Source: Bdellovibrionales bacterium
GTDB taxonomy: Bacteria; Bdellovibrionota; Bdellovibrionia; Bdellovibrionales; Bdellovibrionaceae
Length of the DNA: 64,000 nt
Assembly: GCA_018266295.1 (NCBI GenBank)
Contig: JAFEAQ010000011.1
Location: 781,626 to 845,625, forward strand
Reading direction: 5' to 3'
The notes under the pieces are model-generated. The model was not told the DNA's origin, did no database searches, and was given only the letters and a program-made list of their open reading frames with translations. A program made the translations under genes and the position numbers. Positions 1 to 64,000 of this stretch are shown one piece after another; within the stretch, counting starts at the first letter, position 1; each line of letters starts with the position of its first letter.

Positions 1-179
1 AGCACGCGAGACTTAACCATCAAATTATGCATTTTCAGCAAAAGTTCTTCAGACAATCCGCCAAAATCAGATTTGGATTTTTTAGGAGCAGCCTTCTTAG
101 CCTTCACCGCTGACTTGGCTACAACAGCCTTCGCCGGCGCCTTAGCTTTGGCACTGGATTTCGTGGTCTTTTTAGACAT
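1..179 (-). CDS. N-terminal part of a protein with a Lys/Ala-rich leader (truncated by window edge)
   Basis: An ATG at 177-179 (minus strand) is preceded by GGAG at a good distance and opens a frame that runs off the left edge. The visible 59 residues begin with about 38 residues made almost only of Lys, Ala, Ser, Thr, Val and Pro, followed by a more ordinary stretch containing LSEELLLKMHNLMVKSRV. That second part resembles the first helix of 2-oxoacid dehydrogenase E1 alpha subunits, but too little is visible to name it; this is a guess. The basic leader is like the tail of the protein at 23577-24122. The gene is certain as a reading frame, its product is not. Confidence 0.6.
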   Translation of the reverse strand, partial: MSKKTTKSSAKAKAPAKAVVAKSAVKAKKAAPKKSKSDFGGLSEELLLKMHNLMVKSRV

Positions 180-508
180 TTCTATGAGCCTCCAAAAGTA
201 GAAATATCTAAGCGATAACGAGGGCTTTTGTCGCGCAATAATCGCAATAATGCAATAAGTCGTCACCCCCAAAACCTACCCGGAAAGCCGATTAAGCCGC
301 CAAAGAAGAGTAAACAAGCACTGAGCCCAAGAAAATTTATGGGGCTGATGTAAATTTAGAGTAAAGGCCTTGGGGAACTGCCTTGCAGTCCAGGTTAATC
401 AAAAACTTCTCAAGATCTTAGGCTCACGTAAGGGTCTAGATTCCGTGCATAAATCTAATTTATTTATAGAACTATCCGATAAAAAAGAGACAGGTCATGG
501 AGAGAAAA
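180..508. other. Intergenic region between divergent genes
   Basis: No convincing gene. The region separates the minus-strand gene at the left edge from the plus-strand lipoprotein. The only structure I see is three copies of GCAATAA at 235-241, 244-250 and 252-258, close to helical spacing, which could be an operator or chance in AT-rich sequence. A possible reading frame from 370 is out of frame with the lipoprotein and lacks a ribosome binding site. Confidence 0.4.
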
Positions 509-1087
509 ATGAAACTAATTTCAACTTTGGCCCTAATACTCCTATTCTCAGTTGCGTGTGGAAAATTGAAAACTTCCGACGAAAGCTCAAACTCAACTGA
601 GAATATGAACACGGCAATCAAAGTCTATACCAAAGACGGCGTACTTCTTGGAAAGTATATCGGTATGTTAGTAGGCTCCAACGCGTCGGTCGTTTTACAA
701 TTCACAGATGGCGGTTTGGGAAATATCGACACTACACTGGGCACCCCTACGGGCTACTTTTCGACCTATTTCGATATTTCAACTACATTCTCTTGTTTCT
801 ATAAAACATCTAACGCCTCTGGGGCTTGCTACACGCCTGTTGATACACTCGGCTCCGTTCAAAGAAATGCAATTTTTTTTGATGGCACAAGCTTTTACAA
901 ATATACCGGCCAAGAACCTACCGAAAGTATCACGTACGCATATATTTGTTCTTACTATCCATATAATACAACACCAAGTTGTGGTGCTGCGACGGGAACT
1001 ATTACGAAAGCTGCTCATCTTACGACTCCATGGTCGCTTCCAAGTGGTCTAAGCTTTCCTCTGTATAATCTCATTATCGGATTTTAG
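509..1087 (+). CDS. Small lipoprotein of unknown function
   Basis: A 192-residue protein starting MKLIST, with a hydrophobic signal segment ending in a lipobox (FSVAC, Cys at residue 17), so it should be lipid-modified and anchored in an envelope membrane. After the Cys comes a short Ser/Asn/Thr-rich linker, then a Tyr/Thr/Gly-rich domain with four further cysteines that may form disulfides. An ATG exists four codons upstream at 497, but GGAGAG at 499-504 sits ideally for the ATG at 509, so I use that. The stop abuts the start of the next gene, which implies one transcript with coupled translation. I do not recognise the family. Confidence 0.75.
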   Translation: MKLISTLALILLFSVACGKLKTSDESSNSTENMNTAIKVYTKDGVLLGKYIGMLVGSNASVVLQFTDGGLGNIDTTLGTPTGYFSTYFDISTTFSCFYKTSNASGACYTPVDTLGSVQRNAIFFDGTSFYKYTGQEPTESITYAYICSYYPYNTTPSCGAATGTITKAAHLTTPWSLPSGLSFPLYNLIIGF

Positions 1088-1594
1088 ATGAAGTCTCTGG
1101 TTTTTTTCCTTTTCGTTGCCATTCCAAGTTTCGCGCTCGCAAGTCAGCAGATTTCGACAAAAGCCATTCCTGAAAATGGATTCTTAGTACGTCTTAGTTA
1201 TCTTGATATAGGCCAAAACAACGGAGGCCATCTATCAACAGGCGTCGTTGAAAGTGGAGTGCGTGGTTGGTTTAATCCGAGCTACTATTACGCAGGGGTT
1301 ATAGGTGCCTATCCGCTACAACTCGATGATAAAGAAGGGAACGTTGTTGGTGGCACGTTCTCGCTAGGCCTTGGTTGGAGTTGGGATCGTAAGATTTTAC
1401 TAGAGTCGGGCCTCGACTATCACACATGGGGCGGAGCTATTAATGCAACAACGGGTCTGTACGGCAAAATCATCATGCCTTTCAAGACCGACGGCTCAAC
1501 GGATTTCTTTATCGGCCTCAGCGTTTTCGGCAGCACTGCTCCGATAGCACCGCAGTCACTCATTCAACTCGGTATTAGCCAAGTTTTTAAATAA
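1088..1594 (+). CDS. Exported barrel-like protein
   Basis: A 168-residue protein with a clear signal peptide (hydrophobic core at residues 3-15, likely cleavage after ALA near residue 18). The mature part alternates polar and aromatic/glycine residues in short strands, and ends in Val-Phe-Lys, similar to small outer-membrane barrels or their periplasmic relatives. It starts immediately after the stop of the lipoprotein gene, so the two are probably made together and may act together at the cell surface. Function unknown. Confidence 0.75.
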   Translation: MKSLVFFLFVAIPSFALASQQISTKAIPENGFLVRLSYLDIGQNNGGHLSTGVVESGVRGWFNPSYYYAGVIGAYPLQLDDKEGNVVGGTFSLGLGWSWDRKILLESGLDYHTWGGAINATTGLYGKIIMPFKTDGSTDFFIGLSVFGSTAPIAPQSLIQLGISQVFK

Positions 1595-1602
1595 CCAAAA
1601 AA

Positions 1603-1628
1603 AAGCCCCAGGATCACTCCCAGGGCTT
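1603..1628. terminator. Hairpin terminator between convergent genes
   Basis: AAGCCC at the left arm pairs with GGGCTT at the right arm, with GG/CC inside. On the minus strand the stem is followed by a run of eight T, so it should end transcription of the protease gene. On the plus strand the trailing sequence is a weaker T-rich stretch. Confidence 0.7.
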
Positions 1629-1655
1629 CACAAGTTTTACTTTATCTACCAGCTC

Positions 1656-3674
1656 TTAATTCGCCGCCTGCTTGCCAGTGGGCTGAGCCGCCTCCGACTC
1701 CATCAAATCCATCAACACATTCGTTGCTTCATTGATATCCGGACGCTTCAGGTATTCTTTGTTCTTCTGATCTTTATTGCCGTAACGAGCCACTTTTTCT
1801 TTTTCTTTTTTATTCTTAGTCTCGTTTTTATCTTTCAGAACTTCGCTCACTTTGATCAACTTGCCGCGAGCTTTTGCCTTCTTCAACTCATCTTCAATCT
1901 TCTTGAAGTCTTCGCTTTTCTCAACGCGAGCCACTGACTTTTCACGCAGAGATTTGATCCACTCAGGCTTGAGCATTGACCAAGCGCCTGGACCTTCTTT
2001 CACGTAAGCTTCAGGTGACAAGAATGGAGCGATCTTTTGCGGTGGCAAAGAATAATCTAAGAACTTCTCACCGATATCGTCCGTGCTGTAAGGGCCTGGC
2101 AATACAACGTCGGCTTCAACACCGCGGTGCTGAGTTGAGTTACCGCCTGGCACGAAGAACATGCCGACCGTTACTTTCAAAGCGCCCAAGTTGTTTGGCA
2201 TTGGCAAAACGGATTGAACAGAGCCTTTACCGAACGTGTGGTCACCACCAACGATGACAGCACGTTTGTAATCTTGCAAAGTACCAGCGACGATCTCAGA
2301 AGCAGAAGCACTGATACGGCTTGTGAGAAGAACCAAAGGTCCCGCCCAGTCTACTGCAGGATCTGTATCACTCAGCGTCTGTTCACCACGGCTTGCATCG
2401 CGCGAAGATTGTTTTACGACGTTACCCGTTTTAAAGAAAAGACCTGCGATTTTCACAGCGTCTTCCAAGCTACCGCCACCGTTGTTAGAAAGATCAAGAA
2501 CCAACCCGTCGACTTTCTTTTCGTTAGCTTCTTTGATGATCTTTTTCAGGTCAGCAGCAGAAGAACGGCCGCCACGGCGAGAGTCCGCGTAGAATGAAGG
2601 GAAGTTGATGATACCGATCTTCTTCTTTTTACCGTTGATCTCTTTATCTTGGTAAATGATAGAAGCTGCTTCGTCTTCCAAGTTTACTTTTTCCCGAGTC
2701 AAAGAAACATCAAGACGCTGTTTGCTTTCACCTTTTTTGCGAAGGATCGTCAAACGAACTTTCGTTCCCTTAGCGCCACGGATTTTCTTAACCACATCTT
2801 TCAAATCCATGTCGATCACATTTTCCATCGCGCCTTTTTCTTGGCCGACAGCGATGATCTTATCTTGTGGCTCGATCAAACCCGATTTCGCAGCAGCACC
2901 GCCCGGAACCAATTGTTCAACAACCGTGAAGCCGTCCTGAGAAGAAAGTGTCGCGCCGATACCTTCCAAAGACAAACGCATTTGGATCTCGAAGTCTTCC
3001 AAGCTGTCGCGAGAAAAGAAACTTGAATGTGGATCCAAAGCTCTTGCGAAACTGTCCAAATAGTCTGAGTACAAATCAGTTTCTTTGGTATCTTGCAAGC
3101 GCTTCACTGCGCGATCATAGGTCTTGATCACATTTTTCTTCGCTTCATCCATCTTCATGTCCGTCGCCTGGTAATTCGCGATCTGGAAGTGGATGTATTT
3201 TTTCATGAAATCATTAGCTTCATCAGTGTTTTTAGGAAAAGGCTTTTTATCTGGGTCGAATGTAAACTCAGTCTTTGGATCAAACTTGTAGTCTTTACCC
3301 AAGAACGTTTTTGCGAAGGCGGCACGTTCTTCAGCACGCTTCACCAACAACTTCTGCGTTTCAGTCAAGAATGCGCAGTCTTTGTTTTTTGTTTTTTCAA
3401 ACAGGTTGGACATCCAGCCTTTGATTTGATCGATATCCGTTGAAAGTAAATAGATTTTCGAAGGGTCAATACGCTTGATATATTGCTCGACAGTGTGGTT
3501 TGCCAATTCAGCGTCGCGATTTGCGTAGCGAATGTGGTTTGCAAGGAAACCGCCTTCGATGGCGCTCAGATACCGACACTCAAGATCGTCTTTGCCTTGT
3601 GCGTATGAGTTTGAAGTGAGGAACAAAAAAGATCCCGCTAGAACAAGCGAGGCGATGCCTTTGAATGAGCCCAT
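1656..3674 (-). CDS. prc: Tail-specific (C-terminal processing) protease Prc/CtpA
   Basis: A 672-residue periplasmic serine protease of family S41A, close in length to E. coli Prc (682). Order: signal peptide ending near SYA-Q (residue 26), an N-terminal helical domain with the DPHSSFFS motif near 215, a PDZ domain (about 235-325), the S41 catalytic core with the SASASE motif at 455-460 carrying the nucleophile, FGKG with the general-base lysine at 483, and a Lys-rich C-terminal domain as in Prc. The spacing from the middle serine of SASAS to the lysine is 26 rather than the usual 25, through one extra residue in the GGDHTFGKG loop. Known relatives trim lipoproteins, peptidoglycan hydrolases and C-terminal tails. 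Gene stands alone, 113 bases after the HAD gene, with its own terminator. Confidence 0.95.
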   Translation of the reverse strand: MGSFKGIASLVLAGSFLFLTSNSYAQGKDDLECRYLSAIEGGFLANHIRYANRDAELANHTVEQYIKRIDPSKIYLLSTDIDQIKGWMSNLFEKTKNKDCAFLTETQKLLVKRAEERAAFAKTFLGKDYKFDPKTEFTFDPDKKPFPKNTDEANDFMKKYIHFQIANYQATDMKMDEAKKNVIKTYDRAVKRLQDTKETDLYSDYLDSFARALDPHSSFFSRDSLEDFEIQMRLSLEGIGATLSSQDGFTVVEQLVPGGAAAKSGLIEPQDKIIAVGQEKGAMENVIDMDLKDVVKKIRGAKGTKVRLTILRKKGESKQRLDVSLTREKVNLEDEAASIIYQDKEINGKKKKIGIINFPSFYADSRRGGRSSAADLKKIIKEANEKKVDGLVLDLSNNGGGSLEDAVKIAGLFFKTGNVVKQSSRDASRGEQTLSDTDPAVDWAGPLVLLTSRISASASEIVAGTLQDYKRAVIVGGDHTFGKGSVQSVLPMPNNLGALKVTVGMFFVPGGNSTQHRGVEADVVLPGPYSTDDIGEKFLDYSLPPQKIAPFLSPEAYVKEGPGAWSMLKPEWIKSLREKSVARVEKSEDFKKIEDELKKAKARGKLIKVSEVLKDKNETKNKKEKEKVARYGNKDQKNKEYLKRPDINEATNVLMDLMESEAAQPTGKQAAN

Positions 3675-3787
3675 GTATATCCTTCCTATGGTCTACCTGT
3701 AAGGTCGATCTACTTAGGATAGCAAATATCTAAGCGAGATCATTCAAATTATCGGCTAAACAAAGAAAAAGAATAGTCGGCTATGCG

Positions 3788-4690
3788 TTAGGACTTATGT
3801 CTATCAACATCAAACAAATTGAGCTGATTTACAGACACAGAGTCACCAACTTTAGGCTCGGTTCCGTGACGAGTGATCTCGTGTTTGACGAAATTGCCAT
3901 CGTGAGTAGCAATCAAAAAGAAAGACATTTCAGGATAATCCGCCTTCAAACGAATCATCTCTTCCGCGATCAATTGAATATTCTTGGGATCATCGTCAGA
4001 CATTCCAAAGCGGTGGTGTGGACTGTGGCCGTATACTTCCAAGGCTCTTTCCACACTTGCGCGAATCGCTTTTTGTTTTAACTGAGCCGCATTCATCGTC
4101 AGATTCGCGTCGCCGAGCACGTGACGAGTGGCTTTGTGATTCACAGGGAACACGCTTAAGTAATTCGGCTCATGTGGAAGAAACTGACGATCCACGAAGA
4201 GCTGAATCCCCGCCTTCAAGGTTTCTGGGTGATGACCGCGGGCCGTGATCACTGAAATGGGACGACGGTTAAAAGTTGCGTGGTAGAAGCACTGCCAAGA
4301 AGGACCTTTCCACTGAACATCCGGAAAGCCCAACGCCTCCGCCAAATCTTGCACGAAGATCTGTTTTTTGCCTTCGAGTTTTTCAATATCACTGATGTTG
4401 ATGTCACGGAAATTACGGTACGTCCCTGTCTCATCGTCAAAACGAACTTCGTAGTCCTGGAAGGGACCCGGTTCGCCAATGATGGAGTGAATTTTCGCGT
4501 ATTCGCCACTCCCCACACGTAGCTCCTCGCCGGTGGTTTTGTGGAATAGAATTAACGGAGTCGAAAGAAAGGCAATATTATCGTCGAAGTCGAAGAAATA
4601 GAAACTACGCCCACCTAAGTGATGATTTCTGTCTTTTTCTTGGAGCCGTTGAATCCCCAGTTCCAACTGCCCCTTGTGGGAGTTCGTCAT
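3788..4690 (-). CDS. HAD-like hydrolase family protein
   Basis: A 300-residue cytosolic protein. Residues 29-40 contain FYFFDFDDNIAFL, matching HAD motif I (DxD) but with Asn where Thr or Val is usual. VITARG near residue 148 matches motif II (Ser/Thr after a hydrophobic strand) and MSDDDPKNI near 230 matches the acidic motif IV. This makes a phosphatase or phosphotransferase likely; the substrate is unknown. It follows the barrel-like gene by 18 bases and topA beyond it, so the three are probably cotranscribed. The start is supported by its position just after the upstream stop. Confidence 0.75.
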   Translation of the reverse strand: MTNSHKGQLELGIQRLQEKDRNHHLGGRSFYFFDFDDNIAFLSTPLILFHKTTGEELRVGSGEYAKIHSIIGEPGPFQDYEVRFDDETGTYRNFRDINISDIEKLEGKKQIFVQDLAEALGFPDVQWKGPSWQCFYHATFNRRPISVITARGHHPETLKAGIQLFVDRQFLPHEPNYLSVFPVNHKATRHVLGDANLTMNAAQLKQKAIRASVERALEVYGHSPHHRFGMSDDDPKNIQLIAEEMIRLKADYPEMSFFLIATHDGNFVKHEITRHGTEPKVGDSVSVNQLNLFDVDRHKS

Positions 4691-4708
4691 AACAAAACCT
4701 CAAGGGCT

Positions 4709-5326
4709 TTAGAACACGATCCCGAGGGCCACCGAAGCGCCAAAGCCGTTTGCGTTGGCCTTTTCCATATCATCGATATCACTCTGAACCTGTGTGCCGT
4801 AGCTACGTCTGATAGAAGGCTTTTGTACCATGACTCGGTATCCCACATCTAGGGTGAGTGAAAAAAACTCCCGGTAAATAGAGCGAAAAGCAAGCCCGGG
4901 AAGGATGTACATCGAATTGCCCTGATCGTAATAGGTGTCAGCTCCGTTATGGGTGTAGGTTTTACGACCGCCATTTGCGTAATAGAGGTTCCCACCGGCT
5001 AATACTTGGCCATGGCAAGAAAAGGCAAAGAAACAGGTGGTTTTAGGCCAATTATACAAGAAGTAGTTTGCTCCGCCGGTAAAGAACCAGCCTAAACTAT
5101 CCACCCCTGTTCCGGCATTCCACTCCCAGATGTCATTGACGGCATTTCGATAGGTTACAGCACTGGTTCCCGTCGATGAAGAAAACCCGGTAAAAGTAAA
5201 ATCAATCCCCTGCCAAGCCTTCACTTGGCGGTATTTTTTAGCCTCTTTTTCAGGATCAACCCACGCATGAGCAAGAGAGGCTGCAAAGAACGAAAATACC
5301 AACAGGACTGCAAATACTCTATTCAT
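4709..5326 (-). CDS. Exported outer-membrane barrel-like protein
   Basis: A 205-residue protein with a typical signal peptide (cleavage after AHA near residue 21). The mature part is rich in Gly, Tyr, Phe and Asn in alternating strands and ends in Val-Phe, the usual C-terminal aromatic of outer-membrane barrels. Two cysteines are close together in the middle (CFFAFSC). It starts 12 bases after topA with AAGGA upstream of the ATG, so it is likely in the topA transcript. Function unknown. Confidence 0.75.
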   Translation of the reverse strand: MNRVFAVLLVFSFFAASLAHAWVDPEKEAKKYRQVKAWQGIDFTFTGFSSSTGTSAVTYRNAVNDIWEWNAGTGVDSLGWFFTGGANYFLYNWPKTTCFFAFSCHGQVLAGGNLYYANGGRKTYTHNGADTYYDQGNSMYILPGLAFRSIYREFFSLTLDVGYRVMVQKPSIRRSYGTQVQSDIDDMEKANANGFGASVALGIVF

Positions 5327-5337
5327 TCCGGAGTTCC

Positions 5338-8031
5338 TTATTTCTTAGCTTTTTTACGAGTAACCACTTTCGCCACTTGAAGCTGCTGAGCTTTTTCAGA
5401 CTTACCAACCTTCTTAGCTGCTTTCGGCGTCGCTGCTTTTTTCGGAGCGGCGGTTTTTTTAGCCTTTCCTTTAGACTTCGTCGAAGTCGTACCAGCTTTG
5501 TCGTTGATAAGCTCAATCGCCTGCTCAAGTGTCACAGTTTCTACCGTCGCACCTTCAGGCAAAGACACATTCGTCTTTCCTGATTTGATGTAAGGACCAT
5601 AAGGACCGTTGTAGATCTGAATCGCCTGCTCAGTGCCTGGATGCACACCCAAGTCTTTCAACGGAGCTGCTTTACCACGGCCTTTTTTCGGCGTGCTCAA
5701 CATCTCGAGAGCTCGCTCGAGTGTGATAGTGAAAATGCTTTCGCCTTTTGGAATAGAACGGTAATCGCCATCACAAACAACGAACGGACCGAAGCGGCCA
5801 AGACCCGCTTTGATCTCTTTACCCGTGCCAGGATGAGTGCCGAGAGTTTTCGGTAATTGCAAAAGCTCAAGAGCTATCGGCAAAGTCACGTCTTCAGGCT
5901 GCACACCTGGAGGCAGTGAAGCGCGTTTTGGTTTGTCCGTATCACCCACATCGCCCAACTGAACGTAAGGCCCATAGCGACCGTTTAAAACGTAAATCGG
6001 CTGATCGGTTGCAGGGTCTTTACCAAGAGCATCTGCACCGTTGATTTTTTGATCGATGAGCTTTTCTGCGATTTCCGGAGTGATATCCGCCGGAGATTCG
6101 CTCTCTGGCAAAGACGCACTGACATCCTGACCATCACGTTGTGTGGTGAGGTAAGCGCCGTAACGACCGACGTGGAAAGCATATTTTTCCATGCCTTCGA
6201 GTTTGATCGTACGTGCATCTTCTGGATCAATTTTGTCAGCTTGTTCTTCGACTTGCTCTTTCAAACCTTTCGGTCCGAAGTAAATCGATTTCAAATATTT
6301 TTCGAGCTCCAAATCGCCATCAGCGATTCCGTCGAGTGATCTTTCCATTTCAGAAGTGAATCCGAGATCCACGTACTGAGGAAGGTAACGACTGAGGAGT
6401 TTTGAAACAACCATCGCCGTGAATGTCGGAATCAGAGCGGTCCCCTGCTTACGAACATAACCACGATCAATGATGGTACCGATAACCGACGCGTATGTTG
6501 ACGGACGGCCGATACCTTCTTTTTCCATCGTTTGTACGAGACTGGCCTCAGTGAAACGCGCTGGTGGTTTTGTTTCGTGTGAAGTTGGGTCAGCTTTCGC
6601 GCATTTGACGCTATCTTTGACTTTCAACGCCGGCAAGCGCACTTCGCGCTCTGCCAAGTCTGCTTCAGGATCATCGCTGCCTTCCACGTAGGCGCGGAGA
6701 AAGCCCGGGAATTCAATCGTCATTCCCGATGCGCCGAAGAGGGCTTCTTCAACCTGAATTTTTGCACTCACTTGTTTCTGGCGAGCATCCACCATTTGGC
6801 TGGCGATCGTACGCTTCCAGATCATATCGTAAAGTTTAAACTGAGTGCCTGTCAGACCCGTTTCATCCGGATCCACGAAGCTCACTCCCGCTGGACGGAT
6901 GGCTTCATGGGCCTCTTGCGCGCCTTTGACTTTCTTCGCAGCATAGAAGCGCGGAGCATCCGGAAGATACTCTTTGCCGTACTTGCTTTGAATGCCATTG
7001 CGAGACGCTGTGATCGCCTCGTTCGACAAGAATGTCGAATCTGTTCTCATGTAAGTGATGAAACCTTGCTCGTAAAGCTTCTGCGCCACTTGCATCGTCT
7101 CGCGCGAACTCAAGCCCATTTTTCTATTGGCTTCCTGTTGCAAAGTCGACGTGATGAACGGAGCTGCCGGGCGACGAGTCGTTGGCTTTTCCTCAACGTC
7201 TGTCACAGTCCATGCGCCGGTTTTAATCGCAGCTGCAAGGTCTTTGGCTCTTTTTTCATCGAGGACCAAAACATCTTTACCGGCAACAAGCTTACCTGTT
7301 GTACCGTCGAAATCTTTACCAGTCGCTACACGCTGTGATTTCACATTTTGCAAACGGGCTTCGAATTCAACGCCGTCTTTTTGCAAGTTCGCAAGGATGC
7401 CCCAGTAACTGGAGCTTTTGAAACGGATGCGCTCGTGTTCGCGTTCAACAATCAACCGAACCGCCACCGATTGCACACGGCCTGCTGACAAACCGTAAGC
7501 CACTTTTTTCCATAGCAGCGGAGAAATCGTGTAACCCACCAAACGATCCAGAACACGGCGGGCTTCTTGAGCCTTCACAAGATTAAAATCAATCTCGCGC
7601 GTGTCACTCAGAGATTTTTGGATCGCGTCTTTCGTGATCTCATGGAACACCATTCGCTTGGTTGGAACTTTTGGCTTCAAAACTTCCAGCAAGTGCCAGC
7701 TAATACTTTCCCCTTCGCGGTCTTCGTCCGTCGCGAGATAAAGCTCTGCGGCTTCTTCAAGTTTGTCTTTGAGATTCTTAACAACTTTCGTTTTGTCTTT
7801 TGGAACACAGTAAAGAGGCTCGAAGTTTTTATCGACGTTCACGCCGAGCTGAGCCCATTTCTCTTTCTTTACTTTTTCAGGAATGTCTTTTGCTGATTGC
7901 GGCAAATCACGGATGTGGCCCATGCAAGACTCAACCACATAATCCTTCCCGAGGAATTTACGAATGGTTTTGGCCTTGGTCGGAGACTCTACTACTACTA
8001 ATTTAATACCATCTGCTGATTTCTTCGCCAT
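5338..8031 (-). CDS. topA: DNA topoisomerase I
   Basis: An 897-residue type IA topoisomerase that relaxes negative supercoils. The TOPRIM domain is at the N terminus (VVVESPTKAKTI near residue 12, acidic DEDREGE near 102). The catalytic tyrosine is Y327 in GFITYMRTDS (Y319 in E. coli). The C-terminal third has no zinc-finger cysteine sets; it carries four short repeats of the type GRYGxY/GRFGPF/GPYGPY, the repeat family found in many non-enteric TopA proteins. It ends in a strongly basic Lys/Ala/Pro tail of about 45 residues that probably adds DNA contact. Head of a minus-strand run with the barrel-like and HAD genes. Confidence 0.97.
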   Translation of the reverse strand: MAKKSADGIKLVVVESPTKAKTIRKFLGKDYVVESCMGHIRDLPQSAKDIPEKVKKEKWAQLGVNVDKNFEPLYCVPKDKTKVVKNLKDKLEEAAELYLATDEDREGESISWHLLEVLKPKVPTKRMVFHEITKDAIQKSLSDTREIDFNLVKAQEARRVLDRLVGYTISPLLWKKVAYGLSAGRVQSVAVRLIVEREHERIRFKSSSYWGILANLQKDGVEFEARLQNVKSQRVATGKDFDGTTGKLVAGKDVLVLDEKRAKDLAAAIKTGAWTVTDVEEKPTTRRPAAPFITSTLQQEANRKMGLSSRETMQVAQKLYEQGFITYMRTDSTFLSNEAITASRNGIQSKYGKEYLPDAPRFYAAKKVKGAQEAHEAIRPAGVSFVDPDETGLTGTQFKLYDMIWKRTIASQMVDARQKQVSAKIQVEEALFGASGMTIEFPGFLRAYVEGSDDPEADLAEREVRLPALKVKDSVKCAKADPTSHETKPPARFTEASLVQTMEKEGIGRPSTYASVIGTIIDRGYVRKQGTALIPTFTAMVVSKLLSRYLPQYVDLGFTSEMERSLDGIADGDLELEKYLKSIYFGPKGLKEQVEEQADKIDPEDARTIKLEGMEKYAFHVGRYGAYLTTQRDGQDVSASLPESESPADITPEIAEKLIDQKINGADALGKDPATDQPIYVLNGRYGPYVQLGDVGDTDKPKRASLPPGVQPEDVTLPIALELLQLPKTLGTHPGTGKEIKAGLGRFGPFVVCDGDYRSIPKGESIFTITLERALEMLSTPKKGRGKAAPLKDLGVHPGTEQAIQIYNGPYGPYIKSGKTNVSLPEGATVETVTLEQAIELINDKAGTTSTKSKGKAKKTAAPKKAATPKAAKKVGKSEKAQQLQVAKVVTRKKAKK

Positions 8032-8155
8032 TTTTTACACCTTCATCATGTGCAGGCACTACTAATATATAGACAAACCATGAAGCCGATTCTCCAACTG
8101 CGCAAGTACAAATTTTGACTTTGCGCTTCCTAAGGTCGCCGACTATCATCGATTC

Positions 8156-8908
8156 ATGCCGAAAATAAAATTTCTTCTAACTGATATCGACGACACTTTG
8201 ACCGACGAAGGTCTTTTAGGACCCGAAGCCTACGAGTCCTTGTGGAGTTTGCATCGAGCTGGTGTGCATGTGGTTCCAATTACTGGACGTCCTGCCGGGT
8301 GGTGCGAAATGATCGCGCGACAGTGGCCTGTGAGCGGAGTCGTTGGAGAAAATGGCGGATTTTATTTTCGCTACCACAACAGAAAGATGCTCCGTCATTT
8401 TTTCTTCGATGAGAAAGCACAGAAAGCCAATCGAGAAAAACTCAACAAGTTAGAGACCGAAATTCTCGCGAAGGTTCCGGGCTGCGCTTTGGCGAGCGAT
8501 CAGTTCTGTCGCTTGATGGATCTTGCTATTGATTTCTGCGAAGATGTTCCCGCACTTTCAAAACCGGAAGTGCAAAAGATCGTGGACATCTTCCATCAGC
8601 ATGGAGCTCAAGCCAAAGTTTCTTCGATTCACGTGAACGGCTGGTTCGGCACTTACGACAAACTCACGATGACTCTGACGATGTTACAAAAAGAATTCGG
8701 TGTGAGCGCTGAAGAGGCAAAAAAAGTTTGTGCGTTTAGTGGTGACTCTCCAAACGACGAGCCGATGTTTGGCTATTTCCCACATTCCTATGCCGTTGCA
8801 AATATCCAGAACTTTATCAACGATATCAAACAAAAACCCGCCCACATCATGAAATCACGCGGTGGTTTGGGTTTTGCTGAAATTGCTAAAATTATTTTGG
8901 CTGGTTAG
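8156..8908 (+). CDS. HAD-IIB family phosphatase
   Basis: A 250-residue HAD-superfamily hydrolase. Motif I is LLTDIDDTLTDEG at residues 6-18, motif II is PITGRP near 41, the conserved lysine is probably in DKLTMTLTML, and motif IV is FSGDSPNDEPMFG near 198. The layout with a cap between motifs II and III fits the IIB (Cof-like, sugar-phosphate phosphatase) group; mannosyl-3-phosphoglycerate and sucrose phosphatases are relatives, but I cannot name the substrate. Divergent from topA, and its stop overlaps the stop of the next, convergent gene by four bases. Confidence 0.85.
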   Translation: MPKIKFLLTDIDDTLTDEGLLGPEAYESLWSLHRAGVHVVPITGRPAGWCEMIARQWPVSGVVGENGGFYFRYHNRKMLRHFFFDEKAQKANREKLNKLETEILAKVPGCALASDQFCRLMDLAIDFCEDVPALSKPEVQKIVDIFHQHGAQAKVSSIHVNGWFGTYDKLTMTLTMLQKEFGVSAEEAKKVCAFSGDSPNDEPMFGYFPHSYAVANIQNFINDIKQKPAHIMKSRGGLGFAEIAKIILAG

Positions 8909-9312
8909 TCGACAGCAGTCACTTTGATGCCGGCTTTGAGGAGAGCTTCTGTAAAGAAGCCGTTGCCCTCAACAGTCTTGCCGCTGAAAGAACCGTCGTA
9001 AATGATACCTACGCCGCAAGATGGGGACTTGGATTTCAGATAAGCCTCTGTCGCGCCATTTTCTAAGGCGACCTTCAAAGCAACGTCAGCGCCTGCGATA
9101 AATTGCGCGGTCACATCGGCACCTTGATTGGTCACTACACGGCCATTTTGAATTTCAGACGGCGGACGAGGCGTAGAAAGCCCGCCCATTTGCTCCGGAC
9201 AAACGGCCACAGCTTCGCCCTTCTCGACCCATTCACGGATCTGAGCGCGCTCTTTGGCTTGGCAATCGAAGCGGCAGGGAACACCCGCCAGACAGGCTGA
9301 AACGACTTTCAT
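8905..9312 (-). CDS. DUF523 family protein, TudS-like
   Basis: A 135-residue protein of the DUF523 family. The signature ACLAGVPCRFDC at the N terminus, VCPEQMGGLSTPRPP near residues 37-51 and KSKSPSCGVG near 93-102 hold the conserved cysteines. In the characterised member TudS, three cysteines bind a [4Fe-4S] cluster and the enzyme removes sulfur from thiouracil; assigning the same reaction here is inference from family. Transcribed after the tldD-pmbA terminator, probably from its own promoter, and convergent with the HAD gene with overlapping stops. Confidence 0.85.
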   Translation of the reverse strand: MKVVSACLAGVPCRFDCQAKERAQIREWVEKGEAVAVCPEQMGGLSTPRPPSEIQNGRVVTNQGADVTAQFIAGADVALKVALENGATEAYLKSKSPSCGVGIIYDGSFSGKTVEGNGFFTEALLKAGIKVTAVD

Positions 9313-9331
9313 AGAGACAATATAAAAGAAA

Positions 9332-9354
9332 AGGGGGCTTGTTAAAAGCCCCCT
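9332..9354 (-). terminator. Terminator of the tldD-pmbA operon
   Basis: AGGGGGCTT and AAGCCCCCT form a nine-base-pair stem with a five-base loop. Read on the minus strand it is followed by TTTTCTTTT, a good intrinsic terminator just beyond the pmbA stop. Confidence 0.85.
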
Positions 9355-9363
9355 GTAAAAGCT

Positions 9364-10707
9364 TTAGGCTCCCGCGAAGCTCATCGACTTGATAAGGACG
9401 TCAGGACAGATATAGGAACTTCCAGGCTTTGCATATTCATTGCCCAGTTCATCGATATCACTAAGGACATCCATGATATTCCCAGAAACTACGAACTGAT
9501 CAATCGGACCAACCATCTTCCCTTTTTCATAAAGGAATCCCTCGGCAGGCATCGAAATATCACCCGTCGTCTCTTTATAACCTGAATGCAGACCCGCCGA
9601 GAACTCAGTCAGGTAAACAACCTGATCGTACTTCTCAAGCAACTGCTGCAATGTCTTCGTACCTTTAGAAACCACAAGGTTTGTCGGACCGATATCCATT
9701 GAAGAAGCAGGGCTTCTCGCAGCATGTGCCGTATGCGGCAGTTTCATTTTCTGCGAGTACTCGAGATTCGTCAGATAGCTTTTCAAAACACCGTTCTCAA
9801 AAATCACCGTCTTTTGCGAAGGGGCTCCTTCCGAGTCAAACGGACGCATTGAAGGTCCACGAGTCTCAAACGGATCGTCCACAACCTGGAACTTCTCGCT
9901 AGCAATCTTCTGATTCAGTTTTCCCTTAAACAGAGACTTCTCTTCATAAACTTCTTTCGCTGAAAGATAGCTCGTGAACATCTCCATCACCATCGGAAAC
10001 ATCTCACGGCTGATCACAACCGCATAGTTACCGGTTTTCAACTTTTGAGCACCCAAGCGCGAAAGCGCTTTACGAGCGCCTTCTTTCGCAGTTTCTTCCG
10101 GACGAACATCTTTAAAAGATCTGACGAAGAAAGAATCTCCATCCATCTTTGAGTTCTCTCCGTCTTTTGCCAGCGGATACGCATAGCCTGTGAAATAACT
10201 CGTTTTATATTCTTGGTCCATGCCTTCAGAATTCAAAACACGGCGCGAGCCCATACCTTCGCTAAACGAAGAGTATGGCACCGCTTGAATACGTGGATCT
10301 TGATTCAAAGCCACTTCTTCAAGGAGCTTGGCAACTTCCATCTTTTTGTTCATCGGAATTTCTTCCGTGCTAAAAAGACCATCGATCGTTTTGAAACTCT
10401 GTGGTTTCATCAACAGAACTTCGTTTTTTTCATCAGACTTCAAAGTCTTCGCATTACTGAGGGCTTCTTTATAAGTGCGATGAAGAGCTTCCCAAGAAAG
10501 ATTCTCGGTATAAGCGTAACCTTGGCTTGCGCCAAGAATTACACGAAGACCCGCCATCTGAGTTTGTGTTGATTCAAACTTTTCAAGCTTGCGCTGGCTG
10601 TAACCTAAATTAAGGTTTTCACCTCGTGACAACAACAACTCGACTTTTGCGCCTTCGCCTTTTGCTTCAGCAGCAATCTTATTAAAACTTTCTTTCAAAG
10701 CATCCAT
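9364..10707 (-). CDS. pmbA: Metalloprotease subunit PmbA/TldE
   Basis: A 447-residue member of the TldD/PmbA family, the partner that lacks the HExxxH zinc motif. In E. coli the TldD-TldE heterodimer degrades unfolded peptides, matures microcin B17 and processes the CcdA antitoxin. Recognisable stretches are VISREMFPMVMEMF, DPFETRGPSMRPFDSEG and the C-terminal QFVVSGNIMDVLSDI, all typical of the family's C-terminal domain. It overlaps the tldD stop by one base, so both subunits are translated from one message. Cytosolic. Confidence 0.93.
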   Translation of the reverse strand: MDALKESFNKIAAEAKGEGAKVELLLSRGENLNLGYSQRKLEKFESTQTQMAGLRVILGASQGYAYTENLSWEALHRTYKEALSNAKTLKSDEKNEVLLMKPQSFKTIDGLFSTEEIPMNKKMEVAKLLEEVALNQDPRIQAVPYSSFSEGMGSRRVLNSEGMDQEYKTSYFTGYAYPLAKDGENSKMDGDSFFVRSFKDVRPEETAKEGARKALSRLGAQKLKTGNYAVVISREMFPMVMEMFTSYLSAKEVYEEKSLFKGKLNQKIASEKFQVVDDPFETRGPSMRPFDSEGAPSQKTVIFENGVLKSYLTNLEYSQKMKLPHTAHAARSPASSMDIGPTNLVVSKGTKTLQQLLEKYDQVVYLTEFSAGLHSGYKETTGDISMPAEGFLYEKGKMVGPIDQFVVSGNIMDVLSDIDELGNEYAKPGSSYICPDVLIKSMSFAGA

Positions 10708-12095
10708 TACGACGCCCTCCCGCCGACCATCAGGCTAGAAACCAAGATTTGCGGCTGACCAACACATGTCGGGATGCTGCCGCTCACAGAGCCGCACATA
10801 CCTGTTGCGTGTTTCAAATCATTAGAGACTTTCGTGATCTTACCGAGAGTATCAATCCCGCGGCCGATCAAGCAGGCGCCCTTCACAGCTTCTTCGATAC
10901 GTCCCTTACGAATGATGTAAGCCTCACGTACTTGGAAGTTATAATCACCCGTTCCAGGATTCACGGAACCGCCGCCCATGTTTTTCGCATAAAGACCGTA
11001 GTCCACATCACGAATCATATCTTCGAAAGAATCTTTGCCTGCATCGATGAAAGTGTTTCTCATACGAGATGCCGGTGCGTACTTGTAAGACTGACGACGG
11101 CCGCTGCCGGTTGCTTCATAGCCTGTTTGCTTCGCACCCATTTCATCAACGATGTATGACTTCAAAATTCCTTTTTCAATCAAAACCGTGCGTTTCGTTT
11201 TATTGCCTTCGTCATCGATGTTCAAAGAACCCCAGCTATTCGCCATCGTTCCGTCATCCACTGCCGTCACGCACTCAGGAGCAATACGCTCTCCGAGCTT
11301 GCCGCAAAAAACGGAAGCGTTCTTCGCGACCGATGTGGTTTCAAGACCATGACCACAAGCTTCGTGGAAGATCACGCCACCGAAAGAATTATCAATCACG
11401 ACCGGCATTTCACCCGCAGGAGCATACTTCGCTGTTGTCAGCAAATTCGCACGATCCACGCAGCCTTCAGACAATGACTTCAAATCCCAGCGGTCGAAAA
11501 CTTCGGATGTGCCGAGCAAACCTTCGCGCTCGGAAGCACTTTCCTTCACACCATTGTGTTCAACAAACGTTTCCACCATCACGCGAGAATACGCGCGCTC
11601 ATCATAAGCCATTAGCCCCTTTGAGTTTGCGATCTGCACTTTTTGGAATTTCTCGTGCAACATCGATTCAACTTGAGTCACATGCGAGCTTCTTGCGCGA
11701 GCATGTTGATCCATCGAATTCAACCACTTAAACTTTTGATCACGATTCATTTCCCACGGCTTTTCACCGTAAGTGTGAATTGAATCAAACGCGACTTGCA
11801 TCAAAGGCATCGATTTTTTTGCTGCTCCTTGACCACGGCTTTGGGCCGCATTCAAAGCCGCTTTCACGAGCCCTGCTTCGCTGAGGTCGTTTGTCGTCAC
11901 GTAAACAATCTCGTGGCCAAAGAACAAGCGCACACCGGCGCCATAAAGTTGACCGACGATGGCTTTGTCTGCTTTCTGACTCAATAAACTCAACTGCGAA
12001 GAGTAAGTATCTTCGACAAAGATATCTGCGAAGTCAGCACCGGTTGAAAGAGCCGCATCCAGGGCTTTTTCCAAAATACTTTGAGAGACAATCAT
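10707..12095 (-). CDS. tldD: Metalloprotease subunit TldD
   Basis: A 462-residue protein with the zinc motif HEACGH (H244, E245, H249) following VVIDNSFGGVIF, diagnostic of TldD. A TTG four codons upstream could also start the frame, but GGAGG lies six bases before the ATG at 12095, so I choose that. The C-terminal domain with CGSVSGSIPTCVGQP is the PmbA/TldD fold. Forms a two-gene operon with pmbA; the pair is likely a heterodimeric peptidase. Confidence 0.95.
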   Translation of the reverse strand: MIVSQSILEKALDAALSTGADFADIFVEDTYSSQLSLLSQKADKAIVGQLYGAGVRLFFGHEIVYVTTNDLSEAGLVKAALNAAQSRGQGAAKKSMPLMQVAFDSIHTYGEKPWEMNRDQKFKWLNSMDQHARARSSHVTQVESMLHEKFQKVQIANSKGLMAYDERAYSRVMVETFVEHNGVKESASEREGLLGTSEVFDRWDLKSLSEGCVDRANLLTTAKYAPAGEMPVVIDNSFGGVIFHEACGHGLETTSVAKNASVFCGKLGERIAPECVTAVDDGTMANSWGSLNIDDEGNKTKRTVLIEKGILKSYIVDEMGAKQTGYEATGSGRRQSYKYAPASRMRNTFIDAGKDSFEDMIRDVDYGLYAKNMGGGSVNPGTGDYNFQVREAYIIRKGRIEEAVKGACLIGRGIDTLGKITKVSNDLKHATGMCGSVSGSIPTCVGQPQILVSSLMVGGRAS

Positions 12096-12134
12096 TTCTA
12101 CCTCCAAAAACTAGATTGTATACGAAGAAAGAGC

Positions 12135-15100
12135 TTACACCAAACTCTCTTCGATTTCTTGCCGCGTCCATTCTCCTGGACGTCGGACTGATTTTACTTC
12201 GCCTGCGGAAATCTCCACGATCTGATCGCAGTCCGCGACGGTCCCTAGGCGATGCGCGATAATCAACATAGTCACTCCGCTAAACGCGCTTCTGATGACT
12301 TTCTGTAGTAATGCATCTGTCTGCACATCGACGCTCGCTGTTGCCTCATCCATCACGATCACACGCGCTTTGGTCAGCAAAGCCCTTGCTAAACACAACA
12401 ATTGACGCTGCCCCTGACTTAAATTGAGGCCGCTCTCAGTCACCGGCGAATTCAATCCTTGCGGAAGACTCGCCACATATTCCCACATGGACGCGTGTTT
12501 CAAGGCTTCAGTCACATCTTTGTCAGAATACTCATTAAAGCGATCCAAGTTGTTCCGTATGGTTCCAAGGAACAATGTGGGATCTTGCGGAATGATTGCA
12601 AGATTGCGGCGCAGTTTTTCTAATGGAACTGTCCCAATGTCCACACCATCAATCGCAATTGTTCCCTGTTCCGCCTCAATAAAGCGGAACAGAGATTGAA
12701 AGAACGTGCTCTTGCCTGAGCCTGTTCTCCCAATGATCCCAACACGACTACCTGGGGCAACATCAAACGTGATGCCTTTAAGCACTAACGGCAAATGCTC
12801 TGCATAGCGAACCTGCAAATTCTCAACTTTAATTTCACCAAACTCCGGCCAAGTCGGACGCAAAGCTTCAGACGATTTTCTGACAGTCTCTTTTTCTGCC
12901 GGAAGATTCGCAAAGAACTTTAGACGCTCAATCGAAGTCATGCGCGATTCGATATCGGCAAAAACTCTCACGCCCCAGTTCAAGTATCCCCAGAACGAAA
13001 GTGAGTATAACGTCACAAGCCCGGCAGTTCCCGCACTCATCACACCCGAGTAAGCAGAAAGTGCAATACCCACAGTTGTTGCCATCGCAATCACCCCACC
13101 CACAAGCGGAATGCGCGAAGAGAACCAACGATTCAACATATAATGCGAATAGAACATTCTCTGACTGTGCGCGAGCTTGTCGTAGAAGTTCTTCATGAAC
13201 CAATCTTGCTTATTGAAACTGCGGATGACGACAAGCCCTTGTAAGCTCTCTTTAAAGTGAGCATAGCGAGGCGAGCGCGCCACGCTGTCGAGACGTTTCG
13301 CTTCACGTGCAGGACGACGATAATCCCTCTGCAAGAGATAATACAACGCCATCACAGGACCTATCACAAAAATCATCATCGGCATCAAACCCAAGATCAG
13401 CACGAGCGACACAACCACTTGCATCGCACAGTTAACCGCAGCACTAAACATCCACTGCAAATAGACATCGACAGATTCGATATCACGTGAAAATCTCTGC
13501 AACACACGTCCCACCGGAGTCGAGTCAAAGAATCGCACCGGCGCATGTAGTACGCTATGAAGCATTTTATTGTGAATATTCTGACCAGCACGAATACCAC
13601 GCGCGAGCCAGAAGAGCTGATCGAGCAACGTCAGCACAAGCAACGCCAAACCGATCAAGCCGTAAATACCCACAGCTGTCAGAGCCATCCACTCCGTCTG
13701 ATGAGATGAATAGTAAGACAACCACGCCTTCTGAATGAGCGGCAAAAAGTTCACAGCACAAGTTGCAATAAACAGAGCCAGCAAAATCAACGGACGCGTG
13801 TACTTACCGTCACCACCCAATGATAGAATATAATCCCAGTAAACGGAGCCCTTCACGGCGCCTTTCTCACGATCCTCATCCTCGGTCACGCGAGTTTCAG
13901 ATTCGTCATCTACTTTCGAAGCCGCTACTTCCGTGCCGGCGTCAGCTGTTGCAACAGCAATATCACCCTCACCATGGGACTTCCCGTGCTCTGCATAGAA
14001 AGTCACAAAGGATGGACAGCTATTCTTAACCTGCTCAAGCGTCCCTTGGCCCTTAATCTCGCCATTCTCAATGAAAATGACTTGATCAAACTGCGCCAAG
14101 AATTCCAAACGATGAGTCACTACAACGCGGGTGACATCTTTCCATGCACCAAAGATCAAACGCTCGCACAAAAGCTTCTCAGTATCGGCATCCACCGCAG
14201 ACAAAGGATCATCCAGCAACACCACCTGAGGTTTACTCAAGAACGCCCGACCCAAGGCTACACGCTGCTTCTGACCGCCGGAAAGATTCACACCCTTCTC
14301 ACCGATCTCTGTGCGCAGTCCGCCTTTCCATTGACGCAAGTCCTGACTAAGACAGCTGTTATGCAACGCCCGGCGAAGTTCTTCTTTCGTGACGTTCTCA
14401 CCGAACTGAAGGTTCTCCAGCAATGTCGTATTCACGATATAGGCTTCTTGCGGCACATAAGCGACACGCGGACTCACGCTTTCAGGCAAACCGGTGAATT
14501 TAAATCCTCCCGACGCCAGTTGCATCTCACCTAAGAGCGTATTGAGAATCGAGCTCTTCCCCGAACCGACTGGACCTACAATGGCAACAGAGCTGCCCGC
14601 AGGAACATTCAAGTTCAAATGTCTCAACACCGCGCGCTCCGTCCCCGGATACACCAAGGTCAGATCATGCATTTCAACACCCACAGACGCACCCGTGGTA
14701 TCCAATTGCTTTTGCCAATTCGGAACTTCCTCTTGCTTTAAGAAGTTCAATATACGAGTGGCACCAACCTTCGCCGCTGTCGCGCGAGAAATCAAACGCG
14801 ATAACTCGCCAAATGGCCCTTCAAGTAATCCGAACAAAGAGATACAAGTAAAGATCAAAGCCGCATCCAAAGTCTGCCCACGCAAAACGTGCGTCGCCAA
14901 AGCGACAAAAAGCACAAACGTTGAAACCGCCAGATAACCAAGGCTTGCAATCACTTCCGCGCGCGCCAAGCGGCGACGGCTGTGCAATTCTTTCTCGCGA
15001 ATCTCCGTGACCTCTTTAGAGACACTTTTTTCCCAGGCAAAATACTTCACGACACGAATCGCATTCAAAGCCTGCGTAATCAGAGTCACGCGATGATCGC

Positions 15101-15827
15101 GATGAGCCATCATCTCTTCATCAAGTTTCGTAAAGCGCTTTGCTACATAGTTCGTCAGCGGGGCCAGCGTAAAGAGCACGATCAACGCTGCCAGTGCCGA
15201 CCAGCCGATATAATAGAAAAGCATCACAATCACGGCCGTCATCATTAATATAGACATGATGAAGTCCGCGAAAATGATCGGCCAATCCGCAACCGAGTCA
15301 CTGTCACTGCTCATATAGTTTACGATATCGCCCAGTTGATTCTTCTGGCGCGCATTCTGACTCAGCTTCAAACTGTGAGTAAAAATTTTCTCGTTCAGAA
15401 CATTGGTCAATACCTGATAGCTGCGAAGAGTATTGTGAAAGAAATGCTGCAAGCAAAAGCCCGAAACAAAACCGCAGAAGCCCAGCAAAAGGCCAACAAT
15501 GACCGCCTCAACTAAATTCTCTTGCGTGACACCTTTTGAAATCAAACCGACAAAGTGATGCACCAACACAGGTGTCGACAAAGAGAAAACCGCGTTGAGC
15601 CCGTACCAGGTATATCCCGGAATCACAAAACGTCTTTGGACTTTAATCAAAGACATCAAGTGAGACCACGGAGAATCCCAGCGAATCTCGTTCACAGGTA
15701 CTTGAATTGAGCGTGGGTTCACCAAATCCGGCAGCGGTAACATATCATTTTCTTCGATATGCTGGAGCTTGGCCTTTTTGATCAACGGCACAGCTTGGGT
15801 AAAAAATAACTTCCTAAAGAAATCCAT
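12135..15827 (-). CDS. Full-length ABCC-type ABC transporter (two fused halves)
   Basis: A 1230-residue exporter with two transmembrane domains and two ATPase domains in one chain. NBD1 has Walker A GPVGSGKSS, signature LSGGQKQR and Walker B VVLLDDPLSAVD, where the catalytic glutamate is replaced by Asp. NBD2 has GRTGSGKST, LSQGQRQL and VIVMDEATASVD, with the normal glutamate. This asymmetry, the fused layout and a linker of acidic residues between halves are hallmarks of the eukaryotic ABCC (MRP) group; a few bacteria carry such proteins. The longest frame uses a TTG at 15896; I prefer the ATG at 15827, without a strong ribosome site for either. Substrate unknown; drug or conjugate export is a family expectation only. 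Confidence 0.9.
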   Translation of the reverse strand: MDFFRKLFFTQAVPLIKKAKLQHIEENDMLPLPDLVNPRSIQVPVNEIRWDSPWSHLMSLIKVQRRFVIPGYTWYGLNAVFSLSTPVLVHHFVGLISKGVTQENLVEAVIVGLLLGFCGFVSGFCLQHFFHNTLRSYQVLTNVLNEKIFTHSLKLSQNARQKNQLGDIVNYMSSDSDSVADWPIIFADFIMSILMMTAVIVMLFYYIGWSALAALIVLFTLAPLTNYVAKRFTKLDEEMMAHRDHRVTLITQALNAIRVVKYFAWEKSVSKEVTEIREKELHSRRRLARAEVIASLGYLAVSTFVLFVALATHVLRGQTLDAALIFTCISLFGLLEGPFGELSRLISRATAAKVGATRILNFLKQEEVPNWQKQLDTTGASVGVEMHDLTLVYPGTERAVLRHLNLNVPAGSSVAIVGPVGSGKSSILNTLLGEMQLASGGFKFTGLPESVSPRVAYVPQEAYIVNTTLLENLQFGENVTKEELRRALHNSCLSQDLRQWKGGLRTEIGEKGVNLSGGQKQRVALGRAFLSKPQVVLLDDPLSAVDADTEKLLCERLIFGAWKDVTRVVVTHRLEFLAQFDQVIFIENGEIKGQGTLEQVKNSCPSFVTFYAEHGKSHGEGDIAVATADAGTEVAASKVDDESETRVTEDEDREKGAVKGSVYWDYILSLGGDGKYTRPLILLALFIATCAVNFLPLIQKAWLSYYSSHQTEWMALTAVGIYGLIGLALLVLTLLDQLFWLARGIRAGQNIHNKMLHSVLHAPVRFFDSTPVGRVLQRFSRDIESVDVYLQWMFSAAVNCAMQVVVSLVLILGLMPMMIFVIGPVMALYYLLQRDYRRPAREAKRLDSVARSPRYAHFKESLQGLVVIRSFNKQDWFMKNFYDKLAHSQRMFYSHYMLNRWFSSRIPLVGGVIAMATTVGIALSAYSGVMSAGTAGLVTLYSLSFWGYLNWGVRVFADIESRMTSIERLKFFANLPAEKETVRKSSEALRPTWPEFGEIKVENLQVRYAEHLPLVLKGITFDVAPGSRVGIIGRTGSGKSTFFQSLFRFIEAEQGTIAIDGVDIGTVPLEKLRRNLAIIPQDPTLFLGTIRNNLDRFNEYSDKDVTEALKHASMWEYVASLPQGLNSPVTESGLNLSQGQRQLLCLARALLTKARVIVMDEATASVDVQTDALLQKVIRSAFSGVTMLIIAHRLGTVADCDQIVEISAGEVKSVRRPGEWTRQEIEESLV

Positions 15828-15942
15828 AAAAATCCATTCTGGATATGCAGCTGCCGTCAGCAACTGCGCATAAAACTTAAATTGTGAAAGAAACAAAAGG
15901 TCTGATCGCTATTATTTGGAACTAATGAGGCCTTTAGAACTG

Positions 15943-16032
15943 AGAGAGAAGAGAGGCCGACATAGCTTCAATGCGAACTTGCATTTTAATTTGCAATCTA
16001 ACTTGCATTAGAATCATGGTGCTCTCCTCTCT
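15943..16032. repeat. Imperfect inverted repeat enclosing three TTGCA motifs
   Basis: AGAGAGAAGAG at 15943-15953 and CTCTCCTCTCT at 16022-16032 match as inverted arms with one mismatch; CTTT before the left arm and AAAG after the right arm can extend the stem across a bulge. The loop holds AACTTGCATT at 15976-15985 and again at 16000-16009, with TTTGCAATC between them. It lies upstream of the ABC transporter and downstream of rsgA, so it could be an operator array or a small RNA. Nothing in the sequence decides between these. Confidence 0.4.
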
Positions 16033-16106
16033 AAAGATTTTTCCACGCTATCCGGTAAATTCCTTATTGTCTAGCGGGGAAATATTTTTTCTCTCAGTTC
16101 CGGACC

Positions 16107-17189
16107 TCAACGGCGTTTCATTTTAATATGCTCGTACATTTCTTTCTGCTGCTTCTTGAGCTTTTCCCTGGCCTGTCGCTGCTTTACGCGGTCCTCGCTG
16201 ATCTGTTTTCGCTGAAGTTCCCGCTTTAGTTTCTGATAGCGGTTCCAACGATTTTCGTCGAGCGCCCCGTTTTCAAGCGCGCTTAACACAGCACAGCCAG
16301 GCTCCGTCCGATGTTGGCAATCTCCGAAACGACAAGCGTTTTCAAGTTCCGCTAAATCAGAAAACAGCGTATCAACTCCGTCTTCCTGATCCATTAGCGA
16401 CAGCATACGCATTCCCGGCGTATCAATAACAAAAGCTCCGTTATCCGTTGGAAACAAATACCTCGCCGTCGTCGTGTGCTTTCCGCGATCATCGCTCTCG
16501 CGGATTTCCTGCGTCTGCAACACATCTTTTCCCAAAAGATGATTTGTCAGAGTCGATTTTCCGACACCGGAAGACCCCACAAAGACCACCGTTTTTCCCG
16601 CGGCAATGTAAGGATCCAAATTCTGCAAACCGATTTTCTCTTTCACACTGAACGCATGCACTCCGATTCCGGGAAATTCACCTCGTAAGTTCTCAAGCAG
16701 ATCTTCCAGGTTTTCTGAAAGCTCCGCTTTGGTCACACAAAGAACCGGAATCGCACCGCTGTCCCACGCCAGGCTCACATAGCGTTCAAGCCGCGCGATA
16801 TTCATATCCGCATTGACTGACGTCAGGATAAAAGCAAAATCGATATTGCTCGCTAATATTTGCGCAGCACCGCCGCCGCCAACCGCTTTGCGGTACATAC
16901 AGGACTTCCGGGCAAAAACTTTTTGCACAAGTGCCACCGCCTGGTGCTCTTCATACTTGCAAGAGATCCAGTCGCCGACGGATGGCAAATCCATTCTTGA
17001 GTGCGATTGATAGCGATACTTTCCCGGCAACTCCGACCACACCGTTGCCGTCGCAGAAACCTGCACCCGCCAACGGTCTTTTTCTTCTCCAACAACCCGG
17101 CCTATAATCTGATCCGAGTCTTTTAATTGTTTTTCAAAAAAATCATTCCAACCCCACGCGAGGCGGAATTCTAAATTGCTTTGCTTCAA
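16107..17189 (-). CDS. rsgA: Ribosome small subunit-dependent GTPase
   Basis: A 360-residue circularly permuted GTPase that checks late 30S subunit maturation. Order: N-terminal OB domain (to about 100), then G4 (VTKAE near 155), P-loop GSSGVGKST with the lysine at 211, switch region TTTARY, DTPGMR (G3) and a C-terminal zinc knuckle CRFGDCQHRTEPGC. The tail is a basic coiled stretch rich in Lys and Gln. The start is a TTG at 17187-17189 with AAGGAG six bases upstream; no ATG is available nearby. Part of the ribosome binding site lies in a nine-base inverted repeat. Confidence 0.95.
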   Translation of the reverse strand: MKQSNLEFRLAWGWNDFFEKQLKDSDQIIGRVVGEEKDRWRVQVSATATVWSELPGKYRYQSHSRMDLPSVGDWISCKYEEHQAVALVQKVFARKSCMYRKAVGGGGAAQILASNIDFAFILTSVNADMNIARLERYVSLAWDSGAIPVLCVTKAELSENLEDLLENLRGEFPGIGVHAFSVKEKIGLQNLDPYIAAGKTVVFVGSSGVGKSTLTNHLLGKDVLQTQEIRESDDRGKHTTTARYLFPTDNGAFVIDTPGMRMLSLMDQEDGVDTLFSDLAELENACRFGDCQHRTEPGCAVLSALENGALDENRWNRYQKLKRELQRKQISEDRVKQRQAREKLKKQQKEMYEHIKMKRR

Positions 17190-17555
17190 GCAAAACTCCT
17201 TAAGTTTAAAATTGAAAATAGAAATAACTTAAGGTCGTCTTAGCTTCTGAGAACTCAAATTGTTTAAATTAAAAATCTCTGGTTTGAGATCCTAGAACGC
17301 AAAGAGGACCGACATTGAATTGATTTGTACTGCAATCATAGGCCCTCCCTGTGTGGCGATAGCCGAACTGGCTATGAACTCAATATAAACGAGTCCGCGT
17401 GGGACCGCAAGAGGCCTTTCATCCTAATTTTGGCACAGGGCTTGGATGGTAGGGTTCCGACGGCTTTTAAAACCCTTAATTTGTCCCTTAACCCCCTAAA
17501 AAGAGACAAGAAAGGGCTGTTGTCGACAACTTCGCCATGCCCTAAGGAGACGAAC
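17190..17555 (+). other. Long leader with possible RNA structure, upstream of lipoprotein gene
   Basis: A 366-base divergent region without a gene. Its distal part can fold: ATAGCC/GGCTAT (17359-17364 with 17370-17375), GTCC/GGAC (17393-17396 with 17402-17405), and two competing outer stems, AGGCC-TC with GA-GGCCT (17340-17347 with 17411-17417) and CCCTGTG with CACAGGG (17347-17353 with 17434-17440). A further stem AGGGTT/AACCCT lies at 17451-17476. I compared it with riboswitch, 6S, tmRNA, SRP and RNase P signatures I know and found no match. A reading frame from 17325 in phase with the lipoprotein has no ribosome site. Confidence 0.4.
17196..17234 (-). promoter_or_regulatory. Inverted repeat over the rsgA ribosome binding site
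   Basis: CCTTAAGTT at 17198-17206 and AACTTAAGG at 17226-17234 are perfect nine-base inverted arms with a 19-base AT-rich loop. In the rsgA message the last arm contains the AAGG of the AAGGAG ribosome binding site, so folding would hide part of it before the TTG start. It could equally be a DNA operator. Confidence 0.45.
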
Positions 17556-18521
17556 ATGAAATTCGCAATGCTGAAATCCACTCTGCTCATTTCTGGCCTC
17601 GTAGTATCGGTCGTTGCCTGCACCAACTCAAAAACGGCTAAGAACGTTTCCACAAAAACCAGTCAGCAACAAACCACCAGCGAAACCACAACCGTCAATG
17701 GCCAAACTGTTTCTGAAAAGTACTCCTACCGCCTCGAAGAAAACGGCTGCGATACAGAGCTTCGCAAATTCAGCAGCAAAGAAGCTATGTGCTCGGGCCT
17801 TCAAGACGAAAAACTTAATAACTTCTGCGCGCCAGAAGCCCGTGAAGAAAAATTTAAAGCCCTTTGCAAAGGAACATACAAACCTTTCGTCTCCGATAGT
17901 ATGGGCAATGTTGATGTTGAAAAAGGCGCCCCTGACTTGAGAGCCGATGCTCCCGAGGCTTCGGATAAAATGGCTGTGAAGGAAATCAGCGAAAAAGGTG
18001 GGCTTGAATATTTCAAAATGACGGCGGACCAAGATCACTCGACAGCGATCTCAGCTATCACGATCGTAAGCTGCGATTCCAATCCTGCAAGCTCCATCAC
18101 TTCAAAAAGAAATGGCATTTTGCTTTTGCCGTCTTCGAAAGCCGTTCTTACGCGTGATCTGAATAATGTCCTACCTGACGGCTCTACGACGGCCGGTCTC
18201 CATCCATTTGTGACATTGAAATGTGCTGGTAATGAAGCCGCAAAAACCGTCGACCTCACGACCCTTGATCCAAGCAAGTTTGAATTAAAAGAAATTAAAG
18301 CTTCGAACATTGTTCAAGACATTATCGTGACCTCACCGGAAGTTGAAACAAGTGAACGCCAAACGGGTGTCGTTAGTATCTCTTGCAGTGATGATACGAC
18401 AGCCGCGATGAAATCTGCTTTGAACGGTATTCAGTTGATAAAAGGCTCTAGCGTTATTCTTGTTCGCGATCTTCAGCAGAAGCCTGATCAAGCGCCTTAC
18501 CTCGTCGTGAGCTGCAAATAG
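17556..18521 (+). CDS. Lipoprotein with an internal repeat
   Basis: A 321-residue protein with signal peptide and lipobox VVAC (Cys at 22), then a Thr/Gln/Ser linker and a region with six cysteines. The C-terminal half holds two related units of about 45 residues: one from VSCDSN to VTLKC, the other from ISCSDD to VVSCK. Both share a Ser-Cys start, NGIxL, a VLxRDL or ILVRDL strand and a closing Cys, which suggests an internal duplication with one disulfide per unit. AAGGAG precedes the ATG at 17556; the in-frame extension to 17325 is rejected. Envelope-anchored, function unknown. Confidence 0.8.
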   Translation: MKFAMLKSTLLISGLVVSVVACTNSKTAKNVSTKTSQQQTTSETTTVNGQTVSEKYSYRLEENGCDTELRKFSSKEAMCSGLQDEKLNNFCAPEAREEKFKALCKGTYKPFVSDSMGNVDVEKGAPDLRADAPEASDKMAVKEISEKGGLEYFKMTADQDHSTAISAITIVSCDSNPASSITSKRNGILLLPSSKAVLTRDLNNVLPDGSTTAGLHPFVTLKCAGNEAAKTVDLTTLDPSKFELKEIKASNIVQDIIVTSPEVETSERQTGVVSISCSDDTTAAMKSALNGIQLIKGSSVILVRDLQQKPDQAPYLVVSCK

Positions 18522-18638
18522 AAATCGATCTTCGCCAGTCTCTGCACATTTACGGAACAGAGTTTATCTGTTCCGCAGAACAACAGCTTCATTATTATTT
18601 TTTGACTGGTCTCTTTGCTTGCTGAAATAATTTTTTTC

Positions 18639-19388
18639 ATGTCAAGAGCCGCCGAGTTTTTACTGACCCAATACAATCTTAGAAAAGATAAAAACAAACG
18701 TTTTTCACAAAGAGCCTTTGCCCGACTGATTGATCTCAATCCAGGCCGTGTGAATCACTATTTCTCCGGAGAGCGCCAAATTACCAAAAAAATGGCGCAG
18801 AAGATTTCTCAGAATCTCGGACTGGATGCCAAACAAGAAGCCTATTTCATTCATCTTTGTGAAATCGACATTGAGACAAAACGCAACCCAACGACCCGCC
18901 GTCTACAAGACGACGAACTCGCGCTCATCGTAGAGTGGCATCATTTCGCGATTCTATCCCTCATGTCGACGAAGGATTTTCAGTCAAATCCAGAGTGGAT
19001 CTCAGGGCGTCTGGGGATTCCGTTGGACCTGGTCTCTCCGTCGTTAGAACGCCTCGAGCGTATTGGACTAATCAAGAATCTTAACGGCAAGTACGTCAAA
19101 CAGCCTGGCTCTTTAACGACGACCGAAGATATTCCAAGCCAATTCTTGATGATGTCTCACCAAGATTCTCTCCGTCACATCATACATCACCTCCCAAACG
19201 TGGCCGTCGAAAAGCGCGATGTCAGCTCCATCACCTTGGCGATCGATGACCGCAAATTGCACGAGGCGAAAATGCTCATCCGCCAATTCCGCCGCCGATT
19301 GGCTACAATGTTAACTAAGGGCAAAAACAATCAGGTCTATACATTAAATATTCAATTATTTCCTCTTTCCAAGGAGCCCGTAAAATGA
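18639..19388 (+). CDS. TIGR02147 family regulator
   Basis: A 249-residue cytosolic protein of the TIGR02147 (DUF4423) family. The N terminus has a helix-turn-helix-like segment (RFSQRAFARLIDLNPGRVN, then a KKMAQKISQNLGL helix and EAYFIHLC), the middle contains a winged-helix-like part (RLGIPLDLVSPSLERLERIGLI), and the end has the family's beta strand with SITLAID. A TTG at 18615 is possible, but the ATG at 18639 gives the usual N terminus. The stop overlaps the start of the exported protein gene by four bases (ATGA), so the regulator and that protein are made together. DNA binding is a family inference. Confidence 0.85.
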   Translation: MSRAAEFLLTQYNLRKDKNKRFSQRAFARLIDLNPGRVNHYFSGERQITKKMAQKISQNLGLDAKQEAYFIHLCEIDIETKRNPTTRRLQDDELALIVEWHHFAILSLMSTKDFQSNPEWISGRLGIPLDLVSPSLERLERIGLIKNLNGKYVKQPGSLTTTEDIPSQFLMMSHQDSLRHIIHHLPNVAVEKRDVSSITLAIDDRKLHEAKMLIRQFRRRLATMLTKGKNNQVYTLNIQLFPLSKEPVK

Positions 19389-20677
19389 TGAAAGCCCTTA
19401 TCGCGATTCTACTATCGGCCTCTGTCAGTCACGCTGGTGGAGACTGGTATGAAAAAGGCAACGGCGGATTCATCATTTCTTGTCCAAATAAGCCAACTCA
19501 GCTTCTCGATCTCTACGAGCTTCAGTATCGATTCAGAGATATTTCCGGCCTCCACAATATGAGTTTAGATACGACAGAGTTTAAAACTCTGGATGACCGT
19601 TTTCATTACTTGCTGAAAAAAATCTCACGCCTGAATCCCAATCGATCCAGTCTCTATGAGGGCTGGTACGAGGATTTCAAGCAAGAGGCAGAATTTCTTC
19701 CGGGTATTCACTTAAACCCGATCGGTGACGTAGGTTTGGTGACTCCAGAGCCTGACTGTGATTTGCGACAAGTTGTTTTCCAGCGCGACCCTAGTATTTT
19801 GAGCCCTCATCGCTATACAATTGATTTGGATAGCTGGAACTCCTTGACTGTCATTGATCAAGCAGCTCTTCTGATTCATGAATTTTCTTACCGCGAGTTT
19901 GCCCAGCCACCTAACTCACACGCAACTTCGGAATCAGCACGCTATTTCAATGCTCTTGTGAATTCACAAGAGCTTATCAATATGTCGACCTCTCAATATC
20001 TAAGAACTTTGCAAATGCTGAACGTCGTGCGCGCCGACTATCTGAGTAATCCAGTGTTATTAGCGGTCAAAGACAGAACGACCAGCACCTGGTATCACTT
20101 CCCTCTTAAGTTTGACTCAGACGACAATCTCGCAAGTATTACGTACGAATCCAGTGCGACTCTAGTCCAAGCCGACGTCACCATATTTTCGACTTGCTCA
20201 ACAAGTAACAACGATCTTCTTGCGATGGGCGTAGCATATTACAACCCGCAAGGACTGATAATGAACCTGAGCGAAGTGCCAGATGGGATTCCTGGTTACA
20301 ACCGATGCATGGTGAATATCGATACCAAACGACAATTCCTTGCCCGAGCCCACAACCTCAATTTTAATTTTGATGGAAATCTTAGAATCAGCAGTGGAAC
20401 GTTTAAAATTAGCAACTACGGATTTTTCTCATACCCGCTCGTTCTCAAAAATCACAATTTTATTATCGGCTCTGACAGCATCAAAAATGTTCAGATTTCG
20501 GTTCAATACGATGCAAACCATGATATCGAATTCATCGACTACTGGGGAAAAGCCTGTCGAAATCCAAGCACAAGCGATGTTGTACTTAGCAACTGGGATG
20601 CAACCAAGACCCCAAGCACGTTCAGTGGACAAAATTTAGAGCAAGAGATTTTGGCTCTATCAGCCTGCCAAAACTAA
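19385..20677 (+). CDS. Exported protein of the GNGG / LLDLYE type
   Basis: A 430-residue protein with a short signal peptide (cleavage after SHA near residue 17). The mature N terminus reads GGDWYEKGNGGFIISC and then LLDLYE, a pattern I associate with a set of exported Bdellovibrio proteins. ALLIHEFSYREF near residue 160 resembles part of a zinc peptidase motif (HE, then a later E) but is not a full HExxH, so protease activity is unproven. The C-terminal half is beta-rich with cysteines at 271, 300, 397 and near the end. It overlaps the regulator gene by four bases and ends before a strong terminator. Confidence 0.75.
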   Translation: MMKALIAILLSASVSHAGGDWYEKGNGGFIISCPNKPTQLLDLYELQYRFRDISGLHNMSLDTTEFKTLDDRFHYLLKKISRLNPNRSSLYEGWYEDFKQEAEFLPGIHLNPIGDVGLVTPEPDCDLRQVVFQRDPSILSPHRYTIDLDSWNSLTVIDQAALLIHEFSYREFAQPPNSHATSESARYFNALVNSQELINMSTSQYLRTLQMLNVVRADYLSNPVLLAVKDRTTSTWYHFPLKFDSDDNLASITYESSATLVQADVTIFSTCSTSNNDLLAMGVAYYNPQGLIMNLSEVPDGIPGYNRCMVNIDTKRQFLARAHNLNFNFDGNLRISSGTFKISNYGFFSYPLVLKNHNFIIGSDSIKNVQISVQYDANHDIEFIDYWGKACRNPSTSDVVLSNWDATKTPSTFSGQNLEQEILALSACQN

Positions 20678-20692
20678 AAGGCAAAAAAACAA

Positions 20693-20719
20693 AAAACCCT
20701 CTGGTTCTCAGAGGGTTTT
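20693..20719. terminator. Strong bidirectional terminator
   Basis: AAAACCCTCTG and CAGAGGGTTTT form an eleven-base perfect stem with loop GTTCT, with A and T runs on the two sides. It serves the exported protein gene on the plus strand and the infA-tex operon on the minus strand. A second small hairpin, GGGCC/GGCCC, follows at 20731-20742. Confidence 0.9.
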
Positions 20720-20765
20720 AGCTCAGCTGAGGGCCAGCGGCCCTAAGCCTCTCCGCTATCGCGAA

Positions 20766-20858
20766 TTATTTACGGATCTTAGCTTTGTACATTCTCTTCT
20801 TAGTAGCAAGTCTCTTAGCTTTGTGACGAGCACTTTTGTTTTTCTTTTTAGCTGCCAT
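20766..20858 (-). CDS. 30-residue highly basic peptide, coupled to tex
   Basis: A 30-residue reading frame that is half Lys or Arg (15 of 30) plus one His, beginning MAAKKKNKSARH. The ATG is eight bases after the tex stop and the purine-rich AGGGGA overlaps that stop, which fits translational coupling. It ends before the terminator at 20693-20719, so it is the last gene of the infA-tex transcript. Composition suggests an RNA- or ribosome-binding peptide similar in style to tiny ribosomal proteins, but I do not recognise a family. Too short for standard gene-length cut-offs. Confidence 0.7.
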   Translation of the reverse strand: MAAKKKNKSARHKAKRLATKKRMYKAKIRK

Positions 20859-20866
20859 GTTGTCCC

Positions 20867-23263
20867 CTATTTTTTGTCGGTTACGTTAAGTAATGCTGCA
20901 AATGGATTATTAAATGGATTGCCGGCTGGTTTGCCGCCGCCTCCGCGCTGATCACGATCACCGCCACGGTCATGGCGAGGTTGATCACGGCGTGGACCAC
21001 CACCGCCATGCTGAGGTCTGCCACCACCAGGGCCGTCCCGACGAGGACCACCGCCTTGAGCTGACTTCGTATCACGAGGTGCTCTTTGTTCAGGTGTGTC
21101 TTCCATTCTCATCGTCAAAGAGATTTGATTTTTCTCTTTATCGACCTTCAGAACTTTTACACTCACCTGATCCCCTGGATTCACCACTTTACGAGGATCA
21201 TCGACGAACTTATTAGACAAAGCGCTGATATGAACCAAGCCATCTTGGTGAACACCAATATCAACGAAAGCACCGAAGTTCGTTACGTTCGTCACGATAC
21301 CCGGGCATATCATGCCCTCTTTAAGGTCTTTCACTTCAAAAATATCATCGCGGAATTGGAAAACCTTGAACGGATCACGTGGATCGCGACCCGGTTTCTC
21401 AAGCTCTTTCACGATATCATCAAACGTAAAATCACCGATCAATGCGGCCCATTTTGTTCTGAGAGCCAACAATTTCTTCGCGCCATCGCCGACCACATCA
21501 GGAATAGCAACGCCAAGCTCATGAACCATGTCGCGAACCGCAGTGTAACGCTCAGGATGGATGCCTGTATTATCAAGAACAACTTTACCACCATGAATTC
21601 TCAAAAACCCAGCAGCTTGTTCGTAAACTTTTGCAGAGAACTTAGGAACCTTCAAAAGCTCCGACCGGTCTGTGAACAAACCTTTCGTCTTTCTATGCTC
21701 AACGATATTATTCGCTAGCGCCGGACCGATACCAGACACAAATGACAGCAAGGCCGTTGAAGCCGTGTTCAAATCAACGCCGACATTATTCACGCAAGAC
21801 TCAACCACAGCTTCTAAAGATTTCTTCAATGAAGACTGATTCACGTCGTGCTGATACTGACCTACGCCGATCGATTTTGGATCGATCTTCACAAGCTCCG
21901 CCAAAGGATCCTGCAAACGGCGAGCAATCGAGATCGCACCTTTCACAGTGACGTCCAAATCGGGGAACTCTTGGCGAGCAACATCAGACGCAGAGTAAAC
22001 AGATGCGCCAGACTCATTCACCATGACAACTGGGATCGTTGACTTCAAATCTTTCAAAATTTTTCTCAAGAAGACTTCTGTCTCGCGACCAGCAGTTCCG
22101 TTGCCGACAGCAATCGCCTCGATTTGGATTTGCTTCAAAACTTCTTTGAAAAGAACTTTCGCTTTTTCTTCAGCATTATCGCCCAAAGTATAAAGCACGG
22201 TGTGAGAAATGAAATTACCGCCCTTATCAATCAAGGCCACCTTACAGCCCGTACGCAAACCAGGGTCAACACCCAAGATGCACTTCGGACCGTACGGAGA
22301 AGCCAACAACAGCTTACGAACGTTCTCAGCGAAAACCTTGATCGCATCTTCGTCGCCTTTTTCTTTCAATAAACGATGAATTTCGTTCACCACAGAAGGA
22401 ACAACGTAAACGTTCATCGCCAAACGCGCGCACTGGGACAAGAAATCACCAATCGCGTTGTCAGGATTTTTAGTCGCATAGGAAACGAAAGTTTTCAGAA
22501 GTGCTTCTTCATCACCTTTCACGTCGACAGAAAGCTCTTCTTCCTGCCAGCCACGTCTCATCGCCATGTACCGATGTGAGCTCTTAGATTCGAGCAAGCT
22601 CTTCACCGGCTCTTCGAACTCTTTGTACATTTCAAATTTTGAGTGTGGTTTAAAGCCTTTCGCTGCTTTCGCAATCACGCGGCCTTTTTCCATGTAGTTC
22701 GTGCTGACGATCTTGCGAAGATCCGCATCGTTGGCAATTTTATCAACGATGATATCTTGAGCGCCTTTAAGCGCTTCTTCGTAAGTCACGATTTTCGCCG
22801 TTGGATTGAGGAAGTTCTTCGCCTTCATCTCCATCGTCTCGGTGTCTTTCAACAGACCGTGGCCCATGTCCCAAATCCAGTTTGCCAAAGGCTCGAGCCC
22901 CGCTTCGCGCGCAATCGTCGCTTTGGTCTTTTTCTTTTTCTTGAATGGCTTGTAGATCTCCTCGAGCTCGCCAAGATCCCAAGAAAGATCGATACGTTTC
23001 TTAACTTCGGCCGTCAGATTATTCTGCTCGCCGATTTCTTTAATCAAGAACGCTTTACGCTTAACGATTTCATTGTAAGTTTCGTGCCCCTCGATCACCG
23101 CACGGATTTGAACCTCATCGAGGTTGCCAGTTTTCTCTTTGCGATAACGGGCGATGAAAGGGACGGTCGCACCTTCGGCAGCAAGTTCAATAACTGCTGC
23201 TGCAGATTTTGCGGGAACCGTTGGGACAATACGAGTTAAATAACTCTGAAGAGCTTGATCCAT
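20867..23263 (-). CDS. tex: Tex transcription accessory RNA-binding protein
   Basis: A 798-residue Tex protein. Order: N-terminal helical region with VPFIARYRKEKTGNLDEVQIR (Tex signature, residues 34-54), a YqgF/RNase H-like domain (LGVDPGLRTGCKVALID near 330), helix-hairpin-helix repeats (SFVSGIGPALANNIVEHR near 510), and an S1 RNA-binding domain near 655-725. The C-terminal tail of about 60 residues is rich in Gly, Arg and Asp in RGG-like repeats. Tex proteins bind structured nucleic acid and affect transcription; exact role here unknown. Cotranscribed with infA upstream and the basic peptide downstream. Confidence 0.95.
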   Translation of the reverse strand: MDQALQSYLTRIVPTVPAKSAAAVIELAAEGATVPFIARYRKEKTGNLDEVQIRAVIEGHETYNEIVKRKAFLIKEIGEQNNLTAEVKKRIDLSWDLGELEEIYKPFKKKKKTKATIAREAGLEPLANWIWDMGHGLLKDTETMEMKAKNFLNPTAKIVTYEEALKGAQDIIVDKIANDADLRKIVSTNYMEKGRVIAKAAKGFKPHSKFEMYKEFEEPVKSLLESKSSHRYMAMRRGWQEEELSVDVKGDEEALLKTFVSYATKNPDNAIGDFLSQCARLAMNVYVVPSVVNEIHRLLKEKGDEDAIKVFAENVRKLLLASPYGPKCILGVDPGLRTGCKVALIDKGGNFISHTVLYTLGDNAEEKAKVLFKEVLKQIQIEAIAVGNGTAGRETEVFLRKILKDLKSTIPVVMVNESGASVYSASDVARQEFPDLDVTVKGAISIARRLQDPLAELVKIDPKSIGVGQYQHDVNQSSLKKSLEAVVESCVNNVGVDLNTASTALLSFVSGIGPALANNIVEHRKTKGLFTDRSELLKVPKFSAKVYEQAAGFLRIHGGKVVLDNTGIHPERYTAVRDMVHELGVAIPDVVGDGAKKLLALRTKWAALIGDFTFDDIVKELEKPGRDPRDPFKVFQFRDDIFEVKDLKEGMICPGIVTNVTNFGAFVDIGVHQDGLVHISALSNKFVDDPRKVVNPGDQVSVKVLKVDKEKNQISLTMRMEDTPEQRAPRDTKSAQGGGPRRDGPGGGRPQHGGGGPRRDQPRHDRGGDRDQRGGGGKPAGNPFNNPFAALLNVTDKK

Positions 23264-23305
23264 AATACCTCTATTTTGATGAACGAATGAGAGAGATCAA
23301 ATGAA

Positions 23306-23524
23306 TTATTTGTGACGGTACATGATAAGGCCATGGGTTGGATCGTATGGGGAAACTCCCACAGTCACGCGGTCACCAACCACAACACGGATATTGAATC
23401 GGCGCATTTTACCGCACAACTTTGCAGCAATTTCCACATTGTTGTCCAATTGAACCTTATAGATACCCCCAGCGAGGGCATCTATAACCTTACCATCTAA
23501 TTGAGCTAAATCTTCTTTTGCCAT
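23306..23524 (-). CDS. infA: Translation initiation factor IF-1
   Basis: A 72-residue S1-like OB-fold protein, starting MAKED, that binds the A site of the 30S subunit. Motifs: GKVIDALAGGIYKVQL, LCGKMRRFNIRVVVGDRVTVGVSPYD. The ATG at 23524 is preceded closely by GAGGAG; a TTG three codons upstream lacks a ribosome binding site. Placed just upstream of tex, 42 bases away. Confidence 0.96.
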   Translation of the reverse strand: MAKEDLAQLDGKVIDALAGGIYKVQLDNNVEIAAKLCGKMRRFNIRVVVGDRVTVGVSPYDPTHGLIMYRHK

Positions 23525-23576
23525 GCTCCTCAATATTTAGGTGAGATTTGGAGGCTAAGCAATAAAATTTTCATGG

Positions 23577-24122
23577 CTACGACTTATAGTTACTGATGAG
23601 CATCTTAATCCCCTGCTCAAACAGCACTTCCAAGCGATCATTTTCATTCGACAATACATATCCCCAACCCAAAACCTTGTGTTGAATCGGTTTATTGGCT
23701 TCGAATTGAGCAGACATGTTATAAACCTGAGGTTTTTCAGACTTATATTTCTGATAAAGATCGGCCCAGCGAACTTGGCCCTCAGCCACCGCGAGTCTTT
23801 CAGCTTTTGCTTTTTTAGTTTCTTTAGGAACCTTTTCAGCTTTCGGCTCTTTTGCAGGCTTGGCTGGTTTTTCTTCCTCAACCGGTGCCGCTTTTACTGG
23901 AGCAACTGCCTTCGGAGCTTTCGGAGCCTTCTCAGCTTTTTCCGCCTTCACGGGCTTCGCAGCCGCAGCAGGTTTTGCCTTCGTAGGAGCCGGAGCGGGC
24001 TTTCCAGCCGCCTTAGCAGGAGCTTTCGCTGCTGGTTTTGCTGCAGCTTTCGCAACAGGTGTTTTAGCCTTTGCTTTTGCAGCAGGCTTTGCAGTTTCTT
24101 TTTTGGCAGCTTTCTTTGCCAT
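23577..24122 (-). CDS. Lys/Ala/Pro-rich tail protein with a conserved C-terminal domain
   Basis: A 181-residue protein. Residues 1-105 are almost purely Lys, Ala, Pro, Glu and Val, similar to histone H1-like tails, and could bind nucleic acid non-specifically. The last 70 residues form an ordinary domain (VRWADLYQKYKSEKPQVYN, then QHKVLGWGYVL and LEVLFEQGIKMLISNYK). I do not recognise this domain. The repetitive tail resembles the leader of the gene at 1-179. Cytosolic, no signal peptide. The gene lies between infA and lpxD on the minus strand. Confidence 0.75.
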   Translation of the reverse strand: MAKKAAKKETAKPAAKAKAKTPVAKAAAKPAAKAPAKAAGKPAPAPTKAKPAAAAKPVKAEKAEKAPKAPKAVAPVKAAPVEEEKPAKPAKEPKAEKVPKETKKAKAERLAVAEGQVRWADLYQKYKSEKPQVYNMSAQFEANKPIQHKVLGWGYVLSNENDRLEVLFEQGIKMLISNYKS

Positions 24123-24266
24123 CGAAAATGCCCTCCCTTTTTTCTCAAGAAGATCTACGAATGGTCAAAATACCTTAACATAAGCACACTTATACTACTT
24201 CCCCGTCCCTTGACATCAAAAAAATAATAGGATTCTCTTGTGCAAGGCATCACCAAAGAGGTGTTT

Positions 24267-25310
24267 ATGATTAGCGCGGCAAAAATTCACGAAATTCCAG
24301 GCGGAGTTCTCACCTACGTTCAAGGTCCTCTCGGAGCGAAGGTTCTCAAAATCCTTCCACCAGAACAATCGAACGCTGAGTGTTTAGTCTTCGTCGGCAA
24401 GCAAGATCAACTGGAGCTCGCATTAAAGCAAAATGCCTCCATCATCATTGCCCACAAAAGCCTCAAAATTCCCGAGAAAGCCCACGCGTGCTTCTTTACG
24501 ACACCCAATATCCAGTTGGGAATGGCGACGGTGGGACCTTTGTTTGACAAGAAGATCCAACGTTTCCAGCAAGAGGAGCACATTCACCCACGTGCCTGCG
24601 TTCATCCAACCGCGAAGCTTGGCAAAAACGTCATCGTCGGTCCTTGTGCGGTCATCGGTGCCGAGGTTCACATTGGCGACAACAGCATCATCGGCGCCAA
24701 TTCCGTGATCGAGTCCCACGCCCACATTGGTCACAACACCATCATCCATCCGATTGCTTTTATCGGAGCGTACTGTGAAATTGGTTCGTTCTGCGAAATC
24801 CACCCACAGGTCACCATCGGTGCCGACGGCTTCGGCTTCGTCCCGCTTAAAGACTCCCATCCGGTGAAAATTCCGCAGATCGGCATTGTGGTGATCGAAG
24901 ATCACGTCGAAATTGGCGCGGGCACAACAGTGGACCGTGCAGCTCTCACTGAGACTCGCATTCGCGCCGGAGCAAAACTCGATAAACAATGCCACATCGC
25001 TCACAATTGTGATGTCGGCAGCAACAGCTTGATCGCCGGCGGCTTCATGACCGCAGGTTCAAGTAAATTGGGCAAGAACTTTATGGCTGGCGGCAACGCA
25101 GTAGTTTCAGATCACGTGACTATCGCGGACAATGTGATGATCGCGGGGCTCTCGGGCGTCACAAATGATGTTACCGAGGCAGGTCAATATGGTGGCTATC
25201 CTTTACAACCTCTGAAAGATTCACTAAAAACTTTGGCAAGTTCGGTTCATCTCACGAACATGCGAAAGCAATTGAGCCGGATTATCAAACACCTGAATCT
25301 CGAAGATTAA
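24267..25310 (+). CDS. lpxD: UDP-3-O-acylglucosamine N-acyltransferase
   Basis: A 347-residue LpxD, which adds the second acyl chain in lipid A synthesis. The N-terminal nucleotide-binding domain is followed by hexapeptide repeats (left-handed beta-helix) such as IHPRACVHPTAKLGKNVIVG and VHIGDNSIIGANSVIE, and the catalytic histidine in CHIAHNCDVG. The C terminus is helical. GAGGTG precedes the ATG at 24267; the GTG at 24240 is less likely. It proves a lipid A-making outer membrane. Next gene is 22 bases away. Confidence 0.95.
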   Translation: MISAAKIHEIPGGVLTYVQGPLGAKVLKILPPEQSNAECLVFVGKQDQLELALKQNASIIIAHKSLKIPEKAHACFFTTPNIQLGMATVGPLFDKKIQRFQQEEHIHPRACVHPTAKLGKNVIVGPCAVIGAEVHIGDNSIIGANSVIESHAHIGHNTIIHPIAFIGAYCEIGSFCEIHPQVTIGADGFGFVPLKDSHPVKIPQIGIVVIEDHVEIGAGTTVDRAALTETRIRAGAKLDKQCHIAHNCDVGSNSLIAGGFMTAGSSKLGKNFMAGGNAVVSDHVTIADNVMIAGLSGVTNDVTEAGQYGGYPLQPLKDSLKTLASSVHLTNMRKQLSRIIKHLNLED

Positions 25311-25332
25311 AATTCTTCAGGAGGAGTCAACC

Positions 25333-25698
25333 ATGTCCTATGAGTTCTACAAAGTTCTCCATCTCTGCGGCCTCATGCTTTTGTTTTTCGGTTTAAGCTC
25401 AGCATTGACCTTGAAAATGGCCGGCGTGCAATTCACCGGCAGCGTAAAGAAAATGGCTTTCATTACTCATGGCGTGGGTTTGTTGATCATGCTCGTTGGC
25501 GGCTTCGGTTTGCTTGCACGCATGGGCTTCATGGGCAATATGCCGAACTGGGCTATCGCCAAACTTGGCATCTGGGTTCTTTTGGGCGGAGCGATTGCTT
25601 TGGCTAAAAGAAAAGGCCAGATGGGCTGGCCTTTGATGGTTCTTTTTGTTGCTTTGGGCACAACCGCTGCATGGTTGGCCGTTACAAAGCCTTTCTAG
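25333..25698 (+). CDS. Four-helix membrane protein of unknown function
   Basis: A 121-residue inner-membrane protein with four hydrophobic helices (about 7-27, 40-62, 70-88, 96-115). Histidines at residue 10 and in the second helix (THGVG) could ligand heme, as in small CopD-like proteins, but this is speculation. CAGGAGGAG precedes the ATG. It follows lpxD by 22 bases and is probably cotranscribed. Its stop overlaps by four bases (CTAG) with that of the convergent lipoprotein gene. Confidence 0.75.
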   Translation: MSYEFYKVLHLCGLMLLFFGLSSALTLKMAGVQFTGSVKKMAFITHGVGLLIMLVGGFGLLARMGFMGNMPNWAIAKLGIWVLLGGAIALAKRKGQMGWPLMVLFVALGTTAAWLAVTKPF

Positions 25699-26933
25699 TC
25701 TGCAGGAATATACTTCAGATTAAAGCGCGCCAGTTCCGACTGGCGCTCAGTATCGATATCGTAGCGAACTCCATATCCTAGAGCTCGTGGAAACAAAGCG
25801 AAGATAAAATCATCTGCAATCTCCACCTGTGTATCATTCGCAACATTCATTTCATGAGTTGCAACCACATTATCGAAATCATATCTTACAAAGTGACGGT
25901 TCTTCTTCGATGCATCGACATCGTTAAAGAAGAAATAGTCTGTGCGCTCTGTCGTGTCGACGAATGACCACGTGTTCTTCGTCAAATCCAAGTTCGAGCT
26001 CAAAAGATAATTCATCTCCAGCTTGCCGACGTTTGTGTAGAACGTCTTTACTTGAATCGCAGAGTTCTTTGCGTACGCCACTTTTACGACCGCTCCGGTT
26101 TGCATCACCACATGCGGATCATTGAACTTCGAAAGCTTCGTGACTGAGTCCTGAATATCATAACTTGAAACAATCGTCTTGGAGGTCAAATCCAGCAACG
26201 CAATTTTTCCGTAAGCTCTGAGCATCACTTGGCTTGGGGTCTTCGGGAGGGGCGCCAACCATTTGATGTCATTCAAGCCTGTTGCAATCGGTGTACTTGC
26301 AACCCAGCTATGGGCATCCATGCTAGCCTCAGGATCTGTGACAACCACAGAACCATCACTCAATGCTAAGATTAGCTTGCCATCAGCGTTCAAATCACCG
26401 GAAGCAATGGTGCCACCGTTTGCAATAGAGGCTCCACCAACCCATTTCTTAACAACTTCCCCGTTAGCATCTAGCTTCATCATCCCAACAGTCATCAAAT
26501 CATCATAAACAATGACAAGACTCTTGCTGGGCAAAAAGGCCGCAGATACCGGCTTACCCAAGAACTTAATCGGATTGTGATTCGCCTGATTATAGCGATT
26601 GAAAATGGAGATGCCTTTTTCAGAAAGATCGACAATGTAGTTTCCAGCGTTGCCATACAAAACATAGTGAGGAATTTCAGGATTACGCACTTCGAAGGAG
26701 CGAACGTGCTTCATCTCCGTCAGATCGAACTGATGAATACGGCGAACTTTTTTATCAAAAATCACCAAGTTCTGGGACTGGCCTTCATCTGGGGTCGTCA
26801 ACGCAGCGATATCTTTTGTCAGGTTACCGACATAATAATCACGGTCATCACCGAGACCCGAGTTAACCCCGCAGCCCACAAGACCTGCGCAATAGATAAA
26901 TCCTAAGATGGCAAATAATTTTTTAGAATCCAT
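25695..26933 (-). CDS. Lipoprotein with probable beta-propeller
   Basis: A 412-residue protein with a lipobox LVGC (Cys 21), then repeated beta-strand units with Asp/Gly turns (for instance VIFDKKVRRIHQFDL, GISIFNRYN, MMKLDANGEVVKKW, VVVTDPEAS) suggestive of a beta-propeller. Envelope-anchored. Its start overlaps the end of the upstream barrel/peptidase gene by 11 bases, making it the third gene of a regulator-exported protein-lipoprotein operon. Function unknown; likely partner of its neighbours. Confidence 0.78.
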   Translation of the reverse strand: MDSKKLFAILGFIYCAGLVGCGVNSGLGDDRDYYVGNLTKDIAALTTPDEGQSQNLVIFDKKVRRIHQFDLTEMKHVRSFEVRNPEIPHYVLYGNAGNYIVDLSEKGISIFNRYNQANHNPIKFLGKPVSAAFLPSKSLVIVYDDLMTVGMMKLDANGEVVKKWVGGASIANGGTIASGDLNADGKLILALSDGSVVVTDPEASMDAHSWVASTPIATGLNDIKWLAPLPKTPSQVMLRAYGKIALLDLTSKTIVSSYDIQDSVTKLSKFNDPHVVMQTGAVVKVAYAKNSAIQVKTFYTNVGKLEMNYLLSSNLDLTKNTWSFVDTTERTDYFFFNDVDASKKNRHFVRYDFDNVVATHEMNVANDTQVEIADDFIFALFPRALGYGVRYDIDTERQSELARFNLKYIPAD

Positions 26934-28119
26934 AGGTCACTCCTAGAGCAAAAGTCGTTCCATTATCTTTGTATTTTAAGTCCACTTGATTATCCAAATT
27001 GTAGGTATAATTTAGTGTTGAGTAGCTTGCCCCCGCATAAGCCCAGAGACCAGAGTCGAACGGAATGAAATAGTTACAACCCACTGTAAAGCCAGTAGAC
27101 GATGTTTTAGCACTGCCACCAACCCCTTGCTCGTCGTACTTGTAGGTTCCGCTCAGCAAATCAACCGTTGCACTCAAGACCAAGTGAGACTGTCCCCAAC
27201 TCGTCAGAGGATTAGCGAATGGAAAGAATCGATAACTAGCGCCGAGCCCGAGCACATTTCTTTCCTCCTTTGCATTGATCGTCGACATCACGACTTTTTC
27301 GCCGCGAAGAAGCGACATCTGTCCAAGAACGCCAAACTCTGGAGTGAGTTGATAACGTACACCGAACTGCGCGCCCGTTGTTTTGTTTACATCAAAGGCC
27401 GTCGTTGTATCATTTGGCGTCGTCATTGCCGCATAACCGACACTGACATAAGTCTTTTTATAACTCTTTGAACGCTTCTGTGCGGCCGCGTATTCTCTCA
27501 GAACGCCGTAGTCATTTGCTTGCATCACAACAGTTGCAGCCATTGCATTGATAAATTGTCTGCCGCCGTCCGGTCCTTTAAACGGCCCAATCTCTCCTTC
27601 ATCACTCAACGTTTTTCCTTGGTAGGTTGTCAGATGAAAAAGCTCGTGACTGAATAAAAAAAGTCTTTCGTTCTCATCCAGATCTAAGAAACGTTTCTGA
27701 TTTAGTGTCATCGTCATTTTTTTAGGGTCTGTAACGGCGTCGGCTCCACGCAGACGGCCCTCTTCTTGAACTTCAATTTGATCATGAGTCCAAGACACAC
27801 TGAGGTTGCCTTTTTCACTCAGAAGACGGTACAGATCACCCGCCTTCATACTCACAAAACGAGCGCAGAAACGTGTCTGTTCTTGATTTAATTTCTTTAA
27901 AATATCGCACACCGGACGCCCCTCGAATTGCGAGGAACAAGTGCAAAGATCGGCCGTGTAGTTATCTTTATTACCATCGATAAATGCCAAGCTCTTTTGC
28001 GCCTGGCCCATCGTGATTTGCATTTCGATATCGCCGGCATTTCCACCGTTTCCAACAAACGTTGATGCCATCACGTGCTGGGCTGAAATTAATCCGAAGA
28101 TGAATATTAGTAATCTCAT
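26923..28119 (-). CDS. Exported HELxH protein fused to a barrel-like domain
   Basis: A 398-residue protein with a signal peptide (cleavage after VMA near 18). The mature start STFVGNGGNAGD has the GNGG motif. Residues 145-170 hold FLFSHELFHLTTYQG, with the zinc-peptidase motif H158, E159, H162, so a gluzincin-type metallopeptidase fold is possible. From about residue 225 the chain changes to alternating strands ending in Gly-Phe (VTYGF), typical of an outer-membrane barrel. A peptidase-like N-terminal domain joined to a barrel is unusual. Overlaps the TIGR02147 gene by four bases and the lipoprotein by 11. Confidence 0.75.
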   Translation of the reverse strand: MRLLIFIFGLISAQHVMASTFVGNGGNAGDIEMQITMGQAQKSLAFIDGNKDNYTADLCTCSSQFEGRPVCDILKKLNQEQTRFCARFVSMKAGDLYRLLSEKGNLSVSWTHDQIEVQEEGRLRGADAVTDPKKMTMTLNQKRFLDLDENERLFLFSHELFHLTTYQGKTLSDEGEIGPFKGPDGGRQFINAMAATVVMQANDYGVLREYAAAQKRSKSYKKTYVSVGYAAMTTPNDTTTAFDVNKTTGAQFGVRYQLTPEFGVLGQMSLLRGEKVVMSTINAKEERNVLGLGASYRFFPFANPLTSWGQSHLVLSATVDLLSGTYKYDEQGVGGSAKTSSTGFTVGCNYFIPFDSGLWAYAGASYSTLNYTYNLDNQVDLKYKDNGTTFALGVTYGF

Positions 28120-28958
28120 TCTACTTTTCCCCCTGTTGGGCTCAAGTTCACAATCAATTGGTACAAGCGATCTCCCGTTTCCTGATTCAGAGCTGCAAAG
28201 TTCTGCAGTTTTTCCGAGAACTCCTGGATGATCTCCAGAAGTTCGCCATAACTTTTTTCATTCAAAGGCATAATCAAAGTATTCGCCATGCGTTCTGTCG
28301 GCGGGAACATTTCCAAGGCCGTCTTTGCTACACCCAAAGCGCCCTTGTGGAACTGGCGAATTTGGCGACTTGGCACTTTCGGGTCAGCCACTGCCAAATT
28401 TGCTTCCACAACGATTTTACCGTCGAGAGTCCTGCGCAAGTGTCCTTCGCGCAGTAAGAACTCCACAGACTTTTCCAGGCGCTTTGGATGCGCGTAAGAT
28501 GCTAAGTAACGATAAACGAGCTGTGGATTCTCTTGTACCTTCGGAAGCTGAAAGCAGTCCTTCACGTACACGTTAATCCAATCCGTCAGAATATGTGTGC
28601 CGACTTCCTTGCGGCGGTTCTGCGTCTGAAACTCCGGTTTTACAGGAACAGGCTCAGCACCTTCGCTATCCTCCAGGCGCGCAAGCCAGTTCTTGAAGTA
28701 GATTCTTTCCTGGGCATTCAGCTGCAACAGCTTCGCAAGCTCTTCCACGCGATCGATCGTGATCTTTCTTTTGCGCGCGATAATCAGCGACACCAAAGAC
28801 GGAGACACACGACGAAGGCTCGCCGTTGCTGCGTGCACCGAGAAGCCTTTTTCAGTCTTCTTACGGTACTCGATCATCTGCTTTACAAAGTCCACTGGAT
28901 CCGTGGATTCGCTGATGACCGGTCTTAATAGGGGTTTTTCTTTGTTCTCTAATTCCAT
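28116..28958 (-). CDS. TIGR02147 family regulator
   Basis: A 280-residue TIGR02147 protein. Near the N terminus are GFSVHAATASLRRVSPSLVSLIIARKRKI and the helix DRVEELAKLLQLNAQERIYFKNWL, the helix-turn-helix-like part; later YRYLASYAHPKRLEKSVEFLLREGHL is the winged-helix part. It is the first gene of a three-gene operon with the HELxH protein and the lipoprotein, coupled by a four-base overlap, the same layout as at 18639-20677. No clear ribosome binding site precedes the ATG. Confidence 0.85.
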   Translation of the reverse strand: MELENKEKPLLRPVISESTDPVDFVKQMIEYRKKTEKGFSVHAATASLRRVSPSLVSLIIARKRKITIDRVEELAKLLQLNAQERIYFKNWLARLEDSEGAEPVPVKPEFQTQNRRKEVGTHILTDWINVYVKDCFQLPKVQENPQLVYRYLASYAHPKRLEKSVEFLLREGHLRRTLDGKIVVEANLAVADPKVPSRQIRQFHKGALGVAKTALEMFPPTERMANTLIMPLNEKSYGELLEIIQEFSEKLQNFAALNQETGDRLYQLIVNLSPTGGKVE

Positions 28959-29096
28959 AACTTGAATACAAACTTAAGATAATTATCGTCTGATTTCAAT
29001 ATGTTATGAATTTATTTTATTTACTTTGTAAAAATATTTAAAAGACCAATAAAAACCCTTACTTGGCTTTTACAAGGTAACAGAGGCACCACGGAC

Positions 29097-29642
29097 CTAT
29101 GGTTGGAGTTTTAAATAAGGTACAGACTCAGTACCGCGATAACGAGCAGAAACGCTCTTCCCATCTTCGCCCTGAGCCGAAGCCCCAAGATACAGAGCCA
29201 CACTCTGATCAGGGTTCATTTGGAGTTTAAAATTAGAATAAAGAACTTCAGAAGCTTTCGGCACTTGAAACTCATCACACAGAAGCCCCGTCACATTTTT
29301 TTTCTCATGAGACTTCCAAGTCGTGAAACCGCAATACGCGATCATATTCAGCGCTTCGGAAACTTCATCACTCAAAGGAGTATACGAAGCCCTAGCCATC
29401 GCAAGATCTAAATCATGATCCCCGACTTTTACATTGTATTCTATTTGATAAATCAAATAAGGCGTCTTACATGCGCTGTCTTCAAAAGCGACATGGGTTT
29501 GTGTCCATTTATCCGCTTGAATATCAATGACCGATTGAAGAGTGTCGTCGTCATTTACGGTGTAACAAGAACGCAAGTAAGAACCATCCACAGGCGTCGC
29601 TGCGAAGGCCATATTTAGCAAAACTATCAAAGCTGTGGTCAT
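29097..29642 (-). CDS. Exported small protein
   Basis: A 181-residue protein with a short signal peptide (cleavage after AFA near 14). The mature part has cysteines in SCYTVND, SACKTP, YCGF and LLCDEF that may pair, and ends in a beta-rich tail (VALYLGASAQGE, SARYRGTESVPYL). It looks like a small beta-barrel (lipocalin-like) protein, but the family is not recognised. Its start overlaps the acetyltransferase stop by four bases (ATGA), so it is translated with that gene. Confidence 0.7.
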   Translation of the reverse strand: MTTALIVLLNMAFAATPVDGSYLRSCYTVNDDDTLQSVIDIQADKWTQTHVAFEDSACKTPYLIYQIEYNVKVGDHDLDLAMARASYTPLSDEVSEALNMIAYCGFTTWKSHEKKNVTGLLCDEFQVPKASEVLYSNFKLQMNPDQSVALYLGASAQGEDGKSVSARYRGTESVPYLKLQP

Positions 29643-30199
29643 TTGCGATATCTGATTTTAAAATCTTCGCAAGTTCCTGCAAAGATCAGCATGTCTTTCC
29701 ACTTCTTCTGAACTAGAAGACGATGCTTACTCAGCCCTTCCTTACGAAAGCCTATGGCCTTTACAACTCGAATGGAAGCTTTATTGTGAGGCTCAATGCC
29801 AGCCTCAAGGCGATGGAGTTTCAAATCTTTGAACGCAATCTGGATAGCACCGCGGCAAGCTTCAGAAGCATAACCTTCGCCCCAGTAATTATTAAAAATG
29901 CGATAGCCCAGATAAGCATTCTGAAAAATCATGCGCGAAACGTTCATGAATCGCACAAAACCAAGAAACACGCCATCGTCTTTACGAAAGACAGCATAAT
30001 CATGCAACTCATCGCTTTGTCGCATCTTCGCAAGTTTCTTCAATAATGCTTTGTATTTTGGAAGAGTCAGTTCGCTGTCTTTCCATGCACCTTCGTCCCA
30101 CTCGTTTTGAGCAGGACGAAGCATAGAATAAGCCTGGCGCCAATTCTCATAGTCATGGAGCTCCAGCGGTCTGATGATCAGTCTCTTTGTCTGGCGCAT
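29639..30199 (-). CDS. GNAT acetyltransferase, RimJ/RimL type
   Basis: A 186-residue N-acetyltransferase. The start TKRLIIRPLELHDYENW is the standard RimJ/RimL N terminus; FLGFVRFMN and YWGEGYASEACRGAIQIAF (acetyl-CoA loop region) and HNKASIRVVKAIGFRKEG complete the GNAT fold. A longer frame starts at 30235 inside the upstream gene but has no ribosome binding site; I use the ATG at 30199, five bases after the methyltransferase stop. Substrate unknown (ribosomal protein N termini or small amines in relatives). Confidence 0.85.
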   Translation of the reverse strand: MRQTKRLIIRPLELHDYENWRQAYSMLRPAQNEWDEGAWKDSELTLPKYKALLKKLAKMRQSDELHDYAVFRKDDGVFLGFVRFMNVSRMIFQNAYLGYRIFNNYWGEGYASEACRGAIQIAFKDLKLHRLEAGIEPHNKASIRVVKAIGFRKEGLSKHRLLVQKKWKDMLIFAGTCEDFKIRYRK

Positions 30200-30204
30200 A
30201 AAAC

Positions 30205-31329
30205 CTAGAACATCGAGTACTTCAACCAACGGCATTCGATATTGCCATTGAAGACAAAGTGCTTACGAGTTGATTTCAACTTCAAATCGCCAATCAAATC
30301 TTTGTTGCCAGAAAGAATCCAGCAATCCCAACCTTTGAAACGATGCTTAAGAGTGAAGCCAAGGTCACGATAAACGTCACGAAGATTGTCCTCATCACCG
30401 ATACGAGTCCCGTATGGAGGATTGACCACCGCCAAACCTTTTTCAGCTGGCGGAGCGACTGTTGCAACAGGCTCACGCTTGAATTCGATCACGTGATCTA
30501 CACCGGCGCTACGAGCATTGTCTTTAGCAACAACGATCATACGGCGGTCGATATCGTAACCGTGGAATTTAAAATCAAGGTCTTCTTTTTCTTGGTCCAT
30601 AGCTTCTTGAACAAGCTTTTCCCAAACTTCTTTGTCGTAGTTCAACCAACGTTGGAAACCAAAGCGTTTACGGTGCACGCCCGGAGCAATATTGAGCGCC
30701 ATCATCGCGCCTTCAATCAACAAAGTCCCAGAACCCGCCATGAAATCAACAAGCGTGCTCTTGCGATCCCACTCAGTCAGAGCCAACAAGCCCGCCGCCA
30801 AGTTTTCTTTCAAAGGAGCTTCACCCACTTCTTTACGATAGCCACGCATGAAGAGACTGTCGCCAGAAAGATCGATGGCTACCATGAACTGATTTTTCAT
30901 AGCGCGAACATGGATGCGAAGATCTGGATTGTTATTATCAACGTCTGGACGAACACCAAACTTGTCACGGAACTGATCCACGACAGCATCTTTGATTTTC
31001 ATCGCAACAAAGCGCTGATCGCGCATCATAGATTCTTTGATCGTAGCATCGATGCAAATCGTTTGATTTGGTTTGATGTACTTCGTGAAATCGTGCTTCA
31101 GAATATTGTGATAAAGTTCATCAGGCTGATAAGCCACGAACTCAAGTACCGGCTTCAAGATACGGCTCGCAATGCGCGAATGAAGATTGGCTTTGTAAGC
31201 CCCTTCCCAGCTGCTTTCAAAGAAAACACCGCCGGCGGTTCTTTCTAGGACATGTAAATCTAATTCTTGTAGTTCTTTTTCGAGAGCCTCAACGAGGCCT
31301 TTAGGCGTGGATGCGAAAAACTCTGGCAT
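30205..31329 (-). CDS. RlmL-type 23S rRNA guanine-N2 methyltransferase
   Basis: A 374-residue THUMP-domain methyltransferase. The N-terminal region reads FFASTPKGLVEALEKELQEL and contains the THUMP fold (to about 160); the catalytic part has FMAGSGTLLIEGAMMALNIAPG (AdoMet site), DIDRRMIVVAKDNARSAGV and VVNPPYGTRIGDE, the NPPYG catalytic motif of N2-guanine methyltransferases. It corresponds to the first half of E. coli RlmL; the RlmK half is absent. Likely modifies 23S rRNA. Cotranscribed with the acetyltransferase. Confidence 0.88.
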   Translation of the reverse strand: MPEFFASTPKGLVEALEKELQELDLHVLERTAGGVFFESSWEGAYKANLHSRIASRILKPVLEFVAYQPDELYHNILKHDFTKYIKPNQTICIDATIKESMMRDQRFVAMKIKDAVVDQFRDKFGVRPDVDNNNPDLRIHVRAMKNQFMVAIDLSGDSLFMRGYRKEVGEAPLKENLAAGLLALTEWDRKSTLVDFMAGSGTLLIEGAMMALNIAPGVHRKRFGFQRWLNYDKEVWEKLVQEAMDQEKEDLDFKFHGYDIDRRMIVVAKDNARSAGVDHVIEFKREPVATVAPPAEKGLAVVNPPYGTRIGDEDNLRDVYRDLGFTLKHRFKGWDCWILSGNKDLIGDLKLKSTRKHFVFNGNIECRWLKYSMF

Positions 31330-31371
31330 GGGAACGTCTCCTGTCTAAGAAACGTTCCTCATCCAAAAAGA

Positions 31372-33102
31372 TTACGTTTCTCTGTATTGTGGGCCGCCGC
31401 CTCCCTCGGGCGTCGTCCATTCGATGTTTTCGAACGGACACTTGATATCACAAGTCTTACAGTGAATACAATTCGTATAATTTACCTGGAGATCAAACTG
31501 ACCCTGATGCTTTTGAGATGGCAACATCTCGTAAACACTCGCTGGGCAGAAATGATTACATGGTGATTTATACTGGGGCTCACAGATCGTGCGGCAGACG
31601 TCAGTGTCCTTCACCAAAAGGTGATTAGGAGAGTCCTCGTCGTGCATTGTTCCGGTTAAATAAACACTAGAAAGTTTGTCATAGAAAAGAGCGCCATCTG
31701 GCTTCGGAAGTTTATTCTCTGGCGCGTTCAAGCCTTCAGGTCCCCAGATCTCCACCACTTTGTGTGTCGTCTTAGAATCCTTATGAGCTTTCATATTATC
31801 AAACAAGCCACGACCACCTGTGATCTCTTGCAAAGCGATCAACGGCAAAGATTCAAAGAAGCCTTTGCTCAAAGTTTGGTGGAAGTTACGAACGCGATAA
31901 AGTTCAGACTTGATGAAGCTATTATGAACTTTCTCTTCATAAGCCTTTGTTGTCGCTGCAGAGAAATCACCTTTTACGATGCCCTCAACCGCCGCTTCAG
32001 CCGCAAGCATCCCTGACTTCATCGCCAAGTGAATACCTTTAAGCTTCTGAACATCGACCATGCTTGCAGAATCACCCGCTACCATCCAACCGTTACCAGC
32101 CAGTTTCGGCATAGAGTACCAGCCGCCCGCAGGAAGAGTCTTACCCCCGTAAGCAACGACCTTACCGCCCTTCAACATCTTCTGAATGAACGGATGAGTT
32201 TTCAATTTTTGCAATTCACGGTGTGGATCAAGCAATGGATCTTGTGTGTCCAAATACGCCACCAAACCCAATACGATCTTATCGCCAGGGATTGTGTAGA
32301 TGAACGTACCACCGATTGATTTGTGCAATGGGAAGCCCATTGTGTGAATAACTTGACCAGGCTCAACAGTGCCCGCAGGCATCTGAATGATTTCTTTGAC
32401 GCCTTCTTCGAAGACTTCTTCATTTTTGCCATCGCGAAGGTTGAGCTTGTTAGACACTTTTTGGAACAAAGAACCACGTGAACCTTCAGCAAAGATCACG
32501 CATTTTGTATTCAAGATAAGGCCTGGCTCGAAATTGCCTTTTGGATTGCCATTCTTGTCGCGGCCTTTATCGCCCGTGCGAACACCGACAATTTTATCGC
32601 CATCATAAAGAGCCTCAACCGCCGCAAAGCCCGGGAAGATGTTGATGCCTTTAGCTTCACACTTCTCCGCCAACCAGCGATTAAACTTCGACAATGAAAT
32701 GATATGGTGACCGATATTATGGAAAGGCGGCGGAGTGATCGGAAGCTTCATCGCGCTCTCTTCACCAAGATAGTAAACCGCATCTTTCGTCACTTCAGCG
32801 TCCAGTGGACAGCCTTGTTCTTTGAAATCAGGAATCAACTCAGACAAAGCTTTTGTATTGAGAACCGCGCCCGAGAAACTGTGCGCACCGATCTCAGCAC
32901 CCTTCTCCAAAACAACAATCATCTGTTCTGGAATCGGAGAACCTTGTTTTTTCCCTGAAGCCACATCTTCGTTATGTTTTTCAATTTGATTTTGTAAATG
33001 CAAGGCACAAGAAAGGCCCGCAGCTCCGCCACCCACGATCAGGACATCGACGTCCATTGTTTCACGAGTGACTCCTTCAGGGAGTTGGTCATTGATCGCC
33101 AT
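31372..33102 (-). CDS. Electron transfer flavoprotein-ubiquinone oxidoreductase
   Basis: A 576-residue ETF-QO. It has an N-terminal FAD site VDVLIVGGGAAGLSCALHL, the ETF-QO-specific GMxAAEAAVEG segment, and a C-terminal [4Fe-4S] ferredoxin domain with CIHCKTCDIKCPFENIEW. It passes electrons from ETF to quinone in fatty acid and amino acid breakdown, at the inner membrane. AAATGGCG start preceded by GGAGATG. Consistent with a lifestyle that burns host lipids and amino acids (inference). Confidence 0.95.
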   Translation of the reverse strand: MAINDQLPEGVTRETMDVDVLIVGGGAAGLSCALHLQNQIEKHNEDVASGKKQGSPIPEQMIVVLEKGAEIGAHSFSGAVLNTKALSELIPDFKEQGCPLDAEVTKDAVYYLGEESAMKLPITPPPFHNIGHHIISLSKFNRWLAEKCEAKGINIFPGFAAVEALYDGDKIVGVRTGDKGRDKNGNPKGNFEPGLILNTKCVIFAEGSRGSLFQKVSNKLNLRDGKNEEVFEEGVKEIIQMPAGTVEPGQVIHTMGFPLHKSIGGTFIYTIPGDKIVLGLVAYLDTQDPLLDPHRELQKLKTHPFIQKMLKGGKVVAYGGKTLPAGGWYSMPKLAGNGWMVAGDSASMVDVQKLKGIHLAMKSGMLAAEAAVEGIVKGDFSAATTKAYEEKVHNSFIKSELYRVRNFHQTLSKGFFESLPLIALQEITGGRGLFDNMKAHKDSKTTHKVVEIWGPEGLNAPENKLPKPDGALFYDKLSSVYLTGTMHDEDSPNHLLVKDTDVCRTICEPQYKSPCNHFCPASVYEMLPSQKHQGQFDLQVNYTNCIHCKTCDIKCPFENIEWTTPEGGGGPQYRET

Positions 33103-33129
33103 ATTTCATCTCCAAAAAACGTACAGGGA

Positions 33130-33399
33130 CTAGTCGTCGGCCGAATTCTCAGCGCCCTCAATTTGAGGTGCCATCTTACGAGTTGGAGCCGTCAATTGCG
33201 GTTGGACCGCAAGATCCCCTTCATCACGTCCACCAACATAAGCGCGGCGGCGAGCTTTCTGGGCAATTTCGGCTTCTTTGGACTCATCAAAAACAGAACC
33301 CGCAATCACTTCTTCGGCATGAGCCACAGAAGAAAGCACGATTCCAGATGCGATGAAAATTCCAGCGAGCAATACTCCAAACTTAGGCGGCTGAGTCAT
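33130..33399 (-). CDS. Small exported protein
   Basis: An 89-residue protein with a signal peptide (hydrophobic at about 8-22, cleavage after AHA-E near 27). The mature part is charged, with Arg-rich KARRRAYVGGRDEGD and a Pro/Ala tail. GGAGG before the ATG at 33399 fixes the start over a TTG at 33417. Between ETF-QO and a nitrilase-like gene on the same strand. Function unknown. Confidence 0.65.
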   Translation of the reverse strand: MTQPPKFGVLLAGIFIASGIVLSSVAHAEEVIAGSVFDESKEAEIAQKARRRAYVGGRDEGDLAVQPQLTAPTRKMAPQIEGAENSADD

Positions 33400-33515
33400 C
33401 TCGGTCCTCCGTAACAAGTCGCTATTTCCATAATTAAAACAAGGGCCTCCGGCCTCTTGTCTGCTATGGGCTGATTTGAAAACATAATGAGAAAAAAGTC
33501 ACTAGGAAGTATGCT

Positions 33516-34349
33516 CTATTTTACTGAAATCCGCCGGTGCTGAGCCATTGGGATCTGTGTTCGGACGGCCTCTATCTTGGCCTTGGAAAGTGAACAGACA
33601 GAAGTCTGTTTCTTCACCCCATCCAAATGCGTCGCTATGCCTCCCCAGGGCTCGACAACCAAAGAGTGGCCATAGGTTTCACGATGACCGCTGGCTCGCA
33701 CGCTTTCGTGGCGCCCGACCTGAGCAGCGGCCACAACGTAACACTGACTCTCGATGGCTCTCGCTCGTAAAAGAACTTCCCAATGAGCCTCTCCAGTCTT
33801 AGTCAAAAAAGCCGCCGGAACCAGAATCACATCGACTTGCTCCCGAGCATATTGGGAATACAACTCAGCAAACCGAAGGTCATAACAAATCGACTGCGCA
33901 ATCTTCCAACCATCAACAACAAATACACCCGTGCCTTCGCCATGGCGAAAAACGTCGGACTCGCGAATCGCCTTCTGACCCGCCAGCTGAATATCAAACA
34001 AATGAATTTTTTGATAACTCGTCTCGATCTTCCCTTCGTCAGAAATGATCACCGAAGAGTTGTATAAGAAATCCCCCATCTGCAACGGCACGGAACCGAT
34101 ATGCAGATAAGCTTTTCTCCGACGTGCAAGAACTGCGAGGTCTTGAAAAACATGATCCTTAAAAGTGAACGGAGGAATCGCTTCGCCTTCTTTTACTCGG
34201 AGATAGAGAGCATTTTCCGGAAAGCAGAAGAGTCGCACGCCCGAATTCTCAGGCACCTCGCCGATCAAAGCTTCGATCTGGCGCAAATTCGCCTGAACAT
34301 CATCGACGGAAGTCATTTGGCAAACAGCCACTTTGAGTTCTTGAGACAT
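33516..34349 (-). CDS. Nitrilase superfamily hydrolase (Nit1/Nit2-like)
   Basis: A 277-residue carbon-nitrogen hydrolase. The catalytic triad is in FPENALYLRVK (Glu near 49), SYQKIHLFD (Lys near 118) and SICYDLRFAELY (Cys near 153). The pattern is that of the Nit1/Nit2 branch, whose characterised members hydrolyse deaminated glutathione or omega-amides; the substrate here is inferred only. GGGGAG sits five bases before the ATG at 34349, so the longer GTG start is rejected. Confidence 0.88.
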   Translation of the reverse strand: MSQELKVAVCQMTSVDDVQANLRQIEALIGEVPENSGVRLFCFPENALYLRVKEGEAIPPFTFKDHVFQDLAVLARRRKAYLHIGSVPLQMGDFLYNSSVIISDEGKIETSYQKIHLFDIQLAGQKAIRESDVFRHGEGTGVFVVDGWKIAQSICYDLRFAELYSQYAREQVDVILVPAAFLTKTGEAHWEVLLRARAIESQCYVVAAAQVGRHESVRASGHRETYGHSLVVEPWGGIATHLDGVKKQTSVCSLSKAKIEAVRTQIPMAQHRRISVK

Positions 34350-34426
34350 ACGCTCTCCCCGCATCACATAGATGTGAATTAAGTTTAGGGAGTTTTACCC
34401 TCAATGGGTATGGGATTTTCTAGGAA

Positions 34427-34771
34427 TTACTCTGAAAGATTTGAAATGACAGCTTCTTTAACATCACGACACTTCCAAACACTGCCTTCGAGTGTCTTAC
34501 GGATTCCGTCAATGATGCCATCGCAGCCGTTCGGATCACGCACTGAAGATCCAACAACCTGGTCAACACCTTGCTTTGTATAAATAGCACGGCAACCAGT
34601 CGAAGTTTTGTCAGTTCTCAGAGTGCGAACAGATTTTTCATTTTTGCAAATAATCGTCAAAGCCGGGGCCAAAGAAGCCGCCGTGCTGAGACAAAAGAAA
34701 AGCATAAAGGCCCTGAATCCAGAGCCTTTACGTGAGAATGCGAAAGAAAGAAACTTTGCTTGTTTCAACAC
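34427..34771 (-). CDS. Small exported Cys-containing protein
   Basis: A 114-residue protein with an N-terminal basic stretch and a hydrophobic segment (about 22-38, AFMLFFCLSTAASLAPALT) that looks like a signal peptide. The mature part has four cysteines (IICKNEK, GCRAIY, GCDGII, KCRDVK), possibly two disulfides. It begins nine bases after rplX, so it may be cotranscribed. The true start could be internal (Met 23). Family not recognised. Confidence 0.6.
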   Translation of the reverse strand: MLKQAKFLSFAFSRKGSGFRAFMLFFCLSTAASLAPALTIICKNEKSVRTLRTDKTSTGCRAIYTKQGVDQVVGSSVRDPNGCDGIIDGIRKTLEGSVWKCRDVKEAVISNLSE

Positions 34772-34780
34772 TATCTAGAA

Positions 34781-35044
34781 TTAAGCAGTTTTTGATTTCG
34801 CTGCTTTTTTAGAAGTTTTCTTCTCTTTAGATGGAGCATCCAAAAGCTTTACATTTGAATAATCAATGAAGCCTTCTTTTTTCAACAAGCCATCTTTTTT
34901 ATCGTAGTGAGTTTGAACTTTAACGCCTTGAACTTGAATCTTCATGGCTTTTACGTTCACTGACAATACAGTGCCTTTTTTGCCTTTATCTTGGCCAGCG
35001 ATCACTTGTACTGTTGCGCCTTTTTTAATTTTCAATTTAATCAC
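34781..35044 (-). CDS. rplX: Ribosomal protein uL24
   Basis: An 87-residue protein with the KOW motif VQVIAGQDKGKKGTVLSV, followed by a typical L24 core and a Lys-rich tail. Starts with GTG at 35042-35044, with AGGGAG upstream. Here it follows rpmB rather than lying in the large S10-spc cluster; whether another rplX exists in the genome cannot be seen. Confidence 0.92.
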   Translation of the reverse strand: MIKLKIKKGATVQVIAGQDKGKKGTVLSVNVKAMKIQVQGVKVQTHYDKKDGLLKKEGFIDYSNVKLLDAPSKEKKTSKKAAKSKTA

Positions 35045-35059
35045 GGTCTGCTCCCTTTA

Positions 35060-35350
35060 TTACTTCTTGTTAGAGCCGATTTTCTTTTTGATTCTGAGCT
35101 TAACAGCCAATGCACGCTTAGAGAGAACTGCATCTTGTTGGTTCAAGATAAAGTTATCAAAACCGCCCATATGCTCCATGTCACGGATGGCGCTAGTAGC
35201 GATTTGCAATCTCACCATTGCGTTCAAAGAGCGGCTAAATATGCGTTTCTTTTGAACATTTGGTTGAGCTGTAGATTTAGTTTTAATGTTGGAGTGGCTC
35301 ACCAAGTTCTTAACAACAGGGCCTTTTCCAGTAAGTTCGCATCTGCTCAT
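35060..35350 (-). CDS. rpmB: Ribosomal protein bL28
   Basis: A 96-residue L28 protein: MSRCELTGKGPVVKN, SHSNIKTKSTAQPNVQKK and a basic C-terminal end. GAGGAG precedes the ATG at 35350; an upstream extension to 35389 is unneeded. First gene of an operon rpmB-rplX-(exported protein), transcribed away from rpsR. Confidence 0.94.
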   Translation of the reverse strand: MSRCELTGKGPVVKNLVSHSNIKTKSTAQPNVQKKRIFSRSLNAMVRLQIATSAIRDMEHMGGFDNFILNQQDAVLSKRALAVKLRIKKKIGSNKK

Positions 35351-35430
35351 TGTATATACTCCTCTAAACTCTCTGCTTAATATCGCCAAAATGGCGCCTA
35401 GAAAGCAATCCGGTCAAAACAAGAATCAAC

Positions 35431-35459
35431 CGTATATGAAAAAAGACACTTGTTGGCAA
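35431..35459 (-). promoter_or_regulatory. Promoter for rpmB-rplX
   Basis: On the minus strand TTGCCA (35454-35459) and TATACG (35431-35436) are separated by 17 bases, close to sigma-70 consensus. Its -35 box overlaps the one for rpsR. Confidence 0.55.
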
Positions 35460-35478
35460 CTGATTTTTGTCGTATATA
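35450..35478 (+). promoter_or_regulatory. Promoter for rpsR
   Basis: TTGTTG (35450-35455) and TATATA (35473-35478) with a 17-base spacer lie 31 bases before the start codon of rpsR. The -35 region is shared with the divergent rpmB promoter, so the two may compete for polymerase. Confidence 0.5.
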
Positions 35479-35508
35479 CAGTCCCTCACTAACGAAGAGG
35501 ACCAAATA

Positions 35509-35778
35509 ATGAAAAAAGCTACAAGAAGCAAATACAGACAGGAATTCTCAGGCGACCATCTTTTCGACTATAAAGATCCGTCTTCTTTAACTCGTTTTGT
35601 TAGCGATGGTGGCAAAATTACGCCTTCTCGTATCTCTAAATTGAGCGTAGCTCAGCAAAAACAAGTTGCTGCTGCTGTTAAAAAGGCTCGTAGCCTTGGT
35701 TTGTTGCCAAACGGTATGCCTGCATACGACGTTTTCAACAGAGCTGAAGCTATCTCTCCAGTTCCTTTCGAAATCTAA
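35509..35778 (+). CDS. rpsR: Ribosomal protein bS18
   Basis: An 89-residue S18-type protein: KYRQEFSGDHLFDYKDPSSLTRFVSDGGKITPSRISKLS, then QQKQVAAAVKKARSLGLLP. Preceded by AAGAGGA and started at ATG 35509. It stands alone, not with rpsF and rplI as in many bacteria, and has its own promoter and terminator. Confidence 0.93.
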   Translation: MKKATRSKYRQEFSGDHLFDYKDPSSLTRFVSDGGKITPSRISKLSVAQQKQVAAAVKKARSLGLLPNGMPAYDVFNRAEAISPVPFEI

Positions 35779-35805
35779 TTAGATTCTACAGACTTCGTTA
35801 GAAGC

Positions 35806-35836
35806 AAAAAAGCCAAGGCAAACACCTTGGCTTTTT
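35806..35836. terminator. Terminator of rpsR
   Basis: AAAAAGCCAAGG and CCTTGGCTTTTT form a twelve-base stem with a six-base loop, flanked by A and T runs, so it can work in both directions between rpsR and the convergent gene at 35862. Confidence 0.92.
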
Positions 35837-35861
35837 GTATTTCTTACATCTCTACCGCCGA

Positions 35862-36242
35862 TTACTTCCGGCGAATATAGCTCCATAGGGTCAAAGCCAT
35901 CATAACCATATAACTGTGGTTCGCATATTGATGCAGAGTCGTTCCTGGAACTCCCATAAAAGATAATTCGTTAAATGGCACATCCCAGTTCAGCAAACGC
36001 AGTCCTAATATAGGAAGCGCAAAGAAAACCCAGAATTGCAAGAGGCCTACAAAAAAGCCGACGCGCGCGAGTTTGGATTTTTTATACTCTAGGATCCCCA
36101 AAATCAGCGGCAATAGAACAAACAACGTCCCCGCCTGTACCGACGCGAGCTTAACATCACTGTTCAATTTGAAAATAAAAACGACGGCAATAATAACGAC
36201 GGCTTGTCCGGCAAGATAAGCCAGGAATCTTTTCTGTCTCAT
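35862..36242 (-). CDS. Four-helix membrane protein
   Basis: A 126-residue protein with four hydrophobic segments (about 8-26, 37-51, 60-80, 108-122) and a short basic C terminus (YIRRK). One His-containing stretch TTLHQYANHSYM lies before the last helix. Inner-membrane. No recognised family. Confidence 0.65.
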   Translation of the reverse strand: MRQKRFLAYLAGQAVVIIAVVFIFKLNSDVKLASVQAGTLFVLLPLILGILEYKKSKLARVGFFVGLLQFWVFFALPILGLRLLNWDVPFNELSFMGVPGTTLHQYANHSYMVMMALTLWSYIRRK

Positions 36243-36382
36243 ATTTAGGAACAGTATTCCAAAGAAATGGACAAAACAAGCGGCTCAGCGGCGTCAGATT
36301 GAACTAATTGCCGTTTACGCCGCCCACGCCTTGGGCATGATCTTGCAATAACCCCTTTCGCAACCATCAATCCGGAGGGGAT

Positions 36383-36580
36383 ATGTGTCAGATACAATTA
36401 AGACTTAGGAGCGAGCTCAAGAATTTCGGTTTGAATCCATCGGAATGGACGCTTCATAAGCTGACCAAGAAAAAATTCAAGATCACCCATATCGCGGATA
36501 ATAGCTTCTATTTCGTGGGCGACACAAAGACGAAAGGTCTTTCACGCGAATGGAAGACCGTCCAATTGGTTTCAATCTAA
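36383..36580 (+). CDS. Small conserved-looking protein
   Basis: A 65-residue soluble protein with GGAGGGG upstream of its ATG. It contains SELKNFGLNPSEWTLHKLTKKK, then IADNSFYFVGD and SREWKTVQLVSI. Regular, well-folded-looking sequence without a signal or membrane segment. The stop overlaps the convergent gene by four bases (CTAA). Not recognised. Confidence 0.65.
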   Translation: MCQIQLRLRSELKNFGLNPSEWTLHKLTKKKFKITHIADNSFYFVGDTKTKGLSREWKTVQLVSI

Positions 36581-37245
36581 CGATAGTTTTCGCAGCGGAC
36601 CGAGAACACGCTACGAGCCCAAATGTCTTTGTCCGTCATTGTGGCGATCGCTTTGGGCGGCTCAACACCGACACTCTCGCTTCCCGGCTTGCTCAGAGGG
36701 GGCTCGCCGGGGAGTTCTTTAAAAATATTCTCTCGAATGCCATTCCAAGTCTCTTCACCGTAGCTTTGGATGTAGACATCGCGAATCATGCAGAAGAGAC
36801 TCAGCTCAGAATCCGAGAGCCAGCCGAAACGGGCCATTCCAGGCTCCGGTGGGCGGCTCCCCCAAGCCATCTTCGTCATGAGCGTGACACCATCACGCAG
36901 ACCTTTATTGATTTCCGAAATACCCAGCAGATCGGTCCGGCAGTTACTAGAAAAGTTACGAATCTCACGGGCTGCTTTACGAAGGATACTAAAATACTCA
37001 AAGCAAGAGCCCGCACTGTTCCCCTGCTGACAAGACTCTTGAGCTCCAACAATCGCCGGAGGAATCTTGCGCTTTTTAGAATCCTGGGAGGGGAAGACCT
37101 GCCCCTTGAGGGACTCTTTAAGGTTGCCGGCTTGTATGTCACAAACCGTATTTGGGGGATCATTCACCATAAAAAAGATCAAAGCAGCAGCAATCACGAG
37201 GGCAGCAAGAACGGGCTTCGGCAGAGAATTGAAAAACTTTTCCAT
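36577..37245 (-). CDS. Membrane-anchored Cys-containing protein
   Basis: A 222-residue protein with one N-terminal membrane helix (12-27, LAALVIAAALIFFMV) and a periplasmic part carrying six cysteines, which suggests disulfides. Pro-rich GEPPLSKPGSESVGVEPPK lies near the end. No recognised family; may act in the periplasm. The stop overlaps that of the preceding plus-strand gene by four bases. Confidence 0.65.
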   Translation of the reverse strand: MEKFFNSLPKPVLAALVIAAALIFFMVNDPPNTVCDIQAGNLKESLKGQVFPSQDSKKRKIPPAIVGAQESCQQGNSAGSCFEYFSILRKAAREIRNFSSNCRTDLLGISEINKGLRDGVTLMTKMAWGSRPPEPGMARFGWLSDSELSLFCMIRDVYIQSYGEETWNGIRENIFKELPGEPPLSKPGSESVGVEPPKAIATMTDKDIWARSVFSVRCENYR

Positions 37246-37352
37246 GACTCCAAGCTTAGACCCTTCTCAGCCCGGCATCAAATATCATATTGCGTTATGG
37301 TCTGGGTGAAATTGACAAATTGGCCCAAAACTAACTATTCTCGCACCTCTGT

Positions 37353-37432
<80 letters not shown>

Positions 37433-37508
37433 TTTCTTTTTTACCCTTCATAGGGCCCTCTTAAAAAATACCTTCATAAAAACTAAGAAAGCCATCGAGA
37501 GCTCGCGA

Positions 37509-38831
37509 TCACTCCTTAACGATATTTCCTTTGGCACCTTTTGCAGTCAGCCGATCTGGATTCGGCAACTCACAACCTTTAGCAACTCGAATAGCAACAC
37601 CATGATCCGCGAGAATTTCTTTCTTCACAGACAAAGTTAAAATTTTTCCTTCGATCTCAAGCGAAGTCACATCACGACCGAGAGTGTGAACATCGCCTGC
37701 AACGATGAGCTCACGAATCTCACCACCAGGTTTTACGCTGATAGCATTGGCTGGAAGGTTCATGATGACTCCCTTCACGAGAGTCGCGCCGACAGAGCCA
37801 TGGGTCTTCACTGAGCCTGTGATCTCGATACTTCCGACAGGTTTACTCACCTGCATTCCTATAGAGCCATCTCCATAGGTCGTGATAGATGCGAACTTCG
37901 CTTTACCAATCGTGCCATCGTATTGATTGAATCCTCGAGCTCCCAATCCGAAAGTTTCGATTTTATCTTGCGCCTCAAAGTTTTCGACAACACCAAAGTT
38001 CACAAACCCGATTCCGCTCGGACCATAAGATAGCAACGGCTTCTCAGCGATCCAATGATCGACTTTTCCCCAAGCATCCAAGACCATGTCGTTCACTCCA
38101 TAGGTGACAACCGAGCCATGATGAACTGCTTTTTTCACGTGGGCTCCATAGACGACAAAGACGCCTCCGGTAATTATATCCGCAGTTCCATAGGGAATCA
38201 TTCCTGTCGCGTGAACCTCACCAGTCGTTAGCTGATCCACTTCAACACGGCCACCGGTATCGCCAAACCCACTGATGTAAAGACCCGACCCAAAAACAGG
38301 GGCTCCCTTTCTACCAATGGAAATATTCGTGAGGGTCGCTTCGATCAAACTCTCAGAATCCCCGTTGAAATTATAAACCGTGAAAGCACCTTGATAGACG
38401 TTCACACCATACTTCTGTGGCTGTTCAGAATACTTCCGGGCATCACAGGCGATGACATCGATTTGATCGGCAAAAAGCTTGGCTTTCTTTGTTCCAACAC
38501 GAGTCAGAATCTGAATCTGTCCAGTCACTGTTAGATTTTTTAATTTCAAGGTGCCCAAATCCGCCCGATCACTTAAAGCAAAGATTGCACGATGAGAGTG
38601 AGGAGCAAGGACTGTCAAATTGGCGATTTCATTGTCGGCAGTCAGTCCAATACCATCACCATTATTAAAGCTCAGAACGCACTTCTGCTGATCCACCCCG
38701 CGAAGATGGACTCCTGGAGGAAGCGTCAAAGAAAATGGCAATAGCAGCGACGTCTGCAACTCCAAAACTCGAGACGCCGGGTTGTTGATTGCAGCGAGCA
38801 ACTCATTTGCCGTGTGTATCTTTTGTTTCAT
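37509..38831 (-). CDS. Predicted right-handed beta-helix protein
   Basis: A 440-residue protein without a signal peptide. The chain is made of regularly spaced strands with Gly/Asn/Asp turns (LHLRGV type at the start, then repeated VxxYGxNDMVLDAWGK, GTADIITGGVFVVYG, YGPSGIGFVNFG), which suggests a parallel beta-helix like pectate lyases, though without the catalytic pattern I know. It starts five bases after the YceI-like gene; AAGAAG is upstream. Last gene of the SnoaL-YceI-beta-helix operon. Function unknown. Confidence 0.72.
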   Translation of the reverse strand: MKQKIHTANELLAAINNPASRVLELQTSLLLPFSLTLPPGVHLRGVDQQKCVLSFNNGDGIGLTADNEIANLTVLAPHSHRAIFALSDRADLGTLKLKNLTVTGQIQILTRVGTKKAKLFADQIDVIACDARKYSEQPQKYGVNVYQGAFTVYNFNGDSESLIEATLTNISIGRKGAPVFGSGLYISGFGDTGGRVEVDQLTTGEVHATGMIPYGTADIITGGVFVVYGAHVKKAVHHGSVVTYGVNDMVLDAWGKVDHWIAEKPLLSYGPSGIGFVNFGVVENFEAQDKIETFGLGARGFNQYDGTIGKAKFASITTYGDGSIGMQVSKPVGSIEITGSVKTHGSVGATLVKGVIMNLPANAISVKPGGEIRELIVAGDVHTLGRDVTSLEIEGKILTLSVKKEILADHGVAIRVAKGCELPNPDRLTAKGAKGNIVKE

Positions 38832-38835
38832 AGGT

Positions 38836-39468
38836 CTACTTCTTTTTTGGAATGATACCGTCGACAGAGATTCTGATCGTAACTTCATCACCAACGCCCG
38901 GCCCTAATTCTGACATTTCGTTATAATTAATATGGAAGTCGCGGCGATTCACCATACCTGTCATTGTCAGTGCAGAGCGCTCGTTACCCCAAGGGTCCTT
39001 CAAGCTCCCGCCGAGCTTCCCATCTAATGTCACATCCTTCGTCACATCTTTTATTGTGAGGGCCCCAACAACTTTGAACGACTCAGGGGTCCCTGTAACC
39101 GACTTTGTGACAAACTTCATCGTTGGATATTTGGCGACTTCAAAAAAATTCTTAGAGCGAAGATCATCGTCACGCTGCTGAACGCCAGTATCGACAGATT
39201 TGACATCTATAACAACGTTGGCTTTCGATGCAGCAAATGGCTCAGCAATAGTAAAGTCACCTTTGACATCGTCGAATCGGCCTTCCACTTGAGAAATCAC
39301 GAAGTGTGGGATCGTAAACGACACTCGAGTATGGGCTGGGTCAATTTCGTATTTGCCTTTAACGTACTTAACTGCTGCAAATGAATTTGCAGCCCCGCTG
39401 AGTGCGCATAAAATGACGAGCGAATTCAAAACCCTCAATCTAGCTTGTTTCATGAGTTGCTTTATCAT
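38836..39468 (-). CDS. YceI-family periplasmic protein
   Basis: A 210-residue YceI protein with signal peptide (cleavage after FAA near 32). Family motifs: KYEIDPAHTRVSFTIPHF near the start, SVDTGVQQRDDDLRSKNFFEVAKYPTMKFVTKSV and LTMTGMVNRRDFHINYNEM. YceI proteins form an eight-stranded barrel that holds a polyisoprenoid or lipid; ligand here unknown. ATGA overlap with the upstream SnoaL-like gene. Confidence 0.9.
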   Translation of the reverse strand: MIKQLMKQARLRVLNSLVILCALSGAANSFAAVKYVKGKYEIDPAHTRVSFTIPHFVISQVEGRFDDVKGDFTIAEPFAASKANVVIDVKSVDTGVQQRDDDLRSKNFFEVAKYPTMKFVTKSVTGTPESFKVVGALTIKDVTKDVTLDGKLGGSLKDPWGNERSALTMTGMVNRRDFHINYNEMSELGPGVGDEVTIRISVDGIIPKKK

Positions 39469-40007
39469 TGCTTCCCCAATCCCATTTGATTCATATACGT
39501 CTGATTATCCCAAAAGAGATATTCCTCATCCAAAGGGCCTTCCTTGGTCCAATGAGCGATTGTCGCCATCGGAATTTTAAATTTCTTTCCTGTAGGTTGA
39601 ATAACTTTCCCCTCGGGAGTCGTCATCGGTTTCGTAAACGTCCCTTCCATGATGCCATAGACAGCCGTCCACTCACCTTGTCCAATTTTGATAGGGTGCT
39701 CTGAAATTCTCGTATCAGGAGCATAGCTAAACATGTACTTCATATCTTCGATATGTTTATCGAGACCTTCTGTTTTATGCCCGTCGGGCCAATAGACTTT
39801 AACGTTTTTAGTGTGAGTCGTGGCGAAGCCAGTCCAATCTTGCTTCGAGAAGAAATCAAAATCGAGCTTATCGAACGTTGCCAAATTCCCTTTGACTTGT
39901 TTTTCTAATTTTTCGAAATCGAGCTCTTTCTTGGATTTCGCAAATCCCGCACTATTGAAAAGAAACGAAACTATAATAGTAAAAATGAAGAAAATTTGCC
40001 GATGCAT
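39465..40007 (-). CDS. Exported SnoaL-like protein
   Basis: A 180-residue protein with a signal peptide (cleavage after GFA near 23) and a SnoaL-like alpha/beta domain: WTGFATTHTKNVKVYWPDGHKTEGLDKHIEDMKYMF, then WTAVYGIMEGTFTKPM and a final FWDNQTYMNQMGL. SnoaL-like folds serve as ester cyclases or ligand binders. Periplasmic. First gene of an operon with YceI and the beta-helix protein. Confidence 0.8.
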   Translation of the reverse strand: MHRQIFFIFTIIVSFLFNSAGFAKSKKELDFEKLEKQVKGNLATFDKLDFDFFSKQDWTGFATTHTKNVKVYWPDGHKTEGLDKHIEDMKYMFSYAPDTRISEHPIKIGQGEWTAVYGIMEGTFTKPMTTPEGKVIQPTGKKFKIPMATIAHWTKEGPLDEEYLFWDNQTYMNQMGLGKQ

Positions 40008-40107
40008 AAGACCTCCGAATTAGTTTTTAAACTATCGGTATTCTACGAAGCACCGTCTCTTTCGCATAATTTTATTTTGGCAGTCTATGTGAAGCATCAG
40101 CGCCTCT

Positions 40108-40533
40108 TCATTGAACCCGCGCGTGCTTGAGCTGATTGCTCACGGATCTAACTCCATGAATGAGCTTGATCACTTCCGCCGCCATAAACTTCATCCGCTC
40201 TTCAGGCACCGATCCAGTCAAGATCACCTCTCCTTTATCGACGCGAATTACAATCTCGGAGGCATCTATCTCGGGATGTCTGCTCAACATATAAGAAACA
40301 TCATCTGCAGTGAGCTCCTCGGTGCTGACAGATTTCTTGATATCTTTTGCCGGATTCTCAATCTCTGTTTCCTCACCACTAAGCGGGACCATTGTTTCAT
40401 AGTCGTCCAGTTGAGGAGCATGGAGATTCGCCTCTTGATCCACCTCTTCATCGAAATCTCTATCGACTTCAGGTTGAGGTCTTGCGGGAGGAACGATGGG
40501 TTTCTTTTGGCCTTTAGATTGTTTTGAAATCAT
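40108..40533 (-). CDS. BON-domain protein
   Basis: A 141-residue protein. The N-terminal 70 residues are Pro/Glu/Asp-rich and disordered; the C-terminal part (about 78-140) is a BON domain: LTADDVSYMLSRHPEIDAS, VIRVDKGEVILTGSVPEE, VIKLIHGVRSVSNQL. BON domains bind membranes or ligands, but this one lacks a signal peptide. GAGGG precedes the ATG at 40533. Confidence 0.82.
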   Translation of the reverse strand: MISKQSKGQKKPIVPPARPQPEVDRDFDEEVDQEANLHAPQLDDYETMVPLSGEETEIENPAKDIKKSVSTEELTADDVSYMLSRHPEIDASEIVIRVDKGEVILTGSVPEERMKFMAAEVIKLIHGVRSVSNQLKHARVQ

Positions 40534-40774
40534 ATAAGCCCTCACTTGCCGTCATTTTACAAAATCGCTCCCATAAGCAGTAACCTTTTTCCGCTGTAAA
40601 ATTGCACCAATCTTCGGACGACTATGTTTGTCAACAGCATCCCTACAAACCCCTGCGATTCGCGTTTCGTTTGAATTTGGTTTTCAGTTGTCTTTCAACC
40701 TAAGGATCCAGTTTCCAATATGGCCCCTCTTTTTGTTACGCTAAACATAGCGAACCTCAGCAAAGGAATTTGCG

Positions 40775-40990
40775 ATGAGCTTTACAAGAATTGTTTCTCA
40801 AGATGAATGGACCAACGTGACTTTGAGTTCTGAAATTCTCAGAAAAGTGAAAATTCTTTTGTGGAAAGATCCGGGAACGGAAGAATTGCTCAAAGCTCTG
40901 TCCCACGAGAAAAAAATCTGTCCCTTGGTCACCCTATGGCGACAAATGATCGAGAATAAACGCTCTAGTCGCAGCACTGCAATTTCTTGA
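40775..40990 (+). CDS. Small uncharacterised protein
   Basis: A 71-residue soluble protein with AAAGGA upstream of the ATG. Contains SSEILRKVKILLWKDPGTEELLKALSHEKKICP, a helical region. Not recognised. The ORF is well formed but supported only by its ribosome site and codon pattern. Confidence 0.5.
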   Translation: MSFTRIVSQDEWTNVTLSSEILRKVKILLWKDPGTEELLKALSHEKKICPLVTLWRQMIENKRSSRSTAIS

Positions 40991-41025
40991 TGTGACAGGC
41001 ACTAAGTTCATAGCTATGCTTGGCC

Positions 41026-41664
41026 ATGGTTGAAAAAACGAAACCGCTTTTGCGTGGGCATTTTCATCAAGCTGCTTTTTTTATCGCTCTAGGAGCTGGG
41101 AGTGTGCTTATTGCAACCGCTCATGAAAAAGCGGCTCGTATGGTGAGCTTGGTCTATGCACTCAGCCTTGCAGGAATGTTTGCCTGCAGTAGCCTCTACC
41201 ACCGTATCAATTGGAGCGCTCAAGCCCGGATGTGGTGGCGACGTTTAGATCACTCGGCAATTTTCTTACTCATTGCGGGAACCGGCACACCGGTTTGTCT
41301 TTTAGGAATCAAAGGAGAATCAGGCAATCATCTCCTTTGGATTTTCTGGTCTCTTGCAATTGCGGGTATTTTTAAAGAGCTCTTTTGGGTCACGGCGCCG
41401 AAATGGGTTTCGGCTATTTTTTATGTTATCATGGGGTGGGCTGGAGTTTTCTATTTTACCGAAATGAGCACAGCATTAGGACCTACAAATATGGCCTTAA
41501 TGTTGGCGGGTGGCATTGTTTATACAATCGGCGCCGTTATCTACGCGCTGAAACGTCCGGATCCCTTTCCAAAAATTTTTGGTTATCACGAAATTTTTCA
41601 TTTACTTGTTGTCGTCGCCAGCCTCTTACATTTTATAGTGGTATATCAACTCGTTACTGCTTAA
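41026..41664 (+). CDS. Hemolysin III / PAQR family membrane protein
   Basis: A 212-residue seven-helix membrane protein of the TrhA/hemolysin III family (PAQR). Motifs: FACSSLYHRINW, LDHSAIFLLIAGTGTPVCL and GYHEIFHLLVVVASLLHF, which carry the Ser, Asp and His that bind zinc in PAQR proteins. Relatives affect membrane fluidity; not a proven hemolysin. The ATG at 41026 is used; a TTG two codons upstream is possible. Confidence 0.92.
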   Translation: MVEKTKPLLRGHFHQAAFFIALGAGSVLIATAHEKAARMVSLVYALSLAGMFACSSLYHRINWSAQARMWWRRLDHSAIFLLIAGTGTPVCLLGIKGESGNHLLWIFWSLAIAGIFKELFWVTAPKWVSAIFYVIMGWAGVFYFTEMSTALGPTNMALMLAGGIVYTIGAVIYALKRPDPFPKIFGYHEIFHLLVVVASLLHFIVVYQLVTA

Positions 41665-41675
41665 GAAAGGCCTCT

Positions 41676-42062
41676 ATGAACACGGCGATCGCAAAATATC
41701 AGCAAGGCAAATTGAGCCATGGAATTCAAGTCGGCAACCATACCCTCGTTAGCGACGTTTCAGTTGCTGAAGGTGGCGAAGACTTAGGACCCTCACCCCA
41801 TGACTATCTTGCCGTCGCCTTAGCAGCATGCACAGCGCTGACTCTGCGAATGTATGCACTTCGTAAAGGCTGGCCCCTACAAAGCGCCGATACTACGGTG
41901 ATTTTGGATCACCAAAAAGCCGCTTCAAAATTTGATCGTAAAATTCATCTTGTTGGTGAACTTAATGACGAGCAGAAAGCAAGACTCCTGGATATCGCAA
42001 ATCATTGTCCTATCCATCAGGCCTTAAGTGGAAAAATAGATATTGTCACAAGCCTTGTTTAG
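41676..42062 (+). CDS. OsmC-family protein
   Basis: A 128-residue OsmC-like protein, probably a thiol peroxidase against organic hydroperoxides. Catalytic cysteines are in AACTALTLRMYA and NHCPIHQAL. GPSPHDYLAVALAACTA is the family signature. AAAGG precedes the ATG; it starts 12 bases after hemolysin III and is probably cotranscribed. Confidence 0.9.
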   Translation: MNTAIAKYQQGKLSHGIQVGNHTLVSDVSVAEGGEDLGPSPHDYLAVALAACTALTLRMYALRKGWPLQSADTTVILDHQKAASKFDRKIHLVGELNDEQKARLLDIANHCPIHQALSGKIDIVTSLV

Positions 42063-42185
42063 CTATTGGCAACCTCGCAAAACATAAAGCACTAACAATA
42101 CCGGAAGTGGGATTCCTAAAAGCCATAAAATGGCCCAGCCCACTTTACCTTCTACATTTGTAATCAATTGAGGTAGCTTCTTCAT
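42063..42185 (-). CDS. 40-residue membrane protein
   Basis: A small ORF with GGAGGGG just before the ATG. The 40-residue protein begins MKKLPQLITNVEGKVGW and continues as one hydrophobic helix with a C-terminal RGCQ. Similar short proteins ending in a RGC-type motif occur in many bacteria in my recollection, so it is probably real. Convergent with and immediately after the OsmC gene; too short for ordinary gene-finding cut-offs. Confidence 0.65.
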   Translation of the reverse strand: MKKLPQLITNVEGKVGWAILWLLGIPLPVLLVLYVLRGCQ

Positions 42186-42360
42186 AACCCCTCCTGCAAA
42201 TTGGAACTCTATTATACTCACTCACTTGCAGTCCGAGCGTCCTATGATCACGACCAAAGGTTTGCCTATCAACACGTTTAGTTTGTCGCTTAATTGTTGC
42301 CAGGCCGTAGGTGATGTCCCAAACTTGATAAACAACAAACTTCTAAATAAAGGGAATCCT

Positions 42361-42957
42361 ATGTTGAAATCTGTTTTCGCAACTCTCGTATTGCTTGCTT
42401 CTGTTTCTGGACACGCAGCTGATATTTACAAAATCGATACCAAAGAAAGCTCTGTCATCTGGAAAGGCTCTAAGAAAATGGGCAGTTTCCACACTGGTGG
42501 CATTTCTGTGAAAGAAGGCCAAATCGAATTGGATAAGAAAAATCAAATCACTTCCGGCACTGTTGCTATCGACATGGCAACAATCACAGATGAAGATTTG
42601 AAAGGCAGCCCTGAATATCAAAAGAAACTAGTAGGCCATCTTTCAAGCGACGATTTCTTCGGAGTTACAAAATACCCTACTTCAACTTTCAAAATCTTGA
42701 GCGTGACTCCAGGAAAAGCAAAAGATGAAGTCACAGTAAAAGGTGAGCTCACTATGATTGGAAAAACCAACCCAATCGAATTCCCTGCGAAACTAACTGT
42801 GGATAAAGGCACTGTAAAAGGTGAAGCTCAGGTAAAAGTAGACCGCACTAAATGGGGTCTTAAATATGGCTCTGGCAATTTCTTCAAGGAATTGACGGCT
42901 GATAAAGTGATCAATGATGAATTTGAGTTAAACCTCAAACTCGTAGCAAAAAAGTAA
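42361..42957 (+). CDS. YceI-family periplasmic protein
   Basis: A 198-residue YceI protein with signal peptide (cleavage after GHA near 18), then YKIDTKESSVIWKGSKKMGSF, FDDFFGVTKYPTSTFKI-like region and KVDRTKWGLKYGSG. A second YceI family member next to the one at 38836-39468, only about 30 percent alike by eye. AAGGGAAT precedes the ATG; upstream in-frame extension is not used. Ligand unknown. Confidence 0.9.
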   Translation: MLKSVFATLVLLASVSGHAADIYKIDTKESSVIWKGSKKMGSFHTGGISVKEGQIELDKKNQITSGTVAIDMATITDEDLKGSPEYQKKLVGHLSSDDFFGVTKYPTSTFKILSVTPGKAKDEVTVKGELTMIGKTNPIEFPAKLTVDKGTVKGEAQVKVDRTKWGLKYGSGNFFKELTADKVINDEFELNLKLVAKK

Positions 42958-42969
42958 TTTAGTAAGTTT

Positions 42970-42997
42970 AATTCGCCCGGCGAAAACCGGGCGAATT
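42970..42997. terminator. Terminator between convergent genes
   Basis: ATTCGCCCGG and CCGGGCGAAT form a ten-base stem with loop CGAAAA, with AT-rich flanks on both sides. It serves the YceI gene and the lytic transglycosylase gene. Confidence 0.88.
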
Positions 42998-43001
42998 TAT
43001 T

Positions 43002-43685
43002 CTATGGCGAGCGATCAGCAAGCGTTTGGTAAAACCCATAGTAGTTGTTCATGACACGCATTGAATAGTCTTTTGGACGAATATCTAAAGATGCTAATTT
43101 TCTGACATTCCCCGGGCCCATATTGTACGCGGCCACATACTGATAAGCAGTTCCTTCAAATTTCTCTCTTAAAAATGCTAAATACGAAACTCCGATACGA
43201 ATATTCATCGCTGGGTCTCTCAGGGTTTGCTTGCCCTTCCAAGTAAAGCCATTCTTGCCAGCGATCCACTCACCAGTATCCGGCATAATTTGCATGAGCC
43301 CGATTTCTCCATGCTGACCTACAATGCGTGGGTTAAACTGGCTTTCCGTCTCAATAACGGCCAAGACGAATAAGGGATCCATACCTTCTTTGGCACTCTC
43401 TTTCAATATAGCATTACTCACGCGATCTGCGTACTTTCTCCCGTGGTTGGCTAAACGTTCACGCACCACCTTCTGAATAAACTTTTTAATCGAAGTAAGG
43501 TTGGCGTTCTGATTTACAACGCTCTGACGATAATCTTTTTTTCCGACAAGTTCCTGCGCGTGAGAGATGCGGTTCGCATTTGCACAAGTTGGTTTTTTAG
43601 GACAGCGACAAGTTTCTGTACTGGCAAAGAGATCCGAAGCAGATAGGCAAAGCAGACTGAAGATCATGATGTAGCCGAGTTTCAT
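43002..43685 (-). CDS. Lytic transglycosylase, SLT type
   Basis: A 227-residue exported family-1 lytic transglycosylase. Signal peptide to about residue 22. The catalytic region has MDPLFVLAVIETESQFNP (catalytic Glu), GEIGLMQIMPDTG and YVAAYNMGPGNVR. It cleaves peptidoglycan glycan strands without hydrolysis. Cysteines CRCPKKPTC follow the signal. Relevant to cell-wall remodelling and, in predators, to host entry (inference). Confidence 0.93.
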   Translation of the reverse strand: MKLGYIMIFSLLCLSASDLFASTETCRCPKKPTCANANRISHAQELVGKKDYRQSVVNQNANLTSIKKFIQKVVRERLANHGRKYADRVSNAILKESAKEGMDPLFVLAVIETESQFNPRIVGQHGEIGLMQIMPDTGEWIAGKNGFTWKGKQTLRDPAMNIRIGVSYLAFLREKFEGTAYQYVAAYNMGPGNVRKLASLDIRPKDYSMRVMNNYYGFYQTLADRSP

Positions 43686-44006
43686 CTTTCCCCCTTAATT
43701 CCATTTTCGAGGGGAATCTCCAAAATTTCGACGAACAACTGAACAACGTCTCATCTTGACACAAGCTCCTCTGAACCTCTTAGACAGGTGTCAGAAGTTA
43801 TTTTTCACTGCCAAAACTTACAACATTCCACGAGAGGGACAAACCACTCTGTAAGCAAAAAACGCCGTAAAAGTTTTTCAAAAAGAGCCTCTCTGCTGCA
43901 CTAGGTGGAACGCCTTACCTATTCATTTTCCCCACTGATATCGCCTGGAAAGCCCCTCTGGTGGAAACTCCGGGAACATCCGTAGTCATAAACAAGCACT
44001 TTATGG
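43686..44006. other. Intergenic region
   Basis: No gene. Between a minus-strand lytic transglycosylase and a plus-strand TIGR02147 gene, so it should contain promoters for both. I note ATTCCACG at 43828-43835 with GGTGGAA later at 43911 and 43970, a possible dispersed inverted motif, weakly supported. Confidence 0.3.
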
Positions 44007-44864
44007 ATGACAGATAACAAATATTCAAAGATCTTGGACGCACTTATGACACAAGTAACGACGACAGATTACAGAGACTATATCCTTCGCGAATTTGAAA
44101 GACGCCAAAAGAAGAATCCCTCGTATTCTCTTCGCGCCTTTGCCAGAGATTTGGAAATTCCATGCTCTCGCCTCTCGGAAATTCTTAATCGCAAACGTGG
44201 CCTTTCCCAACGTCGCGCACCGGCTCTCGCAGACAAACTCTATCTTTCACCAACTGAAAAAGAGTACTTTGTTGATTTAGCACTTTGTGAACATGCTCGC
44301 AGCGGCCTCGTAAAAAACATGGCTGTAAAAAGAATTAATGCACGCAAAATGATGAGCGCTAAATACGATGAAAATGTTTTTAGTATCATCGCGGACTGGT
44401 ACCACCACGTCCTGCTTGAGTACCTTCAATTGCCAAACGCCGATCAAAGCATCGATGCTATCAGTGCTCAATATGGCATCCAACCCGGCGAGGTTGAAAG
44501 AGCTCTCGAAAGACTCGAGAAAGTAAGCCTCATCCACAAAGAAGATGATGGCCGTTGGACCGTAAACAACCAGCACCGCACAGCTGCCTTCCATGCGAAC
44601 TTTGATGGAATGAAACGCTATTATTCTCAATTGATGTCAAAGGTAAACGACCACATCGGCAAGGAAAGTCGCGCATGGAATATGTCCGCTTCGACAATTC
44701 AAATTAAGAAGTCCGCATTTCCACAAGTGGTTGAGAAGCTCACCAAGTTCCGCCAAGAACTCATGGCCGAATTGGAGTCCTCACCAGAGAGAGATTCCGT
44801 CTGTTGTCTGACGATGCAGTTCTTCGACTTTGCTGCTGAAACGAACCAGAACACACCAATTTAA
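44007..44864 (+). CDS. TIGR02147 family regulator
   Basis: A 285-residue TIGR02147 protein. Near the N terminus are SYSLRAFARDLEIPCSRLSEILNRKRGLS and the helix APALADKLYLSPTEKEYFVDLALCEHA; the winged-helix part is AQYGIQPGEVERALERLEKVSLI. No strong ribosome site before the ATG. Unlike the other two copies it is not overlapped by an exported protein gene; the next plus-strand gene, a VWA lipoprotein, starts 321 bases later. Confidence 0.83.
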   Translation: MTDNKYSKILDALMTQVTTTDYRDYILREFERRQKKNPSYSLRAFARDLEIPCSRLSEILNRKRGLSQRRAPALADKLYLSPTEKEYFVDLALCEHARSGLVKNMAVKRINARKMMSAKYDENVFSIIADWYHHVLLEYLQLPNADQSIDAISAQYGIQPGEVERALERLEKVSLIHKEDDGRWTVNNQHRTAAFHANFDGMKRYYSQLMSKVNDHIGKESRAWNMSASTIQIKKSAFPQVVEKLTKFRQELMAELESSPERDSVCCLTMQFFDFAAETNQNTPI

Positions 44865-45185
44865 CCCATGTTCCATGAGCGAAGCGACTAAGAGATCGAC
44901 AAACTTCCTCGTCGCTTCAGTCTTTTTCTTAGGTTCCCTCTGCGAACAGATCTCAAAGTTAGACATTTCCGTTTCTCTTTGAAACGTTCTCCGTCCGTAC
45001 AATCCATAAATGCTTGAGATTTCAGCATTAAAATTGCTTTTGAAACCAATTGAAACGTCGATCAATCAGTCAAAAAAAACAGAACGTCATTTTTTTGAAC
45101 ACGGAAACGCATCTCAATGCTTCCGGCCTTAGCACGACACTTGCACTAAACTTATTTCGATACTGTAAGTAAGCAGGGGGACAGC
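44865..45185. other. Intergenic region
   Basis: No convincing gene. A minus-strand frame (44781-45065) overlaps the regulator's 3' end antisense and is rejected as real. The region contains TTGAAACG twice on the plus strand (near 44979 and 45049), a possible weak repeat. Confidence 0.3.
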
Positions 45186-46061
45186 ATGAAACAGATGAAA
45201 CAAGTATTCGCCATTTCCACTTTGTCAGGATTGATCTTGGCTTGCCTCATCGGCTTCCAAAACTGTTCTAAAGTTGCATTTACCGAAGATGCAGCAGCAT
45301 CGTCTCTAATTAAAAACGGTATTACTGACGACTCAACCAGTAACAGTAACAATAATAATAGTGGCGACGACTCCAACTGCCGCGTAGACCTTATTAACAG
45401 CACTAAAAACGTAAAAGTTCTTTTTCTTATTGATACCTCCGGCTCCAACGCCAGCAACAATGGCGCAGCAGGAACTGATGTCGGTAAGACTTGGCGCTTA
45501 AATACTATCAATTCATTCATTACTGCTTATGGCAACAAACCGAACTTCGAATTCGCTTTTGCTTATTTCCAAGGCACGAAGGCCGATGCTTTGCTGAAGA
45601 ACTCCAGCGGCCAAGGTATTTTCTCTAAAGACATGAGCGCTATTAATCAGGCAGTGATGGATCTTAAGAATATCAAAGACGAAGGTAATACTCCTTACGA
45701 TGCCGCACTCAGTATCGTTCGCAGTATTATCCACTACGACCAAATGGTAACAGCAACAAAAGACGCTGGTTATGTTGTTGTCATGGTTTCGGACGGTTCA
45801 CCAACAAATACATCATATACTGACAGCAAGAACGGTATAACAAATCTTACGAACGACGTGAATGCGATCCTTGCCGAAGCGCCAAAGCAAATCAGCTTAA
45901 ACACTGTTTATCTTTACAACCAGGCTGTGCCTACAGCTTCCCAAAAGTCTTATCTGCAAAAGATTTCAAGCCTAGGTTCTGGCGCCTTCATCGAGGCTAG
46001 CTCGAACCAAACTCTGCAGATCTCTGACACCGTCCAGGTTCCTAAGACCGTCTGCAACTAG
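45186..46061 (+). CDS. Von Willebrand A-domain lipoprotein
   Basis: A 291-residue protein with a lipobox ILAC (Cys 20). From residue 76 a VWA domain holds the metal site: FLIDTSGSN (D83, S85, S87), a Thr in NTPYDAALS and DGSPTN (acid in SDGSP). Between lipobox and domain is a Ser/Asn/Thr linker rich in Asn. The domain suggests protein or ligand binding at the cell surface or periplasm. Preceded by CAGGGGG before the ATG. Confidence 0.85.
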   Translation: MKQMKQVFAISTLSGLILACLIGFQNCSKVAFTEDAAASSLIKNGITDDSTSNSNNNNSGDDSNCRVDLINSTKNVKVLFLIDTSGSNASNNGAAGTDVGKTWRLNTINSFITAYGNKPNFEFAFAYFQGTKADALLKNSSGQGIFSKDMSAINQAVMDLKNIKDEGNTPYDAALSIVRSIIHYDQMVTATKDAGYVVVMVSDGSPTNTSYTDSKNGITNLTNDVNAILAEAPKQISLNTVYLYNQAVPTASQKSYLQKISSLGSGAFIEASSNQTLQISDTVQVPKTVCN

Positions 46062-46110
46062 GTCGGAATGGATAGAAGTCTAGGTTCCCGTCCCGCTTAA
46101 CGCTAAATAC

Positions 46111-46151
46111 AACTCCTTTTGCTATCATAGAATATGACCGCAAAAGGAGTT
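46111..46151 (+). promoter_or_regulatory. Inverted repeat covering the ribosome binding site of the PLD-like gene
   Basis: AACTCCTTTTGC (46111-46122) and GCAAAAGGAGTT (46140-46151) are perfect twelve-base inverted arms with a 17-base loop. The right arm contains the AAAGGAG ribosome binding site of the GTG start at 46155. Folding would hide it, so this looks like a translational switch; the T run after the stem also allows it to act as a weak terminator. Confidence 0.6.
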
Positions 46152-46154
46152 TTT

Positions 46155-48554
46155 GTGCTTCGATTCTGGCTCTCCGGTATTGTCATCGCCGTTTGTCTTT
46201 CATACTTTCTGCAATTCAATGATTCTCCGAAATCTGGCGGAGCTCGCAAGCCTGCCTCGCTATCACTTTTTAAAGGCTCTGCCCTTGATGCCAAAGACAT
46301 CCTCGAAGCTGCCTCTGCACCGGACTTAAAAGTCACTAAAGCCCGCGTAATGATCGATAACGACGCTGCCTTCGATAGCAAGCTCGAGGCGATCCGGTCA
46401 GCACGCCCGGGAGAGACCATTCGCCTTTCATATTACATATACTCTCAAGACGAATCCTCGGCCGTTTTCTTAGCAGAACTTCTCAAAGCGGCAGCCCGTG
46501 GCGTGCATATTCGCCTGATGGCGGATTTTATTACCAACTACGGCAACTTGGATCTCTTCTCATACTTAGAGGCTCAAGGACACGGCATGATTCAGATCAA
46601 GCTCTATGGCCGACCGACTCCTCTCATCGTACGTGATGTGATGTTCATGACTTCTCCATGTCCCTCTACATCAGATAAGGTCAAACCAACAACTTGCTCT
46701 GATGCTAAGTGGGCTACGCTTGGAAAAGCCTATCCGGATTTCTATGCTCGTCTTCTGTTAGCAGGCCTCTATGATTTAGATTTCACAGCCGTCACGACGG
46801 CGATTATCAAAGGTCAAATTTTAGACATCGATGGCCTTATGAAAAGTGGAAATGCTTCTTCTGATGACAAAAAACAGCTGCTCGAGTTCTTTAAGCTTGT
46901 CTACAAGGCAAAGGCAAAACACGATCCTATCGCCGGAGTGAAAGTGCTCCTCGCTCTTCAGCTCTACGGCGACAAGCTGAACCCGGTCCTCAACGAAATT
47001 TTGGGACGAGTCCCCCTCTCTCAAAAAGGCGACAAATCTCTGCAGGACTGGGAGCATGTGACAGACTTTACACATCACAAAGTTCTCATTGTTGAAAACC
47101 GCTTTGTTCAGCTTGGCGGCCGCAACATAGAAAACTCCTACCATATGAAGCCAAACACACTGACCACGAAGTATATCTTTATGGATACTGATATGTCAGC
47201 GGAGCTCAGTGGCGGAGGCGAGGCCATCTCCAAGGCCTACGATCGCCTTTGGAACTTTAGCACAATGACGGTGCCACTTAAAGATGTCCGCTCACTCATG
47301 CCGAACGATTATGTCGTCAATAGTGAGGCCATGAAAGCTAGTTTCGATAAGTGTGCAAATAAGAATTATCAAACGCCGGAAGATCGCATTCGCTTCGAAA
47401 AATGTGTCGAGTTTGAAATCACCCGCCACCCGAAATATGAAACCTTGCCAGCGCGAATGGCGAAAATCGCTAAAACACTCGAAAACGGAGTAAAGGCCTA
47501 CAACACGCTCTACTTACCAAAGAAAGCATACACTCAATCTTGGAAGACAGGCCCCACATACTCTGACGAGCTTTCGCCAAATGATATGAATGGCCTACTC
47601 CTCGCCTATATTGAAAATCTTCCTTTCGACCGCCGAGAAAAAGAGGCAAATCTCGAGCGCCGCTTCGGTTCCATTCCTGGTCAAGAACTTAAATACGGCA
47701 AGTACATCCATCAGCTTTGGTACAAGGGACTTGAGCACGCCTGCAATACTTCTGTAAAAGAAGGAAAAGAAAAGCGCGTCATTATTCACTCTGCATACTT
47801 CCTTCCTCCGGCACTCCTGCTGAGTGGTTTTGCAAAAATGATGGACGGTACGTGGGACTGCCATAAAGTCCGTGTGACATTGCTAACGAACTCTCCGGAG
47901 ACAACGGACTTGAATCACATCAATATTGCTGCCCGCTACGTTATGTCAAAGTTCTTCCAAACAGTCCAAAACCGTCGAGAGATCTTCGGTTCATACTCTG
48001 ACGCTCGCGCGGCCCGCTTTGAATATTTCGAGTATGTAAAAGAGTCTGCGGGATCCGGTCTTTCTCTCCACACGAAAGCCAGCGTCTTAGGCAATGATAT
48101 GATTATAGGCTCTGCAAACGCGGATGTTCGCAGTTACTATATGGATACGAACAACGGCTTTTTCGTACGTGGCGCTAAAGAGCTCACAGCTTCCTATGTA
48201 GAGTTCATTGATAGCATTACCGCAGACCGTAAGAAAACCCGCGATCTCACCGCAGAGTACAGCAACCCTGCGATGAGCACCGAGAGCATTTATGCCAGTG
48301 ATAAAAAAATGTTAGAAGGGCTTTTATCTAAGAGCGACTTCACCAAGAAACTAAGTCCCGAGATGAAAGAGAAAGTCTTTAGTGCCTTTCATAGCATCGT
48401 TGGCTTTGTTTCTGATGCAACTACAAAAATTCTAATCAAGGACCGTAATAAGTTTGCAGGTGTCGCTGAAAACGACAGCGATTCACAGAGAAGACAGGAA
48501 CAGGCCCAGAAGGAACAAGCGATGAAGTACGATCGCCTCCTGCAGCTTCTATAA
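46155..48554 (+). CDS. Membrane-anchored phospholipase D-like protein
   Basis: A 799-residue protein with one N-terminal membrane helix (about 4-21) and two PLD-type motifs: HHKVLIVENRF with H307, K309 and Glu 314 where Asp is usual; and HTKASVLGND with H639, K641 and no Asp at the usual site. IRLSYYIYSQDESS and VRLTLLTNSPET type strands flank them. Relatives include cardiolipin synthases; the altered acidic residues make catalysis uncertain. I use GTG 46155 because AAAGGAG precedes it; ATG 46134 lies within the hairpin loop and lacks a ribosome site. Confidence 0.85.
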   Translation: MLRFWLSGIVIAVCLSYFLQFNDSPKSGGARKPASLSLFKGSALDAKDILEAASAPDLKVTKARVMIDNDAAFDSKLEAIRSARPGETIRLSYYIYSQDESSAVFLAELLKAAARGVHIRLMADFITNYGNLDLFSYLEAQGHGMIQIKLYGRPTPLIVRDVMFMTSPCPSTSDKVKPTTCSDAKWATLGKAYPDFYARLLLAGLYDLDFTAVTTAIIKGQILDIDGLMKSGNASSDDKKQLLEFFKLVYKAKAKHDPIAGVKVLLALQLYGDKLNPVLNEILGRVPLSQKGDKSLQDWEHVTDFTHHKVLIVENRFVQLGGRNIENSYHMKPNTLTTKYIFMDTDMSAELSGGGEAISKAYDRLWNFSTMTVPLKDVRSLMPNDYVVNSEAMKASFDKCANKNYQTPEDRIRFEKCVEFEITRHPKYETLPARMAKIAKTLENGVKAYNTLYLPKKAYTQSWKTGPTYSDELSPNDMNGLLLAYIENLPFDRREKEANLERRFGSIPGQELKYGKYIHQLWYKGLEHACNTSVKEGKEKRVIIHSAYFLPPALLLSGFAKMMDGTWDCHKVRVTLLTNSPETTDLNHINIAARYVMSKFFQTVQNRREIFGSYSDARAARFEYFEYVKESAGSGLSLHTKASVLGNDMIIGSANADVRSYYMDTNNGFFVRGAKELTASYVEFIDSITADRKKTRDLTAEYSNPAMSTESIYASDKKMLEGLLSKSDFTKKLSPEMKEKVFSAFHSIVGFVSDATTKILIKDRNKFAGVAENDSDSQRRQEQAQKEQAMKYDRLLQLL

Positions 48555-48559
48555 AAACA

Positions 48560-49150
48560 CTAATTGGCTTGAATGGATTGAACCCACATAATTTCGCATG
48601 CTCCGGCCCCGGAATCCTCCCGGGCCAAAGAACTCTTCGCATCACTGCCGTCCGGAAAATTGATTCTGACAAGAAATCCCTTGAGCTCGACAAGCTGACC
48701 ACGTCGAAGCTTTTTAATCTCCTGCTCTACGTATTCTGTCGATGGAATCAAATGCATATTAGCACTGCTTTGAGTAATAAGCCGAGGTTCAGCCGGCGGA
48801 TCGCCTCGCCAAGAATAAAAATAAAAACGTCCCTCTTGCCATATGTTCAGGCTCTCGATGACTTTCGTGTCAGACATAACTCCCCAGCCAAGCGCAACAT
48901 CTATAGGGACGACATGAGCTAGCTTGTCGATCCAATAATGCTCTGTCGAAAGCACCCGTGCTTTGATCGAATACTCAGCCAAGGGATCTAAGACGACGTT
49001 TTTATATTTGATAGGTTTTTCAGAAATATCTTTTTGAACAGGACTCTCTGAAACGAGAACCCCATAAGGATGTGCGACTTCACGCTGGCTCCAAAACTGA
49101 TAGGAGCCAATAACAAGGACTAGTATCAGGATGATGAGCGGGCGATTCAT
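48560..49150 (-). CDS. Membrane-anchored protein of unknown function
   Basis: A 196-residue protein with an N-terminal membrane helix (5-18) and a periplasmic domain containing YWIDKLAHVVPIDVALGWG, FYFYSWRGDPPAEPRLI and SSANMHLIPSTEYV. I have a vague memory of similar WxW-PP-SANMHMIP sequences in diverse bacteria but cannot name the family. Convergent with the PLD-like gene, six bases between stops. Confidence 0.7.
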   Translation of the reverse strand: MNRPLIILILVLVIGSYQFWSQREVAHPYGVLVSESPVQKDISEKPIKYKNVVLDPLAEYSIKARVLSTEHYWIDKLAHVVPIDVALGWGVMSDTKVIESLNIWQEGRFYFYSWRGDPPAEPRLITQSSANMHLIPSTEYVEQEIKKLRRGQLVELKGFLVRINFPDGSDAKSSLAREDSGAGACEIMWVQSIQAN

Positions 49151-49202
49151 ATCGTCAGCTTCCCCGAACTAGTCCTTTTCGGCAAATCAGATTTTGAAAA
49201 GT

Positions 49203-49451
49203 CTAGTAAGGCATTCCGTTGATGTAATCAGAACCAGTGTCGCGGTCGTTACCTTCGTAAGTGCCGCTGCCAGGAACATATGTATCGTCAGAGCTTTGAT
49301 TATCCTGATCATCATTGCAGCCATAAGCCGCACAAGGCTCGGAAGCAGGACGTGGATTGACAGGCTGATTTTTAGAAGAGCCTTTACGAGCTGCTTCTGC
49401 AGTCATAGCTACCGTGAAAACCAACATAGCAACAAATGCCATTTTCTTCAT
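49203..49451 (-). CDS. Small exported acidic protein
   Basis: An 82-residue protein with a signal peptide (cleavage after AEA near 20) and a mature part rich in Asp, Ser, Asn, Gly (DDQDNQSSDDTYVPGSG) with two cysteines. GGAGAG before the ATG at 49451 fixes the start; the longer frame to 49493 is not used. Likely periplasmic; function unknown. Confidence 0.6.
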   Translation of the reverse strand: MKKMAFVAMLVFTVAMTAEAARKGSSKNQPVNPRPASEPCAAYGCNDDQDNQSSDDTYVPGSGTYEGNDRDTGSDYINGMPY

Positions 49452-49621
49452 TTCATCTCTCCTTAGTTGAGGTCCAAGGTATCCCCAAAGCATGGAGTCT
49501 GGTCAATGTGGAAGCCCCCCATTTCCTTTTTTTCACGAGGATGTCGCACGTAAGGTACAGCATTTGCTAAATCTACAGGGAAACGGGCCAACCAGGGCCC
49601 TCTGAAAATAAAGAGGCTTTT

Positions 49622-50038
49622 ATGAAGAACAAGGTTCCTTATATTGTCTTGATGTTACTCTTTTCGACACTCTCAGCATGGGCGAAAAACCCGTGCTATT
49701 GTTACCCGATTCCGGAGTCTAAGACCTATCAGGGAGAGGCCCGTAAAAAGCACATAATCGGCTATACGATCGACTGGAGCTGTAAATACACCTGCCATAC
49801 CGGAGAAGGCCAGGAGGCCTCCCAGGGCGCTTTGGTGACGGGATTCTACCATGAGTATTTTATGCGAGCTGAGATCGGAACTGAGGGCATTTGCGAAGGA
49901 ATGGTCTATAAGTCTCAATACAATCCTTATATCAATCAAGAAGTCTATTCCTATACCGGCGAAACCTTTGGCTTCAAACCTTCGAGCTCCCACTCCGCAG
50001 ACCTCCAAAAGTGGGCCCAAGCAAATAGCTGCGACTAA
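49622..50038 (+). CDS. Exported Cys-rich protein
   Basis: A 138-residue protein with a signal peptide (cleavage after AWA near 21) and six cysteines in the mature part (PCYCYP, SCKYTCHTG, ICEG, SCD), likely disulfide-rich. AAGAGG precedes the ATG. Followed by a strong terminator. Not recognised. Confidence 0.65.
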   Translation: MKNKVPYIVLMLLFSTLSAWAKNPCYCYPIPESKTYQGEARKKHIIGYTIDWSCKYTCHTGEGQEASQGALVTGFYHEYFMRAEIGTEGICEGMVYKSQYNPYINQEVYSYTGETFGFKPSSSHSADLQKWAQANSCD

Positions 50039-50053
50039 CCCTAAAAACAAAAA

Positions 50054-50082
50054 AACCGCTTTAGTGAGCTACTAAAGCGGTT
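50054..50082. terminator. Bidirectional terminator
   Basis: AACCGCTTTAGT and ACTAAAGCGGTT make a twelve-base stem with a five-base loop (GAGCT), A-rich before and T-containing after. It separates the exported gene and the FliG-like gene, which are convergent. Confidence 0.9.
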
Positions 50083-50109
50083 CTATTAAGAAATTTCTCA
50101 ATCTATTTT

Positions 50110-50817
50110 CTAAGCAATCTTTTTGATCTGGGCCAGCTTATCTCTGAGTGTATGAACTTCTTGTTTCAGAGAGTTATTCTCCAACATGAGTTGGTTCACT
50201 TTCCTTCTCATCTGATCCATTTCCGCGCCACCGCTTCCACCACCGGAGCTTGACGGTTGCGCAGAAGAACTTGAAGAAGCAGGTTTAGAATCATCTGTAT
50301 AATTAATTTCAATTTTACTCAAGAAAGCAAGACCGGAATCAGAGTGATTCAATCGCTCTTCGATGTTTTCTTCAATGAAAAGATCTGCATCGAATTTTTC
50401 AAACTTGATATAACCAGAAGCTGCAATACCACGAACTTCAGTGATGAGCTTCATTTCACAAGTTGCTTTTTCAGCAGGATTTGGATTGAGCTCACCCATT
50501 TGGTCGGTAATTTTTCTTTTCGAAATTGGCGGAAGCGGAGTCAAAATCTTCTCAATTTCCTCTGAAGAGCGACCATGTAAGCACACGCAAAGTGTGAGCG
50601 GCTGCAAGCGCGTGAGGATCTCAGACATAACATCCTGAGGCCATGTAAATACACGGTCGACTGTTAACATCTTCTTCTTCAGCTCTTGTTCCCACGCTGG
50701 GCTTTCTTGGTTGATAAGACCAAGGAACTGCTCTTGCTTCTTCCCGCCGGAAGTTTCAATGAGAGTTAAGAGTTGAACGAAGCCACCTTTTTTCTTGTAA
50801 CGATCTAACATACCCAT
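50110..50817 (-). CDS. FliG-like domain protein with C-terminal coiled coil
   Basis: A 235-residue soluble protein. Residues 10-110 (FVQLLTLIETSGGKKQEQFLGLINQESPAWEQELKKKMLT, then WPQDVMSEILTRLQPLTLCVCLHG and ITDQMGELN) resemble the armadillo-like repeats of the flagellar switch protein FliG. A Ser/Gly-rich linker follows (175-195) and then a coiled coil (MDQMRRKVNQLMLENNSLKQEVHTLRDKLAQ). It lacks the FliG C-terminal motor domain, so it is not FliG itself. May scaffold a cytosolic complex. No neighbours with flagellar genes here. Confidence 0.65.
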   Translation of the reverse strand: MGMLDRYKKKGGFVQLLTLIETSGGKKQEQFLGLINQESPAWEQELKKKMLTVDRVFTWPQDVMSEILTRLQPLTLCVCLHGRSSEEIEKILTPLPPISKRKITDQMGELNPNPAEKATCEMKLITEVRGIAASGYIKFEKFDADLFIEENIEERLNHSDSGLAFLSKIEINYTDDSKPASSSSSAQPSSSGGGSGGAEMDQMRRKVNQLMLENNSLKQEVHTLRDKLAQIKKIA

Positions 50818-50928
50818 GGGAAATAAATCGGCGGTTTCTCGGAAAACTTCACCTCATTCCCGTCTCAAAGCGGGATTTAACTGAAATTTTGCGAGTCTGC
50901 GATCGGCTTCACTGTCGCTTGAAAAAGC

Positions 50929-50956
50929 AAAAGGCCCTCGATCACGAGAGCCTTTT
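50929..50956 (-). terminator. Hairpin terminator
   Basis: AAAAGGC-C-CTCG pairs with CGAG-A-GCCTTTT around loop ATCA. It lies about 120 bases beyond the stop of the VWA lipoprotein gene at 51074 and is probably that gene's terminator. Confidence 0.7.
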
Positions 50957-51073
50957 CAAATTAAGAATTATTATGTTCGCTGATTAAAAGTTCTGCAAAA
51001 AATCGAAAATTCGACTGCTTTCAACTCCTACTTTTTCGAGCCAACTCGCAATTAACTTTCGAAACTTCCGATC

Positions 51074-52240
51074 CTACAAACTGTTACAAGTATATTTTAC
51101 TTTTACAGTCGTGCCAGGAGATAGCTGAGAGCTAAACTTAATCAAAGTACCAGTCACAGAGTAAGTCACTCCTGCTTGACCAACAATTGTAACGCTCAAA
51201 TCTTGCGGATTCGCGCAAGCAAGAGTCACGCTATTAATACGATCTAAAATATTCGTGCTAATTTGTCCTAACTGGCTGGTGTAGTCACTAGCACAAATGT
51301 CACCAATAACCCCTTGGGTCATCTGCGAGGCCTGCTTGTAAAGCTGACCGATACTGCCATTCACAGTTGCAGCACCATTTACAATTAACTGATTATCCTG
51401 AATTGATTTACAAGAATCAGAAGAAGTAATGATTGAATGTACTGTAAGAATTTTTCCACCGCCGTAGATACCACGCAAATTACTCAAAAGAGTTTGCGGC
51501 TGATCGAAGGACTCCAAGCTATAGCCCGGATATGCTGACGGATACATATATAATTGAGAACGCTCATCCTCATCAGACAAAACAATCACTGCTAAATGAG
51601 AGTTGCTTCTAAGAAAGCTATTTGGATTATTTTTAATAACGAGATTTGCCGCATAAATGCCACGTTCGTCACCAGACGGGCAATTTGTCGAGTAAGCAGC
51701 ATCATAACCACTTTTTCCGTAGTTATTTCTAATGAAATTTTCACAAGATGTAGTCTCTGGGCGCTGCAAAGCCGCCTTAAACCAAGCGTCTTTCTGAGCA
51801 ATCGAGCCCGAACTTGTCGTTAGGTAATAAGCACCGTTACCAAATTGAATCAAACGCCCATCTTGCAATGCGCCATTTTGATTGATAGCGCGAGCAGGAT
51901 TATTGGAATTTGAAATATCGGTTGTCGTAATTGCGATGCGATAGTCTGCATGCTGCGCTTCAAGATTTTGAATAAACCCGCTAAGTCTAGCGGCCAGCTG
52001 TGTTTGTTCAAAAGACATAGATGCTGAATTGTCATCAACAATCAGAATATCTACTAGGCCACCGGCCACAGAAATAGTCTCATCAAAATAGTCTTTACCA
52101 TTTTGAGTAAGACAGTTTTTTCCGGAGTTTTGACACTTGTTAAGTTCTTCATCCTTGGCAAAATTAACAGGTGAACATCCAACATAAATGCTGACGAGCG
52201 CCGGAACTGCTAGAAATTTAAGAGCTCTACTGATGTTCAT
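51074..52240 (-). CDS. VWA-like lipoprotein
   Basis: A 388-residue protein with lipobox YVGC (Cys 22). The VWA-like part begins at about residue 63: VDILIVDDNSASMSFEQ with DxSxS metal-binding pattern, then YRIAITTTDIS, and HLAVIVLSDEDERS near 215. A C-terminal immunoglobulin-like or beta domain follows (DLSVTIVGQAGVTYSVTGTLIKF). Different enough from the protein at 45186 to be a paralogue, not a copy. Cell-envelope binding protein, exact role unknown. Confidence 0.82.
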   Translation of the reverse strand: MNISRALKFLAVPALVSIYVGCSPVNFAKDEELNKCQNSGKNCLTQNGKDYFDETISVAGGLVDILIVDDNSASMSFEQTQLAARLSGFIQNLEAQHADYRIAITTTDISNSNNPARAINQNGALQDGRLIQFGNGAYYLTTSSGSIAQKDAWFKAALQRPETTSCENFIRNNYGKSGYDAAYSTNCPSGDERGIYAANLVIKNNPNSFLRSNSHLAVIVLSDEDERSQLYMYPSAYPGYSLESFDQPQTLLSNLRGIYGGGKILTVHSIITSSDSCKSIQDNQLIVNGAATVNGSIGQLYKQASQMTQGVIGDICASDYTSQLGQISTNILDRINSVTLACANPQDLSVTIVGQAGVTYSVTGTLIKFSSQLSPGTTVKVKYTCNSL

Positions 52241-52551
52241 GATGACACCTCACCTCAACAGGAAACATCCAAGCTCAGTGCCAAACGCTCACCCTCTCTA
52301 TAAGATTATGAAATAACTAAGGAATTCCACATTTTCAGTCCCTTCCCCCAGGCTCCATAACTGTCTATACTGTCGACATCAATGTCCCGTACTTAAAAAT
52401 ATATAAGTACTTTCAATAATTTAACTAAAGGCCCTATCTCAGAAGAGCACCAACAATTTTTGTTACCGCTATTGAACTAAATACAAAACCTGGAAGTCCT
52501 GAATTTCACGGCAACATTGTCGTTCAAAGGAAAAGTGGGTGAGATCAATAT
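52241..52551. other. Divergent intergenic region
   Basis: No gene. GTACTTA (52389-52395) and TAAGTAC (52404-52410) form a seven-base inverted repeat with an AT loop, a plausible operator. The region must hold promoters for the two divergent genes around it. Confidence 0.35.
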
Positions 52552-53097
52552 ATGGATACAAAAATCATCGGCATCATTCTCTTAATCTGCGCGGGTCTCG
52601 TTTTTCAATATAGCTACGATGGCTTCATGGATTCTTTCTTCTCTCCCGAAGTAAAACTCAAAAGCACTATCGAAAATGACATTAATAATTCTCTCTCCCA
52701 AGAAAGCGTTGAGAATAAAAGTAATATTCATCATGTGAAGTTCGTCTATAGATCGACGGATGCACTGAACTTCCTAAAAAAACATCCACCACAATTTCAA
52801 ATTAATAAAGAAGGTAAAATCTGGCTTGAGGTTGAAGTCTTAGATCTTCAAGACAACGAAACTCCAGGCTTCATCACGCAAATTAGCGTCTTTGATTTAA
52901 AGACCAAAAATAAGATCTCTGAGTTTGGCCAAACTTACTATTACAAAGACTTCGACAAAGATTTTAAATTAAAGATCACCGGAGTCAGTCCAACCCCAGA
53001 AACCAATTCAACGAGTGAAAAGCAAAACTCAGAAAAGACATCAAAAGAGATAACTTCAGATTCTAAAAATCCATCCAAATCAGAAGTTAAAAATTGA
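52552..53097 (+). CDS. Membrane-anchored protein of unknown function
   Basis: A 181-residue protein with an N-terminal hydrophobic segment (4-20) and a mixed alpha/beta part (INKEGKIWLEVEVLDLQD, FITQISVFDLKTKNKI), followed by a Ser/Thr/Lys/Glu-rich tail of 35 residues. No clear ribosome binding site. Convergent with the rRNA operon. Not recognised. Confidence 0.55.
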   Translation: MDTKIIGIILLICAGLVFQYSYDGFMDSFFSPEVKLKSTIENDINNSLSQESVENKSNIHHVKFVYRSTDALNFLKKHPPQFQINKEGKIWLEVEVLDLQDNETPGFITQISVFDLKTKNKISEFGQTYYYKDFDKDFKLKITGVSPTPETNSTSEKQNSEKTSKEITSDSKNPSKSEVKN

Positions 53098-53119
53098 AAC
53101 TCAAACGCACAAATAAAAA

Positions 53120-53145
53120 AAGCCGATTGGTTTCCCAATCGGCTT
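53120..53145 (-). terminator. Terminator of the rRNA operon
   Basis: AAGCCGATTGG and CCAATCGGCTT form an eleven-base stem with a four-base loop. Read on the minus strand it follows 5S rRNA by about ten bases and is followed by a run of seven T. Also can serve the plus-strand gene ending at 53097. Confidence 0.92.
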
Positions 53146-53155
53146 ACAAAAAAGA

Positions 53156-53271
53156 GCTGGCATCGTGCTACTCTCCCACACGGTTGCCCGTGCAATACCA
53201 TCGCCGCAAGCGGACTTAACTTCTGAGTTCGGAATGGGATCAGGTGTGGCCCCGCTGCTATAAACGCCAGC
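53156..53271 (-). rRNA. rrf: 5S ribosomal RNA
   Basis: About 116 bases on the minus strand, closed by GCTGGC/GCCAGC, with the conserved CACACCTGATCCCATTCCGA and AAGTTAAG sequences. The last gene of the rRNA operon, upstream of the terminator. Ends are estimated. Confidence 0.95.
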
Positions 53272-53305
53272 AAAACATATTCTATTTTAATTAATTCAAG
53301 GACTC

Positions 53306-53352
53306 TTGAATGATTGATTTAATTGATTTTTAGCAAAAAGGTTAATTACCAT
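53306..53352. repeat. Downstream arm of the 23S processing stem
   Basis: This arm (TTGAATGATTGATTTAATTG through GGTTAATTACCAT) is the inverted counterpart of 56309-56353, so both ends of the 23S precursor pair into a stem of around 45 bases, the usual RNase III substrate. Small mismatches and an A bulge occur near the 23S-proximal end. Confidence 0.8.
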
Positions 53353-53375
53353 ATTAATAATATTAAAAAATTAAT

Positions 53376-56308
<2,933 letters not shown>

Positions 56309-56353
56309 ATGGTAATTAACCTCGCTAAAAATCAATTAAATCAATCTATTCAA
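56309..56353. repeat. Upstream arm of the 23S processing stem
   Basis: Inverted partner of 53306-53352: ATGGTAATTAACC, then GCTAAAAATCAATTAAATC and TCTATTCAA match the other arm in reverse. In the precursor RNA they pair and expose the RNase III sites. Confidence 0.8.
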
Positions 56354-56398
56354 TTGTCAAAGAACTAAAAACACATAAACATTCGAGCGGCTTTCAAT

Positions 56399-56475
<77 letters not shown>

Positions 56476-56489
56476 TTAAAGCCTTCACT

Positions 56490-56524
56490 CTTTCAAAACT
56501 AAATAGCTAGAAAAATTTTTTGGG
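56490..56524. repeat. Downstream arm of the 16S processing stem
   Basis: CTTTCAAAACTAAATAGCTA and following bases match the inverted arm at 58201-58236 nearly perfectly. In the precursor the arms pair to give an RNase III substrate around 16S. Confidence 0.8.
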
Positions 56525-56587
56525 ACTCACTCTCGATCCGAAGATCGGAGTTGACCTAAGAATGTCTCAACCGAAGTTGAGAAAAAT

Positions 56588-58109
<1,522 letters not shown>

Positions 58110-58200
58110 AATTCTGTTTAGAATAAACACTAGCTTACGCTATTGTTTGTTCGAATATATTTTGAAATTGTGAGCTATACATTACTGTATGCTCAAAGAG

Positions 58201-58236
58201 CCCAAAAAATTTTCTATCTAGCTATTCAGTTTTCAA
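58201..58236. repeat. Upstream arm of the 16S processing stem
   Basis: CCCAAAAAATTTTCTATCTA and following bases pair with 56490-56524 in the rRNA precursor, leaving a few mismatches. It sits about 90 bases upstream of 16S. Confidence 0.8.
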
Positions 58237-58286
58237 AGAGCGAAATCTCTTAACAATTTTCTTTTTCATCGTTGCGAGAGGTAATG

Positions 58287-58352
58287 TTTTTATTCGCTTA
58301 CCTTTCGTCCGTCAACATCTTTTTTTCTTTTTTTTCGATTTTTTTTCTTATC
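58287..58352 (-). promoter_or_regulatory. rRNA operon promoter with A-rich upstream element
   Basis: On the minus strand TTGACG (58310-58315) is 17 bases from TAAAAA (58287-58292). Immediately upstream of the -35 box lies a stretch of A runs (58318-58352 on the plus strand as T runs) that would work as an UP element. It sits between tRNA-Ala and 16S, which suggests a promoter specific to 16S-23S-5S in addition to any upstream of tRNA-Ala. Confidence 0.6.
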
Positions 58353-58391
58353 GAAAAACTTTACTTCAAAAACGTCTACTTTGAACATGCT

Positions 58392-58467
<76 letters not shown>

Positions 58468-58562
58468 GTTCAAAGTTCGGCTGTTTTCCTTCATTCGGTG
58501 CCAAAGGTCAATAGCAATTTTAAAATTATTTTCGAGCAGAAAAACTGCCTAAAAGACATACA

Positions 58563-58594
58563 AAAATACCTGCCCTATATTTGGCAGGTATTTT
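58563..58594 (-). terminator. Terminator of the gene at 58632
   Basis: AAAATACCTGCC and GGCAGGTATTTT form a twelve-base stem with an eight-base loop, AT-rich flanks. On the minus strand it ends transcription of the upstream gene before tRNA-Ala. Confidence 0.85.
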
Positions 58595-58631
58595 AATTTA
58601 AGTATTTGATATCACTAATTTATATTAAAAA

Positions 58632-59150
58632 TTAGGCGCAAGCCTTGGATCTTGATGCGATTAGTCGATTTAGCCACTTTCTTTCAAAAGCTAGGTCAAA
58701 CCCCACCTGTTCGCCACCAGATAAAATCGAAAAATAGACCTTTTTGAGGATTTCAACCTCTCCATCGGCTCCAGATTCAGCCCCCATAGACTCTTCGATA
58801 GCCTCAAAGACGCTTAAAAGGTCCGGAGTCGTTACTACCTTAGGGATGCGAGTGATATCGAGACCTAAAGTCTCTACAGGTTTAAAGCCAATAAGAGTGT
58901 CTGTGAAAAGAACCTTATGGCCGCCTTTAAGATTCAACTGAATGAATGGCTTCCCATCTGCATCCATACGGTGAAGGATCTCTCCAATGTCTTGCACAGA
59001 GAAGGTAAAGATCTTTCCGTCGAGATCTTGGAAGATTTGAACCTTGCCGCCTTCGCCAACTTTAGCCTTTAAGCCACGTGATGAATCGACGTAATTCAGG
59101 ATGCTGTCCAAATCAGTGGTGGTCGATTTGTGTTTATTGGAGCTACTCAA
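58632..59150 (-). CDS. Conserved-looking cytosolic protein
   Basis: A 172-residue soluble protein starting TTG with GGGAGGG six bases upstream. It contains KVQIFQDLDGKIFTFSVQDIGEILHRMDADGKPFIQLNLKGGHKVLFTD, a beta-rich core, and an alpha-helical end (SGADGEVEILKKVYFSILSGGEQVGFDLAFERKWLNRL). Not recognised. A 26-residue frame ends directly before it. Confidence 0.7.
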   Translation of the reverse strand: MSSSNKHKSTTTDLDSILNYVDSSRGLKAKVGEGGKVQIFQDLDGKIFTFSVQDIGEILHRMDADGKPFIQLNLKGGHKVLFTDTLIGFKPVETLGLDITRIPKVVTTPDLLSVFEAIEESMGAESGADGEVEILKKVYFSILSGGEQVGFDLAFERKWLNRLIASRSKACA

Positions 59151-59231
59151 CTAACCCTCCCAGAATAGCACTCTAATTTCTACACTTCTCCTATCGTCGA
59201 TCGATTTGTGGGACTTTATGTTTTTCTTCAT
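59151..59231 (-). CDS. Possible 26-residue leader peptide
   Basis: ATG at 59229-59231 is preceded by AGAGGAAA and opens a 26-residue frame (MKKNIKSHKSIDDRRSVEIR then VLFWEG) whose TAG stop abuts the TTG start of the next gene. This suggests a translationally coupled leader or small protein. Its last codons also contain the ribosome site of the downstream gene. Evidence is only position and the ribosome site. Confidence 0.35.
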   Translation of the reverse strand: MKKNIKSHKSIDDRRSVEIRVLFWEG

Positions 59232-59360
59232 TTTCCTCTGAATCCGGTCTTGTATCGGGCTCAGGTGTCTCAAAGCTGAACGCAGAGAGCCTTGTGAGAA
59301 GTGTCTACATTTGAGATAAATAGAGGCAGGAATAGTAATCGCTCATTGTCCGGAGAAGAC

Positions 59361-59666
59361 ATGTTAATCACACGCTGGCAGGCCCCACTAACGCCGAATA
59401 AATCTCAAGCTCACATGATCCTCGAGTCAGAAGGGCTTGAACCTTACGAAGAAATCTATGATCCACAAATGAAAGTGCATGAGCACCGTCACCCCTTCTG
59501 CGAAGTTCGTCTTATCGTAGAAGGCGAACTTCTTTTTAATATCTCGGGGAATCAGTTCCTACTGAGACCGGGGGATCGCGTGGAAGTACCGGCGAATACA
59601 AAGCACTCCCATACAGCCCAAGGCAACGGGACCTGCGTTTGCGTCTGCGCCCAAAGGGCTATCTAA
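59361..59666 (+). CDS. Cupin-domain protein
   Basis: A 101-residue cupin starting at ATG 59361 with GGAGA five bases upstream. Metal-binding residues HEHRHPFCEVRLIVEGE and RPGDRVEVPANTKHSH match the two cupin motifs, followed by CVCVC near the end. Small soluble metalloprotein, substrate unknown. A GTG at 59301 is possible but lacks a ribosome site. Followed by a strong terminator. Confidence 0.85.
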   Translation: MLITRWQAPLTPNKSQAHMILESEGLEPYEEIYDPQMKVHEHRHPFCEVRLIVEGELLFNISGNQFLLRPGDRVEVPANTKHSHTAQGNGTCVCVCAQRAI

Positions 59667-59686
59667 AAACAACATATATAGTAAAT

Positions 59687-59714
59687 AAAAAGGCCAGGGT
59701 TTCCTGGCCTTTTT
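59687..59714. terminator. Bidirectional terminator
   Basis: AAAAAGGCCAGG and CCTGGCCTTTTT form a twelve-base stem around a four-base loop with long T runs beyond. It serves the cupin gene and the convergent rarA gene. Confidence 0.92.
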
Positions 59715-59747
59715 ATTTTTTCGTCAACGCTTCGGGGGCGAAATATA

Positions 59748-61079
59748 TTATGGCTTCTTCTCTTTTCGCACCCACTGAAGATATTCCTTCAATGATTTTT
59801 CAAATCCACGCGTAGATGGGTCGTAGAACCTCTTATCCTCTAGTCCCTCTGGTAAATAGCTTTGTTCTACCCAGGCATTTTCAAAATTATGTGGGTATTT
59901 GTACTCCTTGCCGTAGCCCAGCTCTTTTGAAAGTGCTGTTTTTGAGGAGCGTAAATGCAATGGAATGGGCAGTGTCTTTGTTTCCTTTACGATCTCACGG
60001 GCATCATTCAACGCCATATAAGAACGATTTGATTTTGGGCAAGACGCCAAATAGGTGGTGACCTGCGCCAGGGTAATGGCCGCTTCTGGAAGGCCGATAG
60101 CCTCTACTGCCTGGAGGCCTGCGACCGCGAGCGAGAGGCCTCGAGGGTCGGCGTTTCCGATATCTTCTGAAGCGAGGATAATTAACCGACGGGCAATAAA
60201 AACGGGGTCTTCTCCACCTTCTAGCATACGAGCCATGTAGTAAATGGCGGCATCGGGATCGCTTCCGCGGACACTCTTAATAAATGCTGAGATCACATCG
60301 TAGTGCATTTCAGAAGATTTGTCGTAGCCAAGCGGGCTCATTTGAAGGAGCTCCCGCAGGGACTCGAGATCTAGCGGGAAACTCGGCTGCTCGACCTGCG
60401 AATCTGGGCTTTTTTCAAATCGGTAGTAATCAAAAATGATCTCCAGTGAGTTGATAAGGCGGCGAGCATCGCCATCGGCGATCTCTAGGAGATTCTTGCG
60501 GGCCTCGGGTTTCAAGAGGTTTTCGCATGTCACCTCATAGAAACGGCAGACCTTATCAACGATGGATTGCAACTGATCCGTAGTTAGTCGCTCAAACACC
60601 ACAACACGGCTTCGACTGAGAAGGGCTTTGTTCAGCTCATAGCTCGGATTTTCCGTCGTTGCTCCAATGAGGATAAGATCGCCTTTTTCCACATAGGGAA
60701 GAAGGACGTCTTGCTGGCCTTTATTAAAACGATGGATTTCATCGACAAAAAGAAGTGTTTTCTGGTTGTACTGAAGGCGGCGCTCGCGACCGGCCTCGCC
60801 GACTTCACGAAGTGCCTTGGCGCCTGAATCTACGGCGTTGAGATTTACGAAGTGTGCCTGGATATGTTGAGCCAGGGCGAGAGCGAATGTCGTTTTACCG
60901 GTTCCAGGAGGCCCCCAAATAATGAGGCTTGGGACCATGCCCTTGCGAAGCATTTGGCCGAGCTTGGAGCGAGGACCAATAGTTTTTTCTTGGCCAATGA
61001 TTTCATCAAGGTTCTTGGGGCGCAAGACCTCGGAAAGCGGAGCGGACGTTTGAGATTGAGCGGCTGAAAAAAGATCCAT
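59748..61079 (-). CDS. rarA: Replication-associated recombination protein RarA/MgsA
   Basis: A 443-residue AAA+ clamp-loader-like ATPase. Order: SEVLRPKNLDEIIGQEKTIG near the start, Walker A GPPGTGKTT, Walker B VDEIHRFNKGQQD, sensor-1 GATTENPSYELN, then arginine finger region, and the C-terminal tetramerisation domain (MLEGGEDPVFIARRLIILASEDIGNADPR). Works at stalled replication forks. The ATG at 61079 is preceded by an eight-base inverted repeat; the TTG 12 codons upstream lacks a ribosome site. Confidence 0.95.
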   Translation of the reverse strand: MDLFSAAQSQTSAPLSEVLRPKNLDEIIGQEKTIGPRSKLGQMLRKGMVPSLIIWGPPGTGKTTFALALAQHIQAHFVNLNAVDSGAKALREVGEAGRERRLQYNQKTLLFVDEIHRFNKGQQDVLLPYVEKGDLILIGATTENPSYELNKALLSRSRVVVFERLTTDQLQSIVDKVCRFYEVTCENLLKPEARKNLLEIADGDARRLINSLEIIFDYYRFEKSPDSQVEQPSFPLDLESLRELLQMSPLGYDKSSEMHYDVISAFIKSVRGSDPDAAIYYMARMLEGGEDPVFIARRLIILASEDIGNADPRGLSLAVAGLQAVEAIGLPEAAITLAQVTTYLASCPKSNRSYMALNDAREIVKETKTLPIPLHLRSSKTALSKELGYGKEYKYPHNFENAWVEQSYLPEGLEDKRFYDPSTRGFEKSLKEYLQWVRKEKKP

Positions 61080-61108
61080 GCGGGAAGAAATAGTCCAGGT
61101 CTTCCCGC
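61080..61108 (-). promoter_or_regulatory. Inverted repeat abutting the rarA start codon
   Basis: GCGGGAAG and CTTCCCGC (61080-61087 and 61101-61108) form an eight-base stem with a 13-base loop directly before the ATG, so it would mask the ribosome binding region or act as an operator. Confidence 0.4.
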
Positions 61109-61117
61109 TTGGCAAAT

Positions 61118-61702
61118 CTATTGATAGAGAAGTCTGAGTTGCGTTTTCGCTTTAAACGGTGTTTCGTCGCCGTTTGGAGACTTTTGGAAGCCCTTCACCG
61201 TCATTGTACCAGAAGCAGTAAAGGTTTTCTTAGGATCTGGAACTGCAGCTCCACCACAACGGATACGACAGAGAGAAGCTGTCTGCCTCAGTGTTGGAGT
61301 CGTCGCGTTCGAAGCGGGCGCGAGCGAACCATCCCAACTAGTTCCATCTGTAAAGTTATAGAAGAGAGCTAATAACTCATCCCCTGAGATCGAGCAATTA
61401 TACGCAAATGCACCACTCGCAAATTCGAAATCGATAGATACAACATACGCCGTATCCGTCAAATTCTTCCAGGCAAGTGTCGCTCCTTGGTAATTGAAAT
61501 AATACCCAGTGATATCTTGCGTAACAGTAGTCTGCGGGTTCTTAGAGACAGCAACAATATTTGTACAAGACTGTGCAGAGGCATTGATTAGATAAGAGGT
61601 CGTTCCTGTTGGCGTGACCACAAGATCGCTGTCCTGAGCCTTACTACAACTCAATGCAGATAAAAGCATACAGGAGATGGCAATGAATTTTAAGCTATTC
61701 AT
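61118..61702 (-). CDS. Lipoprotein next to pilQ
   Basis: A 194-residue protein with lipobox ALSC (Cys 19). The mature part is beta-rich with cysteines in SCTNIV, NCSISG and LCRIRCGG. Starts two bases after the pilQ stop, so it is in the pilQ transcript and may be a pilotin-like or pilus-associated lipoprotein; that role is a guess from position. Confidence 0.75.
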   Translation of the reverse strand: MNSLKFIAISCMLLSALSCSKAQDSDLVVTPTGTTSYLINASAQSCTNIVAVSKNPQTTVTQDITGYYFNYQGATLAWKNLTDTAYVVSIDFEFASGAFAYNCSISGDELLALFYNFTDGTSWDGSLAPASNATTPTLRQTASLCRIRCGGAAVPDPKKTFTASGTMTVKGFQKSPNGDETPFKAKTQLRLLYQ

Positions 61703-61704
61703 AA

Positions 61705-63972
61705 TTATTCTCCTCCTGCATGAGTTCCGCCGCCCTCAGCTTGCGCCAAGATTCTCGGAGTTAAGAAAATTAAAAGCTCCGAGCGCTGCTTATCTGTGCT
61801 AGTTCCTTTGAACAATGCGCCTAGAACTGGAATATCTTTTAACCAAGGAACACCCGTAATACCCTCAGTAACGTCAGAGCGATAGATACCGCCAATCACT
61901 GCCGTTTGACCGTTCTTCACGATCACACGAGTATTCGCTTCGCGGCTATTCACTGAGAAAGTATCATCTGTTGTGCTCACCGCAGCCCCTTTGATCTGAC
62001 GGTTTACGCCCACTTTCATTATAACAGTTCCTTCGCCTGTTACCTGTGGAGTTACCTCAAGTTTCAGGGTTAGTGGCTTAAATTGATACGTTACAATCGG
62101 CTGACCATTTGGTTGTGGCGTCAGTGTCTTAACCGGCAACTCATTGGTTTGGCTGATATCCGCTTTTTCATTTGAAAGCGTTACGATTCTTGGCGAGGAA
62201 AGAACCTTTACCTTCTCCTCTTTCTCAAAAAGAGCCAATGAGGCAGAGATATCACCAAAGACGTCCAAGGTACCCACATTCAAGCCGAAGCCTAAACCGC
62301 CCGGTGTATTTGTCGCCGAACCTACAGACAAGTTGGGACGGAGGTTTACTGGGCCATTAGCACCATTACCAATTTGTACATCAGAACCGGTAAAGCTCCA
62401 CTGAACACCAACAGTTCTTTGGAAGCTATCCAAAGCTTCTACAATCTTACCCTCGATCAATACTTGAGGCGGAGCTGCATCCAACCCTTGGATGAGCTTC
62501 ATAACACGATTGAGACTCTCTTCAACGTCCGTTACAACAATAGTACTCGTACGCATATCACTAACGACTTTTCCTCTTTCTGTGAGGAAGTCTTTAATTT
62601 TTTTATCGAGCTCATCAACCTTTGCGTATGAAATGTTGAATGCACGAACTTTGAGGGGCTCGATATTCTTACGAGCCAATGCAAGTTTCGTTGCATCGTC
62701 CTCTTCCTTACGAAGTTCTTCAAGAGGGACAATACGCAAAACGTTTCCTTGGCGGCTGTATCCAAGTTTACGCGCTTTCATGATGACTACGAGCGCTTGG
62801 TCCCATGGAACCTGACGGAGCTTCAGGCTGATATTGCCCTTCACGTCGTCTGTGATAACCATGTTCACGCCGCTCTCTTCAGTGATGAACTTCAAGGCAT
62901 CACGAACATCGATATTGCTAGTTTCGATAGAGATTTTGCGCCCGTAGAATTTTGTATTACCTGACAAGAATTCTTCGAGAGATTGGCTCGCGAGGATCTT
63001 ATTACTATTAAGATCTACGTTCACTTCACCTTCACCCTTTGTCATAGAAGACTGCTCACCATCATCGTCACCGTGATGAGCTGCACCGGCGTCTGCCACC
63101 ATTTCACCACCATGACCGGAGCTCACGATAAGAAGAGCGTTGCCTTCTTGCTGAACTGTCGGCTCGCCGAAACCATCACGCATTTGAATAACAATGCGAG
63201 AAGTTTTTGAGCCCGGGCTCTGATAAGCGTCAACAGCACCGACGGCACCTTTGATATCTTTAGTATTCAAAGTTCTCTTCAGACGCTTTGGCAGATTTGA
63301 ATTTTGAATTTCAACAATGTACTGCTTCAGATCTGGATTGACACGAGTTGTGTAGTTGAGCGGACCATTTCCTTCAACAATGACGGTACCACCATTGTCG
63401 TTTGCCTTGAATTTCAAACCTGTGATATCCACAGCGCGCTCGCCTGAAGATTGAACTACCGGCTGCTCAGGCGCTGGAACCGGAGCAGTTTCTTCCACAA
63501 CCGCTGGAGGAGGAGGCTCTTCAGCTGCTGGCGGAGCCATCGGCTCTTCGATAGCCGGAGGCGGTGGCTCCTGTGCCACTTGTTTTTCCTCGACAGGTGG
63601 CATTTCCGGTGGCGGAGCCTGCTCTGCTGGAGCCTGAGGCTGCAGCTCATTCTTGGCCTGTGCATCCAAATCATCATTGGCAAACTGCTTATCTGCGGAG
63701 CTTGCCTGATTCATCTCTTCTTCAAGAGCGAGATCTGGATCTTTGCTAGAGGACGATGATTGAGCTTGAGACCCGCCCTTATTACTGCTTCCATTGTCAG
63801 CATTATCAAAGTCCGCGAAATCATCCGAAGAGGATGAGCCGGAGCTTGAAGAGCCGTTATTAGAGTAGGACTCGGTCGTAAGAGAATCGTCTTCTTCAGT
63901 TTGCTGAGACGCGCAGCTCAACAACGACGATGCCAAAGCCCCTATGATCATCAGTCTAATGAATCCTTTCAT
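61705..63972 (-). CDS. pilQ: Type IV pilus secretin PilQ
   Basis: A 755-residue secretin that forms the outer-membrane gate for type IV pili. Order: signal with lipobox LLSC (Cys 20), a long acidic Ser/Gln/Pro/Glu-rich linker (to about 180), an AMIN domain (DITGLKFKANDNGGTVIVEG, about 180-275), an STN-type domain (DVRDALKFITEESGVNMVI), secretin N domain (RAFNISYAKVDELDKKIKDFL) and the secretin core ending in VPWLKDIPVLGALFKG and RSELLIFLTPRIL. AGGAGG lies just upstream of the ATG. Start of the next gene upstream lies beyond the window. Confidence 0.95.
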   Translation of the reverse strand: MKGFIRLMIIGALASSLLSCASQQTEEDDSLTTESYSNNGSSSSGSSSSDDFADFDNADNGSSNKGGSQAQSSSSSKDPDLALEEEMNQASSADKQFANDDLDAQAKNELQPQAPAEQAPPPEMPPVEEKQVAQEPPPPAIEEPMAPPAAEEPPPPAVVEETAPVPAPEQPVVQSSGERAVDITGLKFKANDNGGTVIVEGNGPLNYTTRVNPDLKQYIVEIQNSNLPKRLKRTLNTKDIKGAVGAVDAYQSPGSKTSRIVIQMRDGFGEPTVQQEGNALLIVSSGHGGEMVADAGAAHHGDDDGEQSSMTKGEGEVNVDLNSNKILASQSLEEFLSGNTKFYGRKISIETSNIDVRDALKFITEESGVNMVITDDVKGNISLKLRQVPWDQALVVIMKARKLGYSRQGNVLRIVPLEELRKEEDDATKLALARKNIEPLKVRAFNISYAKVDELDKKIKDFLTERGKVVSDMRTSTIVVTDVEESLNRVMKLIQGLDAAPPQVLIEGKIVEALDSFQRTVGVQWSFTGSDVQIGNGANGPVNLRPNLSVGSATNTPGGLGFGLNVGTLDVFGDISASLALFEKEEKVKVLSSPRIVTLSNEKADISQTNELPVKTLTPQPNGQPIVTYQFKPLTLKLEVTPQVTGEGTVIMKVGVNRQIKGAAVSTTDDTFSVNSREANTRVIVKNGQTAVIGGIYRSDVTEGITGVPWLKDIPVLGALFKGTSTDKQRSELLIFLTPRILAQAEGGGTHAGGE

Positions 63973-64000
63973 TAGTTCCTCCTGATTCTATGCGAACCTA

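Follow-up and report, generated by a model that had tools for sequence, protein, structure and literature searches.

A probable terminator-type hairpin overlapping the translation start of a phospholipase D-like gene in a Bdellovibrionales bacterium

A perfect inverted repeat precedes a phospholipase D (PLD)-like gene of a Bdellovibrionales bacterium, and the question that it raises is whether it controls translation of that gene or belongs to the gene before it. The first-pass annotation of the window, which is the whole 64,000-nt stretch that was analysed, had proposed control at the RNA level. The features of the locus are listed in Table 1.

Table 1. Features at the boundary between the von Willebrand factor A (vWA)-type gene and the PLD-like gene (positions in the window)
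Feature	Position	Strand	Basis
vWA-type lipoprotein gene, 291 aa, lipobox-like N-terminus	45186-46061	+	ORF; Pfam VWA_2 E 5e-4
Hairpin 5' arm, with anti-Shine-Dalgarno CTCC	46111-46122	+	Sequence and repeat search
Hairpin loop, with inner stem TCATA/TATGA, -10-like TGcTATCAT and TAGAAT, and in-frame ATG (candidate promoter)	46123-46139	+	Sequence and fold
Hairpin 3' arm, with Shine-Dalgarno AAGGAG 46144-46149	46140-46151	+	Sequence, repeat search, fold
T5 tract: terminator-like U-tract and spacer from Shine-Dalgarno to start	46150-46154	+	Sequence; terminator-like scan
PLD-like gene, 799 aa, GTG start, N-terminal signal/anchor, PLDc_2 domain	46155-48554	+	ORF; Pfam PF13091 E 2.8e-13; orthologs

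The hairpin and the start of the PLD-like gene

The repeat was recovered exactly as first described (46111-46151, 12-base arms, 17-base loop), with the arms AACTCCTTTTGC and GCAAAAGGAGTT forming 12-bp perfect complements, and an inward 5-bp stem extends these to a 19-nt repeat that is 89% complementary. Minimum-free-energy folding of 46100-46170, the check proposed in the first-pass annotation, gave -22.3 kcal/mol versus a shuffle mean of -10.1 (z -4.94), and none of 200 shuffles was as stable. By simple arithmetic about 0.1 repeats of 12 bp are expected per 64 kb; five of at least 12 bp are present in the window, all of them intergenic. The inverted repeat is real and goes beyond chance. Its arm pair occurs once in the 4.2-Mb genome, and the single arms were not clearly overrepresented (58 matches with at most one mismatch vs 44 in the control).

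The hairpin begins 50 nt past the stop codon of the vWA-type gene, which is co-directional with the PLD-like gene and separated from it by a 93-bp spacer. The VWA_2 match of the upstream lipoprotein is weak, being below the Pfam family cut-off. A paralog of this lipoprotein, 45% identical, is encoded on the minus strand at L148:7527-8336 with no adjoining PLD gene, and a 12-bp repeat (CGATTTCCTGAA/TTCAGGAAATCG) is located past its stop. In the PLD protein, the motifs HHKVLIVE and HTKASVLG, read by eye, both deviate from HxK(x4)D, and its activity may differ from that of classical PLDs.

The Shine-Dalgarno sequence (SD) AAGGAG is located inside the 3' arm, 5 nt upstream of the GTG, in agreement with the first-pass annotation, and the choice of this start on the strength of its SD was upheld: the in-frame ATG at 46134 in the loop opens the PLD frame as well, but without an SD, and GTG 46155 is the better start. 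The ATG lies about 6 nt past TGcTATCAT, and a leaderless start there is conceivable. In the fold model, the SD was approximately 99.9% paired in RNA beginning upstream of about 46112; with the 5' arm in the RNA, its mean probability of being unpaired was 0.0008 and the cost of opening was 14-15 kcal/mol. The SD was partly free in RNA from 46116, and its occlusion was lost in RNA from 46120 or later (unpaired probability about 0.3-0.4). On thermodynamic grounds this modelling supports the view that the hairpin hides the SD, provided that the RNA carries the 5' arm. Since the SD is closed with this arm and open without it, the question reduces to the position of the PLD transcript start. The modelled unpaired probability rose from 0.0005 at 30°C to 0.0013 at 42°C and 0.007 at 60°C; the stem thus stayed closed up to 60°C, and the opening at physiological temperature that characterizes an RNA thermometer was not seen.

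A probable terminator-type hairpin at the end of the vWA-type gene

The repeat is best read, with modest confidence, as a hairpin of the intrinsic-terminator type that closes the vWA-type gene and overlaps the PLD start. Its sense-strand stem is stable (-19.9 kcal/mol, 12 bp, five G-C pairs) and lies at a gene's 3' end, with a U-tract directly past the stem (GGAG-TTTTT-GTG, six T in eight), and no second terminator was found in the spacer. In a terminator-like scan for hairpins with T-rich tails, which covered 20 stretches and the window (464 kb), 65 of 403 gene ends were positive versus 8 with reversed sequence, and the present hairpin tied for seventh in stability among the 65. Set against this reading are the modest G-C content of the stem (5/12), the short T-tract, in which the first two of five T's are paired, and the long loop of 17 nt, albeit partly paired. 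It also counts against it that promoter scans of the interval from the vWA stop to the PLD start gave no persuasive candidate. A standard terminator scan did not list the hairpin because its loop limit is 8. The same arrangement was found at a second locus, L052:16385-16434, where CCTCCTAGA-loop-TCTAGGAGG-TTTTTTT-ATG sits past an L,D-transpeptidase-like gene (name read from the sequence), and the 3' arm is likewise the SD, followed by T7 and then the ATG.

Hairpins of this kind are numerous between co-directional genes of this bacterium. The window contains eight perfect hairpins of at least 11 bp, all intergenic, most of them 13-50 nt past a gene end. Over half of the genome, perfect stems of at least 8 bp were enriched throughout the spacers that follow a co-directional gene, by approximately 4-5-fold whatever the distance, and approximately 2-fold in divergent spacers, and the positional control revealed no enrichment peak at the SD relative to other positions between co-directional genes. 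An excess that is equal at non-SD positions is largely the outcome to be expected if hairpins at the 3' ends of upstream genes extend as far as the next start.

Alternative readings of the repeat

A regulated translational switch, in which the PLD mRNA would have its 5' end upstream of 46111 (e.g., from the candidate -10-like TAAATAC at 46104) and its hairpin leader would be opened by a protein, small RNA, or helicase, is live but less likely than an overlapping terminator and ribosome-binding site, and we consider it unlikely. The strong closure of the SD in the fold model would suit it, as would a count over 2.06 Mb, half of the genome: SD-holding perfect stems of at least 8 bp occurred at 11 of 633 genes (non-operonic SD genes with an upstream gap of at least 45 bp) vs 1.5 expected. 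Signal-peptide-like N-termini are encoded by 10 of these 11 genes against a crude baseline of 45%. A 600-kb sample of the relative G076 contained three SD stems vs 0.6 expected. It is also favoured by two tandem genes for proline-rich exported proteins, 72-75% identical, in L160 (G000:C15; minus strand, reverse-complement coordinates 1524 and 3952), where an inverted repeat covers each SD; the loops have diverged and the arms are kept, one pair having changed in a compensatory way and another being broken by an A-C mismatch, which hints that some such stems may be under selection. The SD-stem excess is, however, equalled at non-SD positions in the same spacers, and SD stems containing G-U pairs were not in excess. 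An SD-specific class of hairpins, which first appeared at 10 vs 0.8 expected, was rejected after a fresh sample of this genome gave 1 vs 0.63 and the specificity was lost in the positional control. Among the PLD orthologs, the nearest of which are only 35-46% identical because no other species of the genus was among the genomes searched, comparison of leaders with shuffles identified a significant SD stem in two of about 16 distant genes, namely a 10-bp stem without a U-tract in G076/L037 (p 0.013) and a 14-bp stem in L039 (p 0.003), both of which speak for a switch. About 14 orthologs, including the closest ones (G007/L006 and L003), had none by this test, and the SD is free in most of these genes, so conservation of the stem as an element of the PLD family was not seen among these distant orthologs. 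No vWA gene was found beside the orthologs in the flanks examined. A search of 45000-49500 against Rfam returned no riboswitch or other described RNA family. The first-pass idea that the stem is a PLD-specific RNA switch, and thereby a new kind of control for this family, was not borne out by the mostly free ortholog SDs, the empty Rfam search, the modelled closure to 60°C, the fit of location and U-tract to a terminator of the upstream gene, and the lack of SD-specific enrichment in the genome. It is very improbable that SD-hiding hairpins before exported-protein genes, the PLD gene included, are regulated as a set through one common trans-acting factor that opens them. In G076, the start of an exported-protein gene at L180:12613 closely resembles the PLD hairpin, with CCTTTGCTTT/AAAGCAAAGG over the SD AAAGGAG, then TTTTT-ATG, and TATAAA in the loop.

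More doubtful still is an overlap of the palindrome with the PLD promoter, in which the loop element TGCTATCAT (TGcTATCAT, 46120-46128; five of six matches to a -10, with a TG extension) or TAGAAT (46128-46133) would direct RNA from about 46135, possibly with ATG 46134 as a leaderless start. The PLD mRNA would then never carry the stem, which would matter for read-through RNA only, as in IS10 and T4 late genes, and the SD was indeed accessible in the fold model on RNA starting in the loop. Against this, promoter scans found no good -35 to match the -10-like sequences. A promoter motif model trained on this genome learned A/T tracts only, and no promoter claim is made from it since its reverse-complement control scored equally high. 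Two thirds of the mapped attack-phase promoters of B. bacteriovorus are of the FliA type, TTAAG-N16-CCGATA (PMC3627812), and this consensus is absent at the PLD site. Elsewhere in this genome the CCGATA hexamer (FliA -10) showed strand-specific enrichment upstream of genes (38 vs 10), in agreement with that report (PMC3627812). Least probable, and hardly to be expected, is a DNA operator, i.e., a putative protein-binding site over the PLD start. The 19-nt repeat is nearly symmetric, and in similar repeats A-C mismatches are tolerated as well as G-U, in tiny numbers that are too few to separate selection on RNA from selection on DNA; but the arm pair is unique in the genome and the arms of other repeats differ in sequence, which argues against a shared regulator, and an RNA accounts for the T-tract and the orientation while an operator does not. 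Of the translational switch, attenuator, or operator originally suggested, the SD occlusion thus stood in the fold model and a dedicated PLD switch did not; the attenuator came nearest, because a terminator before the start codon would attenuate transcription derived from upstream.

Proposed mechanism and relation to known systems

Taken together, these results favour a transcription stop signal of an ordinary kind, overlapping the start of the next gene, over a new gene switch. Within the 93-bp spacer, the vWA terminator would have come to share sequence with the PLD start, with the 3' arm also supplying the PLD SD and the U-tract filling the interval between SD and start codon. Polymerase leaving the vWA-type gene would mostly halt in the T-tract, and any read-through RNA would keep the SD closed and be hardly translated. 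PLD protein would come from RNA whose start lies in the 5' arm or downstream of it or, at a low level, from read-through. By uncoupling the PLD gene from vWA transcription, the hairpin may act as a constitutive insulator or polarity element that needs no signal.

The locus resembles intrinsic (Rho-independent) terminators in its stable hairpin, the T-tract directly after it, the nearby stop codon, and the sense orientation; it differs in the double use of the 3' arm and the U-tract, which also serve the next gene as SD and spacer, and in its modest G-C content and 17-nt loop. In IS10 and IS200 transposase genes and in T4 late genes, the SD of the downstream gene is sequestered in a hairpin when it is reached by read-through transcription, as is proposed here, although the PLD gene is neither a mobile-element nor a phage gene and a transcription start inside its hairpin is only putative. 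Attenuators and riboswitch expression platforms with the SD in a terminator likewise terminate transcription or sequester the SD immediately upstream of a start codon; unlike these, the PLD leader had no aptamer, leader peptide, or antiterminator that could be found, and no Rfam match. RNA thermometers (FourU, ROSE) also close the SD in a leader hairpin, whereas the SD/anti-SD pairing here is perfect, with no weak pairs, and modelled as closed to 60°C.

Were the SD-hiding hairpins to prove a regulated set, they would add a new layer of translational control over exported proteins. On the reading favoured here, one sequence in a compact spacer would combine the roles of a terminator, a silencer of read-through RNA, and a ribosome-binding site, which is relevant to annotation and to the reading of operon structure in predatory bacteria.
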